Virus record (IMG/VR): IMGVR_UViG_3300047472_000060
Location: 1 to 46,188 of that record
Length of the DNA stretch: 46,188 nucleotides
Source of the DNA: a virus
Direction: 5' to 3' (one strand)
Shown here piece after piece: positions 1 to 46,188 of this stretch (position 1 is the stretch's first letter; every line of letters starts with the position of its first letter). The notes under the pieces were generated by a model. It was not told the origin of the DNA and did no database searches. It was given only the letters and a program-made list of their open reading frames with translations. A program made the position numbers and the translations under genes.

Positions 1-127
1 CGTGCAGGTATCGCGGACGGTCTCGTCCAGCGCGGCCTAGCAGAGCAGTCGGCCAACCTCTCTGGCACCTTGCAGTCGCAGGCGTTCCAGAACGGCCTCA
101 CGCTCGCGCAGCAGCAGGCGCAGAACA
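1..127. repeat. Terminal direct repeat, left copy
   Basis: These 127 bases are identical to 46062-46188. The coding frame of the gene at the right end runs without a break through the copy into position 1 and on to 489. This fits a circular or circularly permuted molecule whose assembly ends overlap. A length of exactly 127 is a common assembler k-mer size, so it is more likely an assembly overlap than the phage's physical terminal repeat. Confidence 0.95.
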
Positions 128-489
128 ACAACGTCAATCAACTAACGGCGCTCGGCCAGCAGGGCAACCTCGGTGTGAACTCGCTGAACAGCGGCAACCA
201 AGGCGTCAACAGTGGCGTCACCAACGAGAGCAACGTGCTCAACATTGGCAACGGTGGTGGCACTGGCCAGCAGCAGGCTTCACAGGCCGATCTGACGAAC
301 CAGCTTCAGCAGTATCAGCACGGGCAGACTGATCCGTACACGAGCCTGCAGAGCCTGATGGGAATCATCGGCTCGCAGAACTGGGGCAGCAACTCCACAG
401 GCACGTCTTCAACGACCACCGACCCGGGAATCCTCGGCACCCTTGGTGGTCTGCTCGGCGCAGCTTCTGGCGTGAAGAAACTCTTCTAA
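1..489 (+). CDS. Gln/Asn-rich virion protein, 3' part
   Basis: This is the C-terminal part of a gene that starts at ATG 45567 and crosses the circular join; the two parts make 327 residues. The frame is open from base 1 (codon cgt) to the TAA at 487-489. The TTG at 70 is internal and not the start. The protein is very rich in Gln, Asn, Ser and Gly and ends in a Gly/Leu-rich segment before GVKKLF. No enzyme motif is visible. It lies directly before the lysozyme-domain and Pro-rich ejection-type proteins, the place where podophages encode internal virion (DNA-ejection) proteins. The exact role is inferred from that position. Confidence 0.85.
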   Translation, partial: RAGIADGLVQRGLAEQSANLSGTLQSQAFQNGLTLAQQQAQNNNVNQLTALGQQGNLGVNSLNSGNQGVNSGVTNESNVLNIGNGGGTGQQQASQADLTNQLQQYQHGQTDPYTSLQSLMGIIGSQNWGSNSTGTSSTTTDPGILGTLGGLLGAASGVKKLF

Positions 490-490
490 C

Positions 491-2113
491 ATGGCAGACA
501 ACACCTCAGCGTGGATGGACTTCGCCCAGCGTCCCTACGATGAGGGTGGTCTGGGCCTCGCCAAGCATCAGGCTGCTGGCATCGTCGGCAACCTGCAGAA
601 CGAGAGTGGCCAAGGCATCACGCCTTGGGGCGTCTCAGGCGACAACGGCACGGCACAGGGCTCAGCCCAGTGGCGTCTTGATCGACTGGACCGTCTCAAG
701 TCGATGTATCCCGACACGTATCAGACGCCGGAAGCCCAAATGGCTTTCATGCGTCACGAACTCGATACGACGCACAACGCTGCTTACAAAGCGATACAGG
801 CGGCCACCTCTCCTGAGGAAGCCGCACGCGCCTTCAACGCCAAGTATGAAATCTCAGCGGACACCACGGGCAACCGTGCAGCCTCGGCAAGACGCATCTA
901 TGGCGGTGACGACCTCGCAGACGCTTCTCCAGGTCAACGCTACACACCACAGAAAGGACCGGGCGTGCCCGCACTAAGCCCCGACAATATCATGGGCCCC
1001 GGCGCTCTCGCTCAGCAGCCCGAGGACCCTTGGGACCGACGCGCAGAAGGTCTCTCGCAGATCGGCGCATCCATCGCAGGCATCGTCAATCCGTCACAGG
1101 CCGCTGCGATCCAGTCACAACTCACTGCAGACCACAACGACCGCAACACCAGAGCCCAACAGGCGATGATGGCGAAGGTCTACGCTCAGCGTCAACAGAA
1201 GGACGCGCAGGGCTCGTGGACAAGCCACGTGATGCCGAACGGTCAGGTGATGCAGACGAACTCCAATGGCCAGATGCGTATGCTGGAGGGCAATTGGGGT
1301 AAGCAGACCGACGCCTCCGCTCAAGCACCTCAGATGGTCCCCGTGTGGGGCGACGCGAAGGTGCTCGGTGATGATCCGACGAAGCGCACGCCCGAACAGG
1401 AGCAGGCTTACTTCGCCACCATGAAACCGGCTGAGGCCGAAATGGTGAAGGGTCTTCTGGACAACACACTGCCGCCTCCGACCGCAGCCGCGATGTCGAA
1501 GAAGGACAGCCCGTATCCTGCGGCATTCGCTGCAGCCAAGGCGATTGATCCGTCTCTCGACAGCACTGTCTACTCTGCTCGCATCGCGGGTCAGAAGGAC
1601 TGGGCGACCAAGGGTGCCGAAAGCGCTCGTGCGTTGAACCAAACCATCGCTCACCAAAGTGAAGCGCTTGTTGGTGCAATGAAGGGTCTAGGCAACGGCG
1701 ACACTCCTCTCTGGAATCGCGCGAAGAACGTGTGGAGCGAGGAAGTCACTGGTAGTGGCGCAGTCCCCGGCTTCAGAACTGCCGCGCACGCGGTGGTCGA
1801 TGAGCTTGGCAAAGTCTTCAAGCAGAACAATCTCTCGGACACAGAAATTCGTAAGTGGGAGGAGAACCTTCCCCCGAGTATGTCCCCTGAGCAGCAGCGC
1901 ACGCAGATTGCAGCGTTCCAAACGCTCATGCACGGCGCAATGCAAGCGCTCGAAGACAAACGCAAGCAGGCCATTGGTGATCGCGCAGCCGCAAAGCAGA
2001 AGCCTCTGCTGAGCGACGAAGGCGCAAAGGGTCTCCAGAAGCTGGAAGAGTTCGCTCATCCTAAGGCCCCCGCCGCAGACAAGCGTCCCTCGCTGGACAG
2101 CATCTTCAAATAA
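491..2113 (+). CDS. Virion-associated tail lysozyme / ejection protein
   Basis: 540 aa. Residues ~8-137 look like the phage tail lysozyme family (Phage_lysozyme2): the helix with AAGIVGNLQNESG gives a candidate catalytic Glu, followed by GTAQGSAQWRLDRLDRL and a Tyr/Arg-rich end (NRAASARRIYGG). The remaining ~400 residues are Gln/Ala-rich helical sequence with no recognised domain. Such fusions are carried in the particle and open the peptidoglycan locally while DNA enters. The ATG lies one base after the preceding stop, so the gene is probably translationally coupled. The next gene follows after a TAAGGAAAC linker. The lysozyme-domain call is firm; assignment as an ejection protein is inferred from its neighbours. 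Confidence 0.85.
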   Translation: MADNTSAWMDFAQRPYDEGGLGLAKHQAAGIVGNLQNESGQGITPWGVSGDNGTAQGSAQWRLDRLDRLKSMYPDTYQTPEAQMAFMRHELDTTHNAAYKAIQAATSPEEAARAFNAKYEISADTTGNRAASARRIYGGDDLADASPGQRYTPQKGPGVPALSPDNIMGPGALAQQPEDPWDRRAEGLSQIGASIAGIVNPSQAAAIQSQLTADHNDRNTRAQQAMMAKVYAQRQQKDAQGSWTSHVMPNGQVMQTNSNGQMRMLEGNWGKQTDASAQAPQMVPVWGDAKVLGDDPTKRTPEQEQAYFATMKPAEAEMVKGLLDNTLPPPTAAAMSKKDSPYPAAFAAAKAIDPSLDSTVYSARIAGQKDWATKGAESARALNQTIAHQSEALVGAMKGLGNGDTPLWNRAKNVWSEEVTGSGAVPGFRTAAHAVVDELGKVFKQNNLSDTEIRKWEENLPPSMSPEQQRTQIAAFQTLMHGAMQALEDKRKQAIGDRAAAKQKPLLSDEGAKGLQKLEEFAHPKAPAADKRPSLDSIFK

Positions 2114-2122
2114 GGAAACTGA

Positions 2123-4591
2123 ATGGCCGACGTAACAGCGGACCAAATCTCTCAGGCCCGCGCGGCTGGCTATTCTGACGACGAAATCGTGAGCCATCTC
2201 GCGTCCAAGGCCCCTGAGAAATTCAAGGCGGCGAAGGACGCGGGATACTCCGCTGGTGAAATCCTCTCGCATCTCGGCGCAACCAAGACGGCTACCAAGC
2301 CAACTACGGCTGCAGCACCAGAGGCTTCATCTGACGAACCCGGCATGCTGTCCGACCTCGCCTCAGGCGCTCGGCACGGCTACAACGAGATGGTTCGAGG
2401 AGTACAGTCCTCACGTAAGAATATTCTCGGCAGCGACGTCGATGACACGCCTGTCGATCCGAACTACAAGCCCGCCAACGTCACCAACGGCTCGTGGAAT
2501 CCGCTTAAGTGGAGCCCGAAGCAAATACCGAAGCTCATTGCTGAGCAAGCGCCTCTCGCTGCTACGTCAGCGGCCAGTGCAGCGGTAGGTGACCTTCTCG
2601 GTCCCGCAGGCGCAATCGTAGGCGGCCTAGCGCCTCTCGCGATCACCTCGGCAGGCGACAACGTCAAGGCCCGCGCAGTTGCCCGCTCGGGAGACCAGAA
2701 CGCGGTTCCGAACGACGAAGACAAAGCCATCGGCATCGGCACCACGCTCGCTGCTGCCGTCCCCGGCTCGATCATGCATGCACCAGGTATTGGTAATGCA
2801 GTTGGCGCTGGATTGAACGGCCTCGGTCGTGTGGCGACCAACTTGCTCACTCGTGGTGCCGTAGGCGCTGGTGGCGGCGTAGCTCAGAACGCTATCACGC
2901 AGGCTGGCACCAAGATCGGCACCGACGCGCCATTCGACCCCTCGGCTCTCCCTGAGGCGGCTGTCGGAGGCGCAGCAAGCGTCTCGCCTCATGTGCTCCC
3001 TGCAGTCGCTGCAGGCGCTCGTGCTATCCGCATGGGCAAGTACAACGCTGATCCTGAAGCGGCAGCTAACTACGCCACTCGCTTGCAGAACACCGGCCTC
3101 GACCTCAACAACATCCACGAGGCGGCTCAGGCGCACCAGAAGGTGATGGCTGACACGCACGGCGAACTCAAAGCCGCGCTGGACAAGGTAGCGCAGCAGA
3201 AGACGCTGACGCCTGAAGAGACGAACGCAATCGCTTCCATCCGACGTGGTGACCAGATCACCCCGAAGGACATGGAGCACCTGACGACCGCAACGGCCAA
3301 TACGCCTGATGGCGACAACGCACACTTCCTCGCCCGCGCGCTCAAGACTGGGCAGCAGGCGCAGGAAGAAGGTTCGTTCGATCCCAAGACTGGCTGGCAA
3401 GGCTCCGCTACTGGCGGAATGAAGAACGTCGTTAGGGGCGTCTTCAACCCTTGGCACATTGGCGGCACGCTGGCAGGACTCGGCGCTCTCGCGTTCGGGA
3501 TGCCTCACGTGTCTGGTGCAGTCGGCGGCGGCCTCATAGGCGGCCTCGGCATCAGCCTTGGTGGTGCTCGTCTGCTCGACAGCGTCACTGGTGGATCACG
3601 ACCGGCAGCAAACTTCGCTCGCACGTTCGCAGATCACAACGCAGAGCTTCGCAAGGCAACCAACCCGCCTCCGGTCCCGCAGCAGCCTCCTCCGCTGCCG
3701 CAGCCGACCAATGCACCTTGGGGACCTCGGCCTCCTGCGGCTGGCCCTACGGGTCCGCAAGTGCCTCCTCCGGCCGCTCCTCCGCCTGCTGCGCCTCAGT
3801 TCAATCCGATGGCGCTGCAGATGCTGAAGAAGCAACTGGCTACACCCTTACCTGGTGCACCCGCACCCCCGGCGCCCCCGGCTCCGCAGATGCCTGAGTT
3901 CAACCCCATGGCGCTGCAGATGCTGAAGCAGAAGCTTAAGGCAGGCCTCCCGCCTGAGCCTCAGCCCGAACCTGCTCCGCCGCCGCCTGAGCCTGCCAAA
4001 CCGGACATCAGTCCCACGGCTCTCTCGATGCTGAAGCAGAAGCTGAAGGCAGGCCTTCCGCCTGTTGAAGCCCCGCCTGCTGAGGCTCCTCCTGCGGCCC
4101 CTGCGCTGCCTGAGTTCAATCCGACCGCGTTGTCGATGCTCAAGCAGAAGCTGAAGGCTGGTCTCCCTCCCGAACCGGGTGCGGAGCCTGCTGCTGCTCC
4201 GATCAAGATCAGCAAGGCCAATGGCAAGGTGAAGACTGAAGCTCCCAAGGCTGAAGAGGCGCCGAAGGCAACGCCGTTCGAACCGCTCGACGAGGCTCAA
4301 CTCTATCCGCCCGACATCTCTGCAAAGGCTTACGCCGTGCACGAAGCGTCAGCGTACGGAGCCAAGAGCCCGAAGTATCTCGCTAAGGCAGAACACTCTG
4401 CACAGAAGCGCATCGACGCTGAGAAGACGCTCGTCTCTCAGTATCCCGAGTTCTCGCACGCCATCAAAGGACTGGTTCGCCAGCTTCACAAGATTGGCTC
4501 GAACACGAAGGAGCGTGATGCGGCTGTAGAGCACTACGCGGCGTTCTTATCGCCCGAGGCTGCAGCGGCAGTTACGACTGCGTTCAAGTAA
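2123..4591 (+). CDS. Large ejection (internal virion) protein with Pro-rich repeats
   Basis: 822 aa. The N-terminus has two copies of an A-x-A-GYS-x-x-EI-x-SHL unit (residues ~10-27 and ~36-52), seen in other podophage internal proteins. Residues ~140-320 and ~445-490 are Gly/Ala-rich and hydrophobic, suiting membrane insertion. Residues ~520-700 are Pro-rich and hold four copies of a 20-residue module (core ALxMLKQKLKAGLPP) beginning at about 560, 593, 629 and 665. The C-terminal ~110 residues are helical and charged. Placed between the lysozyme-domain protein and the terminase, it is probably the channel-forming ejection protein. SD: TAAGGAAAC just before the ATG. Confidence 0.75.
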   Translation: MADVTADQISQARAAGYSDDEIVSHLASKAPEKFKAAKDAGYSAGEILSHLGATKTATKPTTAAAPEASSDEPGMLSDLASGARHGYNEMVRGVQSSRKNILGSDVDDTPVDPNYKPANVTNGSWNPLKWSPKQIPKLIAEQAPLAATSAASAAVGDLLGPAGAIVGGLAPLAITSAGDNVKARAVARSGDQNAVPNDEDKAIGIGTTLAAAVPGSIMHAPGIGNAVGAGLNGLGRVATNLLTRGAVGAGGGVAQNAITQAGTKIGTDAPFDPSALPEAAVGGAASVSPHVLPAVAAGARAIRMGKYNADPEAAANYATRLQNTGLDLNNIHEAAQAHQKVMADTHGELKAALDKVAQQKTLTPEETNAIASIRRGDQITPKDMEHLTTATANTPDGDNAHFLARALKTGQQAQEEGSFDPKTGWQGSATGGMKNVVRGVFNPWHIGGTLAGLGALAFGMPHVSGAVGGGLIGGLGISLGGARLLDSVTGGSRPAANFARTFADHNAELRKATNPPPVPQQPPPLPQPTNAPWGPRPPAAGPTGPQVPPPAAPPPAAPQFNPMALQMLKKQLATPLPGAPAPPAPPAPQMPEFNPMALQMLKQKLKAGLPPEPQPEPAPPPPEPAKPDISPTALSMLKQKLKAGLPPVEAPPAEAPPAAPALPEFNPTALSMLKQKLKAGLPPEPGAEPAAAPIKISKANGKVKTEAPKAEEAPKATPFEPLDEAQLYPPDISAKAYAVHEASAYGAKSPKYLAKAEHSAQKRIDAEKTLVSQYPEFSHAIKGLVRQLHKIGSNTKERDAAVEHYAAFLSPEAAAAVTTAFK

Positions 4592-4600
4592 GGAAGACAA

Positions 4601-5101
4601 ATGACCGACGACGAGAGGCTGGGGAGCAATCCCCAGTCCCTTGCGGCGAAGGCAGCGTGGCTCGACGAAGATTATCGCATCAAGATGAAGCTGCGAGACA
4701 TGCAGCTAAAGCTCGACCGCAAAATCGACCCACAGAAATTCAAACGCACAGGCGTCCCCAACGGCACTACTCGCGCGAAAGCCGAGAAGAAGTGGGCGAA
4801 GGCACGTGCGCTTGCAGACAGGTTTATCCAAATCATGACCGACACTGGCCAGCTTGCCCCCGAAGAGGACCGTGTCCTCAGCGAGAACGGCGAGTGGATC
4901 ACCATCCCCAACGACGACGCTGGGATGGCCAAGGCGGCTCTACGTGAGTGCTTCGTGCTCGCTGTAGGTCCGACCGAACAGAAGACCAAGGTATCAGCCA
5001 TCAACACCGTGCTCGCCTACACCAAGAGCAAGCCCGAGAGCAAATCTAAGCTGACACTCAGCAAGGCCGAGGACTTCCTCGACGAGATTTCTGGTGACTG
5101 A
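4601..5101 (+). CDS. Probable small terminase subunit
   Basis: 166 aa, mostly helical and highly charged. It lies directly upstream of the large terminase and overlaps it by 8 nt, the usual arrangement for the DNA-recognition subunit of the packaging motor. A basic helical region (residues ~20-75) could bind DNA, and the C-terminus (SKLTLSKAEDFLDEISGD) could contact the large subunit. No definite HTH signature was seen, so the call rests on size, charge and synteny. SD: TAAGGAAGAC before ATG 4601. Confidence 0.7.
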   Translation: MTDDERLGSNPQSLAAKAAWLDEDYRIKMKLRDMQLKLDRKIDPQKFKRTGVPNGTTRAKAEKKWAKARALADRFIQIMTDTGQLAPEEDRVLSENGEWITIPNDDAGMAKAALRECFVLAVGPTEQKTKVSAINTVLAYTKSKPESKSKLTLSKAEDFLDEISGD

Positions 5102-6752
5102 ACTAACCGACAAGCAGAGGGCGGCGCGCAAGCGCCTCCTCGAAGACTTTGAATTCTATGCCGCCAAATGTGTGAAGATCAGAACGAAGAAGGGCAAGAT
5201 TGCCAATCTCATTCTGAACCGAGTGCAGCGGCGCTTCTTGGACGAAGTTCTGGAGCAATGGGAACGTACGGGCAAGGTTCGCTTCGTCGTCCTCAAGGCT
5301 CGACAGCAGGGCCTCTCCACCGTCATCTCAGCATTCCAATATTGGTGGTTGTCTCAGCGCAAGGCCCAGAAGGGTCTCGTTATGGCGCACGAAGGCGACA
5401 GCACCACGACGCTGCTCGATATGTATCGGCGCGTTCACGACAACGTCCCTGACATCGTCCGTCCGTCAACGAAGTATCTCTCTCGTAACGAGTTGAACTT
5501 CGACAAGCTCGACAGCGGCATGCGCGTTGCCACGGCAGGCGGCCGAGGTATCGCTCGCGGCGAAACGCTTACGTTCGCTCATCTCTCCGAGGTGGCGTTC
5601 TGGCCCGTCGCATTCGCCAACACAAACTTCAACGGTCTAGTGCAGGCCATCCCCGAAGAGAACGACACGTTCCTCTTCCTGGAGAGCACGGCACAAGGCG
5701 TGACCGGCAAGTTCTACGAGATGTATCAAGGCGCAGTTCGCCGCGACCATCTATGGAACGGGTTCGAGGTGTTTTTCAGCGCATGGTTCGAAACGGATGA
5801 ATACCGTGAGACCGCGCCCGCAGACTTTGTGCGAACACCCGAAGAAGAGAAGATGCTGGAGCTTTACGCTCCGCTTCTGAACTCCAACGATCAACTCTAC
5901 TGGCGACGAAAGAAGGTCGCGACTAGCGGTGTTGATCTGTTCAAGCAAGAGTATCCATCGACAGCCGAGGAAGCCTTCCTCAGCACTGGCCGACCGATCT
6001 TCAACTCCGAGAGCCTCAACGAACGGCTCCAGATCGCCAAGGGCAAGAAGCCTCTCAAGCAGATGTCCGTCAACGTCAAGTACGATCAGAAGACAGGTAA
6101 GGCCCTGCCCCTGCGTGTGCTTGAGGACGACGTTCGCGGCGAGCTTCTGATCTACCACCCGCGCTCAGACAAAGAGACGTACACCATTGGTGCTGACGTC
6201 GGCATGGGCATCCGTGGTGGCGTGAAGGGCAAGAAGGAAGGCGACAGCAGTGTCGCGCAAATCCTCGACAGCAAGCGACGGCAAGTGGCCGTCTGGCGTG
6301 GCATCTGTCACCCCGACGTGTTCGCTTCGATCCTGATCGCCCTCGGCTATCACTACAACTGCGCCACCATCGCTCCTGAGCGCAACAACCACGGTCTGGT
6401 GACATGCGTCGCCTTGCGTGATGCGAACTATCCCTACCTCTACACAGAGCAGCCTGAGGGCACTTTGGACGAGAAGGACAGCATCAACCTCGGCTTCTTC
6501 ACCAGCGAACGGACCAAGCCCCTCATCATCGACAAGCTGCGCGAACTAGATCGCGACGGCGGCATCGAGATCAATGACCCCACGACCTTGCAGGAGATGA
6601 TGACGTTCGTCGTCACCGAAGCCGGGAAGATGGAGGCCGAGGGCGGCACTCACGACGACACGGTCATGGCGCTCGCAATCGCAGCGTACGTCTCCGAGGA
6701 CGTGTGGACGCCGGTCGAAGTCACCGACGAATACTACGTTCAAGCCATCTAA
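5094..6752 (+). CDS. terL: Terminase large subunit
   Basis: 552 aa. This is the packaging ATPase and nuclease. A Walker-A-like loop KARQQGLST is at residues 68-76 and a Walker-B-like segment FAHLSEVAFW at ~161-170. The C-terminal nuclease shows IGADVGMG (~residue 363) and the typical HDDTVMALAIAAY near residue 520. The start is GTG 5094 inside the end of the small-subunit gene; no better start lies upstream in frame. The length is normal for podophage terminases. It would cut and translocate DNA through the portal encoded next. Confidence 0.95.
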   Translation: MTELTDKQRAARKRLLEDFEFYAAKCVKIRTKKGKIANLILNRVQRRFLDEVLEQWERTGKVRFVVLKARQQGLSTVISAFQYWWLSQRKAQKGLVMAHEGDSTTTLLDMYRRVHDNVPDIVRPSTKYLSRNELNFDKLDSGMRVATAGGRGIARGETLTFAHLSEVAFWPVAFANTNFNGLVQAIPEENDTFLFLESTAQGVTGKFYEMYQGAVRRDHLWNGFEVFFSAWFETDEYRETAPADFVRTPEEEKMLELYAPLLNSNDQLYWRRKKVATSGVDLFKQEYPSTAEEAFLSTGRPIFNSESLNERLQIAKGKKPLKQMSVNVKYDQKTGKALPLRVLEDDVRGELLIYHPRSDKETYTIGADVGMGIRGGVKGKKEGDSSVAQILDSKRRQVAVWRGICHPDVFASILIALGYHYNCATIAPERNNHGLVTCVALRDANYPYLYTEQPEGTLDEKDSINLGFFTSERTKPLIIDKLRELDRDGGIEINDPTTLQEMMTFVVTEAGKMEAEGGTHDDTVMALAIAAYVSEDVWTPVEVTDEYYVQAI

Positions 6753-6764
6753 CAAAGGAAACCT

Positions 6765-8813
6765 ATGGCGACAACTCGCCCCCTAAGTCCCGAGGATATT
6801 GTCGCCCGGGTCTCCCAGAAGCAGATGACCGCTTCTGGCTTCTATGACAGCCGGTTGGCGCTGGAGCGCACACGGGTCACGAAGTATCTGAACGGCGAGC
6901 TTCCCCGACGCACCAACGAGGGCTCGTCCTCGTATGTGGCAAGCGACGTCTACGACAGCGTCGAGATGATGCGCGCTCAGTTGCAGGAGGTCTTCTCAGG
7001 CGGCGAGCAGATCGCCCAGTTCGACCCTGACCAGTTCATGAACTCGGTCCACTGTCGCGTTGCGACCGAGGCGGCCCGCTACGTCATCTATCGTGAGAAC
7101 GATGGCTTCAACATATTCGGCAGCGTAATTTACGATGGTCTCGTAGCCCGCGCTGGCGTTGTGAAGGTGTTCTGGGAAGAGAAGTTCAAATACTCGGATG
7201 AAGAGTTCGAGGGCATCAGCCACGACGACGCGCAGGCTCTCGCCTCGCATGACGAGGTCGATACCTTCGATGCCGAGGAGCAGCCTGACGGGACCTTCAA
7301 GGGGTCTCTCACGCGCAAGCAGGACATCTCCAAGGTCAGCATCATCAACATTGCTCCCGAAGAGTTTCTGATCGAGAGCATCGCGACTTGCATCGACAAG
7401 GCCGTCTACTGCGGTCACCGAACGCCGAAGACGAAGGCTGAGCTTATCGAGATGGGTGTAGACCCGAAGCTCGTGAAGTCTCTTCCCGCCGACGACGCAC
7501 GCGCGCTGATGTTCTCTCCTGAGGTTCTAGCGCGCACTGAGCCTACACGGCAGAACGACGTCGTTGACGACCCGATCCAAGACGAACTCGAATATATCGT
7601 CTACTACGAGAACTTCGTGCGTATGCAGATCGACCCCAGCAAGGGCGTCCGTCTCTACAAAATCTGCATCGCTGGCGACAAGCTGCTCTATCCGCCTGAG
7701 GAAGTCGATAGGGCTCCCTTCATCGCGTATGTGCCGCTCCCGGTCTCGCATGTCTTCTACGGCAACAACTTTGCACAGCGTGTGATCCACACCCAGAACG
7801 CTCGTACCGTTCTCTTCCGTGGTGTGCTCGATCACACCGCCATCACGACTAACCCGCGTTGGGCTGTGGTCAATGGCGGTCTAATGAACCCACGTGAACT
7901 CTTAGACAACCGGCTCGGCGGCGTCGTTAACGTCAGGCGACCGGACAGTGTGCAACCCTTCCAGCAGGCCAACCTGAACCCCTACGTGTTCAATGTGCTC
8001 GGCATGCTGAACGACAACAACGAGAAGTCCACGGGCATCTCAGCGCTGTCTCAGGGTCTCGACAAGAGCGCCATCTCGACCCAGAACTCCAAGGGTCTTG
8101 TGGACACGATGATGAAGGTAAGCAGCATCCGCCAGAAGATCATGGCGCGCAACTTCGCTTACAACTTCCTCGTCCCGCTGATGCTTGAGGTCGTGCGTCT
8201 GCTCATCCTGAACCATCAGGACGAGAAGATAATCGAAATCTCTGGTCAGCCGATTGGGTTCACGCCCAAGCAATGGACTGAGCGCACCTCGTGCACCGTG
8301 TCCGCTCACCTCGGCTATGGTGAGAAGGATCAGGCCGCTATGGACCTCATGCAGGGCTACGAAGCCATGGCAAAGGACCCCGGCTTGGGTGGCATGTTCG
8401 GTCAGAAGGGCCGGTTCGCCATGCTCAGCGACATCGCGAAGCTCAAAGGTTTCACGAACTTCAACGCATACCTCGATCCCAACGCACCGCCTCCGGGTCC
8501 CGACCCGATCAAGATGGGTGAACTCCAGGTCAAGCAGCAGACCGCTGCGACGGCCGACAAGGCTCTCACCATCAAGCAGGCAGACGCCAGCCGACTGTTC
8601 GCCTTGGATCAAGCCAAGACGCAGCAGCAGGACCAGCAGCTTGCTCTGGCCGCCGACAACCAGTCCCGCACGAACGATCGGCAGGATGCAGAGACACGTG
8701 CTCGCATCATTCACGACGCTCAGGAACTGGCTCTGGAGGAGGACAAGATCAACAAGGATCACGAGGCCAAGATGAAAGCCGCATCACGACCAGCGGCTTC
8801 CAAGGCAGCTTAA
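6765..8813 (+). CDS. Portal (head-tail connector) protein
   Basis: 682 aa. The dodecameric portal forms the DNA entry vertex. The N-terminus (FYDSRLALERTRVTKYLNG, then SSYVASDVYDSVEMMRAQL) is typical of podophage portals of the P22/SU10 kind. The central part holds GISALSQGLDKSAISTQNSKG, a familiar portal stem/wing feature. The C-terminus is a long Gln/Lys/Glu-rich helix (residues ~585-680), probably coiled coil (barrel). It is preceded by an AAGGAAACCT SD and lies between terminase and scaffold genes, the standard order. Confidence 0.93.
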   Translation: MATTRPLSPEDIVARVSQKQMTASGFYDSRLALERTRVTKYLNGELPRRTNEGSSSYVASDVYDSVEMMRAQLQEVFSGGEQIAQFDPDQFMNSVHCRVATEAARYVIYRENDGFNIFGSVIYDGLVARAGVVKVFWEEKFKYSDEEFEGISHDDAQALASHDEVDTFDAEEQPDGTFKGSLTRKQDISKVSIINIAPEEFLIESIATCIDKAVYCGHRTPKTKAELIEMGVDPKLVKSLPADDARALMFSPEVLARTEPTRQNDVVDDPIQDELEYIVYYENFVRMQIDPSKGVRLYKICIAGDKLLYPPEEVDRAPFIAYVPLPVSHVFYGNNFAQRVIHTQNARTVLFRGVLDHTAITTNPRWAVVNGGLMNPRELLDNRLGGVVNVRRPDSVQPFQQANLNPYVFNVLGMLNDNNEKSTGISALSQGLDKSAISTQNSKGLVDTMMKVSSIRQKIMARNFAYNFLVPLMLEVVRLLILNHQDEKIIEISGQPIGFTPKQWTERTSCTVSAHLGYGEKDQAAMDLMQGYEAMAKDPGLGGMFGQKGRFAMLSDIAKLKGFTNFNAYLDPNAPPPGPDPIKMGELQVKQQTAATADKALTIKQADASRLFALDQAKTQQQDQQLALAADNQSRTNDRQDAETRARIIHDAQELALEEDKINKDHEAKMKAASRPAASKAA

Positions 8814-8820
8814 GGACTAA

Positions 8821-9135
8821 ATGGACGACGCAACGATCCTCGAACTGGGAGGCTTCTGTACGGAGCTTCTCAGTTCTGAGGCGTTCGCGGCGCTCACTGC
8901 AATGTATTCCCAGCAGTGCGCCACGGACATCCTCAACACCGACCCGAAGAACGCCAAAGAACGCGAAGGCATTTATGCCGCCTACCAAGGTTTCTCAGGC
9001 TTCCTCGCGCTGACGCAGAAGTTCTCTGCCGCGCACACCAAACTCACTGAACAGAAGACGTCCGAGACCACCCAAGTCGTCGATGATTTCGACCACGAGG
9101 GCGTCCACGACATCTATAGGAATGATAACGACTGA
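8821..9135 (+). CDS. Unknown small protein between portal and scaffold
   Basis: 104 aa, acidic, predicted helical, with an aromatic patch (YAAYQGFSGFLALTQKF) and an acidic tail. I do not recognise a family. The TAAGGACTAA linker gives an SD. Its TGA overlaps the ATG of the scaffold gene by one base, so the two are coupled. Many podophages carry a short protein here that is co-expressed with scaffold, but no function can be assigned. Confidence 0.8.
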   Translation: MDDATILELGGFCTELLSSEAFAALTAMYSQQCATDILNTDPKNAKEREGIYAAYQGFSGFLALTQKFSAAHTKLTEQKTSETTQVVDDFDHEGVHDIYRNDND

Positions 9136-10217
9136 TGACGACGGCTATCAACGCTAACGACGCCGCATTGAACGTAGACTACCCGGAAGAGATCAACGAG
9201 GACGATTTCGTTGCTGCTCTCCTTGGCGACAGTGATCCCGAAGAGGGTGACGACGCTTCTGCAAAGAAGCCATCGAAGAAAGAAACTGAAGCCGACGAAG
9301 ACGAAGAGAACGCCAACGACGCCGAGAACGAACCCGAGACCGAGGACGCTGAAAACGAGCCATCCGAAGACGAGGAAGAGAACGAAGGCGACGAAGACGA
9401 AGAGAACGACAAGGACGAAGACGAGAAGCCGAAGCGAAAGTTCGCCGATGACAGTGACGAGACGTACGTCAAGGTCAAGGAAGGCGACACTGAGCATGAG
9501 GTTAAAGTCTCCGACCTGAAGCGTCTCTTTGGTCAAGAGGCTGCTCTCACCCGCAAGTCGCAAGAAGTCGCCACTGAGCGCGAGGCCGTTAACACCAAAC
9601 GCACTGAGAACATCACTGCGTACAACGCCCTCCTGCAGCGTGCGACCGCGCGAGCGGACAAATACCGCGCTCTGCCGTGGACCCAGTACATGAAGGACCC
9701 GAATATCCCCGCTGAGCATCTGCAGGAACTCACTGCAGAGGCGAACGAGGCTATTCAGGAAGAGACGTTCCTCAAGAACGAACTCACCTCCTACGTCGAA
9801 AAGATCACTGCTGAGCAGAAGGAAGCAGCGAAGAAGCAGTCCGTTGAATGTCTGAAGGCCCTCAAGAACCCCGAGAGCCCTTCGTACATCAAGAACTGGA
9901 ATGACGCCCTCTATCGGGACATTCGTGACTTCGCAGTTGAGCAAGGCTTCGACGCAAAGGTCGTCACGTCCCTCAACGACCCCGCTGCTTTCAAAGTGCT
10001 GCACATGGCGATGCAGTTCAAGAAGGGTGCCAACAAGGTCTTGACCAAGAAGGTGAACAAGACCCCGACGCGCATCGTGAAGAACTCCGCTTCAACCCCC
10101 GCAGTTCGCGACAACGCAAAGAAGATCACGGTCAAGTCGGCCGTACAGAAGGCCAAGCAGTCGGGCTCACAAGACGACGCGGCCAACGCATTCCTCGCCA
10201 TGTTTGATGGCGAGTAA
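9135..10217 (+). CDS. Capsid scaffolding protein
   Basis: 360 aa. Residues ~30-105 are an almost continuous Asp/Glu/Asn-rich stretch. A helical middle region (FGQEAALTRKSQEVATEREAV and onward) is probably coiled coil. The last ~70 residues are Lys-rich and basic, ending AFLAMFDGE. An acidic N-terminus, coiled coil and basic C-terminus describe a scaffold that dimerises and binds capsid through its basic end. It sits directly upstream of the major capsid gene. Confidence 0.88.
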   Translation: MTTAINANDAALNVDYPEEINEDDFVAALLGDSDPEEGDDASAKKPSKKETEADEDEENANDAENEPETEDAENEPSEDEEENEGDEDEENDKDEDEKPKRKFADDSDETYVKVKEGDTEHEVKVSDLKRLFGQEAALTRKSQEVATEREAVNTKRTENITAYNALLQRATARADKYRALPWTQYMKDPNIPAEHLQELTAEANEAIQEETFLKNELTSYVEKITAEQKEAAKKQSVECLKALKNPESPSYIKNWNDALYRDIRDFAVEQGFDAKVVTSLNDPAAFKVLHMAMQFKKGANKVLTKKVNKTPTRIVKNSASTPAVRDNAKKITVKSAVQKAKQSGSQDDAANAFLAMFDGE

Positions 10218-10253
10218 CACACCACTACATTTGCAGAAGAGACTAAATTTCTA

Positions 10254-11159
10254 ATGGCTCAGTTTCAGACTTATCAGATGGTCGGCATCAAGGAAGACGT
10301 GGCCGACGTCATCACCAACCTCTCCCCGCGCAAGACGCCCTTCATGTCGAGCATTGGCTCGGAGAAGGTTACGCAGGGCCTGTTCCAGTGGCAGGAAGAC
10401 ACGCTGCGTGCACCGGCCCAGAACGCTGCGGTCGAAGGTGCGGACGCGACCTTCATCACCGTCACCCCGACCACGATGAAGTCCAACTACACCCAAATCT
10501 TCACCGAGGCGGTCACCGTCTCTGACCGTGCCGACGTCGTCTCGACCTACGGCCGGAAGAAAGAGTTCGCTTACCAGATGGCCAAGTCGGCCGCTCAGGT
10601 GAAGCGTGACGTGGAAATCGCCTACGTGGGTCTCGCGGGCACCAAGGCTGCGGGTAACGGCACGACCGTCCCCTCGACCATGGACTCCGCGCAGGTCCAG
10701 ATCGCCAGCGCCAACGTGGTCCGCACCGCTGCGGATGACGCTGCGTTGACTGAGCAGTTGCTGGTGACGGCGCTGCAGGCTGCGTACATCAGCGGCGCTG
10801 AGCCGACCAACATCATGGTCACCCCGACCAACTCAGTGACCCTCGCGGGCTTCGCTGCGGCTGCTGGTCGCTACCGGACCCTCTCGGGCTCGGATGCGAA
10901 GAAGCTGGTCAACGTGGTCAACCTGTATGTCTCGCCGTTCGGTGAGCAGAAGGTCGAGATCAACCGTTGGCTCCGCAACGAGAACACGCTGATCTACGAG
11001 CCCGGCATGTGGACGAAGCCGACCCTTCGTCCGTGGGAGCGCAAGAACCTCGCGAAGACTGGTGATAGCACCAAGGCCATGCTGCTGGGCGAGTTCTCGC
11101 TCAAGCACAAGAACAGCCTCGCGTCGGCGCTGATCGTTCAGAAGCTCACCGGCTTCTAA
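10254..11159 (+). CDS. Major capsid protein (SU10/DUF5309-like)
   Basis: 301 aa. The N-terminus (GIKEDVADVITNLSPRKTPF and QGLFQWQEDTLRAPAQNAAVEG) and the C-terminal INRWLRNENTLIYEP...ERKNLAKTGDSTKAMLLGEFSLKHKN pattern match the HK97-fold capsid family typified by phage SU10 (DUF5309). The gene follows the scaffold after 36 bp containing a purine-rich stretch (GCAGAAGAGAC) that may act as a distant SD. A strong terminator follows immediately, as expected for a very highly expressed gene. Confidence 0.93.
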   Translation: MAQFQTYQMVGIKEDVADVITNLSPRKTPFMSSIGSEKVTQGLFQWQEDTLRAPAQNAAVEGADATFITVTPTTMKSNYTQIFTEAVTVSDRADVVSTYGRKKEFAYQMAKSAAQVKRDVEIAYVGLAGTKAAGNGTTVPSTMDSAQVQIASANVVRTAADDAALTEQLLVTALQAAYISGAEPTNIMVTPTNSVTLAGFAAAAGRYRTLSGSDAKKLVNVVNLYVSPFGEQKVEINRWLRNENTLIYEPGMWTKPTLRPWERKNLAKTGDSTKAMLLGEFSLKHKNSLASALIVQKLTGF

Positions 11160-11172
11160 GGTCCAACGAAAT

Positions 11173-11210
11173 GGGGGCACGGGTAATTCCGTGTCCCTAT
11201 TTTTGCTTTT
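11173..11210 (+). terminator. Rho-independent terminator after capsid gene
   Basis: A 9-bp stem (11174-11182 with 11189-11197, one G-U pair) closes a 6-nt loop and is followed by tatttttgctttt. It ends the capsid message and probably lets part of transcription continue into the adaptor and fibre genes, lowering their level relative to capsid. Confidence 0.9.
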
Positions 11211-11216
11211 GAGAAT

Positions 11217-11543
11217 ATGTCCTCCGAAACTTTCTACGAAGAACCCGTCCTACTCGACACTCTTGTCGCCTTCGACGAAGACCGCTCCACCAATGAACTG
11301 ATCATTAAGCGGACGCAGGAAATCCCCGACGAATTCCTGACCAGTCTGCAGCATGAGCGCCTTGATAGCGTCGCCACCCCAACGGGCGAGATGCACAGGG
11401 TAGCCAGCATCCCCGTAGAGGTCGTCGATGACCTCCTCCGCGTCTACGGCTTCGACGTGATGACCGCTCCCGTTCGCGAGACGCTCAACATGCTGCGTCG
11501 TTACGCGCTCGACAAATTCATCACGACCAACAAACGCATCTAA
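11217..11543 (+). CDS. Unknown structural-module protein
   Basis: 108 aa, acidic, no recognised domain. Contains RSTNELIIKRTQEIPDEFLTSL and a C-terminal helical part (VRETLNMLRRYALDKFITTNKRI). It lies between the capsid terminator and the adaptor gene, and several podophages have a similar-sized protein here. A head-completion or decoration role is possible but unsupported. Confidence 0.8.
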   Translation: MSSETFYEEPVLLDTLVAFDEDRSTNELIIKRTQEIPDEFLTSLQHERLDSVATPTGEMHRVASIPVEVVDDLLRVYGFDVMTAPVRETLNMLRRYALDKFITTNKRI

Positions 11544-11552
11544 GGAAACCCT

Positions 11553-12194
11553 GTGACCCTTGGTGAGCTAAAGGCTCAATTCAAGGCGCTGCTGAACAAC
11601 GGCATCGTCAACAACAATTTGGCACTCGTCTCGACCTTCGTGAACCAAGGCATCCAGCGCATTCAGCGTGAACTCCGTGTGCCGTTCATGGAGAAGCAAA
11701 TTCTGTACACCATCCCCGACAGCTACACGAAGCTCGGCATCCCGAGTGACCTCCTGCAGCTTATCTCGATCCAGGTAGACCGAGACGGGGATGGTGTTCT
11801 CGAATACGAACTCCAGCGCGTCGATCTGAACCGCGTCATGGGCGCGTCGCAGGACGTTGGTCCTCCCTCGATCTACGCGCGCCAAGGTGCCGCTTGGTAT
11901 CTTGGACCCCGTCCCTGCGTGGGCGACAAGGTCCTCATCACCTATTACGCCGAATTCTCTGCGCTCGTGGCCGACACTGACGAGAACACGATGTCCAAGG
12001 TTGCTTGGGACGCCGTGGTCTATGCCGCCCTCGTGGCCGCCTCCTCGTATCTCAATGACGAACGCAAGGCCGGGTTCGAGCAAGACTTCCAGCGCATCAT
12101 GGCGACCCTGCAGGATCAAGCGGACAGCGACGAGCTAACCGCAGACGCCGCAGTGCGTCCCGCGCTCTACTATGACCGAGGCGATGAATGGTAA
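11553..12194 (+). CDS. Head-tail adaptor (gp4/gp11-like) protein
   Basis: 213 aa. The N-terminus (VSTFVNQGIQRIQRELRVPFMEKQILYTI, then IPSDLLQLISIQV) and the segment AWYLGPRPCVGDKVLITYYAEFSALVADTDENTMSKVAWDAVVYAAL are typical of podophage adaptor proteins that sit below the portal ring (P22 gp4 / SU10 adaptor / T7 gp11 class). The GTG start at 11553 has a TAAGGAAACCCT SD. The end overlaps the fibre gene by 7 nt. Confidence 0.85.
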   Translation: MTLGELKAQFKALLNNGIVNNNLALVSTFVNQGIQRIQRELRVPFMEKQILYTIPDSYTKLGIPSDLLQLISIQVDRDGDGVLEYELQRVDLNRVMGASQDVGPPSIYARQGAAWYLGPRPCVGDKVLITYYAEFSALVADTDENTMSKVAWDAVVYAALVAASSYLNDERKAGFEQDFQRIMATLQDQADSDELTADAAVRPALYYDRGDEW

Positions 12195-13582
12195 ACCCGA
12201 CGCCCACCAGCTTCTACGCTGACGGCACGACCTATGACGAGGCAGAGGTGGTCACTAACGACCACCAGTCCTCCTCGCAGGCCAGCGCAGCGCCTAGCTC
12301 GTTCTTCACTGATGGTGGGCTAGTCGGTGCTGAAGACGTCACTCACAACGACGTCGCGCCTTCTGACACGTCCTCCCCGATGCCTAGCTCGTTCTTCACG
12401 GACGGCGGGCTGGTGGGTGCAGAGACTGTAACCAACAACGACAACGTCCCCAACAACAGCCCGCGCCCTGCTCCGACCTCCTTCTACCCGGATGGCAATC
12501 TCTACGACTTCCTGTCGCAAGAGAGTGAAGTTGTCGCCCTCCTGCAGCAGCTTGCGGCCACAACGACGACCAACGCCAACGCTGCGGCCTCCTCGGCATC
12601 CAACTCAGCCACGTCAGCTACCAATGCTGCCGCCTCGGCTGCTCAGGCTGCTACGGCAGTGCAAGGCGCTGCGGGCACGGCGACGCCTCTCATTGATGGC
12701 ACAGCGGCTGTCGGAACGAGCACCAAATGGGCCCACGAGGACCACGTGCACCCTAAGGACCCGACGCTCGCCTCGGTGAGCTACGTGGACACCAAGGTCG
12801 CTGCGGTGGTCAACTCGGCTCCTGCAACGCTCGACACGCTTAATGAGCTTGCGGCAGCGTTAGGTGATGATCCGAACTTCGCCACGACCGTATCCACGCA
12901 GATCGGCACAAAGGCCGACAAGACCTATGTGGACGCGCAGGGCGCCTCGATCACCTCGGCTGTAGCTCTCAAGGCTGACAAGACCTACGTAGACACTCAG
13001 GACGCAACGAAGGCTCCGATTAATTCCCCGGCGCTCACTGGGTCCCCTACGGCCCCTACGGCCGCAGCAGGCACAAGCACAGTGCAGATTGCCACGACCG
13101 CCTTTGTTGCTAACGCTGTTACTCCGCCTAGTGGCACTCCGCTCAAGATTGCCTCCACTGTAGATAGCACGCCACGTATCGTCTCAGTAAGCGCCAACAC
13201 CTTTACAGCGACGGGCACAGCATCGGTATCGATCACTCCGCAATCGTCTTCGAATAAGTTGCGCGTGGAAGCCTCAGGCATAGCCTCGTGCGCTGGCTCT
13301 GCCACGGTGCAGCTAACTCTGTTCCGTTCGATCAACGGCGGGGCTTGGACTGATCTAACACCATCCGGCCTTACCGACCTTCAAGCCACCGTCGTAACAT
13401 CGAATGTTTTGGTGACACCAATGCACATCGACTTCACCGACGTGCCAAACACGACGCTGCCAGTTCAGTACCAAATCTACATTAAGTCTAACATCGCAAA
13501 CACGATGTACCTCGGCCGCCGAGGCGCAGACCCGCTTGTCATTTCTCCTACCTTCATCACGCTCACCGAGATCAAAGGCTAA
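12188..13582 (+). CDS. Tail fibre protein with N-terminal repeats
   Basis: 464 aa. The N-terminus has four copies of a P-[TS]-S-F-[YF]-x-D-G unit (residues ~4, 37, 65 and 97), two of them extended (FFTDGGLVGAE). Next comes an Ala/Thr/Asn-rich helical region (~115-165), then repeats with AD-KTYVD-Q/TKAPINSPALTGSPTAPT that are classic for trimeric phage fibres. The last ~150 residues form a beta-rich domain (LRVEASGIASCAGSATVQLTLF) that may be the receptor-binding tip. It lies between the adaptor and the lysis genes. Confidence 0.85.
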   Translation: MVNPTPTSFYADGTTYDEAEVVTNDHQSSSQASAAPSSFFTDGGLVGAEDVTHNDVAPSDTSSPMPSSFFTDGGLVGAETVTNNDNVPNNSPRPAPTSFYPDGNLYDFLSQESEVVALLQQLAATTTTNANAAASSASNSATSATNAAASAAQAATAVQGAAGTATPLIDGTAAVGTSTKWAHEDHVHPKDPTLASVSYVDTKVAAVVNSAPATLDTLNELAAALGDDPNFATTVSTQIGTKADKTYVDAQGASITSAVALKADKTYVDTQDATKAPINSPALTGSPTAPTAAAGTSTVQIATTAFVANAVTPPSGTPLKIASTVDSTPRIVSVSANTFTATGTASVSITPQSSSNKLRVEASGIASCAGSATVQLTLFRSINGGAWTDLTPSGLTDLQATVVTSNVLVTPMHIDFTDVPNTTLPVQYQIYIKSNIANTMYLGRRGADPLVISPTFITLTEIKG

Positions 13583-13585
13583 CGC

Positions 13586-14476
13586 ATGACCGCATTGAAC
13601 CGCGAGCGGAGCATCAGCAAGACGCTCGGCTACGAAGGCGGCTACACAAACAACAAGCATGATCCCGGTCACGCGACCAACTGGGGCATCACCATTGAAG
13701 ACGCGCGTCTGTATTGGAAGCACGACGCTTCCCCGGCAGACGTCAGGCGCATGCCTAAGTCGGTCGCCATCGGCATCTATCGTGACAAATACTGGCACGC
13801 CATGGGATGCGATGATCGTGCTCCCGGGCCCGACTTCGTAGACTTCGACTTCGGCGTCAACAGCGGCGTCTCACGGGCCCTTAGGCTCCGTAGGACGCTC
13901 GATGCAAGAAATCTGTCACCTATTTCTTACGTGAAGGCTCAGACCAGCGCTCGCCTGTCGTTCCTGACGAACCTCCGAACGTGGCAGTTCTTCAAGGGAG
14001 GTTGGAGCAGCCGCGTCGCTGACGTGCAGGCTACTGGCGTCCGCATGGCCGTAGAGGCCGCAGGGAAACCTGTGGGGCCCTCAATGGAGCGCCGGTCTGC
14101 TGAGGCCGCGTCCAAGGCAACCAAGCACACGGCAGGCGCTACGGCGACCGCAGGCTCCTCGCCCATCTTGGCGCACCTCGGTTCTCTCGACACATCGACC
14201 GAGATTGGCCTGTGTGTCCTCGGGTTCGTTGTGGCCATGGGCCTTCTCTATTTCATCTGGCACGCCGTGCATGCTTCGCACCTCGCTGCCGCCTACAAGG
14301 ACCAAATCCCGTGCGAGCCTACCTCGACGACCTCTGGGAGCGAATTGAAGTCCGATGGCACTCTATCGCCGTCCTCTTCCTCGCTGCCGCCCCCGGCCTC
14401 CTCGACTGGCTTGGTGTCATCGACCTCAAGCCCATCCTTATGCGCGTCGTGCCAGAAGGCGTTGCCGACTTCATAG
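13586..14476 (+). CDS. Endolysin, GH108 N-acetylmuramidase, with C-terminal membrane helix
   Basis: 296 aa as an open frame. Residues ~5-180 match glycoside hydrolase family 108: YEGGYTNNKHDPGHATNWGIT with candidate catalytic Glu17, then AIGIYRDKYWHAM, DFDFGVNSG and the peptidoglycan-binding-like end (FFKGGWSSRVADVQATGVRM). Residues ~211-232 (GLCVLGFVVAMGLLYFIWHAV) form a probable transmembrane helix. The last ~55 residues, Ser/Pro-rich, overlap the next gene in another frame; they may be true tail or a read-through of lost coding sense. It degrades peptidoglycan at lysis, with delivery by the neighbouring membrane proteins. Confidence 0.88.
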   Translation: MTALNRERSISKTLGYEGGYTNNKHDPGHATNWGITIEDARLYWKHDASPADVRRMPKSVAIGIYRDKYWHAMGCDDRAPGPDFVDFDFGVNSGVSRALRLRRTLDARNLSPISYVKAQTSARLSFLTNLRTWQFFKGGWSSRVADVQATGVRMAVEAAGKPVGPSMERRSAEAASKATKHTAGATATAGSSPILAHLGSLDTSTEIGLCVLGFVVAMGLLYFIWHAVHASHLAAAYKDQIPCEPTSTTSGSELKSDGTLSPSSSSLPPPASSTGLVSSTSSPSLCASCQKALPTS

Positions 14477-14562
14477 TTGGAGCCCTTCCGTTCGTGCTCG
14501 CATTCCTGCGTCCGATGCTGGACGTAACGCCCGCACCTAAGCCTCTTGAGGAAGACGAATGA
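14311..14562 (+). CDS. Holin-like two-helix membrane protein
   Basis: 83 aa from GTG 14311; an AAGGACC SD lies about 9 nt upstream. Upstream in-frame sequence is Arg/Cys-rich and looks non-coding, so the GTG is preferred. Two hydrophobic segments (SIAVLFLAAAPGLLDWLGVI and GVADFIVGALPFVLAFL) and an acidic tail (PLEEDE) fit a class II holin or a related phage membrane protein. It overlaps the end of the endolysin frame by 166 nt and the following gene by 4 nt (ATGA). Confidence 0.7.
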   Translation: MRAYLDDLWERIEVRWHSIAVLFLAAAPGLLDWLGVIDLKPILMRVVPEGVADFIVGALPFVLAFLRPMLDVTPAPKPLEEDE

Positions 14563-14990
14563 ACTTCCTCTGGAGCTTGGTGCTTAAGCTCCCGCAGTTG
14601 CTCTTGGGTCTCGTCAACAAGGCCCAAGACACTGCTCAGGTCCAAAGCAACAACGCCAAAGACGTCACCGTCGCCGCACTATCGGCAGACACTGCGCACT
14701 TCGCTGCAGTGAAAGACGTGACGATGGCCATGTTCTCGCATCCCATCTTCTGGGTGGCTTGGGGCCTCGGGGTCTTCCCGGTGCTTTGCTATCACTCACT
14801 CATCTTCCTAGTCAGCACGTTCCCGTATCTGTGGCAGTGGGCCACAGGCATCGACGCGAGACATGCTGTTCTTCGGGTCCCTACGGAGGAGCTTAGCTAC
14901 GGCCAGATGGTCGTCGGCTCAGTCTTCACCCTCACTGGGGCGTCAACTCTCGTAGCCGGGCTTACAGCCGCATGGACCAAGAGAATCTAA
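14559..14990 (+). CDS. Membrane protein of the lysis cassette
   Basis: 143 aa. An amphipathic N-terminus (FLWSLVLKLPQLLLGLV) is followed by two clear membrane segments (about residues 62-90, ending LIFLVSTFPYLWQW, and 114-138). ATGA overlap with the gene before and a one-base overlap with the gene after place it in a tight lysis block. It could be a holin, holin antagonist or anchor; the sequence does not decide. Confidence 0.75.
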   Translation: MNFLWSLVLKLPQLLLGLVNKAQDTAQVQSNNAKDVTVAALSADTAHFAAVKDVTMAMFSHPIFWVAWGLGVFPVLCYHSLIFLVSTFPYLWQWATGIDARHAVLRVPTEELSYGQMVVGSVFTLTGASTLVAGLTAAWTKRI

Positions 14991-15148
14991 TGGACACCGT
15001 TACCACCGCAGGCGCTGGCGCTGCTCTCACTGTGCCCCTGTGGATGCAGACGATCACGCCGTACGCCCAGTTCGTCATCATGATCCTAGGTGGCGTCTTT
15101 CTGGCGCTGCAGATTTATTACAAGATTAAAAACAAGGGCCTATCTTGA
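14990..15148 (+). CDS. Small single-helix membrane protein, holin candidate
   Basis: 52 aa. Its ATG shares the A of the preceding TAA. A short soluble N-terminus (MDTVTTAGAGAALTVPLWMQ) leads to one membrane segment (FVIMILGGVFLALQIYY) and a basic tail (KIKNKGLS). This resembles small class III-type holins; T7 holin is also a small protein with one helix. It ends in TTGA, overlapping the TTG start of the SGNH gene. One of several holin candidates in this block. Confidence 0.75.
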   Translation: MDTVTTAGAGAALTVPLWMQTITPYAQFVIMILGGVFLALQIYYKIKNKGLS

Positions 15149-16413
15149 GAAAGACTTTCGACAACTTCAGGCAAATCCTAGAGGCTCAACAGCCCCTTCG
15201 CCTGCTCGACGTTATGGACCGGGCACTCGACACGAACCCGTATCAGAGGCCCGCAATGGCGACGCCTCCGACCATCGCTGTATCCGCATCGTCTGACGCA
15301 TCACTGGTCGCTACCAACCTGTGCACCGGAGGTGTACTTGCGCCCGCCACGCTCAATCAGATTGCTTGGTACGGCGGCATTCCTACTCCTATCCTTTCGC
15401 TGTACGTCTGCCTTCCGGTAGCAAGCGTCCTGCCGTCCACCAATGGCAACATTGGCTCCGGCATGCTCGACAAGAACCAGTGGGCCAGCGCTTTCGAGAT
15501 TATGACCGACAGTGACAAGGTCCAGTTCGGCATCTACATCAGCAGCGCTGCGAAGGTGATGTTCCAGGTAGACGGCCAGTACGTAGACTTCGCTGGCACG
15601 GCAGGCAACAACGCTGCCAACACTGACACCTTCTTCGAACTCACGTTCGCTTCCCGCAAGACGCGACGCATCCGTGTGTTGCTCCCGAACGTCCCGTCGA
15701 AGGGCTGCACGCTCGTCAAGAGCATCCGCGTGAGCCCGACGTGCTCGTTCTGGAAGCCTCCGCAGTCTGAGGTTCTCAGGCTTGCTTGGGCTGGCGACAG
15801 CTACAGCGAAGGCACCAACGGCGCTGCTTCGATCTATCCTATTCCGAACGCAGCTTGGCCTGTGCTCACTGGCGAGCTTCTCGGCATCCGAGATGTCCGA
15901 CAGGTCTCTGTGGGCTCCTGCGGCTACATCTCAGACAACGCGGGCGCACGCTCCAAGCTTCGCGATCAAATCCCGAGGTGGGCCAACCAAGGCCCGTTCG
16001 ATCTGATCGTGTTCGCCAACGGCTACAACGATTCCTCGTCCACGCCGTACGCCATCCAGACGGAAGTCCTTGCTGACCTCCAACTCGTCAGCACCCTGCA
16101 TCCTAGTTCGCCCATCGTGGTCCTTGGGTGTCAGGCAGGCGCTGCAGGCCCCAGCGCTGCGCAGATCGCCACTGAGAACGCCATCGCCGCTGCGGTGAAG
16201 CAGTTCAACTATCCGCTCTGCAAGTTCGCTCCCGTCTCCACCGACACGCCTACGTGGCTCAATGGCACGGGATACGTCGGAGCTACGAACGGCACTGGAA
16301 ACTCGGACGTGTATGTCGATCCCGACCATACGCACCCGACCATCGCTGGTGCTGAGTATCTCGCTTATCGCTCGGCTGCTGCCATCCGTATGGCCGTCCT
16401 GAGCATGCTCTAA
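15145..16413 (+). CDS. SGNH-hydrolase-domain tail protein (putative deacetylase/esterase)
   Basis: 422 aa with a TTG start at 15145 (TTGA overlap). Residues ~1-205 form an N-terminal beta-rich part with no recognised domain. Residues ~210-420 show SGNH blocks: GDSYSEG with nucleophile Ser219, a possible Gly in SCGY (~260), NGYND with Asn295, and DPDHTHP with Asp394/His397. SGNH enzymes on phage tails remove acetyl or other acyl groups from surface polysaccharide, so this is likely a receptor-trimming spike or fibre-associated enzyme. The substrate cannot be told from sequence. It is next to the lysis genes and far from the adaptor, but late in the same arm. Confidence 0.85.
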   Translation: MRKTFDNFRQILEAQQPLRLLDVMDRALDTNPYQRPAMATPPTIAVSASSDASLVATNLCTGGVLAPATLNQIAWYGGIPTPILSLYVCLPVASVLPSTNGNIGSGMLDKNQWASAFEIMTDSDKVQFGIYISSAAKVMFQVDGQYVDFAGTAGNNAANTDTFFELTFASRKTRRIRVLLPNVPSKGCTLVKSIRVSPTCSFWKPPQSEVLRLAWAGDSYSEGTNGAASIYPIPNAAWPVLTGELLGIRDVRQVSVGSCGYISDNAGARSKLRDQIPRWANQGPFDLIVFANGYNDSSSTPYAIQTEVLADLQLVSTLHPSSPIVVLGCQAGAAGPSAAQIATENAIAAAVKQFNYPLCKFAPVSTDTPTWLNGTGYVGATNGTGNSDVYVDPDHTHPTIAGAEYLAYRSAAAIRMAVLSML

Positions 16414-16421
16414 GGAAACCT

Positions 16422-16835
16422 ATGTCCCTCGACCTCTCTAAGCTCCACGACGCCATCGGCAAGGTAGCCACTCTGGCGACCGCGCACGCCAGCGTCTCGT
16501 CTCAGGTTGCTGCAGCCAATGCGGCCCGGGATGCGGCCCTTGCCTCGCTGGCTCAGGCCCAGACCGATATCGACGCCCTCGCCTCCCAGCTTATGGCCTC
16601 TGCCAGCACGCCTGCGGAATCCGCTGGTATCGCTGCGGTCGCTGCGGCACTAGTTGCCCCGGCCCCCGTCGTGGCCGTCTCAGTGGCCCCGGCTGTGGCT
16701 CCTGTGGTCCCTATGGGCCCTGTGGCCCCTCCGGTGTCTCCTAGTCCAGTCCCTGTGGCACCGATTGCGGTCGCTCCTGTGAACCCTGAGGCGCCGACCT
16801 TCCTCCCGGGTGATCCCCGGGCCCCGCACGCCTAA
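16422..16835 (+). CDS. Ala/Pro/Val-rich protein, unknown
   Basis: 137 aa. Residues 1-70 are Ala-rich with heptad-like spacing (probable coiled coil, MSLDLSKLHDAIGKVATL onward). Residues ~70-137 are a Pro/Val/Ala-rich extended tail. TAAGGAAACCT gives the SD. It is the last gene of the rightward arm and is followed by the terminator at 16851. A chaperone or structural linker for the preceding tail protein is possible but not shown. Confidence 0.75.
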   Translation: MSLDLSKLHDAIGKVATLATAHASVSSQVAAANAARDAALASLAQAQTDIDALASQLMASASTPAESAGIAAVAAALVAPAPVVAVSVAPAVAPVVPMGPVAPPVSPSPVPVAPIAVAPVNPEAPTFLPGDPRAPHA

Positions 16836-16850
16836 GCCAAATCGAAAAAT

Positions 16851-16891
16851 ACCCCCAAGGAATCCCGTAATGGGCCCTTGGGGGTTTTTTG
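16851..16891. terminator. Bidirectional terminator between converging arms
   Basis: A 10-bp perfect stem (16851-16860 with 16876-16885) has an inner CCC/GGG pairing and is followed on the plus strand by a T run. On the minus strand the same stem is followed by TATTTTT. Plus-strand genes end at 16835 and minus-strand genes end at 16894, so it stops both arms. Confidence 0.93.
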
Positions 16892-16893
16892 CG

Positions 16894-16989
16894 TCAGTTC
16901 GAATAGTCGTTCCACAGCCAGAGCAGCAGCGCGATCAGCGCGAGCCCGGGGCAGTCGTTGAGAAGACACAAGGCGGCCATGAACGACAT
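16894..16989 (-). CDS. 31-aa membrane peptide
   Basis: MSFMAALCLLNDCPG is followed by the hydrophobic LALIALLLWLW and NDYSN. Its ATG overlaps the TGA of the gene before by one base. It is the last leftward gene before the terminator. The size and single hydrophobic segment fit a small membrane peptide; coding is supported by coupling and lack of other content. Confidence 0.55.
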   Translation of the reverse strand: MSFMAALCLLNDCPGLALIALLLWLWNDYSN

Positions 16990-17156
16990 CAATTCAGCGC
17001 CTCACATTCGGTGTCTACGGTCTGCTCGTCGATGATCGCCCAGCTATCGTTGCTGTCGGCGGCTGCGAACGCATCGTCACGGGAAATAGCCTGCACGACG
17101 GCGTCTTCAACAAGCCTGCGCCAACGGATGACGCGGAAGGTGCTCAGTTCACTCAT
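16989..17156 (-). CDS. Unknown 55-aa protein
   Basis: Starts MSELSTFRVIRWRRLVEDAV, acidic at the end. The ATG at 17156 is preferred over an upstream in-frame start because it overlaps the preceding gene by 4 nt (ATGA). No domain recognised. Confidence 0.65.
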   Translation of the reverse strand: MSELSTFRVIRWRRLVEDAVVQAISRDDAFAAADSNDSWAIIDEQTVDTECEALN

Positions 17157-17494
17157 GAGGCAACAGCCGTCACGTATCGAAGCTTCATTGTTCGGTCGGT
17201 CTTCCACTTGTGTGGGTAAGGGTAATCAGGAGCGCGCTTGTTGCGCTCAAAGAAAAGGTGACGTGCACAGTCCACGGCGATCACCGTGAACTTGATATGG
17301 CTTCCGCCTGCCGCTGTTGACCCGGGATTCCCAAGCTGCCATTGGCGCACAGGGTCCAGTTGGTCCCAGTTGTCAGCGACATACTTCGACATTGCATCGT
17401 ACTCGTGGTCCGTCATGGGACCATCGTCGAGCACGTAATACATGTAGGCGGCTACGATGATCTTGCGGGCCGCGAGGTCTGGCGTCAGCCCCAT
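17153..17494 (-). CDS. Small protein resembling NAD-dependent DNA ligase domain Ia
   Basis: 113 aa. The N-terminal helices contain AAYMYYVLDDGPMTDHEYDAM, very like the Ia motif of bacterial LigA (YY..D.P..SD.EYD) that binds the nicotinamide part of NAD+. No adenylation (KxDG) or downstream ligase domain is present, so it is not a ligase alone. Stand-alone proteins of this kind occur in phages; their role is unknown. ATG 17494 overlaps the methyltransferase gene end by 10 nt. Confidence 0.7.
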   Translation of the reverse strand: MGLTPDLAARKIIVAAYMYYVLDDGPMTDHEYDAMSKYVADNWDQLDPVRQWQLGNPGSTAAGGSHIKFTVIAVDCARHLFFERNKRAPDYPYPHKWKTDRTMKLRYVTAVAS

Positions 17495-18114
17495 TGGTCA
17501 GCCATGGCATCCGCGATGCCCTGATACGTGAGGCTGCGAAACTTCCAGCGGTCCTCACCTGGAGGAGCCAGATGGACAGCCTGCTTCGGCTTGCTGCCGG
17601 GCTTCAGGCGCTTCGCTTTCCTGCAGTCGTCCCATGTCGCATAGGTCGGCACGAGGGCCGGTAGCTCGCGTAACCAGAGGCACGTGGCCTTCTGCTCGGG
17701 ATCACCGAACATCCAAGGCTGCAGCGTCTGCGTCTGCTTCCCACAGCCGATGATCGCCTTGGCGTAACCCAGCATGATGGGGTTCTCGCAGGCGACCTTG
17801 CCGATATGCTTCGTGGTCCAGAGCTTCTCGAAGAACTGTGCGCCGAGACGTAGCTGTCGCCAGCGTTCGTTATCGACGCCATTTTCCTTCTTGCCATCGA
17901 TGTAGAGGTGCTTGCTCGAACTGTTAGAGAGATAGGTGCATGGTGGATGAAAGATACCTAGGTCCCAGTCTCGGTCGAGAACGGTGAGGACGTCGCCTTG
18001 GTAGTGGTAAGGGCTGTCCGAGGGTTCGAGGTCGCACGACCATGCGTCGTGACCTTTGGCTCGGAATGCGTCTCTCACTCGCCCGCTGAATTCACAGCCA
18101 ACGAGGACCCGCAG
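17485..18114 (-). CDS. Dcm-like DNA cytosine methyltransferase, non-ATG start
   Basis: Compact C5-methyltransferase-like protein. HPPCTYLSNSS is motif IV with the catalytic Cys, and ACENPIM corresponds to the ENV motif VI. The SAM-binding N-terminus RVLVGCEFSGRVRDAFRAKG is encoded upstream of the first GTG (18078), so the gene must start earlier. CTG at 18114 fits the usual M-R-V-L-V start and is used here (209 aa); ATT at 18129 is the only other plausible in-frame start. No clear SD is visible. It may modify phage DNA against restriction or be a host-directed methylase; specificity cannot be read from sequence. Confidence 0.7.
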   Translation of the reverse strand: MRVLVGCEFSGRVRDAFRAKGHDAWSCDLEPSDSPYHYQGDVLTVLDRDWDLGIFHPPCTYLSNSSSKHLYIDGKKENGVDNERWRQLRLGAQFFEKLWTTKHIGKVACENPIMLGYAKAIIGCGKQTQTLQPWMFGDPEQKATCLWLRELPALVPTYATWDDCRKAKRLKPGSKPKQAVHLAPPGEDRWKFRSLTYQGIADAMADQWG

Positions 18115-18130
18115 TTTGCGGGATGAAATA

Positions 18131-18712
18131 CTACGCTGCTAAGGAAATGATTTGTGCTTGAAACTTCTGTTGAGGTTGACGGTCGTAGCCTTCAGGACTG
18201 CGCATCTGCTCTTTGATGCGGTCAGTTCGCGCAGGCTGCTGAAGCTCCAGAATACGCTCCATCAGCTTAGGCACGCTCTCCTCAGGGATGATCACCTCGT
18301 TGCATCGAACCAACGGCGCAGCGAAGTGCGCTAGGTCTTCAATACGGGTGATCTTGTTCTCCGTGAAGCAGGGCTTGGCATCAATCGCATTGAAGCCCCA
18401 GTCGATCCTACCGTGCTCCTTAATGAACACCTCGCGGCCCATGGCCTGCATGACGATCATCGGAAGCTCGAACCGAGGGTCACGAGCGGCGTACGTGTAA
18501 TCGAACTCCGTCATCCGGCTCATGGCGTACAGGCTAAGGCGCTCGTGGTGCATCGCCAGCCGCATGCGGTTCTGGTAGACGTCCTGTTCGGCGCTCAGCT
18601 TCCAGCCTGCTTGCTGCAGGCGGTATGTGTTGGTCTCCCACCCCGCCCACTCAACTCGGAGCGGACGGGACAGGAGGCGGGCGTCACCCAATGTCGCGGA
18701 GGAGAACGCCAT
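18131..18712 (-). CDS. Unknown phage protein, 193 aa
   Basis: The chosen start MAFSSATLGDARLLSRPLRV begins the part that looks conserved (VEWAGWETNTYRLQQAGWKLSAEQD). The centre has RLAMHHERLSLYAMS and a Tyr-rich stretch; the C-terminus has Gln/Arg-rich helix. The translation upstream of this Met overlaps the preceding gene and looks unlike protein. I do not recognise a catalytic motif. The WAGWE...LQQAGW pattern suggests a small modular fold reused in phages. Confidence 0.7.
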   Translation of the reverse strand: MAFSSATLGDARLLSRPLRVEWAGWETNTYRLQQAGWKLSAEQDVYQNRMRLAMHHERLSLYAMSRMTEFDYTYAARDPRFELPMIVMQAMGREVFIKEHGRIDWGFNAIDAKPCFTENKITRIEDLAHFAAPLVRCNEVIIPEESVPKLMERILELQQPARTDRIKEQMRSPEGYDRQPQQKFQAQIISLAA

Positions 18713-18854
18713 ACTCGTCGCGCAGGTTCTGGACGATACGCTCGGCGTCAGCAATCTGCTTCAGCTTGGCCTTGATCTTCGACTTGGCGATAGTCGCCTT
18801 CTCGTCGCTGATTTCCTTGAGGGCTTCAGCTTCGACCTTCTTGATGTCAAACAT
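18684..18854 (-). CDS. Lys/Glu-rich helical protein, 56 aa
   Basis: MFDIKKVEAEALKEISDEKA followed by a continuous helix with heptads to RDIG; probable coiled coil. The ATG at 18854 overlaps the end of the small membrane gene upstream by 8 nt. Function unknown. Confidence 0.7.
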   Translation of the reverse strand: MFDIKKVEAEALKEISDEKATIAKSKIKAKLKQIADAERIVQNLRDEYGVLLRDIG

Positions 18855-19011
18855 GGCTGTCCATATTCCAGAGGGACTTGAAGTCATACGCGAACCCGAT
18901 GGGCGCGTTGACGATGTATTCGAGGAGCACAATCGGGCCCACAAGGCACATAACGAACCTGCGGACCCCTTTGTTCTTGATGCGTGGCACCCACGCGAAG
19001 CAGCGGATCAC
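18847..19011 (-). CDS. 54-aa membrane protein
   Basis: GTG start inside GTGA at the stop of the preceding gene. A basic N-terminus (RCFAWVPRIKNKGVRR) precedes one membrane segment (FVMCLVGPIVLLEYIVNAPIG) and a short tail. The positive-inside pattern suggests the N-terminus is cytoplasmic. Unknown role. Confidence 0.65.
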   Translation of the reverse strand: MIRCFAWVPRIKNKGVRRFVMCLVGPIVLLEYIVNAPIGFAYDFKSLWNMDSHV

Positions 19012-19238
19012 AGGCGGTCAACCTTCGGACCAGCGAAGCGCTTGGTCATCTTCTTGGTCAGCGGCGTCTCACGGGGAGTGACGTTGGTGATGGCGTCCGC
19101 GAGTTCACCCTCGACCTCAGGCTCTGCCTCACGCTTCTGCAGCAACTCTTCGATACGCAGGAGAGCGTCGAGAATCTGCTGTTCGAGGGTCCGCTGGTGG
19201 TGCTGGTCGTGGGGTCGCTGTCGGTCAGCTAGGGTCAT
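19008..19238 (-). CDS. Unknown 76-aa helical protein
   Basis: Starts MTLADRQRPHDQHHQRTLEQ, then a helix (ILDALLRIEELLQKREAEPE) and a Lys-rich end. ATG at 19238 overlaps the previous stop (ATGA). No domain recognised. Confidence 0.65.
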   Translation of the reverse strand: MTLADRQRPHDQHHQRTLEQQILDALLRIEELLQKREAEPEVEGELADAITNVTPRETPLTKKMTKRFAGPKVDRL

Positions 19239-19342
19239 GCGCGTCCAATCTTGTGTATCCAGATGAAGTTGTCGCCCTTGCGCCACCAACCGGAGGCGAG
19301 AAGGCCCCTGATCAACTCAGGGTCTTTGGTTCGGATGATCAT
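19235..19342 (-). CDS. 35-aa basic protein
   Basis: MIIRTKDPELIRGLLASGWW then RKGDNFIWIHKIGRA. ATGA overlaps on both sides support that it is translated. A compact Trp-rich basic micro-protein with no known family. Confidence 0.6.
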   Translation of the reverse strand: MIIRTKDPELIRGLLASGWWRKGDNFIWIHKIGRA

Positions 19343-19692
19343 TGCTGCGGTCGGCAACCAGGTATGAGCCTGAGGGGCCAGATGCACTCCAACGTCACCT
19401 CAGGTTCACCTTCGGCTACGTAGGGCACAGGGGGCGATACGACAGCGCCATTCTTTGTCGAGCCCACACTTGCACCACTTCCCCGGGGTGTCTTTGGCGG
19501 GCGTGACGGGACCTTTGGGGGCGCTGGCTTGAAGTCGGGCACGGTGATCGTCGGGAGCGTAGGAGCGCTCGGGAACGCATCGTGCGCTTGCCGGATGATT
19601 TCCGTCGGGGTCGTAGGGGCTAGGTAGTGGAAGCTGCAACTGCCAAGCCATGCGAGCACCCCGAACAGAGGGATGAAGAGAAGTTTCTTCAC
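19339..19692 (-). CDS. Pro-rich lipoprotein
   Basis: 117 aa. The N-terminal signal MKKLLFIPLFGVLAWLGSC is a lipoprotein signal peptide with the acylated Cys at residue 19. The mature part is Pro/Thr/Lys-rich, suiting an extended periplasmic protein. It recalls o-spanins (Rz1), but those are normally next to i-spanin and endolysin genes in the late arm, whereas this is in the leftward arm. Alternatives are a superinfection-exclusion lipoprotein or surface protein. Confidence 0.75.
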   Translation of the reverse strand: MKKLLFIPLFGVLAWLGSCSFHYLAPTTPTEIIRQAHDAFPSAPTLPTITVPDFKPAPPKVPSRPPKTPRGSGASVGSTKNGAVVSPPVPYVAEGEPEVTLECIWPLRLIPGCRPQQ

Positions 19693-19886
19693 GAGACTTT
19701 GGTAACCTTGTACTTGGTGACCTCGGAGACCTTGGCCGTGACCTTCACAACGACGCTGTCGCCGCTGTATTCCTTCGCGGCCTCGATTGCCTCAGCCTCG
19801 GTCGCGTAGCCCTGCGGGACGCTGTTGTCGTCCGTCACCATGAAAGCGTCAGAGTGATCGACGCTGTGGATGATGTAGAATTTCAT
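19689..19886 (-). CDS. Unknown 65-aa protein
   Basis: MKFYIIHSVDHSDAFMVTDD with alternating beta and helical sequence (YATEAEAIEAAKEY). The ATG at 19886 has a GGAGAAGAACC SD. Looks like a small single-domain fold of the type often used by phages; no function assigned. Confidence 0.7.
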   Translation of the reverse strand: MKFYIIHSVDHSDAFMVTDDNSVPQGYATEAEAIEAAKEYSGDSVVVKVTAKVSEVTKYKVTKVS

Positions 19887-20329
19887 AGGTTCTTCTCCCA
19901 ATAGCAGGTGTGCCGGAAGCCCCAAGGGACAGCCGGAGTGAACATGCGGTATCCGCACTTGATTAGGTTGTTGGCTGACGAAGGATTGTCAGTGGTGTCG
20001 GTGATGATGCCGCGATAGCCTAGGCGGCGCGCTTTCGCTTCACGTACTCTAACAAAGCGTCGTTGCAGGCCTTGGCCACGATGCTCTTTCCGCACTGCCG
20101 CGCGCTTGAGATAACCAAGCGCCGGGTCGGCATAGGTAGGAGTGATGCCGCAGAAACCGGCAAGGTCTCGTCGTCCATCAACTGCATAAGCCAGCCACCA
20201 ATGACCTCGTGACGTCTCCGCTGCAGAAATGTTTGGAGCACTGTCTGCGAAGCATTCTTCGTGAAGCTCGCGGAGGATATCGACAACCTCTTCGTCGAAG
20301 CCATCAACCTCTCTGATACGATAGGCCAT
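19883..20329 (-). CDS. GNAT-family N-acetyltransferase
   Basis: 148 aa. Motif A is visible in AVRKEHRGQGLQRRFVR (R-x-x-G-x-G/A acetyl-CoA loop), followed by LGYRGIITDTTDNPSSANNLIKCGYRM, the GNAT motif B pattern. The N-terminus (MAYRIREVDGFDEEVVDILR) is a usual GNAT beginning and fixes the start at 20329. Substrate unknown. Phage GNATs can acetylate host proteins or modified nucleobases; nothing in the sequence chooses. Confidence 0.85.
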   Translation of the reverse strand: MAYRIREVDGFDEEVVDILRELHEECFADSAPNISAAETSRGHWWLAYAVDGRRDLAGFCGITPTYADPALGYLKRAAVRKEHRGQGLQRRFVRVREAKARRLGYRGIITDTTDNPSSANNLIKCGYRMFTPAVPWGFRHTCYWEKNL

Positions 20330-20498
20330 CGCACATGATGTGTACGCTCTCGTCCTCGTTCGAGTACGTAGCGCCATCAGGGAATTCGACGGTGAACTCG
20401 GCTTCACCTATAGCCCAGATTTCGGCCTTGATGCCTGCCGCCTTCAGCACGCCTTCGATGCGCGTCTCGGCTTCCTCGCGCGTCAGCTTAAGCGTCAT
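20304..20498 (-). CDS. Unknown 64-aa protein
   Basis: MTLKLTREEAETRIEGVLKA begins a helix-strand protein with an acidic C-terminal half. It overlaps the acetyltransferase gene by 26 nt. No family recognised. Confidence 0.6.
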   Translation of the reverse strand: MTLKLTREEAETRIEGVLKAAGIKAEIWAIGEAEFTVEFPDGATYSNEDESVHIMCDGLSYQRG

Positions 20499-20745
20499 AG
20501 AAGTTGCTCGTCACGGTGACCGTGTTGCGACCACGGGACACCGTCTTCACGATGGTCACCTCGTCGATGCCGTAGCGTCCGCCGTTGTCCTGCAGATAGC
20601 TGCGGGCGTCGGCTTCTGCAGCTTCCTTGGTCGCGAAGGGGCCTGCGAAGGCCTGCTCGGACGGACACAGGTGCCAGAACTCGCCAAAGGTCACCATCGA
20701 GCACTCGCCCTCGATCACGGCGTTGTTGGAAACGATGTCAGTCAT
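20488..20745 (-). CDS. Unknown 85-aa protein
   Basis: Starts MTDIVSNNAVIEGECSMVTF; the TTAGGAAGCAGC just upstream is a good SD and decides this start over an earlier Met. Contains FATKEAAEADARSYLQDNGG, a repeat-like Ala/Glu helix also seen in several small proteins of this arm. Confidence 0.65.
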   Translation of the reverse strand: MTDIVSNNAVIEGECSMVTFGEFWHLCPSEQAFAGPFATKEAAEADARSYLQDNGGRYGIDEVTIVKTVSRGRNTVTVTSNFYDA

Positions 20746-20759
20746 GCTGCTTCCTAAGA

Positions 20760-21017
20760 TCACTTACGCTCCATAGCGTCTGCTAGTGCTTTCATCAGGT
20801 CGTAGGCCTGCCCTTGCGTCACCTCCAGAACCTCTGCGGTGTCGCGGCCGGGCCACTCCTGACGGATGATGATTGTCTCGTCAGCCTTCGCTCCATCACG
20901 CGACCACCAGACTTCCACGAGGGGACATCCGGGGCGCACTTGGCCCCCGGGCGTAACCTTCAGTGTGTCTGCGTCGATGATGTAGCTGGTGCCGTGAGCG
21001 TCAGTTGCCCGCTTCAA
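20760..21017 (-). CDS. Unknown 85-aa protein
   Basis: TTG start at 21017 with GGAG about 10 nt upstream; the frame overlaps the previous gene by 17 nt. It has a beta-rich N-terminal half and a helix at the end (GQAYDLMKALADAMERK). No family recognised. Confidence 0.6.
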   Translation of the reverse strand: MKRATDAHGTSYIIDADTLKVTPGGQVRPGCPLVEVWWSRDGAKADETIIIRQEWPGRDTAEVLEVTQGQAYDLMKALADAMERK

Positions 21018-21552
21018 CTAACGGGTACTCCTCTTCGAACTGACGCTTCTTCTTCAGAACCTCGTGCAGCATGCCGCTCGCATTGAACAGGACGGCGCAC
21101 AGTTCGGTTTCGAGGTCTTTGTGGATGGTCTCCCCACGGACAACCTCGGTCACCGGGAGGCCCCTGTGGAGCTTCCAGACGCTGAAGAAGTGCCGGAAGA
21201 GAGACTTCATGTAGGCCACGACCGGGATGCCAAGCTGCCAGTTGTCGCTCTCGCGCATCAAGCCATCAGGCATCTTGCGCGCCTTGTGCATATGCTCGGC
21301 GTAGCGTTCGAGGACCAGCGGCGAGAGGAAGCCTTCGAAGTCCAGCTTGTTCGCGTCGAGGTCTCGGGTTGCCCCAGTGCCGAACTGACGCACGCCCTTC
21401 TCGGTCTGGGGCATCAGGTCGGAGCCACGAGGACGGGCTGCAGCTTCGTTTGCTTCAGTCCAAGCCTTCTCGGCGGCAACCTGCTGCGCCTTGTTCATGA
21501 GGTCCTGCTGCTTTTGCCACAGGTCACGTTGGTATTCGTTCTGAAAGATCAC
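21001..21552 (-). CDS. dATP/dGTP diphosphohydrolase-like domain protein (DUF5664)
   Basis: 183 aa from GTG 21552 (GTGA overlap, SD GGGAG). The core RQFGTGATRDLDANKLDFEG, FLSPLVLERYAEHMHKARKM and RESDNWQLGIPVVAYMKSLF-R-H match the dNTP diphosphohydrolase N-terminal family (DUF5664), related to all-alpha NTP pyrophosphatases. Asp/Glu/His residues in these helices would bind metal. Such enzymes hydrolyse dATP or dGTP to monophosphates, shaping the nucleotide pool. It is next to a deoxynucleotidase-like gene, supporting a pool-adjusting pair. Confidence 0.8.
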   Translation of the reverse strand: MIFQNEYQRDLWQKQQDLMNKAQQVAAEKAWTEANEAAARPRGSDLMPQTEKGVRQFGTGATRDLDANKLDFEGFLSPLVLERYAEHMHKARKMPDGLMRESDNWQLGIPVVAYMKSLFRHFFSVWKLHRGLPVTEVVRGETIHKDLETELCAVLFNASGMLHEVLKKKRQFEEEYPLVEAGN

Positions 21553-22040
21553 TTGATTACTCCCAACGCACGCAGCGTCGTCAGCGTGTTCGCAGCGCTC
21601 GTATGGATGACGTAGATGCCACCAGCCTTCTGCCACGCATCACGATTGACAGCGCGGTCGTCGATCAGGATGTCGCCCGGCTTGCAGAGCTTCGGCTTGT
21701 CCTTGGTCGCACAGGTGTGGACCGTGATAGGGTCGGAGCCTGTGGCGCGTTCGAACGAACTGATCCACGAGCGCTTCTGCGTAGCAACACGCTCACCGTT
21801 CTCCCGAGGGAGCGCAGTGAGAATCTCTGGGTTCAGATGTTTGATCTTGGCCCACAGATGCCGTGCGTCAGGCATGAGCGGAAGGTCGAGGAAGAAGTCA
21901 GGGTGTTGGTTCAACTCTTCCCAGAACTTGTCTGGGCCCCAGATGAACTCGTACTTGTAGATGTTGTCTGTCTGGAGGATGGCCTCGGCTGGCTTGTCGA
22001 AGTCAGCTACAACGCCATCCATATCGACGAATAGGGTCAA
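21549..22040 (-). CDS. HAD-family 5'(3')-deoxyribonucleotidase-like phosphatase
   Basis: 163 aa from TTG 22040 (TTGA overlap with the gene before). Motif I is FVDMDGVVADFD with nucleophile Asp and acid Asp; motif II Thr is in ILTALPREN; motif III/IV is KPGDILIDDRAVN. These describe the dNT/5' nucleotidase, C-terminal type, that removes phosphate from deoxynucleoside monophosphates. Together with the dNTP diphosphohydrolase-like protein it could remove a chosen deoxynucleotide. Confidence 0.83.
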   Translation of the reverse strand: MTLFVDMDGVVADFDKPAEAILQTDNIYKYEFIWGPDKFWEELNQHPDFFLDLPLMPDARHLWAKIKHLNPEILTALPRENGERVATQKRSWISSFERATGSDPITVHTCATKDKPKLCKPGDILIDDRAVNRDAWQKAGGIYVIHTSAANTLTTLRALGVIK

Positions 22041-22171
22041 TACGTCACGCTCGCAGTTAGGACCGCAGCAGCGGCCCAATAGATGGTAAGGCGGATATCG
22101 CCAGAGAAACCGTAGACAACCGATGACCCTACGCTCAGCAGGATCATCAGCGTCGGCATTACTTTGATCAC
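22037..22171 (-). CDS. 44-aa membrane protein
   Basis: GTG 22171 lies in a GTGA overlap. Two short hydrophobic segments (TLMILLSVGSSVVYGF and LTIYWAAAAVLTASV) suggest a hairpin in the membrane. A longer form starting at ATG 22231 would run deep into the gene before and is less likely. Confidence 0.6.
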   Translation of the reverse strand: MIKVMPTLMILLSVGSSVVYGFSGDIRLTIYWAAAAVLTASVTY

Positions 22172-22386
22172 GCAGCCATCCAGAGCTTGCCAGAAGCTCC
22201 TGTTGATTTGCTGCGCGCTCGTGAGGACCACACTACGTGTCCTGATTTGTTAAGCTCTGCCATTCGGGTGCTGACAGTCTGAACCCGAAGTCCTGTATCT
22301 GCGCAGATATCAGAGACAGTCACACCCAAAGGGTATCCCTTCACTAACGACAGCAGATGGCTCTTGTAGGCGTCTAAGGTGTCCAA
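22168..22386 (-). CDS. Small winged-helix DNA-binding protein
   Basis: 72 aa from TTG 22386. LLSLVKGYPLGVTVSDICAD and TGLRVQTVSTRMAELNKSGH form a winged helix-turn-helix of the MarR/DprA-C type, followed by a basic wing (SSRARSKSTGASGKLW). It overlaps the exonuclease gene by 13 nt. It probably binds DNA; the target is unknown. Confidence 0.65.
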   Translation of the reverse strand: MDTLDAYKSHLLSLVKGYPLGVTVSDICADTGLRVQTVSTRMAELNKSGHVVWSSRARSKSTGASGKLWMAA

Positions 22387-23246
22387 AGGATCGGTTCTTT
22401 CTTCTTGTTGTCCCAGTCTTGCCAACGAAGGATGCGCGCCAGCCGTGCTTGTCGCAGAGCGTCCTCTTCCGTGAGGCCAGCCTTGGCGTACAGGGAGACC
22501 ACACCGGCCCACAGGTCATCCGTGGGCTCCTCTTTCCATCTGGTCTCCGTCTCGCCCTTGCGCTTGCCCCGCTGCATCGTGTGCTCGTATGGCACGGCGA
22601 TGTAGGGCGCGTTGACGAAGGCTTCTGCGGTGACCATGCCGACCCCGGGGCACCCCGGGTAACCATCAGTGATGTCGCCCGCGAGCGTCTGCATCATGTG
22701 GAACTTGTCGGCCTCCTCCTCCGTTACGGTCACAAGGTCGCCCTTGCGCCATACCTGGGTTGGGATGGTCTGCATGTCCTTGTCCTGCGAGACGATGATG
22801 CGCTGGGTGTCCTTCATCGGCATGGTTGCCAGAACGCCCATCACGTCGTCAGCCTCAAGGCCTACGAAGTTCTTGCAGTTGTACTTGGTCTCGACCCACT
22901 TCCGCATCATCGCGTAACACAGAGGCTTGCGTGAGTTGGCTCGGTTGTTCTTGTAGGTCGGATCGACGTCGAAGCGGAAGTTCGCCTGCTTGTCGAGTTC
23001 GAAATTGAAATCGGAGGTGGTCGAGAAGCATAGGAAGTGCTCCGTGGTCTCGAACCGTTCGAAGAACCGCTCGATCATTTCCTCGAAGACTTGCTGAGCC
23101 TTCCCCGGGGACGAAGTGAGCACGTGGATCGGAGGCTCACGCCAATCAATCTCGTCCAGCACCACGTTCCATTTGGTTTCATGCTCGACAGCAGCGGTTG
23201 CCTTGAACAGCATCTCGTCGCCGTCGATCAGTAGAAGCTTCTTCAC
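22374..23246 (-). CDS. 5'-3' exonuclease (FEN/T7 gp6-like)
   Basis: 290 aa. LLLIDGDEMLFKA (metal Asp), FVGLEADDVMGVLA, IIVSQDKDMQTIP and GDITDGYPGCPGVGMVTA are the conserved FEN-type nuclease motifs, the last being the H3TH DNA-binding loop. In T7-like phages gp6 removes RNA primers and degrades host DNA. It lies downstream of the DNA polymerase, as usual. ATG 23246. Confidence 0.93.
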   Translation of the reverse strand: MKKLLLIDGDEMLFKATAAVEHETKWNVVLDEIDWREPPIHVLTSSPGKAQQVFEEMIERFFERFETTEHFLCFSTTSDFNFELDKQANFRFDVDPTYKNNRANSRKPLCYAMMRKWVETKYNCKNFVGLEADDVMGVLATMPMKDTQRIIVSQDKDMQTIPTQVWRKGDLVTVTEEEADKFHMMQTLAGDITDGYPGCPGVGMVTAEAFVNAPYIAVPYEHTMQRGKRKGETETRWKEEPTDDLWAGVVSLYAKAGLTEEDALRQARLARILRWQDWDNKKKEPILWTP

Positions 23247-23440
23247 ACAGTCACTTTCTGCAAGGTGTCTGCCGACCAGTTCACGAAGCCCACCTCGGAG
23301 TATTCGTCCGGGTAGATCGTCTTGTAGGCGGCGTCACCTTGCTTCTGCGTAGGCTTGCAGTCCCAGAACAGGATCGCCAAGTCATCACCGCTCTCCGTAC
23401 GTCCGGTGGTCACCCAGCCTTTCATTGCCGTTATGGTCAC
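23243..23440 (-). CDS. Unknown 65-aa protein
   Basis: GTG 23440 in a GTGA overlap; product begins TITAMKGWVTTGRTESGDDL. Beta-rich small protein with IYPDEYSEVGFVNW near the end. No family recognised; between polymerase and exonuclease genes. Confidence 0.65.
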   Translation of the reverse strand: MTITAMKGWVTTGRTESGDDLAILFWDCKPTQKQGDAAYKTIYPDEYSEVGFVNWSADTLQKVTV

Positions 23441-23652
23441 TGGCGAACGGTCTCCGCGTATGCCGACCAATTGGCCACGGCGTCCTGCAGCGTCTCGTAG
23501 TAGTCTGCAGCCTGATCAGCGATGATCTCCTGCACGAGGGTGTCGGCCTTCGCCGGGCGAGCCCGTGCATCAGCAACACCTGCCAGATAGCCAGCGTCCC
23601 ATGCGGCGTCACGCACGGCTTCGACTTCACTGACGATGGTTTCGATTGACAT
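23437..23652 (-). CDS. Unknown 71-aa helical protein
   Basis: MSIETIVSEVEAVRDAAWDA onward is almost entirely helical and Ala-rich. ATG at 23652 shares a base with the preceding TAA. No domain recognised. Confidence 0.65.
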   Translation of the reverse strand: MSIETIVSEVEAVRDAAWDAGYLAGVADARARPAKADTLVQEIIADQAADYYETLQDAVANWSAYAETVRQ

Positions 23653-23825
23653 TAGTCGTCCTTTTCGTTGAGCCACACGAGGCCCTTGCTGGTGATCAGC
23701 CACGTCTTGGCGAAGCGCTGAGCGCCTACCTTGGTCGATATGAGTTGAAGGGAAGCGGCCATCGCGATGACCTCGGCTTCCTTGCGTGCGAGGTCACTCT
23801 TGACCCTCACGTGCTCCCGCTGCAC
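23652..23825 (-). CDS. Unknown 57-aa protein, start uncertain
   Basis: The reading frame is open well into the polymerase gene, so the start must be internal. GTG 23825 is the first usable start after the polymerase stop, giving QREHVRVKSDLARKEAEVIA followed by a wing-like end (FAKTWLITSKGLVWLNEKDD), a pattern common in winged-helix proteins. No clear SD. Confidence 0.5.
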   Translation of the reverse strand: MQREHVRVKSDLARKEAEVIAMAASLQLISTKVGAQRFAKTWLITSKGLVWLNEKDD

Positions 23826-23871
23826 TTGGCGCAGGATGCGTAGGAGACGCCCGTAGGCGTCCCCTGTGTCT

Positions 23872-26091
23872 TCAGTGTGTGTCTTCCCACGTGTCCCCGA
23901 CAACGTACTTGCTGTCGAGCGGGACGCGGAGGCCGTACGGGACGCCCGCTTTACGCGCGCACTCGACGATGATCTTACCGATTTCTTCTTCAAGGCCTTC
24001 TCTTACGCAAAGCTGGACCTCGTCGTGCACCCAAAGCACGAACACGAAGTCTCCAGCCCACGGGTCTTCCCAGTTGTAGGTGTATCGACGTTCGAGTTCT
24101 TCGAACGCACTGGCGACCCATTCCTTGCAGACGATGGCACCGGCTGACTGGATAAGGAAATTGAGGGCACTATGGTCAGACCGAATTGGGATGATCCGAC
24201 CATCGAGACCGATGACGCGATTGCGCTTGCCAACCTGCTCAGAGAGCCGGTCCTGTAGAACCTTGAAGCCCTCAATGCGCGTGCGGAAGCTACGGCGAAC
24301 CTTCTTGCCGACCTTCTTAAGCTCGTCTTCGCCGGGGTTCTCGGTGAAGAATTTGCTGTAGACCGCAGCGCCTTCGGCTCCGCAGCTTCTCCTCGCGTTG
24401 AGGAGAGCTTCGTAAATGATAGAGCCAGCCTTCTCGTCTCCGCACCCGTAGATGTAGGCATAGATGAACCTCTTGCTGCCGTCCTCACGGAGAACGGTGT
24501 GGAGTTGATTGGCTTTGTCGCGTGTGCCCTCAGCGAGGCCCATGACGACCGCATGGAGCCAGTGAGGATCACCGCTGATGACCGTGGTGCAATACTTGCC
24601 GCCGTCAAGCGGGTGCAGGTAATGCGCCAGTCCTCGCAATTCGAGACCTTCCTGATCCGCTCCCAAAAACTTCCAAGGGACCAGCTTTCCTACCTTGCAC
24701 GACGATAGACCAACCCCGTGGTAAGGCGTTGGAGCGTGCTTGGTGAACAGACGTCGGAATTCGTGACCGTACGGTTTCTTCGCGCTCGGCACCTGTCCGA
24801 GGTTTGGAAACATATGGGCCGCTCGACTCGTGATCGTCCCCATAGGGTTGATCACGCCGTGAATGCAGCCGTCTTCCTGCACGCTGTCGATCAGTGGGTA
24901 TTTGGATGACTTGCCTCCAACGAGTTGCGACAGTCGCTTGTTGACCATCAGGAGCGTCGGCAGGCCGTCCATATCGGGGAACAGGTTGCCAATGCTCTCG
25001 ATGACTTCTTCGTCCATGGCTGGCTTGCCGCCATCCGTGAACTTCGTTGGTCGCCATCCCTGCTCGATCAGCTTCTTCGCAAGATGGTCCGAGGAGCCCG
25101 GGTTGAACTCAATCTTCTTGAGCTTCGTGCACGGGTATCCCACGAAGGTCTTCACCTTGCGGGTCTGCACGACACCCTTCGCGTTGACGACAGGGTTGCC
25201 CTCGACGTCGAGCTTGGGCTCCTCAGTGATCGTCTCGTCGCCCCAATACCCGGGGTTCGACCATTCCCAGTCGCCGTTCTCGTCGAGCGTAGCGACCGCA
25301 GGCTTGCGGTTAGGCTGCTTCGGGACGAACAGAGACTTGGTAGGATCAGGACTGATCGGCTGAAACCAATAGCCGTACTTCTCTTTGAGCTTCGTCTCGA
25401 TGACGTGCTTCTTCCCAACCAACTCAGCCTGAAGCTCACCAGCGGCCTTGAGGTCGAAAGGCACTCCCGCGATGTTCATGGCATCGCATACGCGGGAGAT
25501 ACGATGCTCAAGGGACAACGGGACCTGAGGGTATTCGTCAGGCTTGAAGTGCTTCCACATGTCGAAGTTGGTGGCGCAGTCCTGCCCCATGTACTCGAAC
25601 ATGTCTTCGTTGAAGCTGCCCCACACGTAGGTCGCGATGTCACGCGGGGTCTCAAGGCCCAAGGCGCGTGCCTTGGCTTCCATGATCTCCGCGTAGTCGC
25701 CCTTAGGATTCCCTAGCCGGTAGCCCCACGCAGCGACGCTGTGCTTGCCTTTGTATTTCGGCGGGAGCTTCCCGGCTTGGACCAGCGCGATGTCGGTCGC
25801 CTTGATGTTCGGAAACATCGTGCGGCTGATGACCATCGTGTCGCTGATCTTCGCTCCAGGTTTAGGCGCCCAGCCTTTCTTCAGCTTCTTGGCGAGCGGG
25901 ATATCGTGCCGGATGATGTTCTGGCCGATGATCTCGTCAGCTTCGCGCATGCGCTCCAAAGCTGTGTCGAGTTGGTGAGGACGGTAGCCCTCGTATTCGC
26001 CTGTATCGACGTTGGTGATACCGATGCAGTGGAAACGGGTGGCGTTAGCCAGAAAACCGTTACTCTCGGTATCCCATAGTAGCCTTAGAAT
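23872..26091 (-). CDS. DNA polymerase, family A (T7 gp5-like), probable ATT start
   Basis: 739 aa if started at ATT 26091. The exonuclease site is complete only with upstream sequence: WDTESNG (Exo I, residues 6-12, Asp7/Glu9), GQNIIRHD (Exo II) and YMGQD (Exo III). The polymerase site has GADQEGLELR (motif A, Asp ~479), KRFIYAYIYG (motif B, ~540-549) and WVHDEV (motif C, ~688-693). The first ATG in frame (25959) would remove Exo I. No ATG, GTG or TTG lies between the in-frame TAA (26092-26094) and the Exo I codons; ATT 26091 follows GGAGG by 7 nt. The enzyme replicates phage DNA with proofreading. T7 gp5 is 704 aa, close to this length. Confidence 0.9.
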   Translation of the reverse strand: MLRLLWDTESNGFLANATRFHCIGITNVDTGEYEGYRPHQLDTALERMREADEIIGQNIIRHDIPLAKKLKKGWAPKPGAKISDTMVISRTMFPNIKATDIALVQAGKLPPKYKGKHSVAAWGYRLGNPKGDYAEIMEAKARALGLETPRDIATYVWGSFNEDMFEYMGQDCATNFDMWKHFKPDEYPQVPLSLEHRISRVCDAMNIAGVPFDLKAAGELQAELVGKKHVIETKLKEKYGYWFQPISPDPTKSLFVPKQPNRKPAVATLDENGDWEWSNPGYWGDETITEEPKLDVEGNPVVNAKGVVQTRKVKTFVGYPCTKLKKIEFNPGSSDHLAKKLIEQGWRPTKFTDGGKPAMDEEVIESIGNLFPDMDGLPTLLMVNKRLSQLVGGKSSKYPLIDSVQEDGCIHGVINPMGTITSRAAHMFPNLGQVPSAKKPYGHEFRRLFTKHAPTPYHGVGLSSCKVGKLVPWKFLGADQEGLELRGLAHYLHPLDGGKYCTTVISGDPHWLHAVVMGLAEGTRDKANQLHTVLREDGSKRFIYAYIYGCGDEKAGSIIYEALLNARRSCGAEGAAVYSKFFTENPGEDELKKVGKKVRRSFRTRIEGFKVLQDRLSEQVGKRNRVIGLDGRIIPIRSDHSALNFLIQSAGAIVCKEWVASAFEELERRYTYNWEDPWAGDFVFVLWVHDEVQLCVREGLEEEIGKIIVECARKAGVPYGLRVPLDSKYVVGDTWEDTH

Positions 26092-27743
26092 TTAATGTCC
26101 TCCGTGTCGGACTTCTCATGTGGATCGAAGTCGGGGATTTCTTTGCTGCGGGTCGCAACCTCGTAGCAGCCCTTCGCGATGTTCCACTTGATCAGATCGG
26201 CTTCACCAGTCTCTCCGGTGATGCGGCACTTCAGCGAGCGTATCTGCGCGTAGAGCTTCTCTTCCTCGTCCTGCTGGTCGCGTTCGAGAGCCAGCACGTT
26301 GAACGAAAGCTGCTCCAGAGACGCCGAACCACGAAGGTCGTTGAGGCTGATCTGGTCGCCGCCGTTGAAGTCTTTGCCGTTCGAGCGCTTCAGATGCACG
26401 ATGGCGATGACGCCAACACCAGTTTCCTTCACGAAGGAAGCCAGCTTGGTCATCAGGACGTCGATGTCCTTACGCTCGTCCATGGTCTCCAATCCCGAGA
26501 CCACAATGCTGATATGATCAAGCACAATGAACTGACAGCCACTGGCCGCCATGTAGCGCATCATGGTCAGCAGTCGGTCGCTCTCAAGCGAGCCGAAGTG
26601 ATCGTAGAACATCATCTTGTCGTGGATGACTGCAGCGAGCGCTGCGTCCCACTGGTCGTCACTGATGTTCGCAGGGTTCGCTATTAGGCTCTTGAGTGGC
26701 ACACCAGCATGCAAGGCGCAGTAGGCTGCGACCGACGTGTCGTTGTCTTCCTCAAGATAGATGTTGCCGATCTTCGAACCATGCGCGACACGCATATGGT
26801 AAGCGATGGCTCGGGCCAGCGTTGACTTGCCGATACCGGAGCCTGCGCACAGCGTGGTGATCTCCGCAGGCCTCAGCCCCATCCACATGCCGTTGAGCTT
26901 GGGATACGGGAGGTCGAGGCCCTTGCGCTTGGCCATGGCCTTCTTCAGGCGCTCGCGGGAGAACTCGTTTCCCTCGACGATGCCATCAGGCCGGAAGGGC
27001 TTTGCGTCCCAGTAGGCTCGGATGATCGGCGCCGGACCTTCGTCCATCAAGGTCGCGTTGGCGTCCTTACCTGGAACGGTCATGATCTTGACGCGGCCGA
27101 CTGGAAGAAGCTCACAGGCTTCCTTCAGGGCCTTCTGTCCCGGCTCGTCGTTGTCGAAGCACAGCACGACATGGTCGAAGCGCAGAAGCTTCTCCCAACT
27201 CGCCAGCAGCGCTTTCTTCACGGAGCCTGAGCCGTTCGGCAGCGAGCCGGTCGGATACTTGTTGTCGAAGACCTGAGAGACCGTCATGCGGTCAATCTCA
27301 CCCTCGGTGATGACTACGGTCTTGCCCTTCGCAGGCCACGACCACTCACCAATGATGCCGCCGTTGTTCTTGTAGACGCTCTGGCCCAGCCACTTGAACT
27401 GCTTGTCGCGTGTGCGGGTCTTCTGGTCGATCAGCTTGCCGTGCTCGTCCTTGATTAGCTGGACGTGGACTGGCGTGCCGTCACGGAGCTTGCCGAGGCG
27501 ATAGTCGCACTTGGCCATGGTATCGGTGGTGATGCCTCGCGCGGTGATAGCTTTAATTTCTGTATCGATGGGGCTGAACCCTTTGGCCACAGAAACTTCA
27601 CTCGTTTTCTGCGCAACAGGTCCAGCCCCTTTGAACTTCTCGATGTCATTGCAGCTAAAGCACCAGCTTCCACTTCCGTCGTCATATGTAGCGAATGCGT
27701 CCGAGGACACACCGCAGGGGCAAGGCCCCTTAGTGCAACTCAC
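26085..27743 (-). CDS. Primase-helicase (T7 gp4-like)
   Basis: 552 aa from GTG 27743 (SD AGAGG). The zinc-binding primase end has Cys3, Cys8, Cys10, Cys28 and Cys31 within SCTKGPCPCGVSSDAF and SWCFSC. The Toprim fold shows VVITEGEIDR (Glu147) and CFDNDEPG (~195-202). The DnaB-like helicase has Walker A GSGIGKST (301-308) and Walker B FIVLDH (405-410). It unwinds DNA and makes primers for the polymerase encoded just downstream, with which it overlaps by 7 nt. The C-terminus is acidic, as in T7 where it contacts the polymerase. Confidence 0.95.
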   Translation of the reverse strand: MSCTKGPCPCGVSSDAFATYDDGSGSWCFSCNDIEKFKGAGPVAQKTSEVSVAKGFSPIDTEIKAITARGITTDTMAKCDYRLGKLRDGTPVHVQLIKDEHGKLIDQKTRTRDKQFKWLGQSVYKNNGGIIGEWSWPAKGKTVVITEGEIDRMTVSQVFDNKYPTGSLPNGSGSVKKALLASWEKLLRFDHVVLCFDNDEPGQKALKEACELLPVGRVKIMTVPGKDANATLMDEGPAPIIRAYWDAKPFRPDGIVEGNEFSRERLKKAMAKRKGLDLPYPKLNGMWMGLRPAEITTLCAGSGIGKSTLARAIAYHMRVAHGSKIGNIYLEEDNDTSVAAYCALHAGVPLKSLIANPANISDDQWDAALAAVIHDKMMFYDHFGSLESDRLLTMMRYMAASGCQFIVLDHISIVVSGLETMDERKDIDVLMTKLASFVKETGVGVIAIVHLKRSNGKDFNGGDQISLNDLRGSASLEQLSFNVLALERDQQDEEEKLYAQIRSLKCRITGETGEADLIKWNIAKGCYEVATRSKEIPDFDPHEKSDTEDIKF

Positions 27744-27864
27744 TCCGTAGCCTCTCTAAGAACTCTCGTGCAGCGGCGTACGCGATCACCGCGATGATCC
27801 CGTAGGCAACGACTGGCAACCACGGGAGAACCGTGGCTGCCGTATTTGCGATTGCGATATCCAT
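27730..27864 (-). CDS. 44-aa membrane protein
   Basis: MDIAIANTAATVLPW, a membrane segment (LPVVAYGIIAVIAYAA) and a charged amphipathic end (REFLERLRSELH). ATG shares a base with the preceding TAA (TAATG), and the end overlaps the primase start by 14 nt. Unknown role. Confidence 0.65.
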   Translation of the reverse strand: MDIAIANTAATVLPWLPVVAYGIIAVIAYAAAREFLERLRSELH

Positions 27865-28013
27865 TACCAATAGAAAATCGCTGCGATGGTGGAGTAGACG
27901 ATCAGGCCGATACCTAACGTCACCAGCACGCCTACAAGTCCGCCCTCTCCTACCGCTACTGCGGCGGCGAGACAGGCGAGGCCTGCGAAGTACATCTTGC
28001 TAGGAGGCGTCAT
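27864..28013 (-). CDS. 49-aa membrane protein
   Basis: MTPPSKMYFAGLACLAAAVA and VLVTLGIGLIVYSTIAAIFY give two hydrophobic segments. TGATG overlap with the gene before. It forms a pair with the next small membrane gene. Confidence 0.65.
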   Translation of the reverse strand: MTPPSKMYFAGLACLAAAVAVGEGGLVGVLVTLGIGLIVYSTIAAIFYW

Positions 28014-28282
28014 CAGCGCACCAACTGATAGGAGGCGTACTGTCCTCCAACGCCATCAGTCTTCATGGTCATCTTGATCGGATAACCAGCGTTGCGGAGC
28101 TTGAAGATCACGTCCGAGAGCCGAGACACGTGATAGACCAACATGCTCTCGTTGTTGGTGATCGTGCGGTAGTCGCCCTTGTCGTTCTTGCCTTCGAGGT
28201 GCGCGAGAATCTTGCGGCACTGCGGAGACAGCGAGAGGTCGTTCGCGAGGTTAGGAGTGCCGATGGTCAGGGTCTCAGACAT
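28013..28282 (-). CDS. HTH-domain protein, 89 aa
   Basis: MSETLTIGTPNLANDLSLSP then QCRKILAHLEG and HVSRLSDVIFKLRNAGYPIK form a winged helix of the kind annotated HTH_39 in phages and plasmids, ending in YASYQL (wing). Between endonuclease I and primase genes. Likely binds DNA; specific role unknown. Confidence 0.7.
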   Translation of the reverse strand: MSETLTIGTPNLANDLSLSPQCRKILAHLEGKNDKGDYRTITNNESMLVYHVSRLSDVIFKLRNAGYPIKMTMKTDGVGGQYASYQLVR

Positions 28283-28286
28283 GAGG

Positions 28287-28760
28287 TCACTTTCTCTTTT
28301 TGGGTTTCTGGTACGCCTTGATCTCTTCGATCCATTCATCCGGCACGACCTTCTCGGCCCACTTGAAGCCGTGATCAGTCGCCCACTTGCCGTAGGTCGT
28401 GGGGGAGCCCTTGTAGATGGGCGTCGATGCTCGGGAGAAGATGAAGCGAATGTCCAACTCAGGATGTTGTTTCTTGAGCAGGACGAACTTCTGTCGTTCC
28501 TTCACGGCAGCGTCTTTGGTGGAGACGCGAAACTTGCCGCCCGGGACCGCACCACCAAAGCGCCCTTTGGGCTCTAGGATGATCGGGCAACCGTCGAAGG
28601 AAAAGTCTGGAAGATACTTAGCCTCGCGCTCAGGCACGATGTACTTGATCCATTGGCTTTCGAAACCAAAGGGCACACCGGCCTGAGTTAGCTTGGCCGC
28701 AGCCTCCCGTTCGAGACCTGAGCGAAACTCAGGCTCGATGGTGAGTGCGGGCTTCGACAT
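28287..28760 (-). CDS. Endonuclease I-like Holliday junction resolvase (T7 gp3-like)
   Basis: 157 aa. FRSGLEREAAAKL gives the first Glu; YLPDFSFDG the Asp and ILEPKGRF the Glu-x-Lys of the PD-(D/E)XK site, as in T7 endonuclease I (Glu20, Asp55, Glu65, Lys67). Lys/Arg-rich end (KAYQKPKKRK). It resolves branched DNA before packaging and helps break host DNA. Next to SSB, as in T7 (genes 2.5 and 3). Confidence 0.88.
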   Translation of the reverse strand: MSKPALTIEPEFRSGLEREAAAKLTQAGVPFGFESQWIKYIVPEREAKYLPDFSFDGCPIILEPKGRFGGAVPGGKFRVSTKDAAVKERQKFVLLKKQHPELDIRFIFSRASTPIYKGSPTTYGKWATDHGFKWAEKVVPDEWIEEIKAYQKPKKRK

Positions 28761-28762
28761 CC

Positions 28763-29362
28763 TTAGAACGGAATGTCGTCGTCCGTGTTGCTGTCCGGTG
28801 CCTCAGGGGCCTCGGGCTCAGCGTCGTCGAGGTCTTCCGACCGATCCTCGTCCGCATCACCACCGTTGAAGACGTAACCGCCCTCTTCGGCTTCGAACTT
28901 GTTCAAGACGCGGGTCTTGAGTTCGATGATCTGGACTTGGTTGATGTAGAGGTTGATGCCTCCACCAAAGCCGTCATAGGCGTTGATAGTGACGTCCGGC
29001 TTGATGATCGAGCCGCCGCCAATCTTCACCTTGTTACGCGGGACTTCGTTGCCCTGCGCGTCAACGAACGGAGGCGGATAGTCCTCGCCCGAAGTCATCT
29101 GCAGAGACAGCTTGCCAGTCTTCTTGTCCTTCTTCCAAGGCAGCTTGGCATCAGCCGGAAGGTTGTTAGCCTTCAACTGCTTCTTCAGATAGGCGTCCAC
29201 CTTGCGATGATCTTCGTCGTTGAACTCGACGCCGGTGATGTAGCGGCGCTTCTCAGGGCCGTTGTTCTTACCGGATGGGGTCTTCGGCTGATAGACATCG
29301 ATTTCGTTCAGCTTCGGGAAAACTGCGATGCCTTTGGGGAGGATAACGGTAGTCTTAGCCAT
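28763..29362 (-). CDS. Single-stranded DNA-binding protein (T7 gp2.5-like)
   Basis: 199 aa. OB-fold-type sequence with VIINAYDG-like core (VTINAYDGFGGGINLYINQV) and an acidic C-terminal tail ending in DDDIPF. The acidic, aromatic-ended tail is the partner-binding tip of SSBs, used in T7 to contact polymerase and primase-helicase. The product coats ssDNA at the fork. Two base pairs separate it from the resolvase gene. Confidence 0.85.
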   Translation of the reverse strand: MAKTTVILPKGIAVFPKLNEIDVYQPKTPSGKNNGPEKRRYITGVEFNDEDHRKVDAYLKKQLKANNLPADAKLPWKKDKKTGKLSLQMTSGEDYPPPFVDAQGNEVPRNKVKIGGGSIIKPDVTINAYDGFGGGINLYINQVQIIELKTRVLNKFEAEEGGYVFNGGDADEDRSEDLDDAEPEAPEAPDSNTDDDIPF

Positions 29363-29413
29363 TATAGATTGATTGCAATACTCAGTGCGGCGCTGACGTT
29401 AGTCGTCGAGCGC

Positions 29414-29677
29414 CTATGCGTTGTAGCGGAGCGCGCATTTGCCCCACGTGACTTGAAGGTCACCGTCTGTGCACGTCTTAGGTTTCTTGGTGACCCTCGC
29501 GATAGCCCCCGGGGTCATGCCCCGAGGGAAAGCAAAGGTGCATCGCGGACCGGAGGTCTCGATCTTCACCATGGGAGGCGGATCGAATGTGCCCAACTGG
29601 CCTGCGCCAACAAAGACGACACCAATCAACCACGCAGCAACGCCAAGAAGTCCGATAGTAGTGCCGTCCTGTTTCAT
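29414..29677 (-). CDS. Membrane-anchored or exported small protein
   Basis: 87 aa. One N-terminal hydrophobic segment (TIGLLGVAAWLIGVVFVGAG) and a soluble part with three Cys. AAGG lies 8 nt before ATG 29677. The topology suggests an inner membrane anchor with a periplasmic domain. No family recognised. Confidence 0.65.
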   Translation of the reverse strand: MKQDGTTIGLLGVAAWLIGVVFVGAGQLGTFDPPPMVKIETSGPRCTFAFPRGMTPGAIARVTKKPKTCTDGDLQVTWGKCALRYNA

Positions 29678-29687
29678 CTATGCAGCC

Positions 29688-30368
29688 TTATCTGTTGTGA
29701 ACAGCGTAACCCACGGCCTCAAGCAGAGCTGTGTTGAAGCGAGCCCAAAGGCCCACGAAGAGAACCAAGGCAGCACCAGCTACCGAGGTCACGGTGTGAT
29801 CCAGGTACGGAGCAGCCCACGGATCAGCAGCGATGATGCCACCAGCGACCCAGCCCAGCACGCCAGCGCCTGCCCAGACCATTACGGGGAAGCGTGCGAC
29901 GACCTTGCTGATCAGAGCAGCGCCTGCGATGACCAGAGGGATCGACAGGACGACGCCGGTAGCCATGAGGACCAAGCTGCCATGGGCCAGAGCGGCCACA
30001 GCAAGCACGTTGTCGAGGCTCATGGAGGCGTCAGCCACGGCAATGGTGCCAATGGCCGCAGAGAGCGTGATGCGCCCTACGACGTCTCCGTTCTCGTCGT
30101 TGGCCTCGTCCACGAGGAGCCCATAGGCCACCTTGAGGAGGAACAAACCGCCGAGGATGGACAGTCCCGGGACGCCCAGCAGGAAGACAGCGAAGAACGA
30201 CATGACGACGCGGAGCAGAACGGCTGCAGCAGTGCCGCCGATGATGCCCCACTTCTGTTGCTCAGGTGGCAGGCGGTTGCTGACGAGCGCGATGACGACA
30301 GCGTTGTCACCCGACAGCAGGAGGTCAATCCAGACGATGCCGAGTAACGATACGAGGAAGGTTTCCAA
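29688..30368 (-). CDS. terC: TerC-family integral membrane protein
   Basis: 226 aa from TTG 30368 (GGAG 5 nt upstream). Multi-helix protein with the two signature metal-binding segments SGDNAVVIAL (residues 19-28, first helix) and ADASMSLDNVLAVAAL (112-127), arranged as in the YjbE/TerC family (PF03741). Cellular relatives export Mn2+ or act in tellurite/membrane-stress systems, partly by helping membrane-protein metallation. About seven helices are predicted by eye. It is downstream of a TerB-like gene and two tiny membrane genes in one overlapping run. TerC in a T7-like phage is unusual and may be an auxiliary metabolic or exclusion gene. Confidence 0.88.
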   Translation of the reverse strand: METFLVSLLGIVWIDLLLSGDNAVVIALVSNRLPPEQQKWGIIGGTAAAVLLRVVMSFFAVFLLGVPGLSILGGLFLLKVAYGLLVDEANDENGDVVGRITLSAAIGTIAVADASMSLDNVLAVAALAHGSLVLMATGVVLSIPLVIAGAALISKVVARFPVMVWAGAGVLGWVAGGIIAADPWAAPYLDHTVTSVAGAALVLFVGLWARFNTALLEAVGYAVHNR

Positions 30369-30380
30369 GGAAGCTCCAGT

Positions 30381-30461
30381 TCAGAGGGTGCGAAGGATGT
30401 AGATCAGCAGTGGCGCCCCGACGAAGAACGCCGAGGATGCCACCAGTTGTGCGACGCTCAT
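30381..30461 (-). CDS. 26-aa membrane peptide
   Basis: MSVAQLVASSAFFVGAPLLI plus YILRTL: one hydrophobic helix. ATGA overlap with the previous mini-gene and 12 bp from terC. Coding supported by the overlap chain terB - mini-gene - mini-gene - terC. Confidence 0.55.
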   Translation of the reverse strand: MSVAQLVASSAFFVGAPLLIYILRTL

Positions 30462-30532
30462 CGAAACAGCGTTGCCGTGAACGCGGCAGCGAATAACACT
30501 GCCAGCGTCCACTCGACGAAGTTCTCGATCAT
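30458..30532 (-). CDS. 24-aa membrane peptide
   Basis: MIENFVEWTLAVLFAAAFTA plus TLFR. ATGA overlap with the end of terB and with the next mini-gene. One membrane helix with an acidic N-terminus and an Arg at the C-terminus. Confidence 0.55.
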   Translation of the reverse strand: MIENFVEWTLAVLFAAAFTATLFR

Positions 30533-30963
30533 CCGAGGAGCTTCGCGCCGTCCACGTTGAGCAGCTTGGCGATGTCGTTCAGTACGACTTGCTCCTCGGC
30601 GCCGATGCCGCCCTGATCGGCAACGTCGGCCGCGATCAGGAAGACGTCCTGACGCACGGTAACGTCGCGGGTCATCAGCGCTTCGATGTTGCGCTTGTTC
30701 TCCATGCGGCCAGCACGCGACTTCGCACGCGACAGAGCAGCGTTGAGGGCTTCCTCGATCTGCGACGACGAGTAGGACGCCGAGACGATGGGGTTGGCCT
30801 GCATGCCTGAGATGGCGCTTTCGATTTCGCTGTCGTCGATGGCGCCATCCGCTGCTGTGACGTTGGCGGCGGCCGAGGACACACCCTTCAGGAAGGCGCT
30901 GTCGCCCGCGTAGGAGTTGAAGGTCTTGGTCGCGGTGGCGAGGATGTTCTTGAAGAAGCTCAT
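30529..30963 (-). CDS. terB: TerB-like protein
   Basis: 144 aa. Helical, with VTAADGAIDDSEIESAISGM (residues ~35-54) and a second acidic helix-loop (IAADVADQGGIGAEEQVVLN), the two metal-binding Asp/Glu motifs of the TerB fold (PF05099). TerB proteins are cytoplasmic or membrane-associated metal-binding partners of TerC. AAAGGGAC is the SD for ATG 30963. Co-occurrence with terC in the same operon supports a shared job. Confidence 0.85.
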   Translation of the reverse strand: MSFFKNILATATKTFNSYAGDSAFLKGVSSAAANVTAADGAIDDSEIESAISGMQANPIVSASYSSSQIEEALNAALSRAKSRAGRMENKRNIEALMTRDVTVRQDVFLIAADVADQGGIGAEEQVVLNDIAKLLNVDGAKLLG

Positions 30964-30976
30964 AGGATCAGTCCCT

Positions 30977-31090
30977 TTAGAAGAACCATCGGCTCACGGG
31001 ATATCCGCGAGCAATCTTGATGGTCAGATTGATGATGTAGACAACCCCGACAGCGTCGAGGATGTGGTCAGCGAGAACGGCGACGATCAT
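30977..31090 (-). CDS. 37-aa protein upstream of terB
   Basis: MIVAVLADHILDAVGVVYII then NLTIKIARGYPVSRWFF; one amphipathic or membrane segment. ATGA overlap with the gene before. May belong to the terB-terC group. Confidence 0.55.
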   Translation of the reverse strand: MIVAVLADHILDAVGVVYIINLTIKIARGYPVSRWFF

Positions 31091-31245
31091 GCGTTCCGAT
31101 ACGCCTTCATGAACTCGCGGTGGAAGTTGCGGCGCTGGTCCTTGTCCATGGCGTACAGGTCGAACGTGACCGGCTTGCCATCAGCGCCTTTGACGGTGAC
31201 GGTCCACAGGCTTGCGCCCATGCGGATGGTTGCTGCGTTCTTCAT
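31087..31245 (-). CDS. Unknown 52-aa basic protein
   Basis: MKNAATIRMGASLWTVTVKG then a strand-turn-helix with basic residues (DKDQRRNFHREFMKAYRNA). TAATG overlap before and ATGA after. No family recognised. Confidence 0.65.
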   Translation of the reverse strand: MKNAATIRMGASLWTVTVKGADGKPVTFDLYAMDKDQRRNFHREFMKAYRNA

Positions 31246-31421
31246 TAACTCTCGACCCTTTTCATTTCGGACAACGTCTTCACCTCGCAGATTGCGTAGG
31301 TGTCGTTGGCCCTCTCGTTGTTGCGCAGAGCTTTCCCCATCTGCTCACGGCACTCGTCTTCGGTCCCGCAGCCCGATACGGAGCCGCGAGACCAGTTTAT
31401 CAGCATGAACTCAGGCTTCAT
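31245..31421 (-). CDS. Unknown 58-aa protein
   Basis: MKPEFMLINWSRGSVSGCGT then a helix (EDECREQMGKALRNNERAND). ATG 31421 shares a base with the previous stop region. Compact alpha/beta micro-protein; unknown. Confidence 0.65.
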   Translation of the reverse strand: MKPEFMLINWSRGSVSGCGTEDECREQMGKALRNNERANDTYAICEVKTLSEMKRVES

Positions 31422-31867
31422 CAGACCGCGTAACCCACGGCCTGCGGCACAGGGACGAACGTCGAGTTCACGACGCGGTCGATGCGTCGGCTGTACTCGC
31501 CGTAGAGCCACCCACCAGGTACGCGCAGGCGCATGGTCTCGCCTGTGACCTTCTCCCAAGCGTGCTTGCCGTTACCCTTGTATTCCTGAGCGCCGTGGGG
31601 ACGCTTCTTGGGCTTCGGCTCAGGCTGAGGCTCGACATACGGGATGATGTCGAAGTGCTTGCGGTCGAAGTCGCTGAACTGCCACTCACGATTCTCTTTT
31701 CCGTGGCCTTGCTTCCACGTGTCGAACCTCACGGTGCGGCTGAACTCGGTATCCCACGGCCCTTTGATGATGGTGCCAATCTGGCCGATGAACACCTTGC
31801 CATCCTGCTTGCCTGTAACAGCAACGCGGTCACCGTCCTTGAGTTTAAAGAATGCCTTCTTCAACAT
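31421..31867 (-). CDS. Unknown 148-aa two-module protein
   Basis: N-terminal part (FKLKDGDRVAVTGKQDGKVF, then IGQIGTIIKG) looks like an SH3/KOW-type beta barrel, followed by a Pro/Glu linker (PYVEPQPEPKPKKRPHG) and a beta-rich end. No catalytic motif. The KOW-like pattern hints at nucleic-acid or ribosome contact, weakly. Confidence 0.65.
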   Translation of the reverse strand: MLKKAFFKLKDGDRVAVTGKQDGKVFIGQIGTIIKGPWDTEFSRTVRFDTWKQGHGKENREWQFSDFDRKHFDIIPYVEPQPEPKPKKRPHGAQEYKGNGKHAWEKVTGETMRLRVPGGWLYGEYSRRIDRVVNSTFVPVPQAVGYAV

Positions 31868-32163
31868 GTGAGACTTCCTCGATTGTAGTAGAAGCGAGCG
31901 AGTAACTCGTCGCGGGTTTCAGCAGGTTCTTGGGCGAGACGTGTGAGAACTTCGCGCCAGTCGTTGCCCCAGAGCTTGCGGGCCACGTGGTGGTCGAAGA
32001 TCAGCGTATCGACGCTGGGCTGTTCATCGGTCGCGGGACCGACTGAGAACATCAGGTGATGACCGATGCCGATGTTGTCGGCACCGTAGACTTCCTTGAT
32101 GATCGCCTTGAACAGATCAGCGCTGCGAGCGTTGCGCTCGTTCTCAGCGATCCAGATACTCAC
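31861..32163 (-). CDS. Tandem paralogue 2 of an unknown family
   Basis: 100 aa. Aligns over its length with the gene upstream (ENxRN..ADLxKAI, GHH, SxDTLIF, VA-KLWG..W). Shorter, having lost a ~10-residue insertion. No known domain, so a small family private to such phages is likely. Overlaps its neighbour by 4 nt (ATGA). Confidence 0.75.
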   Translation of the reverse strand: MSIWIAENERNARSADLFKAIIKEVYGADNIGIGHHLMFSVGPATDEQPSVDTLIFDHHVARKLWGNDWREVLTRLAQEPAETRDELLARFYYNRGSLTC

Positions 32164-32528
32164 GCCTCGGCCTCATGAGCACGACCGTAGTAGAAGTCGT
32201 GCAGAAGGGCGTCACGCTCAGCGATGGGCGTAACAGCGAGGATGGTGAGCACACTCTTCCACTTGTCGCCCCAGAGCTTCTGAGCGACATCGGTGTCGAA
32301 GATCAGCGTGTCAGCGCTGGGCACTTCCTCGACGAACGTGTAGGTGAACCCGTCAGCCCTCTTGTCCTCGACCTGATAGACGAGGTGGTGACCGCAGATG
32401 ACGTCGGTGACGCCATAGGCTTCGCGGATGATCGCCTTGTAGAGGTCGGCGTTATCCCCGTTGCGGTGGTTCTCATACGGGCCTTCGAGCTTGATACCGG
32501 ACGGCGTGTAGTCGGTCTGGGTGGTCAT
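32160..32528 (-). CDS. Tandem paralogue 1 of an unknown family
   Basis: 122 aa. Shares ENHRNGDNADLYKAIIREAY, GHHLVYQV, SADTLIFDTDVAQKLWG and a DxLLxDFYY end with the adjacent gene. An upstream GTGACTGGTTCAG element (minus-strand leader) is shared with the ADP-ribosyltransferase-like gene. Unknown function; a host-takeover protein is possible. Confidence 0.75.
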   Translation of the reverse strand: MTTQTDYTPSGIKLEGPYENHRNGDNADLYKAIIREAYGVTDVICGHHLVYQVEDKRADGFTYTFVEEVPSADTLIFDTDVAQKLWGDKWKSVLTILAVTPIAERDALLHDFYYGRAHEAEA

Positions 32529-32562
32529 GGAAGTATCTCCGTTTGGATTGAGGGTGACTGGT

Positions 32563-33021
32563 TCAGATGTGATGCGAGAAGAGGTCCATCAGGAGCCCAG
32601 CGAGCCTGTTGTCGTCGCTGAGGTCGCTGCCACCGAACGGTGCGTGCTTCTTGGCAGGCAGAACCTCGCCAATGCAGTCCACGGGGATACGTGGAGCGCG
32701 CCATGCTTCAGGCGCACCGAGGGGGCCTTCCTCGAACAACTCGTCTTCCTTGAAGGTGGCGAACACCTTCTCAGGGACATGCAGCACGATGATCACGGGC
32801 TCGCCGCCCATTTCCTCGACGGCAATGTTCGCGAAGTCTTCCGCCTGCTCTTTGGTGAGAGCTACGAAGACCTGAGGTCCGCGATGTTCTGAGTTCTTGC
32901 CGACGCTCATGTGGTGCTCGGTCGCCCATACGTCGCCACCTTTGGCGTGGCCGGGTTCGAGCCCCATCTTCTTGATGCAGTCGAGGTTGATGGATGAAGT
33001 GCCGTGATACAACGTGTGCAT
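32563..33021 (-). CDS. Probable ADP-ribosyltransferase-fold protein
   Basis: 152 aa. LYHGTSSINLDCIKKMGLEP (His6) resembles the first motif of PARP-like/KptA-like ART enzymes, followed by GGDVWATEHH (motif 2), VFVALTKEQAEDFA and a typical closing IPVDCIGEV with candidate catalytic Glu119. The order H - x - E and spacing fit. Phages such as T4 use ARTs to modify host RNA polymerase or translation factors. SD AGGAG 5-7 nt before ATG 33021. Target unknown; remote-homology search is needed to confirm. Confidence 0.65.
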   Translation of the reverse strand: MHTLYHGTSSINLDCIKKMGLEPGHAKGGDVWATEHHMSVGKNSEHRGPQVFVALTKEQAEDFANIAVEEMGGEPVIIVLHVPEKVFATFKEDELFEEGPLGAPEAWRAPRIPVDCIGEVLPAKKHAPFGGSDLSDDNRLAGLLMDLFSHHI

Positions 33022-33173
33022 TGGTCTCTCCTGTGACTGGTTCTGAATTGATTGAGGGGGTCTTTCTCCACCCGGGGCGCACGGGGTCCATCGCTCAGCG
33101 CTTGTGCAGCGCTAGAACGATCCCCTGCCTTCTCCACCCCTCACCGGGCCATGCTTCGTGGCCCTTGCGGGCG

Positions 33174-33311
33174 TTAGGTGCGCAGACTGTCTGCGATGTT
33201 GATGTGCCGCCGATAGTCGTCCCACTGCTTCTTGCGATACGCCTTCATGGCCATGGTCGCGTGCCAGTCAGCAGTGTTGTTGAGCGTGATCAGGTTGATG
33301 TAACCACTCAT
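33174..33311 (-). CDS. Unknown 45-aa protein
   Basis: MSGYINLITLNNTADWHATM then AMKAYRKKQWDDYRRHINIA: short helix-rich basic protein. ATGA overlap with the gene before. Downstream, 33022-33173 holds no gene but two hairpins (stem AGCGCT; stem GGGCCA/TGGCCC) before the ADP-ribosyltransferase-like gene. Confidence 0.65.
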   Translation of the reverse strand: MSGYINLITLNNTADWHATMAMKAYRKKQWDDYRRHINIADSLRT

Positions 33312-33469
33312 TCGGCGGTCCTCTTTCTGTGTTCTTCGTTGAGAGCCTGCGCCAAGGCGTAAGCTTCGTCCTCTTTGACTTCGTCGGTGACGAGGTGGGC
33401 CCTACAAGCAACAATGGCCCCACGAGGGGACCATTTGACGAAGTAAGGCTGTTCGTTGGTCACGTTCAT
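33308..33469 (-). CDS. Unknown 53-aa protein
   Basis: MNVTNEQPYFVKWSPRGAIV then CRAHLVTDEVKEDEAYALAQ: beta hairpin plus helix. ATG 33469 overlaps the previous stop (ATGA). The longer upstream frame is the opposite reading of other genes and was discarded. Confidence 0.65.
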   Translation of the reverse strand: MNVTNEQPYFVKWSPRGAIVACRAHLVTDEVKEDEAYALAQALNEEHRKRTAE

Positions 33470-33660
33470 TCGTGCTCCTCCGTCGTCAGCACAGTGATCA
33501 GGGAGTAGACGACCATGACCCCGCCAACGATGGCGTACAGACCATGTCCTTCCGCCATCACGGCCACGAAGTAAGCGCAGTGCGCCACTCCGTGCGAAGC
33601 GTGGAAGGCCGGAGTGTGCGAGACGTGGCACAGCCGGTCGTAGAGACGCTTTCTGATCAT
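33466..33660 (-). CDS. 64-aa membrane protein
   Basis: Basic His/Arg N-terminus (MIRKRLYDRLCHVSHTPAFH) then two hydrophobic parts (GVAHCAYFVAVM and LYAIVGGVMVVYSLITVLT). ATGA overlaps at both ends. Unknown. Confidence 0.65.
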   Translation of the reverse strand: MIRKRLYDRLCHVSHTPAFHASHGVAHCAYFVAVMAEGHGLYAIVGGVMVVYSLITVLTTEEHE

Positions 33661-33824
33661 GCGTATCGAAGCTCCTTGCTCTGTCGAATGCGCTGCTCCA
33701 GCGCCTCGGTGTCGATCCCACGGGCCTCCAGTGTTGCGCGGTCGGTGATGGAAGGCTCGACGCCGCGAAGCACGTCATTGCGGAAGTTGCGGGAGGCAGA
33801 GGAATGCTTGGTCTGGTATTCCAT
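33657..33824 (-). CDS. Unknown 55-aa charged protein
   Basis: MEYQTKHSSASRNFRNDVLR then a helix rich in Glu/Arg. GGAG lies 7 nt before the ATG, behind the phage leader element at 33864-33889. First gene of the unit behind promoter A. No family recognised. Confidence 0.65.
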   Translation of the reverse strand: MEYQTKHSSASRNFRNDVLRGVEPSITDRATLEARGIDTEALEQRIRQSKELRYA

Positions 33825-33863
33825 TGGAATTCTCCGGGGTGACTGGGCCTTGGCCGGGGCGGC

Positions 33864-33889
33864 GTCTTGGCTAAACGTCCCCCGGCTTG
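33864..33889 (-). repeat. 26-nt leader repeat, copy 1
   Basis: Identical to 36513-36538. On the minus strand it lies between putative promoter A and the first gene of the accessory unit. With the next bases it can form a CCCCC/GGGGG hairpin. Confidence 0.85.
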
Positions 33890-33933
33890 GGGGCTAAGTT
33901 GTTGTTTTATTGGAAGTTAGTGCTTCCCAGAAC

Positions 33934-33960
33934 CATTTTGACACTAGGAAGCTATTTGGT
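33934..33960 (-). promoter_or_regulatory. Putative phage RNA polymerase promoter A
   Basis: Minus-strand motif CCAAATAGCTTCC-N4-GTCAAAA, one of three matching 25-nt copies, placed immediately after the RNA polymerase stop and before the accessory operon. Position and repetition fit a phage-polymerase promoter; an operator is the alternative. Confidence 0.6.
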
Positions 33961-36494
33961 CACGCGAAGGCGTAGACTGCGCTCAGCACCTGCTCCAGCG
34001 GCAAATCCCCCGGAATAGGCTTCGGAGCCTTCTCAAGCTCTTTGGCCAGCTTGGCGCGTCCTGCCTCGGATAGCTGCGCGATGGCATTATCCAGAAGCTC
34101 CTGCAGGACGTCGGTATTTTGATAGATGCGCAGGAACTCTTCGCGGATCACCTCATTGAAGAGATCAGCATCCGCTGGAAGGCAACCGTAGCTATCATGC
34201 ACCGTCGCGAAGTCCACGACACCTCGATCAGCAGCCGCGTTCACAGAGGCCTGCAGATGCGCGCCGTCGAGGGCATGCACGAAGTTAGGGGCAACACCAT
34301 TGGTCACCTCACGCTTCGCGATGTTCGTGTCGAAGCCATCGGCAAGCGAGGTCTCGACGGTCACCCGAACACCCTTGCTGTAGCAAGAGAGCTTGATGAC
34401 CTTCACGTTGGACGTATGGTAGCGGTTGATCCAAGGGAGACCCATGGGCGTCTTCCACGTCAACGCAGCGCCTTCGTGAGCGAGTTGCTGTGCAAGCTTC
34501 TGCATGAAGGCCATGGCCTCGGCAGGCTTACCCACGACGCTCTTAATGGCCGCCATCGTGCGCTTGGCGAGATACGACGCGGCCAACTGCTGCTCGGCAA
34601 AGGTGGTGCCGAACGGATAGTTGCCCTTGAGGCTCTCAGCGTCGATGGTGTCTTCCACGTGCTGTTCCTTCATCCCGTTCTCTTTCGAGCTATAGGCGAA
34701 GGTCATCACGTTACGCTTCACGAGCTTGCGGTTGACGCCATACTCAATGGCGAGTTGCGCGAGGTCACCCAGCGTAGCATTAGCCTTGCGGGGAGCGTCA
34801 GCGGGGCCCTGCGCGTAGAACAGGGTGTTGCTGTACTTGTCGGCCTCGATGCTCTTGAGCGCAGCGTCAGCAACCAACTGATAGATGTCCTCAGGCGAGG
34901 CGTTGTCAGTCAGGTTGACGTAGCGCCCCTCAGGCGCACGGGTCATGGCGCACAGATGCTGCAGGCCATTGCAGCTACCATCGAACGCTACCGGGAGGTG
35001 GCAGACATACGACGGGTTGCCCCATGCGTTCACAAGCTCACGGGCTGCAGCAAGGAAGGCGAACGGCTTGTCAGCCTTCGTCCAGTCGGTGTTGTGGAGC
35101 GGACGCGCAACGAAGTCACGCAACAGGTCAATGTTGTCGTCGCACCACTTCACGCGCACAGGCATCGGCTGCTTGTCGAGCTTCTGCTCACCGCTCCAGG
35201 TATTGGCTACCTGCAGTTTGAGGTGATAGATGCCCCGCTCGCCAACCGGCTTGCCATTGGCAAACAGGAACATGCCGCGCACGTAGTCCTCGCGCTGGAA
35301 GTTGAATTGCGTGAGGTAGTAAACGCGACCGCGCCAGTCGAGGTTCATCGGGGTAAAGAAGCGGTCAGCAAGCTGCATGCGACGGGCCACGCTCAGGTCG
35401 ATGTTGAACTTGAGACGTGCAGCCTTGTCGATGCGGTTACGCTTCTTCTCGGTCTTGATCTGAGCAGCGCGACGTCCCTGCTCTGCCTTGGTCATTGCAG
35501 CCCACACGTCATCAGGCGAACGCGGGGTGACCTTCTTCGGCTGCTGCGGAGGCACACCCTTCACCTCGATCCCAAGGTGATCGCATTCCTGCAGGACACC
35601 GAGGAGCCAACCATTGAGCTTGTAGGGCACGCTCTGCAGGTTGTTGACCGCACGCATGACGCCATCCATCTGGCCTGTGCGGATGGCGTGCTTGATGGCA
35701 GCGACGGTCTCTTTGTGAAGCGTGCGGACCAAGGGGACCGCAAGAGACCCAAAGCGCCTGTCTTCTGCAATCTTCGAATAGAAGCCCGTCCAGTCGTCAG
35801 GCTTCACAGTGCGCGGCTGATACACTGGCGACTTCAGCACGGCATCGTTGACGACGTCGTCCATCATGGTCGCGGCTTCGTCAGTGACGGTCCAAGACTT
35901 CTCGCTGTCGTTCGGTATCTCGCGAAGCTCGAACACGTCAGGCAGTGTCTGCAGCAGGATGTTCACGCCCCACTGGCCAGCGTGCAGGCGCATAGGCCGC
36001 GTCCATTCCTCCATAGTGAACCCAAGGCGGCTGGAGGCGTCCTTGATCACCTTGGCCTGCCTGAGCTTCACGTTGGCGAAACGCTCACCAGCGGCCTTCG
36101 TAATGGCCCCTGCGGCCTTCTTGTCGGTCACCAGCAGCTTGGCCATGTAGGCCTCGGTCCACAGCGAGCCACCAATGGCCAGTGCGGCGTCACGGTGGGT
36201 GTGTTCGAGGGCCACGCTGTTGAGCGCAGGCATCAGGCACGCCAAGGCGATCACCTCGGGCTGCAGTCCCCTAAGGACCCTCTGGAGCCGGAACTCCATG
36301 CTATCGGAGCGGAGCTTGTGGCTGTTGTTCAATGCATCAACGACACCCGCCGTCACGGCCTTAAGGCTGCGCTCGGTGAGCTTGCGTGCACCTAGGGTGC
36401 TGCTGAACCCTTCGTTGGTCCTAGCTCTTGTGTCTTGGGTGGTGATCTTTTTAACGGCTAGATCGAATTCCAGAGTAGACGGAATGGCGTTCAT
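33960..36494 (-). CDS. Phage RNA polymerase (T7-type, single subunit)
   Basis: 844 aa (T7 enzyme 883). Palm motif A is PVAFDGSCNGLQH (Asp505), motif B is KRNVMTFAYSSKENG (Lys593, Tyr601), and motif C is ATVHDSYG (His766, Asp767). The NLDWRGRVYYLTQFNFQ segment is the T/DxxGR motif, and the C-terminus ends YAFA, like the FAFA foot of T7 RNAP that contacts the +1 base. It would transcribe middle and late genes from its own promoters. It lies after a terminator, putative promoter B and a leader, so its expression may be autogenous. The start ATG 36494 has AAGGAAC upstream. Confidence 0.97.
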   Translation of the reverse strand: MNAIPSTLEFDLAVKKITTQDTRARTNEGFSSTLGARKLTERSLKAVTAGVVDALNNSHKLRSDSMEFRLQRVLRGLQPEVIALACLMPALNSVALEHTHRDAALAIGGSLWTEAYMAKLLVTDKKAAGAITKAAGERFANVKLRQAKVIKDASSRLGFTMEEWTRPMRLHAGQWGVNILLQTLPDVFELREIPNDSEKSWTVTDEAATMMDDVVNDAVLKSPVYQPRTVKPDDWTGFYSKIAEDRRFGSLAVPLVRTLHKETVAAIKHAIRTGQMDGVMRAVNNLQSVPYKLNGWLLGVLQECDHLGIEVKGVPPQQPKKVTPRSPDDVWAAMTKAEQGRRAAQIKTEKKRNRIDKAARLKFNIDLSVARRMQLADRFFTPMNLDWRGRVYYLTQFNFQREDYVRGMFLFANGKPVGERGIYHLKLQVANTWSGEQKLDKQPMPVRVKWCDDNIDLLRDFVARPLHNTDWTKADKPFAFLAAARELVNAWGNPSYVCHLPVAFDGSCNGLQHLCAMTRAPEGRYVNLTDNASPEDIYQLVADAALKSIEADKYSNTLFYAQGPADAPRKANATLGDLAQLAIEYGVNRKLVKRNVMTFAYSSKENGMKEQHVEDTIDAESLKGNYPFGTTFAEQQLAASYLAKRTMAAIKSVVGKPAEAMAFMQKLAQQLAHEGAALTWKTPMGLPWINRYHTSNVKVIKLSCYSKGVRVTVETSLADGFDTNIAKREVTNGVAPNFVHALDGAHLQASVNAAADRGVVDFATVHDSYGCLPADADLFNEVIREEFLRIYQNTDVLQELLDNAIAQLSEAGRAKLAKELEKAPKPIPGDLPLEQVLSAVYAFA

Positions 36495-36512
36495 CGGGGA
36501 ACAGTTCCTTTT

Positions 36513-36538
36513 GTCTTGGCTAAACGTCCCCCGGCTTG
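36513..36538 (-). repeat. 26-nt leader repeat, copy 2
   Basis: Identical to 33864-33889, here in the leader of the RNA polymerase gene about 20 nt upstream of its start codon. Conservation only at these two leaders suggests a role in mRNA processing, stability or translation. Confidence 0.85.
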
Positions 36539-36577
36539 ACCGCTAACCCGTTGACAGGAAAGCATAAGTGCACCGTG

Positions 36578-36609
36578 GGAAGTCTTTTGACACGTGGAAG
36601 GTATTAGGG
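36578..36609 (-). promoter_or_regulatory. Putative phage RNA polymerase promoter B
   Basis: Minus-strand motif CCTAATACCTTCC-N4-GTCAAAA-GACTTCCC in front of the RNA polymerase gene and directly downstream of the terminator at 36612-36639. It aligns without gaps to copies at 33934 and 41238. Confidence 0.65.
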
Positions 36610-36611
36610 CC

Positions 36612-36639
36612 GCAAAAGGGCCCGCCGTAGCGAGCCCGG
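36612..36639 (-). terminator. Rho-independent terminator between integrase and RNA polymerase
   Basis: Minus-strand 8-bp stem (36637-36630 with 36625-36618, one G-U pair) with a UACG tetraloop closed by C-G, followed by TTTTGC. It would stop transcription arriving from the integrase region before promoter B. Confidence 0.85.
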
Positions 36640-36691
36640 TAATGCTGTGTAGTTACTGGAATTAGATTTACAAGGGGAAGTCTTTTGACAG

Positions 36692-36734
36692 CGGTTTTGC
36701 AGACCGGCGCGTAACCACTCCGCCACGTGGCCCC
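36692..36734 (-). other. attP: attP-like site: 5' half of a tRNA-Cys
   Basis: Read on the minus strand, the 43 nt give a tRNA acceptor 5' strand (GGGGCC), a D arm (GGCGGAGTGGTTACGCGCC) and an anticodon arm with CTGCAAA (anticodon GCA, Cys). It diverges from a tRNA in the last base of the anticodon stem; there is no T arm or acceptor 3' strand. Located 17 bp after the integrase stop, in the usual attP position. Confidence 0.75.
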
Positions 36735-36751
36735 ATTGCCAAGAGCCTGTA

Positions 36752-37876
36752 CTATAAGGCTTTCTTGAAAGCAACCACTTCGCTGCTGTCGGGAATTTTG
36801 CTCTCGCCCCCAAGCGTTGGGGTGAGAAATTCGACGGCTTGGACGAGGTCTTCGCTCTCCACGTGGACATACTTCTCGGTCGTCTTGTAGCTGCTATGTC
36901 CCATGAATGATTGGATTTTTGCCGTCGCCATGCCCTGCTTGGTCAGGTAGGTCGCAGCCGCGTGACGTGCTCCATAAAGCGTGAGGTTCGGCGGCAACCC
37001 AAGCAAATCCCTTGCGACGTCGAACCTAGTGCGCGAGCGGCTGTAGTTTGGACGCCATTCGTTCCCGATAAGTGCTCGCACCTCTCGCGCCAGCGCAGGC
37101 GTAATAGGGATGTCTCTGGGATGATTTGTCTTGGTCCGATCTAGCTTGATCCAACCCACCTCGGAACCATTTCCCGCCTTGCTGATGGTGATCATGTGAG
37201 GCTCCAGCCCCGCGAATTCCGACCACCGCATGCCGCTGGCGCACAGGGTCCGCACGATCAGCGCTTCCTCGGGCCAGCCCTGCTCCAGGTAATAGCGAAC
37301 GAGCAGCGCTTGCTGGTCTTGGGTCATAAAGTAGATGCGGGTCTCGATGGTCTCTTGCCACGGCACCTCGGGCACCCGGAAGTCCCCATAGACCTTCGGG
37401 CGCGACGCGGCCCACGTCAGGACGGCGCTGGCCATGGTCAGGTAGCCGTTGATGGTGCGCCCCCGCAGCTTGCCCGTATCGTTGCGACGGTTGACCACCT
37501 TGCGCTTGCGCAGGGCCGCCACAAGCCCGTCGAGGTCCTCAGTGCTGACGTGCGCGACCGGCACATGCCCGATGTGCTCAATCACCCAATCGAGCCTGCG
37601 CTGTCCGCTGACGTCGCGGCCCTGCAGCCAGACGTCATGCTTCTGTCGCATGTCCTCGGCCGCCTCTTTGAACGAAGGGCCCTTGGCTTCCTCGGCCGAC
37701 TGTTGGGGCCATAGGCCTGTCGCGCGCGCGTAGGTCTCTGCGGCCTCGGCCTCGGCCTTGCTGTCGAATGCACGACGCATGCGCTTCTCAGGTTGGCCCT
37801 TAACACGCCACCAGAAGTCTACGGCCCAGCGGCCCGTATGCTTTCCAGTGCGGCTGTCACGTTCGGCGAACGCCAT
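36752..37876 (-). CDS. int: Tyrosine-type integrase
   Basis: 374 aa. N-terminal arm-type DNA-binding part (GRWAVDFWWRVKGQPEKRMR), a core-binding SAM-like domain (~residues 68-165), and a catalytic domain with GMRWSEFAGL (Arg), DRTKTNHP (Lys), LYGARHAAATYL (first His replaced by Tyr; Arg-His kept), GHSSYKTTEKY (His and nucleophile Tyr). The Tyr-x-x-Arg variant occurs in active relatives. It would catalyse attP x attB recombination at the neighbouring tRNA-Cys-like site, so the phage is probably temperate. Confidence 0.93.
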   Translation of the reverse strand: MAFAERDSRTGKHTGRWAVDFWWRVKGQPEKRMRRAFDSKAEAEAAETYARATGLWPQQSAEEAKGPSFKEAAEDMRQKHDVWLQGRDVSGQRRLDWVIEHIGHVPVAHVSTEDLDGLVAALRKRKVVNRRNDTGKLRGRTINGYLTMASAVLTWAASRPKVYGDFRVPEVPWQETIETRIYFMTQDQQALLVRYYLEQGWPEEALIVRTLCASGMRWSEFAGLEPHMITISKAGNGSEVGWIKLDRTKTNHPRDIPITPALAREVRALIGNEWRPNYSRSRTRFDVARDLLGLPPNLTLYGARHAAATYLTKQGMATAKIQSFMGHSSYKTTEKYVHVESEDLVQAVEFLTPTLGGESKIPDSSEVVAFKKAL

Positions 37877-38048
37877 AGTCCATCCCCTGCTCTTGCATCA
37901 TGGTGTTCAACTCGGCGCGCACCATGCGGTCGAGCCACGGGTCGGTCTCACCTCCGTAGAGGGACATCAGCACCACACGCTTAAGGAAGGTGCGGTCGGT
38001 CCCGTAGAAACGCTTTGAAAGCTCGTCCCATACGTTCGGCTTCTTCAC
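37857..38048 (-). CDS. Unknown 63-aa protein upstream of integrase
   Basis: GTG 38048 with an ideal AGGAGG SD 6 nt upstream; product begins KKPNVWDELSKRFYGTDRTF and is charged. It overlaps the integrase start by 20 nt, so translation is coupled. It could be an excisionase-like partner, judged only by position and size. Confidence 0.65.
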   Translation of the reverse strand: MKKPNVWDELSKRFYGTDRTFLKRVVLMSLYGGETDPWLDRMVRAELNTMMQEQGMDYGVRRT

Positions 38049-38049
38049 G

Positions 38050-38229
38050 TCAGCCTCCTAGGTTCGGCATATGCTCGATGCCGTAGATGACTATGAACGC
38101 CAGTGTCACCAACAAGGCGTATTCCCAACGACGCCTAGGCTGCTCGCGGTGATCCTTATAAATGGCAACCATCAGGCCTCCCAATGAGAACCCACCAATC
38201 ACCAGCAAAAACAGATTGATGTCGCGCAT
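38050..38229 (-). CDS. 59-aa membrane protein
   Basis: MRDINLFLLVIGGFSLGGLM forms one helix, then a basic loop (KDHREQPRRRWE) and a second helix (YALLVTLAFIVIYGI). Ends just before the 63-aa gene. Two-helix hairpin with a positive loop, so both ends are probably periplasmic. Confidence 0.7.
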   Translation of the reverse strand: MRDINLFLLVIGGFSLGGLMVAIYKDHREQPRRRWEYALLVTLAFIVIYGIEHMPNLGG

Positions 38230-38236
38230 GGTCTGA

Positions 38237-38620
38237 TCACCCCTTGCAATAAGAGCGCAGCACAGTGACCCACTGGCGAACCAGCGTGCGGCCTTTGGGG
38301 GTTACCTTGACGTTATGCTTGCGCAGGTCGAACGGGTCGCGTTCGTTGGTGACCAGCGCAAGGCCTTCTGCCTTGTGTCGATTGAGTGAGCCGATATCCA
38401 GAATGTTGCGTGTCATGACGCTGGGCGCGATGTCGCCAATACCAGCGTATTCATTGACGCCTAGACCTTCCTCCTCAGCGATGAGCAGGAATGTGCGTAG
38501 GTAGCTCAGAGGCACGTCACGACGCATTGTGTAAAAAGGCTCTAAGGCAAGTCTGAGCGCGCGAGCAGCGGCGCGTTCTTCGTCGGAAAGCATTGGTTTA
38601 AAAGACTGATGCGCAGGCAT
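38237..38620 (-). CDS. MarR-like transcriptional regulator
   Basis: 127 aa. RDVPLSYLRTFLLIAEEEGL, GIGDIAPSVMTRNILDIGSL (recognition helix) and DPFDLRKHNVKVTPKGRTLV (wing) make a MarR-type winged helix. MarR proteins in phages often regulate early or lysogeny genes. Next to integrase and the attP-like site, it is the best candidate here for a repressor or lysogeny switch component; no CI- or Cro-like gene was seen. Confidence 0.8.
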   Translation of the reverse strand: MPAHQSFKPMLSDEERAAARALRLALEPFYTMRRDVPLSYLRTFLLIAEEEGLGVNEYAGIGDIAPSVMTRNILDIGSLNRHKAEGLALVTNERDPFDLRKHNVKVTPKGRTLVRQWVTVLRSYCKG

Positions 38621-38644
38621 TGGTACTCTCTTTCAGGGTTTAGG

Positions 38645-38669
38645 CCCGGGGAGTTATATGCTCCCCGGG
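38645..38669. other. Perfect 9-bp hairpin
   Basis: CCCGGGGAG / CTCCCCGGG with loop TTATATG, in the gap between two leftward genes and without a T run. Could be an mRNA processing or stability hairpin, or a weak terminator. Confidence 0.8.
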
Positions 38670-38679
38670 AACTAGATTG

Positions 38680-38982
38680 TCAAATGAGCAGCTTCAGGCA
38701 GGCACTCAAATCTTCAGACATAAACGGCAACATGATCAGAACGCCGTGCCACATGAACAGCGCTGGTATCTTCTCCGTCACCTCCAGGTCAAGCTCACCC
38801 GTGGATTCTACGGTCTCGGTGACGACCGCTACAACGCCTTCGGGAACTTGTCCCCAAGGGGTTTCGTAAGGTTTGTGAAAGGTGAAGCGTGTACCGATGG
38901 TGATGGTCGGCGCAGCTATGTCGCTGTCGATAATGGTGGAGACAAGGTTGCCCGATTGATCAATGGTGATGACTGGTCGCAT
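38680..38982 (-). CDS. Unknown 100-aa protein
   Basis: Starts MRPVITIDQSGNLVSTIIDS, SD TTAGGGA close to ATG 38982 (decides this start over longer frames). Beta-rich first part, acidic end (VVTETVESTGELDLEV) and a hydrophobic C-terminus. No family recognised. Confidence 0.65.
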   Translation of the reverse strand: MRPVITIDQSGNLVSTIIDSDIAAPTITIGTRFTFHKPYETPWGQVPEGVVAVVTETVESTGELDLEVTEKIPALFMWHGVLIMLPFMSEDLSACLKLLI

Positions 38983-39011
38983 ATTCCCTAAGAGCCTTCC
39001 CCGGGGCCTGA

Positions 39012-39030
39012 ACATGGCACCGTGCCATGT
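39012..39030. other. 8-bp hairpin in untranslated region
   Basis: ACATGGCA / TGCCATGT with a 3-nt loop, 30 nt upstream of the 100-aa gene on the minus strand. The 38983-39156 gap holds no gene. Confidence 0.7.
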
Positions 39031-39156
39031 GTGCGCCGGAATTGTATTGCCACAAAGCACTAAGATGATTCGTGCACAAGTGAACTCAGCGGTGCACCGT
39101 AGTTCTGCGGGTTCCCATACCTAATCGTCGGTTACCCGCATCGCACACGCTATGCA

Positions 39157-39351
39157 CTAGGGAGTGAATTGCTTCCGAAGGATCGATGCGGCCGACATCC
39201 AAGCACGGTCGCGGTTAGTGTGAGAGCCTAGGCGCTGCGAAGGCCTACGCGGGCGCGCTGGCGTGATAATCCAAAGCAAGCCGTCTTCGTCTTCTTCAAT
39301 TCGAAACCCGGCCTGTTGGGCTTCTAATGCGTATTGAGCAACGGTAGTCAT
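39157..39351 (-). CDS. Unknown 64-aa protein
   Basis: MTTVAQYALEAQQAGFRIEE with acidic patch, then Arg/Pro-rich basic part (PARPRRPSQRLGSHTNRD). SD AGGGACGAC. First gene behind repeat copy 39374-39419. Confidence 0.65.
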   Translation of the reverse strand: MTTVAQYALEAQQAGFRIEEDEDGLLWIITPARPRRPSQRLGSHTNRDRAWMSAASILRKQFTP

Positions 39352-39373
39352 GTCGTCCCTTTCTGTATTCCCC

Positions 39374-39419
39374 AATGCCTCAAGGCGCGTAGGCTTTCAC
39401 CGCGCGCCGTAAGGTCTCG
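39374..39419 (-). repeat. 46-nt leader repeat, copy 1
   Basis: Differs at one base from 40032-40077. Contains GGCGCG...CGCGCC able to form a hairpin. Each copy lies immediately upstream of a small early gene. Confidence 0.85.
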
Positions 39420-39433
39420 TTTTAATGAGAGGC

Positions 39434-39679
39434 CTAGGTGTCGTCTGGCACGTTCGCCATCTCGAACAGCAGTGCCTCGAACTTCTCCGCTTGCGTGTAG
39501 AAACCGCGATGCTCAAGAAACCGCATAATGTGAGCACACAGCGGAGGCCGCAGCGCTTCAGTGTGCGATATGATGATACGGCGCACGCCTTCGCGGTCCC
39601 TGAGCGTGTCAGGGCCTACCCAATGGTGAGCCAGCGTTGACGCTGTGTTGCGGATATCGTCGCGTGTCATGTCTGACAT
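39434..39679 (-). CDS. Unknown 81-aa protein
   Basis: MSDMTRDDIRNTASTLAHHW then helices (CAHIMRFLEHRGFYTQAEKF). Helical, no family recognised. Three base pairs after the gene before. Confidence 0.65.
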   Translation of the reverse strand: MSDMTRDDIRNTASTLAHHWVGPDTLRDREGVRRIIISHTEALRPPLCAHIMRFLEHRGFYTQAEKFEALLFEMANVPDDT

Positions 39680-39682
39680 GGC

Positions 39683-40006
39683 CTAAGCCCCCTTGATGAT
39701 GCAGCGACCATCAGCGAACCATGTCGCGGTGATCTTGCCTGACGGGAAAGCCTCGCGAACCTGCACGCCTGTGATATCGATAATCGGGCGTTCGGGCTTG
39801 CCTGCTACCGTTGTGCGCTCATTGCGCGCCAAGGTCTCAAAGGTCGCGGCATCGATCACGGAAAGCCTAAGCTTGCCCTCGTGCCACTCGCGGCGAACGT
39901 GCGCGCCGTGAATGAAGCCGTGATCGATTAGACGCTTGCCCTCTAGCCATATGCGCGTGCCTTCCCCCGCGCGTGTCTTGCCTAGTGTGTGCTCGAATGT
40001 CGCCAT
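39683..40006 (-). CDS. Small protein with SymE/AbrB-like beta segment
   Basis: 107 aa from ATG 40006. RIWLEGKRLIDHGFIHGAHV resembles the SymE/AbrB swapped-hairpin pattern (beta-G-x-x-L-x-x-x-G-F-x-x-G). The C-terminal half is beta-rich. A DNA-binding or toxin-like role is speculative. Start choice: shorter of two, next to the repeat leader. Confidence 0.5.
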   Translation of the reverse strand: MATFEHTLGKTRAGEGTRIWLEGKRLIDHGFIHGAHVRREWHEGKLRLSVIDAATFETLARNERTTVAGKPERPIIDITGVQVREAFPSGKITATWFADGRCIIKGA

Positions 40007-40031
40007 GTGACGTTCCCTTGCGGTTGGTAGT

Positions 40032-40077
40032 AATGCCTCAAGGCGCGTAGGCTTTCGCCGCGCGCCGTAAGGTCTCG
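40032..40077 (-). repeat. 46-nt leader repeat, copy 2
   Basis: Nearly identical to 39374-39419 (A/G difference in the middle). It ends 25 nt upstream of the SymE-like gene start. Confidence 0.85.
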
Positions 40078-40089
40078 AATGTGTCGCGC

Positions 40090-40173
40090 TCAGTGCACGA
40101 ATAGCGAAATGAGTAGAAGTGCGGCCGCGATGATTATCAGCATGGCCAATGCGCAAAGCCGTTCGGTGATCAC
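40090..40173 (-). CDS. 27-aa membrane peptide
   Basis: From GTG 40173: ITERLCALAMLIIIAAALLL then ISLFVH. One hydrophobic helix. GTG is 5 bp after the preceding stop. Small, so the call depends on hydrophobicity and compact spacing. Confidence 0.45.
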   Translation of the reverse strand: MITERLCALAMLIIIAAALLLISLFVH

Positions 40174-40177
40174 GGGC

Positions 40178-40372
40178 CTATGCTCCAAAGGGGTTAGGAA
40201 GCGCAGCGCGGCGCGCGTAGTGGGTTGCCAGTGCGGCCTTGGCTTCCTTAGGCGCTGCACGTCCAAGGCGCTGCACGACCTCCGCAAGGCGTTGCCAGTC
40301 GTCACCGTTGTTATTCCAAGGGTGCATTGCGAGGGCCAAGGCTTGCGCGCGGTCAAGGTTGCGTCGTGTCAT
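40178..40372 (-). CDS. Unknown 64-aa basic protein
   Basis: MTRRNLDRAQALALAMHPWN then helices rich in Arg/Ala (QRLGRAAPKEAKAALATHYA). AAAGGAA SD 10 nt before ATG 40372. Possibly nucleic-acid binding; no family recognised. Confidence 0.65.
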   Translation of the reverse strand: MTRRNLDRAQALALAMHPWNNNGDDWQRLAEVVQRLGRAAPKEAKAALATHYARRAALPNPFGA

Positions 40373-40386
40373 TGGTCGAATTCCTT

Positions 40387-40479
40387 TCAAAGCAGATTGA
40401 TGATTAAGCCTGCGCCGTAGACCATTGCGCCAAGCCATAGGGTGATCAGAAAAGCCTCGTGCCATGTCTCACTGATCAT
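40387..40479 (-). CDS. 30-aa membrane peptide
   Basis: MISETWHEAFLITLWLGAMV then YGAGLIINLL. One hydrophobic helix; ATGA overlap with the Cys-rich gene. Confidence 0.5.
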   Translation of the reverse strand: MISETWHEAFLITLWLGAMVYGAGLIINLL

Positions 40480-41225
40480 GCTGCAGCCCTCGCGTTGAAG
40501 GCGTTCACCTTGCCAGCCGCGCCATGGGCAACGATTGCGATATCAACCTTTGCCTTTGCGCCATTGCCGCCACACGCCTTGCACGCGCTGCAGTTAGTCT
40601 TTGCGCCAGCCTCTTTAGAAGCCGGGCAAGCAATTTCACGTGGCTGCATACGATCACCCGCGCGCATGACGCGAAACGTGCGCCAGCCTTGCGCCTTGGC
40701 TATCTCTTGCTCGAAAGCGCTGTCACACGACGCCATGCAAAGGTCGCGCAAGTCGTCATTGGTACGCCATTGGTGAGTGTAGCCCGTGTGGCCCTCAGTG
40801 AACGCGACAAGCGCACGCCACACATGCGCGGGGACTGCAGCCGGATCACCATAGCTACCAAGGCGCACAACCTTGCCAGACAACGCAAGCGAAGCGGCAT
40901 GCTCATTGAGTTGAGGATACAGGCCGCGTTGTGCAGCCTTCCACACGACAAGCGGAGCTTGAAACACAGTGACGTAGCACGACCGATTAGCGCCGTTGCC
41001 ATCGCCACGGTGAATGCAGCTACCGCAAATTGACTTGTCCGCGCCAGCCTTCACAGCGTCAACCGGGCTCATATCGTCGCGCAAAATCCAAGTCTGCACT
41101 TCCGAGCCCGTCTTGCCGTTGCGGCTTCCACGCGCCGTGCCTGTGGCCACAGCGATGATTGGTGCACCGTCAAGCATCGACGGGCCACGATAGAAGATGA
41201 AACCATTAACCTGAGAGATAGCCAT
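40476..41225 (-). CDS. Cys-rich protein, 249 aa
   Basis: From ATG 41225, 6 nt past putative promoter D. Cys clusters CGSCIHR, CYV, CMASCDS, CPASKEAGAKTNCSACKACG suggest bound zinc or iron-sulphur; the GSEVQTWILRDDMSPVDAV region is conserved in other phage and plasmid proteins of unknown role (DUF7227-like by memory). C-terminus is Ala/Lys-rich. Could be a host-takeover or nucleic-acid-binding protein. Spacing of Cys pairs does not match radical-SAM CxxxCxxC. Confidence 0.7.
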   Translation of the reverse strand: MAISQVNGFIFYRGPSMLDGAPIIAVATGTARGSRNGKTGSEVQTWILRDDMSPVDAVKAGADKSICGSCIHRGDGNGANRSCYVTVFQAPLVVWKAAQRGLYPQLNEHAASLALSGKVVRLGSYGDPAAVPAHVWRALVAFTEGHTGYTHQWRTNDDLRDLCMASCDSAFEQEIAKAQGWRTFRVMRAGDRMQPREIACPASKEAGAKTNCSACKACGGNGAKAKVDIAIVAHGAAGKVNAFNARAAA

Positions 41226-41230
41226 TGCGT

Positions 41231-41262
41231 GGAAGCCTTTTGACAGATGGAAGCTATTAGGA
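41231..41262 (-). promoter_or_regulatory. Putative phage RNA polymerase promoter D
   Basis: Minus-strand motif TCCTAATAGCTTCC-N4-GTCAAAA-GGCTTCC, very close to copies B and A, in front of the Cys-rich gene. The AAAAGG at its end could also act as SD for that gene. Confidence 0.65.
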
Positions 41263-41275
41263 CAAAGCGAAGGCG

Positions 41276-41506
41276 TTAGGCCGCGATCAAGATCATGGGG
41301 AAGTCGGCAGCACAGCGCAGCGCAATGGCGCGTGCGGCTTCCTTTGCAGCCTCGGACGTCGTGAACACGCGAAACTCTTGCGCGACACCCTGAGGCACCT
41401 TGCAACCGACCATGCGGCCCTTGTCGGCGCGCAAGGTGATCATGGGCAGATAGTTGATTGCGCCGTTGCGGACGATAGCCTTGGACGAAGCGTGCATCTT
41501 GATCAT
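41276..41506 (-). CDS. Unknown 76-aa protein, first leftward gene
   Basis: MIKMHASSKAIVRNGAINYL, beta-rich then a helix (TTSEAAKEAARAIALRCAAD). GGGAATGAG precedes ATG 41506. Probably the first product made by host RNA polymerase from the divergent control region. Confidence 0.65.
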   Translation of the reverse strand: MIKMHASSKAIVRNGAINYLPMITLRADKGRMVGCKVPQGVAQEFRVFTTSEAAKEAARAIALRCAADFPMILIAA

Positions 41507-42006
41507 GGTCTCATTCCCGTTGTTCGAGCGCACTAGCTGCGCCGCTGGAATGTTTCTACAGGCTCGCTACACTTACCGTCTACACACGATATCGCATGGC
41601 TGTCATCCAGGTTTGCATAGCTCGGGCTGGTCGACCGATGGCCCCTAGGACGCCCTAGGAAGCCCGGGGAAGCGTGTGCGCCCATTGGGCTGCATTGGTG
41701 CACCTAGGCTTGCCCGAACGCATGGGAAGCCATTGGGGGCCATTGGGGGCCATAGGTCGATTGAGCGGAGGTTTCGACCATAACAGCCGCTAACCGACCG
41801 AAGTCTGATACGCTGCCGTATCGACTAGATGTAGTGGCTAGGCGACCTCAGGCCCATAGGCGACCGATGCAACCTAGGTCGCGTGTGTGCGCCCATGCAA
41901 CCTGTACGCCCATGCCTCAGCGGTCCTATGAACCGTTGAGCATATAGCAATATCAATGACTTAACACCCTGCATGGGTTGGCGGATTGGGGGCGTAGGCT
42001 TTCAAC

Positions 42007-42037
42007 GGGTCCCCTTTGGCCGACCGGGACCCTTTTT
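42007..42037 (+). terminator. Plus-strand terminator without an upstream gene
   Basis: GGGTCCC (42007-42013) pairs with GGGACCC (42026-42032) and is followed by TTTTT. No rightward gene lies before it on the plus strand; all genes to the left are on the minus strand. Confidence 0.75.
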
Positions 42038-42131
42038 GGGCGCAATCGTGGCGCGAATTTGAAAATCTGGGACTAAAGGGCCGCCGCCTCCGCCCGGCTG
42101 ACGGCTGCACTGCTCGACCTTGGGGCCCCTA

Positions 42132-42241
42132 GGTTCCATCTGGTCCCATCGGTTCCATCTCCAGGTCAAGGACCATCGGTTCCATCGGGGGACCTCGGTT
42201 CCATCGGGGCGCATCGAGCCTCGCTTGGCCTCGGTTCCATC
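42132..42241. repeat. Iteron-like GGTTCCATC array
   Basis: Five exact GGTTCCATC copies (42132, 42151, 42178, 42197, 42233) and one variant GGTCCCATC at 42142. Starts are spaced 19, 27, 19 and 36 nt. Often flanked by C/TC before and GGGG after. Confidence 0.85.
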
Positions 42242-42370
42242 AGGAGCGCTCCTCGCTATACCTGAGTACCTCTAGGAGGCTCTGAATATGCTCTTATTCA
42301 ATGATATCAATGGCTTATCAACCAAGCGGGGGGACGTATAGAATAGGGAGCCTTCGATGCTCCTGTACCC

Positions 42371-42438
42371 CTTAGGGGAACCTAAGTCCTCTATGGAGGA
42401 ATTATTATTATAACCATCAAGATAGTACCTAAGGGTAC
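42371..42438 (+). promoter_or_regulatory. Three tandem small hairpins in late leader
   Basis: CTTAGG-GGAA-CCTAAG (GNRA loop), TCCTC-TATG-GAGGA and GTACC-TAAG-GGTAC in a row, separated by an AT-rich linker, just before the SD AAGGAG of the first rightward gene. May be processing or stability elements of the late message. Confidence 0.65.
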
Positions 42439-42452
42439 ATAAGGAGCCTCTC

Positions 42453-43337
42453 TTGCCCTTAGAGACTGCGACGTACGTTGACGATCTGGTGACGACAAAC
42501 CCAGCGCCCTCGGACGGCATGAACAATGCCGACGACCACATGAGGCTGATCAAAGCCACCCTGAAGAATACCTTCCCGGGTGGTGTTGGCCCTCTGACTA
42601 ACGCGGACGGTGGATTTCTCGCTCAATCGGACGGTAGTGCTTCCAAGCCTGCCTACGCCTTCGCCTCTGAGCCGACCTTAGGCTTCTATCGTAGCTCTGC
42701 TGGTGTAATCAGCCTCGCTGGTGGCAAGTTCAAGGGCGGTGTCCCGACAGGCGCTGTGGTGATGTTTATCGCACCACCGGCCTCCCTAGGGACCGCTACG
42801 GCCCATACAGGCAAGGACTGGCTGGAGATCAACGGCGCAGCCTACAACGCCTCCGACTATCCCGACCTCGCGACCTTCCTTGGCGTGTCCAGCGGCACCT
42901 TCACGTTGCCCGACATGTACACCCTTGGTCGCTTCCCGCGCTCTCGGACTGCCGCTACGGCTGTCGGGACCGCACAGGCGAACACTGTAGGTCCGCATAC
43001 GCATCCCGACGTCACCCCGACGACGGCTGCAGAGACGCAGGATCACACGCATCCGTTCTCTGGGACGACCGGCAACGATAGCCCTGATCACAGCCACGGC
43101 TTCTCTGGGCCCACTGCGAACTCGACGACGGGTGGCGGCTCCTTCGCTGTTGCGTCTGCAATCGGTGGCACCAGCACTGGCGGCGCATCGACGCGCCATC
43201 AGCACAGCTTCAGCGGCACCACGGGCAGCCGTAGTGGCACGCACAATCACACCGTGACGGTATCGACCCCGGCCAACACTGGCACGACTGAGACGCGCCC
43301 TGAGGCGATGTCCTTCGTCTTCGCCGTCAGAACCTAA
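42453..43337 (+). CDS. Tail fibre/collar protein
   Basis: 294 aa from TTG 42453 (AAGGAG SD, 6 nt spacing). N-terminus ETATYVDDLVTTNPAPSDGM and DDHMRLIKATLKNTFPG is a known attachment module of fibres. Central DWLEINGAAYNASDYPDLAT...FTLPDMYTLGRFPRS matches the phage tail collar domain (PF07484). The end has HTHP / DHSHGF / HQHSFSGTTG / HNHTVTV His repeats, typical of metal-binding fibre tips. First gene of the rightward arm. Confidence 0.88.
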   Translation: MPLETATYVDDLVTTNPAPSDGMNNADDHMRLIKATLKNTFPGGVGPLTNADGGFLAQSDGSASKPAYAFASEPTLGFYRSSAGVISLAGGKFKGGVPTGAVVMFIAPPASLGTATAHTGKDWLEINGAAYNASDYPDLATFLGVSSGTFTLPDMYTLGRFPRSRTAATAVGTAQANTVGPHTHPDVTPTTAAETQDHTHPFSGTTGNDSPDHSHGFSGPTANSTTGGGSFAVASAIGGTSTGGASTRHQHSFSGTTGSRSGTHNHTVTVSTPANTGTTETRPEAMSFVFAVRT

Positions 43338-43430
43338 TCGACACGGCCCCCGCCTCTGCTTCCATCAGTCTCGCTGCAACAGTGTTGCTCCGAGGGACAG
43401 CGAAGTACGCGGGGGTCTTCAGGACCAACG

Positions 43431-45080
43431 ATGCCCATAGTGCGACTTCGGGATGTTGCCAAGACCGGCATCGTCACCGACCAAGACCCTTACAACCTTC
43501 CTGTCGGCGCATTCTCTTCAGGCGTGAACGTCAGGTTCAGGAACAACAAGATTTCATCTGCTCCGGTCTTCCGCTCCGTGAAGCAGCCTCTCGCCTACAC
43601 CTTCCCGCGCTACGCCTTCACTGCAGGCCGCTCGCAGTCCAACAACGATTTGTTCTTGGGCTACATGAATGGCCGCGTGACTTACTACTCGAACGGCGAA
43701 GAGACGGATTACTCTCCGACCGGGTTCACCGACAGCGAAGTGGAATCCTTCTGGACTTCCTACACCATCGGCAACTTGGTCTACGTCAATCGCGCAGATC
43801 GGCCGCCGTGGTATCTGCTGCCGACCGACAGTCAATTCAAAGACCTCAGCGCCGCGACCTACGTGGCCCCTACGGACGCTTGGGACCCGACGTGGTCCGC
43901 ACGAATCATCGCGCAGTGTGGTGGCGCAGTCGTCGCACTCAACGTGCAGAAGGGCGCTTCGCTATTCCCGACGATGGTGAAGACTTCGTCCATCGTTCAG
44001 GACGGTCAGTATCCTGCTTCGTGGGATCAGACCCTGCCGAACACTCTCGCCACCGAGAACATCCTGCAGTCAATGGATGGTGGCATCACTGACGCCTGTC
44101 AGCTTGGCAGCGACCTGATCATCTATGGTCAGCGCGAAGCTTGGCGCATGCACGCAGACGGCTCGACCTTTGTGTATTCGTATACGAAGCTCAGCTACGC
44201 AAAGGGTGTGCTGAACGCCAACTGCTCCATCGAGCTTGACGGCAAGAACTACTGCTTCGGCATCGACGACATCTGGGTTCACGACGGCATCTCTGAGCAG
44301 AGCCTCTGCGACGAGAAGACGCGCGACTTCATCTATAGCTCGCTGAACATCTCGCAGGCCGACAAGTGTTGGGTGCAGTTCAATCCGCGCCTAAACGAGA
44401 TCATGTTCGGCTACGTGTCGGGTGATCCGCTTGTGAAGTTCAAGAACGTCAACGGCTGTAATCGCTCCGCGACCTACAACATGACCACGCAGACGTGGAC
44501 CTTCGACGACATGCCGTCCATCTTCTCGTTTGACGATGGTCCTGTGTCGAACCTGCTCACCTACGAAACCGTCACCGCTACTTACGAAGAGATGGGTGGC
44601 TCGTATCAGGATCAGGAAGACGGAGGCAAGCGCATCACCGTCGCTGTGGGCGAGGCAAATACCGAATACGGACTGAGAGCGTCTCTCTACGCCTTCGACG
44701 TTTACGGCACAGGCTCAGTCGCTCCGTATCCCGTGGACCAAAGCGCCACTGCTCCTGCGTACCTGGAGCGGACAGGCATCGACCTCGACGACCTCGGTGT
44801 CGATCTGAAAGCCTACAAGCTCCTGCGCACCGTGTATCCGCAGGCTCGTGTCGATACCACTGGCGGCAACATGCTGCAGTTTGCGGTAGGCACAGCCGAT
44901 GACGTCAACAGCACCGATGCGACCTACGGCCCGTGGCAACCCTACGACGGCAAAGAGTTCTACAAGCTCGACGTGAACGCAGCCGGTAAATGGCTGGCGA
45001 TCAAGATGCAGTGGAACGATTACCGCGAGTTCTCGATCACAGGCTTCGACCTTGATCTGATGACCACAGGACACCGCTAA
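43431..45080 (+). CDS. Tail nozzle / stabilisation-like protein
   Basis: 549 aa. Beta-rich throughout, starting MPIVRLRDVAKTGIVTDQDP with the pattern (PYNLPVGAFSSGVNVRFRNN) common to podophage tail tube or nozzle proteins (P22 gp10 / T7 gp12 class). It lies before the internal proteins and after the fibre gene. The overlapping long frame 43382-44092 is a shadow. The gap 43338-43430 shows no gene. Confidence 0.8.
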   Translation: MPIVRLRDVAKTGIVTDQDPYNLPVGAFSSGVNVRFRNNKISSAPVFRSVKQPLAYTFPRYAFTAGRSQSNNDLFLGYMNGRVTYYSNGEETDYSPTGFTDSEVESFWTSYTIGNLVYVNRADRPPWYLLPTDSQFKDLSAATYVAPTDAWDPTWSARIIAQCGGAVVALNVQKGASLFPTMVKTSSIVQDGQYPASWDQTLPNTLATENILQSMDGGITDACQLGSDLIIYGQREAWRMHADGSTFVYSYTKLSYAKGVLNANCSIELDGKNYCFGIDDIWVHDGISEQSLCDEKTRDFIYSSLNISQADKCWVQFNPRLNEIMFGYVSGDPLVKFKNVNGCNRSATYNMTTQTWTFDDMPSIFSFDDGPVSNLLTYETVTATYEEMGGSYQDQEDGGKRITVAVGEANTEYGLRASLYAFDVYGTGSVAPYPVDQSATAPAYLERTGIDLDDLGVDLKAYKLLRTVYPQARVDTTGGNMLQFAVGTADDVNSTDATYGPWQPYDGKEFYKLDVNAAGKWLAIKMQWNDYREFSITGFDLDLMTTGHR

Positions 45081-45247
45081 TGGCGACGTCGAACACAGTC
45101 ACGTACGTCCCGCGTCCTCAACCGACGCTGGGCGGAGATGCGCTCTACCTGCAACAGGAACTGGCGCTCATCTCACAAAGCATCAAGTCAGTAGTCCGCG
45201 AGATTCAGGAGCTTAAGGCTCTCCTCGCTGCACACGGCATCACATGA
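45080..45247 (+). CDS. 55-aa coiled-coil protein
   Basis: MATSNTVTYVPRPQPTLGGD then a helix with heptads (LQQELALISQSIKSVVREIQ). ATG shares a base with the preceding TAA; ATGA overlap with the next gene. Probably a small structural or assembly protein. Confidence 0.75.
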   Translation: MATSNTVTYVPRPQPTLGGDALYLQQELALISQSIKSVVREIQELKALLAAHGIT

Positions 45248-45576
45248 ACGACTTTGAGTTTGTCGGGCGGTCTCCAGCACATGAGACCCCCGACTACTCT
45301 TTCGTCCTCGACGAGTACAGACGCCCTGATGGCGCGCAGTTTCTTCTCGCGCACCTGACGTTCTCTCGCTTCACACCCTCGGTGTTCAAGAAGCTCCTGT
45401 GCGAATGGCGAACCTTCAGAGAGCGCGTCACAGCACCTCTCTTCGCGTGTCCCGAGGTGGACGACGAGAAGTGGCACAGGTTCGTCACTCGAACAGGATG
45501 GAAGTATCTTCTTCACATCAAATGCAACAACGGGGAAATCAGACCCCTATACATTCATAGGACCCCATGTCCCTAG
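45244..45576 (+). CDS. Unknown 110-aa protein
   Basis: Starts MNDFEFVGRSPAHETPDYSF; the C-terminus (WHRFVTRTGWKYLLHIKCNN, GEIRPLYIH) looks like the end of phage GNAT-like internal proteins, but no acetyl-CoA loop is present. It overlaps the next gene by 10 nt. Function unknown. Confidence 0.7.
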   Translation: MNDFEFVGRSPAHETPDYSFVLDEYRRPDGAQFLLAHLTFSRFTPSVFKKLLCEWRTFRERVTAPLFACPEVDDEKWHRFVTRTGWKYLLHIKCNNGEIRPLYIHRTPCP

Positions 45577-46188
45577 GCCCCACTACAACTCAAGACTCTT
45601 CGAAGCAGACGTCCCCTTGGGGCCCGCAGGCCGACGCTCTGCAGCAGGCTTTCCAGCAGGCGCAGAACGCTTACCAGCAGACGCAGAGCAGCGGCGCAGC
45701 GAAGTCTCCGACTGATTACACTGCCGGTGCTAACCAGAACCAGCAGAACACTTACCAGCAGGCCATCGACTTCTCGAATGGCAACGCTGGGACAGCACAG
45801 AGCCAGATCGGCGCAGGCCAGACCGCGATGAACAGCGGTCAGACCAACATCAACAACGCGACCAATGGCCTCAACAGTTTCAGTTCTGTCAACTCGAACA
45901 ACCCGCAGTCGCTGATCGACGCTGCGAACTCGTATGCCTCAGGTCAGAACATCCCGGCGCAGGTTAAGCTTGCGATGCAGGGTGCGACCGAACAGGCGCG
46001 TGATGTCACGATGCCCGGAATCGAGCAGGCTGCATCCAACAGTGGCAATGCCAACTCTTCTCGTGCAGGTATCGCGGACGGTCTCGTCCAGCGCGGCCTA
46101 GCAGAGCAGTCGGCCAACCTCTCTGGCACCTTGCAGTCGCAGGCGTTCCAGAACGGCCTCACGCTCGCGCAGCAGCAGGCGCAGAACA
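45567..46188 (+). CDS. Gln/Asn-rich virion protein, 5' part
   Basis: Starts at ATG 45567 (MSLGPTTTQDSSKQTSPWGP) and continues across the join into 1-489; the frame is conserved through the overlap. Bases 46062-46188 are the duplicate of 1-127. Gln/Asn/Ser-rich low-complexity helix; see the 3' part for the role. Confidence 0.85.
   Translation, partial: MSLGPTTTQDSSKQTSPWGPQADALQQAFQQAQNAYQQTQSSGAAKSPTDYTAGANQNQQNTYQQAIDFSNGNAGTAQSQIGAGQTAMNSGQTNINNATNGLNSFSSVNSNNPQSLIDAANSYASGQNIPAQVKLAMQGATEQARDVTMPGIEQAASNSGNANSSRAGIADGLVQRGLAEQSANLSGTLQSQAFQNGLTLAQQQAQN
46062..46188. repeat. Terminal direct repeat, right copy
   Basis: Identical to 1-127. Removing it leaves a 46061-bp circle. Confidence 0.95.

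Follow-up and report, generated by a model that had tools for sequence, protein, structure and literature searches.

A TerB-like protein and a YjbE-type TerC encoded with coupled membrane micropeptides in an exchangeable block of a T7-type phage: a possible role in metal handling

Our study describes a gene cassette in a viral DNA of 46,188 nucleotides, analysed over its whole length and referred to here as the window. Five open reading frames form a tight chain on the minus strand, transcribed from position 31090 to 29688 in the order p37, TerB, p24, p26, TerC. The first, p37 (30977..31090), encodes a one-helix membrane protein of 37 amino acids; it is followed by an all-helical TerB-like protein of 144 amino acids (30529..30963), by two one-helix peptides of 24 and 26 amino acids, p24 (30458..30532) and p26 (30381..30461), and by a TerC protein of the YjbE subfamily (29688..30368; 226 amino acids) with a TTG start and GGAG upstream. 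An earlier note on this DNA had described a tight, overlapping chain; stop and start codons overlap as ATGA at the TerB/p24 and p24/p26 junctions, and gaps of 13 nt and 12 nt separate p37 from TerB and p26 from TerC. TerB, TerC, p37 and p26 are conserved across related viral contigs (loci compared with the window carry L numbers below), and their pN/pS ratios, summed over 21 pairs, are 0.21 for TerC, 0.39 for p37, 0.44 for TerB and 0.54 for p26. This conservation and the values below 1 argue that the chain is more than a chance arrangement, and the five-ORF cassette at 29688-31090 is confirmed as real. The weakest gene call on sequence comparison is p24, copies of which occur in the window and L001 only; it is a lineage-specific extra gene, nearly private to the window phage, and is not conserved. 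Profile searches of Pfam, PHROG and TIGR gave no family match for p37, p24 or p26.

The larger membrane protein scores 138.7 bits against PF03741 in Pfam (cut-off 27.8) and 186.9 bits against TIGR03717, the YjbE subfamily (cut-off 134.8), and its acidic motifs, LSGDNA/SGDNA and ADASMSLDN, which contain GDN and LDN, are invariant in 22 viral copies. Profile and motifs clearly place it in the TerC family, as a YjbE-type protein whose acidic intramembrane motifs are intact. Its structure model shows eight helices at low confidence (pLDDT 68), compared with the seven transmembrane helices typical of the family. In the TerC tree, the TerCs that lie next to a TerB cluster together (support 0.98 in FastTree but only 64 in IQ-TREE), so that this single grouping is suggestive. 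The TerC C-terminus in the window (29688-29735) is longer and different, reading NTALLEAVGYAVHNR where most close relatives have KNKAA; the change lies near the point at which similarity to L065, a relative lacking the block, resumes, and looks like a recombination junction.

The TerB protein scores 17.5 bits against Pfam TerB (PF05099), under the gathering cut-off of 24.4, which among 18 viral records tested is passed only by the TerB of L031. It matches PHROG 632 ('tellurite resistance') over nearly its full length with an E value of 2.7e-20, and a profile built from its alignment finds the TerB structure 2JXU in the PDB (E 0.0045). The predicted structure (pLDDT 86) has a single meaningful Foldseek match in the PDB, 2OU3, a tellurite resistance protein from Nostoc (probability 0.92 and TM 0.53, but E 0.42). 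Two acidic motifs, AADGxIDDxE and ADVADQGGIGxxE, are conserved. The PHROG match, the profile match to 2JXU and the likeness to the Nostoc fold together support a TerB-like protein, although it falls below the Pfam cut-off. Of the two Pfam placements that the earlier note had foreseen, that of TerC in PF03741 stands, while TerB does not reach the PF05099 cut-off and is placed with the TerB proteins by the other evidence.

One-helix peptides recur at this position. In 22 of 33 loci a strongly hydrophobic ORF of 20-45 amino acids starts at the TerB stop, encoding one-helix peptides of 23-32 amino acids; p24 was counted as this peptide in the window and L001, and p26 starts inside TerB's own stop in relatives without p24. 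As background, a hydrophobic ORF was found at the stop of 38 of 1,450 ORFs, a count that includes the TerB cases, and in 0.5% of shuffles. The peptides fall into several groups of unlike sequence. Each overlaps the TerB stop and can lie hundreds of bases from TerC; peptide similarity nevertheless correlates with that of TerC (r=0.74) and of p37 (r=0.55) more than with that of TerB (r=0.16). Shared lineage accounts for part of the association with TerC, since it is TerB that swaps. Hydrophobic micro-ORFs coupled through ATGA or GTGA are also seen at the end of 40476-41405 (30 amino acids) and of 22168-22512 (44 amino acids), and such small coupled membrane peptides may be widespread in the phage. 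Where a locus has no peptide at the TerB stop, the TerB-TerC gap in most cases holds a G+C-rich hairpin. Hairpins in this gap, some of them terminator-like, were noted in L015, L016, L018, L020, L029, L031, L231, L232, L237, L239, L240, L241 and L253, and four close relatives that do have the micropeptide (L007, L008, L009 and L011) carry a terminator-like hairpin just before TerC. Folding tests of the hairpins were mixed, with z from -0.8 to -4.8 and only some individually significant, and the window contains no T-tailed hairpin; where present, the hairpins may set the ratio of TerB to TerC.

The upstream gene has a different distribution. The p37 protein ends in K-I-x-R-G-Y-P-x-x-R-W-F-F. 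Copies 51-100% identical are found next to TerB in T7-type relatives; in L018-L021 they lie on the downstream side of TerC. A search by DNA pattern found ten viral contigs (L265, L267, L269, L270, L271, L273, L276, L277, L281 and L282) that carry p37 with neither TerB nor TerC, which rules it out as an obligate Ter component and shows that it is not specific to the cassette. A profile search found p37 absent from T7-type relatives that lack TerB and TerC, so that within this clade it travels with the block. The pattern NHxLDxxG...YPxxRWFF marks a conserved phage membrane protein that is also present in large viral contigs.

The association of TerB with TerC extends well beyond the window. A first scan with TerC found TerB upstream on the same strand, adjacent or with small genes between, at 32 of 33 loci (the exception being L033). 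A deeper scan with a TerC alignment added further loci, in which TerC identity falls to about 36-53%; TerB lies directly upstream of TerC in eight of these distant loci (L231, L232, L237, L239, L240, L241, L251 and L253), and others, such as L242, L243, L249 and L250, have TerC without a nearby TerB. The search for TerB-TerC neighbours suggested in the earlier note thus finds the pair repeatedly in viral sequences. Over the deep set the distances of TerB and TerC correlate with r=0.87, a value reached in 0 of 2000 shuffles, but within the T7-type clade r falls to 0.10, TerB swapping between TerC types. By these comparisons the pair has been kept together over deep divergence. In a viral contig of 150 kb (L238:2716-4600), TerB is followed by a gene of von Willebrand type A appearance and then by a YjbE-type TerC.

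Two close relatives define the limits of an exchangeable block, p37-TerB-p24-p26-TerC, at 29702..31090. In L065, similarity to the window extends to 31091 (91.7% over 157 nt) and picks up again at 29701 (90.9% over 1.7 kb), and in L073 it extends to 31087 and picks up again at 29552; in both the block is missing, between flanks ~70-92% similar to the window. About 12 close relatives covering the site have the block and two do not. More distant T7-type contigs are mostly without TerC, and in L015 the block lies elsewhere in the contig. The pattern shows that in T7-type relatives the whole block comes and goes together, in the region that follows the phage RNA polymerase. At the block site, L065:5494-5878 and L073:4155-4593 have two unrelated small ORFs, one of 58 (L065) or 75 amino acids and one of 72 (L065) or 73, the latter likely a membrane protein. 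The cassette is adjoined by p87 (29414..29677, minus strand), a small protein with an N-terminal hydrophobic stretch, which is present in relatives without TerB and TerC (for example L065, L073, L091 and L096) and belongs to the phage backbone. Both p87 and a 77-amino-acid gene were rejected as parts of the cassette because they occur in relatives that lack the pair.

The genes around the cassette are those of a T7-type phage; those given here with positions lie on the minus strand. A T7 endonuclease I-like protein (28287..28760; Pfam PF05367, 1e-38) and a gp2.5-like single-strand DNA binding protein (28763..29362; PHROG 112, 1.4e-13) are encoded below it, and a T7-type single-subunit RNA polymerase (33960..36494; PHROG 414, 2.9e-180) upstream; primase/helicase, DNA polymerase and exonuclease genes are also present. 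A TerC/TerB pair with tiny membrane genes is indeed borne by a phage with a T7-type RNA polymerase, as had been claimed. Upstream of the polymerase are a tyrosine integrase (36752..37876; Pfam PF00589, 51.4 bits; PHROG 1, 1.1e-43) and, upstream of the integrase, a transcriptional regulator (38237..38620; PHROG 9665, 2.8e-19). This placing of integrase and regulator, genes that the earlier note had left out, suggests that the phage is probably temperate, and a comparable layout of integrase, regulator and polymerase is known from LUZ100, a temperate T7-like phage (PMC10134795). An integrase was found in all ten TerBC-carrying T7-type relatives tested and also in most of those without TerBC. The closest cultured helicase, from Rhizobium phage RHEph21, is only 46% identical, and at the nucleotide level positions 22000-46188 match no cultured phage. 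For the major capsid protein (10254-11159), the nearest relatives among cultured or catalogued phages are less than 40% identical and come from phages without T7-type genomes. Judged by its genes, the genome is a mosaic of T7-type replication genes and polymerase with a capsid of another kind. A perfect direct repeat of 127 bases stands at its two ends (1-127 and 46062-46188), as expected from a circular or end-redundant assembly, and the window, in itself an entire virus record, is thus probably a complete genome. A search for phage-promoter motifs returned coding repeats only.

The nearest bacterial relatives of the TerB protein point to a host. TerB relatives were found at 49 bacterial loci, 48 of them from Methylobacterium (40-51% identity) and one from Beijerinckiaceae; plasmid matches to TerB are all from Methylobacterium, and TerC relatives at 50-54% are present in some genomes of that genus. 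The host is therefore likely to be Methylobacterium or a neighbour. No TerC was found adjacent to TerB in the Methylobacterium TerB loci, and of 150 genomes from the order only 3 carry TerB of the window type; capture of a whole host operon was rejected on both grounds. The stand-alone Methylobacterium TerBs (L141-L189) branch, with weak support, within the viral TerB diversity, hinting at exchange of TerB between phage and host.

We propose, with a probability of about 0.45, that the cassette gives rise to a reduced TerB-TerC complex adapted to the phage, which changes how the infected cell handles metal, most likely Mn2+, at its inner membrane. In this model the soluble, helical TerB, with its acidic loops, would dock on TerC from the cytoplasm as a sensor or regulator, TerC would move or load metal at the membrane, and the coupled one-helix peptide, placed beside TerC, would regulate it as a small subunit. 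During phage growth this might protect the cell, whether infected or lysogenic, from metal or oxidative stress, or might supply metal to enzymes. The proposal draws on the family assignments, the invariance of the TerC motifs, purifying selection, the linkage of the two genes, their congruence over deep divergence, the exchange of the block as a unit and the absence of TerD and TelA, and on the tracking of TerC by the peptide sequence. It also draws on published work on TerC: the Bacillus subtilis TerC proteins MeeF and MeeY are active in Mn efflux and provide exported enzymes with metal (PMC10550928), a TerC-TerB complex has been reported from proteomics, and terC of Klebsiella pneumoniae affects Zn, Mn and phage resistance (PMC12054061). 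Other reports count against a role in metals, as K. pneumoniae TerC failed to act as a Zn/Mn efflux pump in a sensitive strain (PMC12054061) and YjbE of B. subtilis, the closest of the named subfamily members, had no fitness phenotype in the conditions cited (PMC10550928). The weak TerB-TerC correlation within the T7-type clade likewise gives no sign of a partner-specific fit at short range, confidence in the TerC model is low, and the correlation of the peptide with p37 points in part to shared lineage. Rfam gave no match to the yybP-ykoY Mn riboswitch at the locus, which also weighs against the proposal, and control of the cassette by such a riboswitch was dropped. A stronger version, which we think doubtful, holds that TerB, the one-helix peptide and TerC form a dedicated phage complex in which the coupled peptide is a true TerC subunit or regulator, the pair being an old viral module that controls host metal pools or membrane entry.

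An alternative that we consider possible, though unlikely, is superinfection exclusion, in which TerB, TerC and the peptides would alter the inner membrane and so stop competing phages from delivering their DNA or developing. Exclusion genes are often variable, exchangeable cargo, as this block is, and the phage is probably temperate. Cellular ter genes are linked to phage inhibition and terC of K. pneumoniae to phage resistance (PMC12054061), and this use has already been proposed for the Ter systems of jumbo phages (PMC7824862). The model in that review, however, relies on TerD, TelA, vWA and nucleotide enzymes, and neither TerD-domain proteins nor TelA were found in the window record or in 15 related records; their absence leaves a stripped-down pair and argues against both a full Ter system and the tellurite operon (terZABCDEF, TelA). 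The invariant transport motifs of TerC would be needless for mere insertion into the membrane. A known defence system was rejected, PADLOC having returned one weak match at chance level (ThsA, E 0.004).

Somewhat less likely again is that the pair is cargo that helps the lysogen against metal or oxidative stress, in leaf or soil life, with little lytic role. The integrases of the window and of its tested TerBC-carrying relatives favour this, as does the prevalence of Methylobacterium, plasmids included, among the nearest bacterial TerBs; but relatives without TerBC have an integrase too, and the block is placed in the replication region, downstream of the phage RNA polymerase, as lytic genes would be. 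A scan that is insensitive for the likely host detected no sigma-70-like promoter close by. A further reading is that the cassette loads metal into exported or envelope enzymes while the phage infects, for instance in lysis or envelope remodelling. It has a parallel in the reported action of B. subtilis MeeF/MeeY alongside the Sec translocon (PMC10550928), yet it is improbable here, as the window shows no exported metalloenzyme linked with the cassette and p87 is a backbone gene. Tellurite resistance, suggested by the family names and raised in the earlier note, was set aside as the main function and is very improbable, the minimal tellurite unit reported being TerC with TerD (PMC12054061) and both TerD and TelA being missing from all 16 records. 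Metal buffering is thus the best reading among those weighed, and it overlaps in part with exclusion and with lysogen fitness.

Phage ter genes have been published from jumbo phages (PMC7824862), Pseudomonas syringae phages (PMC11256456) and Paracoccus phages (PMC6536676), and among cultured phages 42 records have TerC and three have TerB. None of the five cultured-phage records examined has the two adjacent; in Rhizobium phage RHph_I1_18, which has both, they are 18 kb apart. The earlier suggestion that the cassette is not a standard podophage module is borne out for the pairing, absent from the cultured phages examined, but phage ter genes as such have precedent. Within an incomplete coverage of the literature, we found no publication on a two-gene TerB-TerC phage module or on the micropeptide. 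We regard the paired minimal cassette, its setting in a T7-type genome and the micropeptide as new, and phage TerC and TerB genes and larger Ter sets as known. The role of phage ter genes, and of TerB generally, is a long-standing gap, and the tellurite-resistance label is doubtful. A 46-kb phage with a stripped-down, exchangeable pair, and with natural versions that have or lack it, offers a small system in which roles in metal, exclusion and stress could be separated; should the micropeptide prove to be part of TerC, it would join the tiny membrane proteins known to tune transporters.

A comparison with known systems shows where the cassette departs from them. Its TerC resembles the YjbE-subfamily proteins (PF03741/TIGR03717) in exceeding both cut-offs, in the GDN and LDN motifs and in a length of ~220 amino acids, but it has no Mn riboswitch at the locus, is paired with TerB and falls in the TerB-adjacent group that the tree, with uneven support, sets apart from bacterial and cultured-phage TerC. 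Its TerB shares with the TerB family (PF05099, PHROG 632, 2JXU, 2OU3) two acidic loops, the PHROG 632 match and, in its predicted structure, a helical and possibly TerB-like fold, and differs in scoring under the Pfam gathering threshold. The temperate T7-like phages LUZ100, Pasto and HTVC019P also have a regulator and integrase beside a T7-type RNA polymerase, to which the window phage adds TerB-TerC. The Ter systems of jumbo phages and the single genes of Otagovirus, Pyxisvirus, phiM5 and Pyei1 are likewise phage-borne, with proposed roles in exclusion or stress; jumbo and cultured phages have either single genes or bigger sets that include TerD, vWA or TelA, whereas here two genes form the core, accompanied by a coupled micropeptide, in a genome of T7 type.
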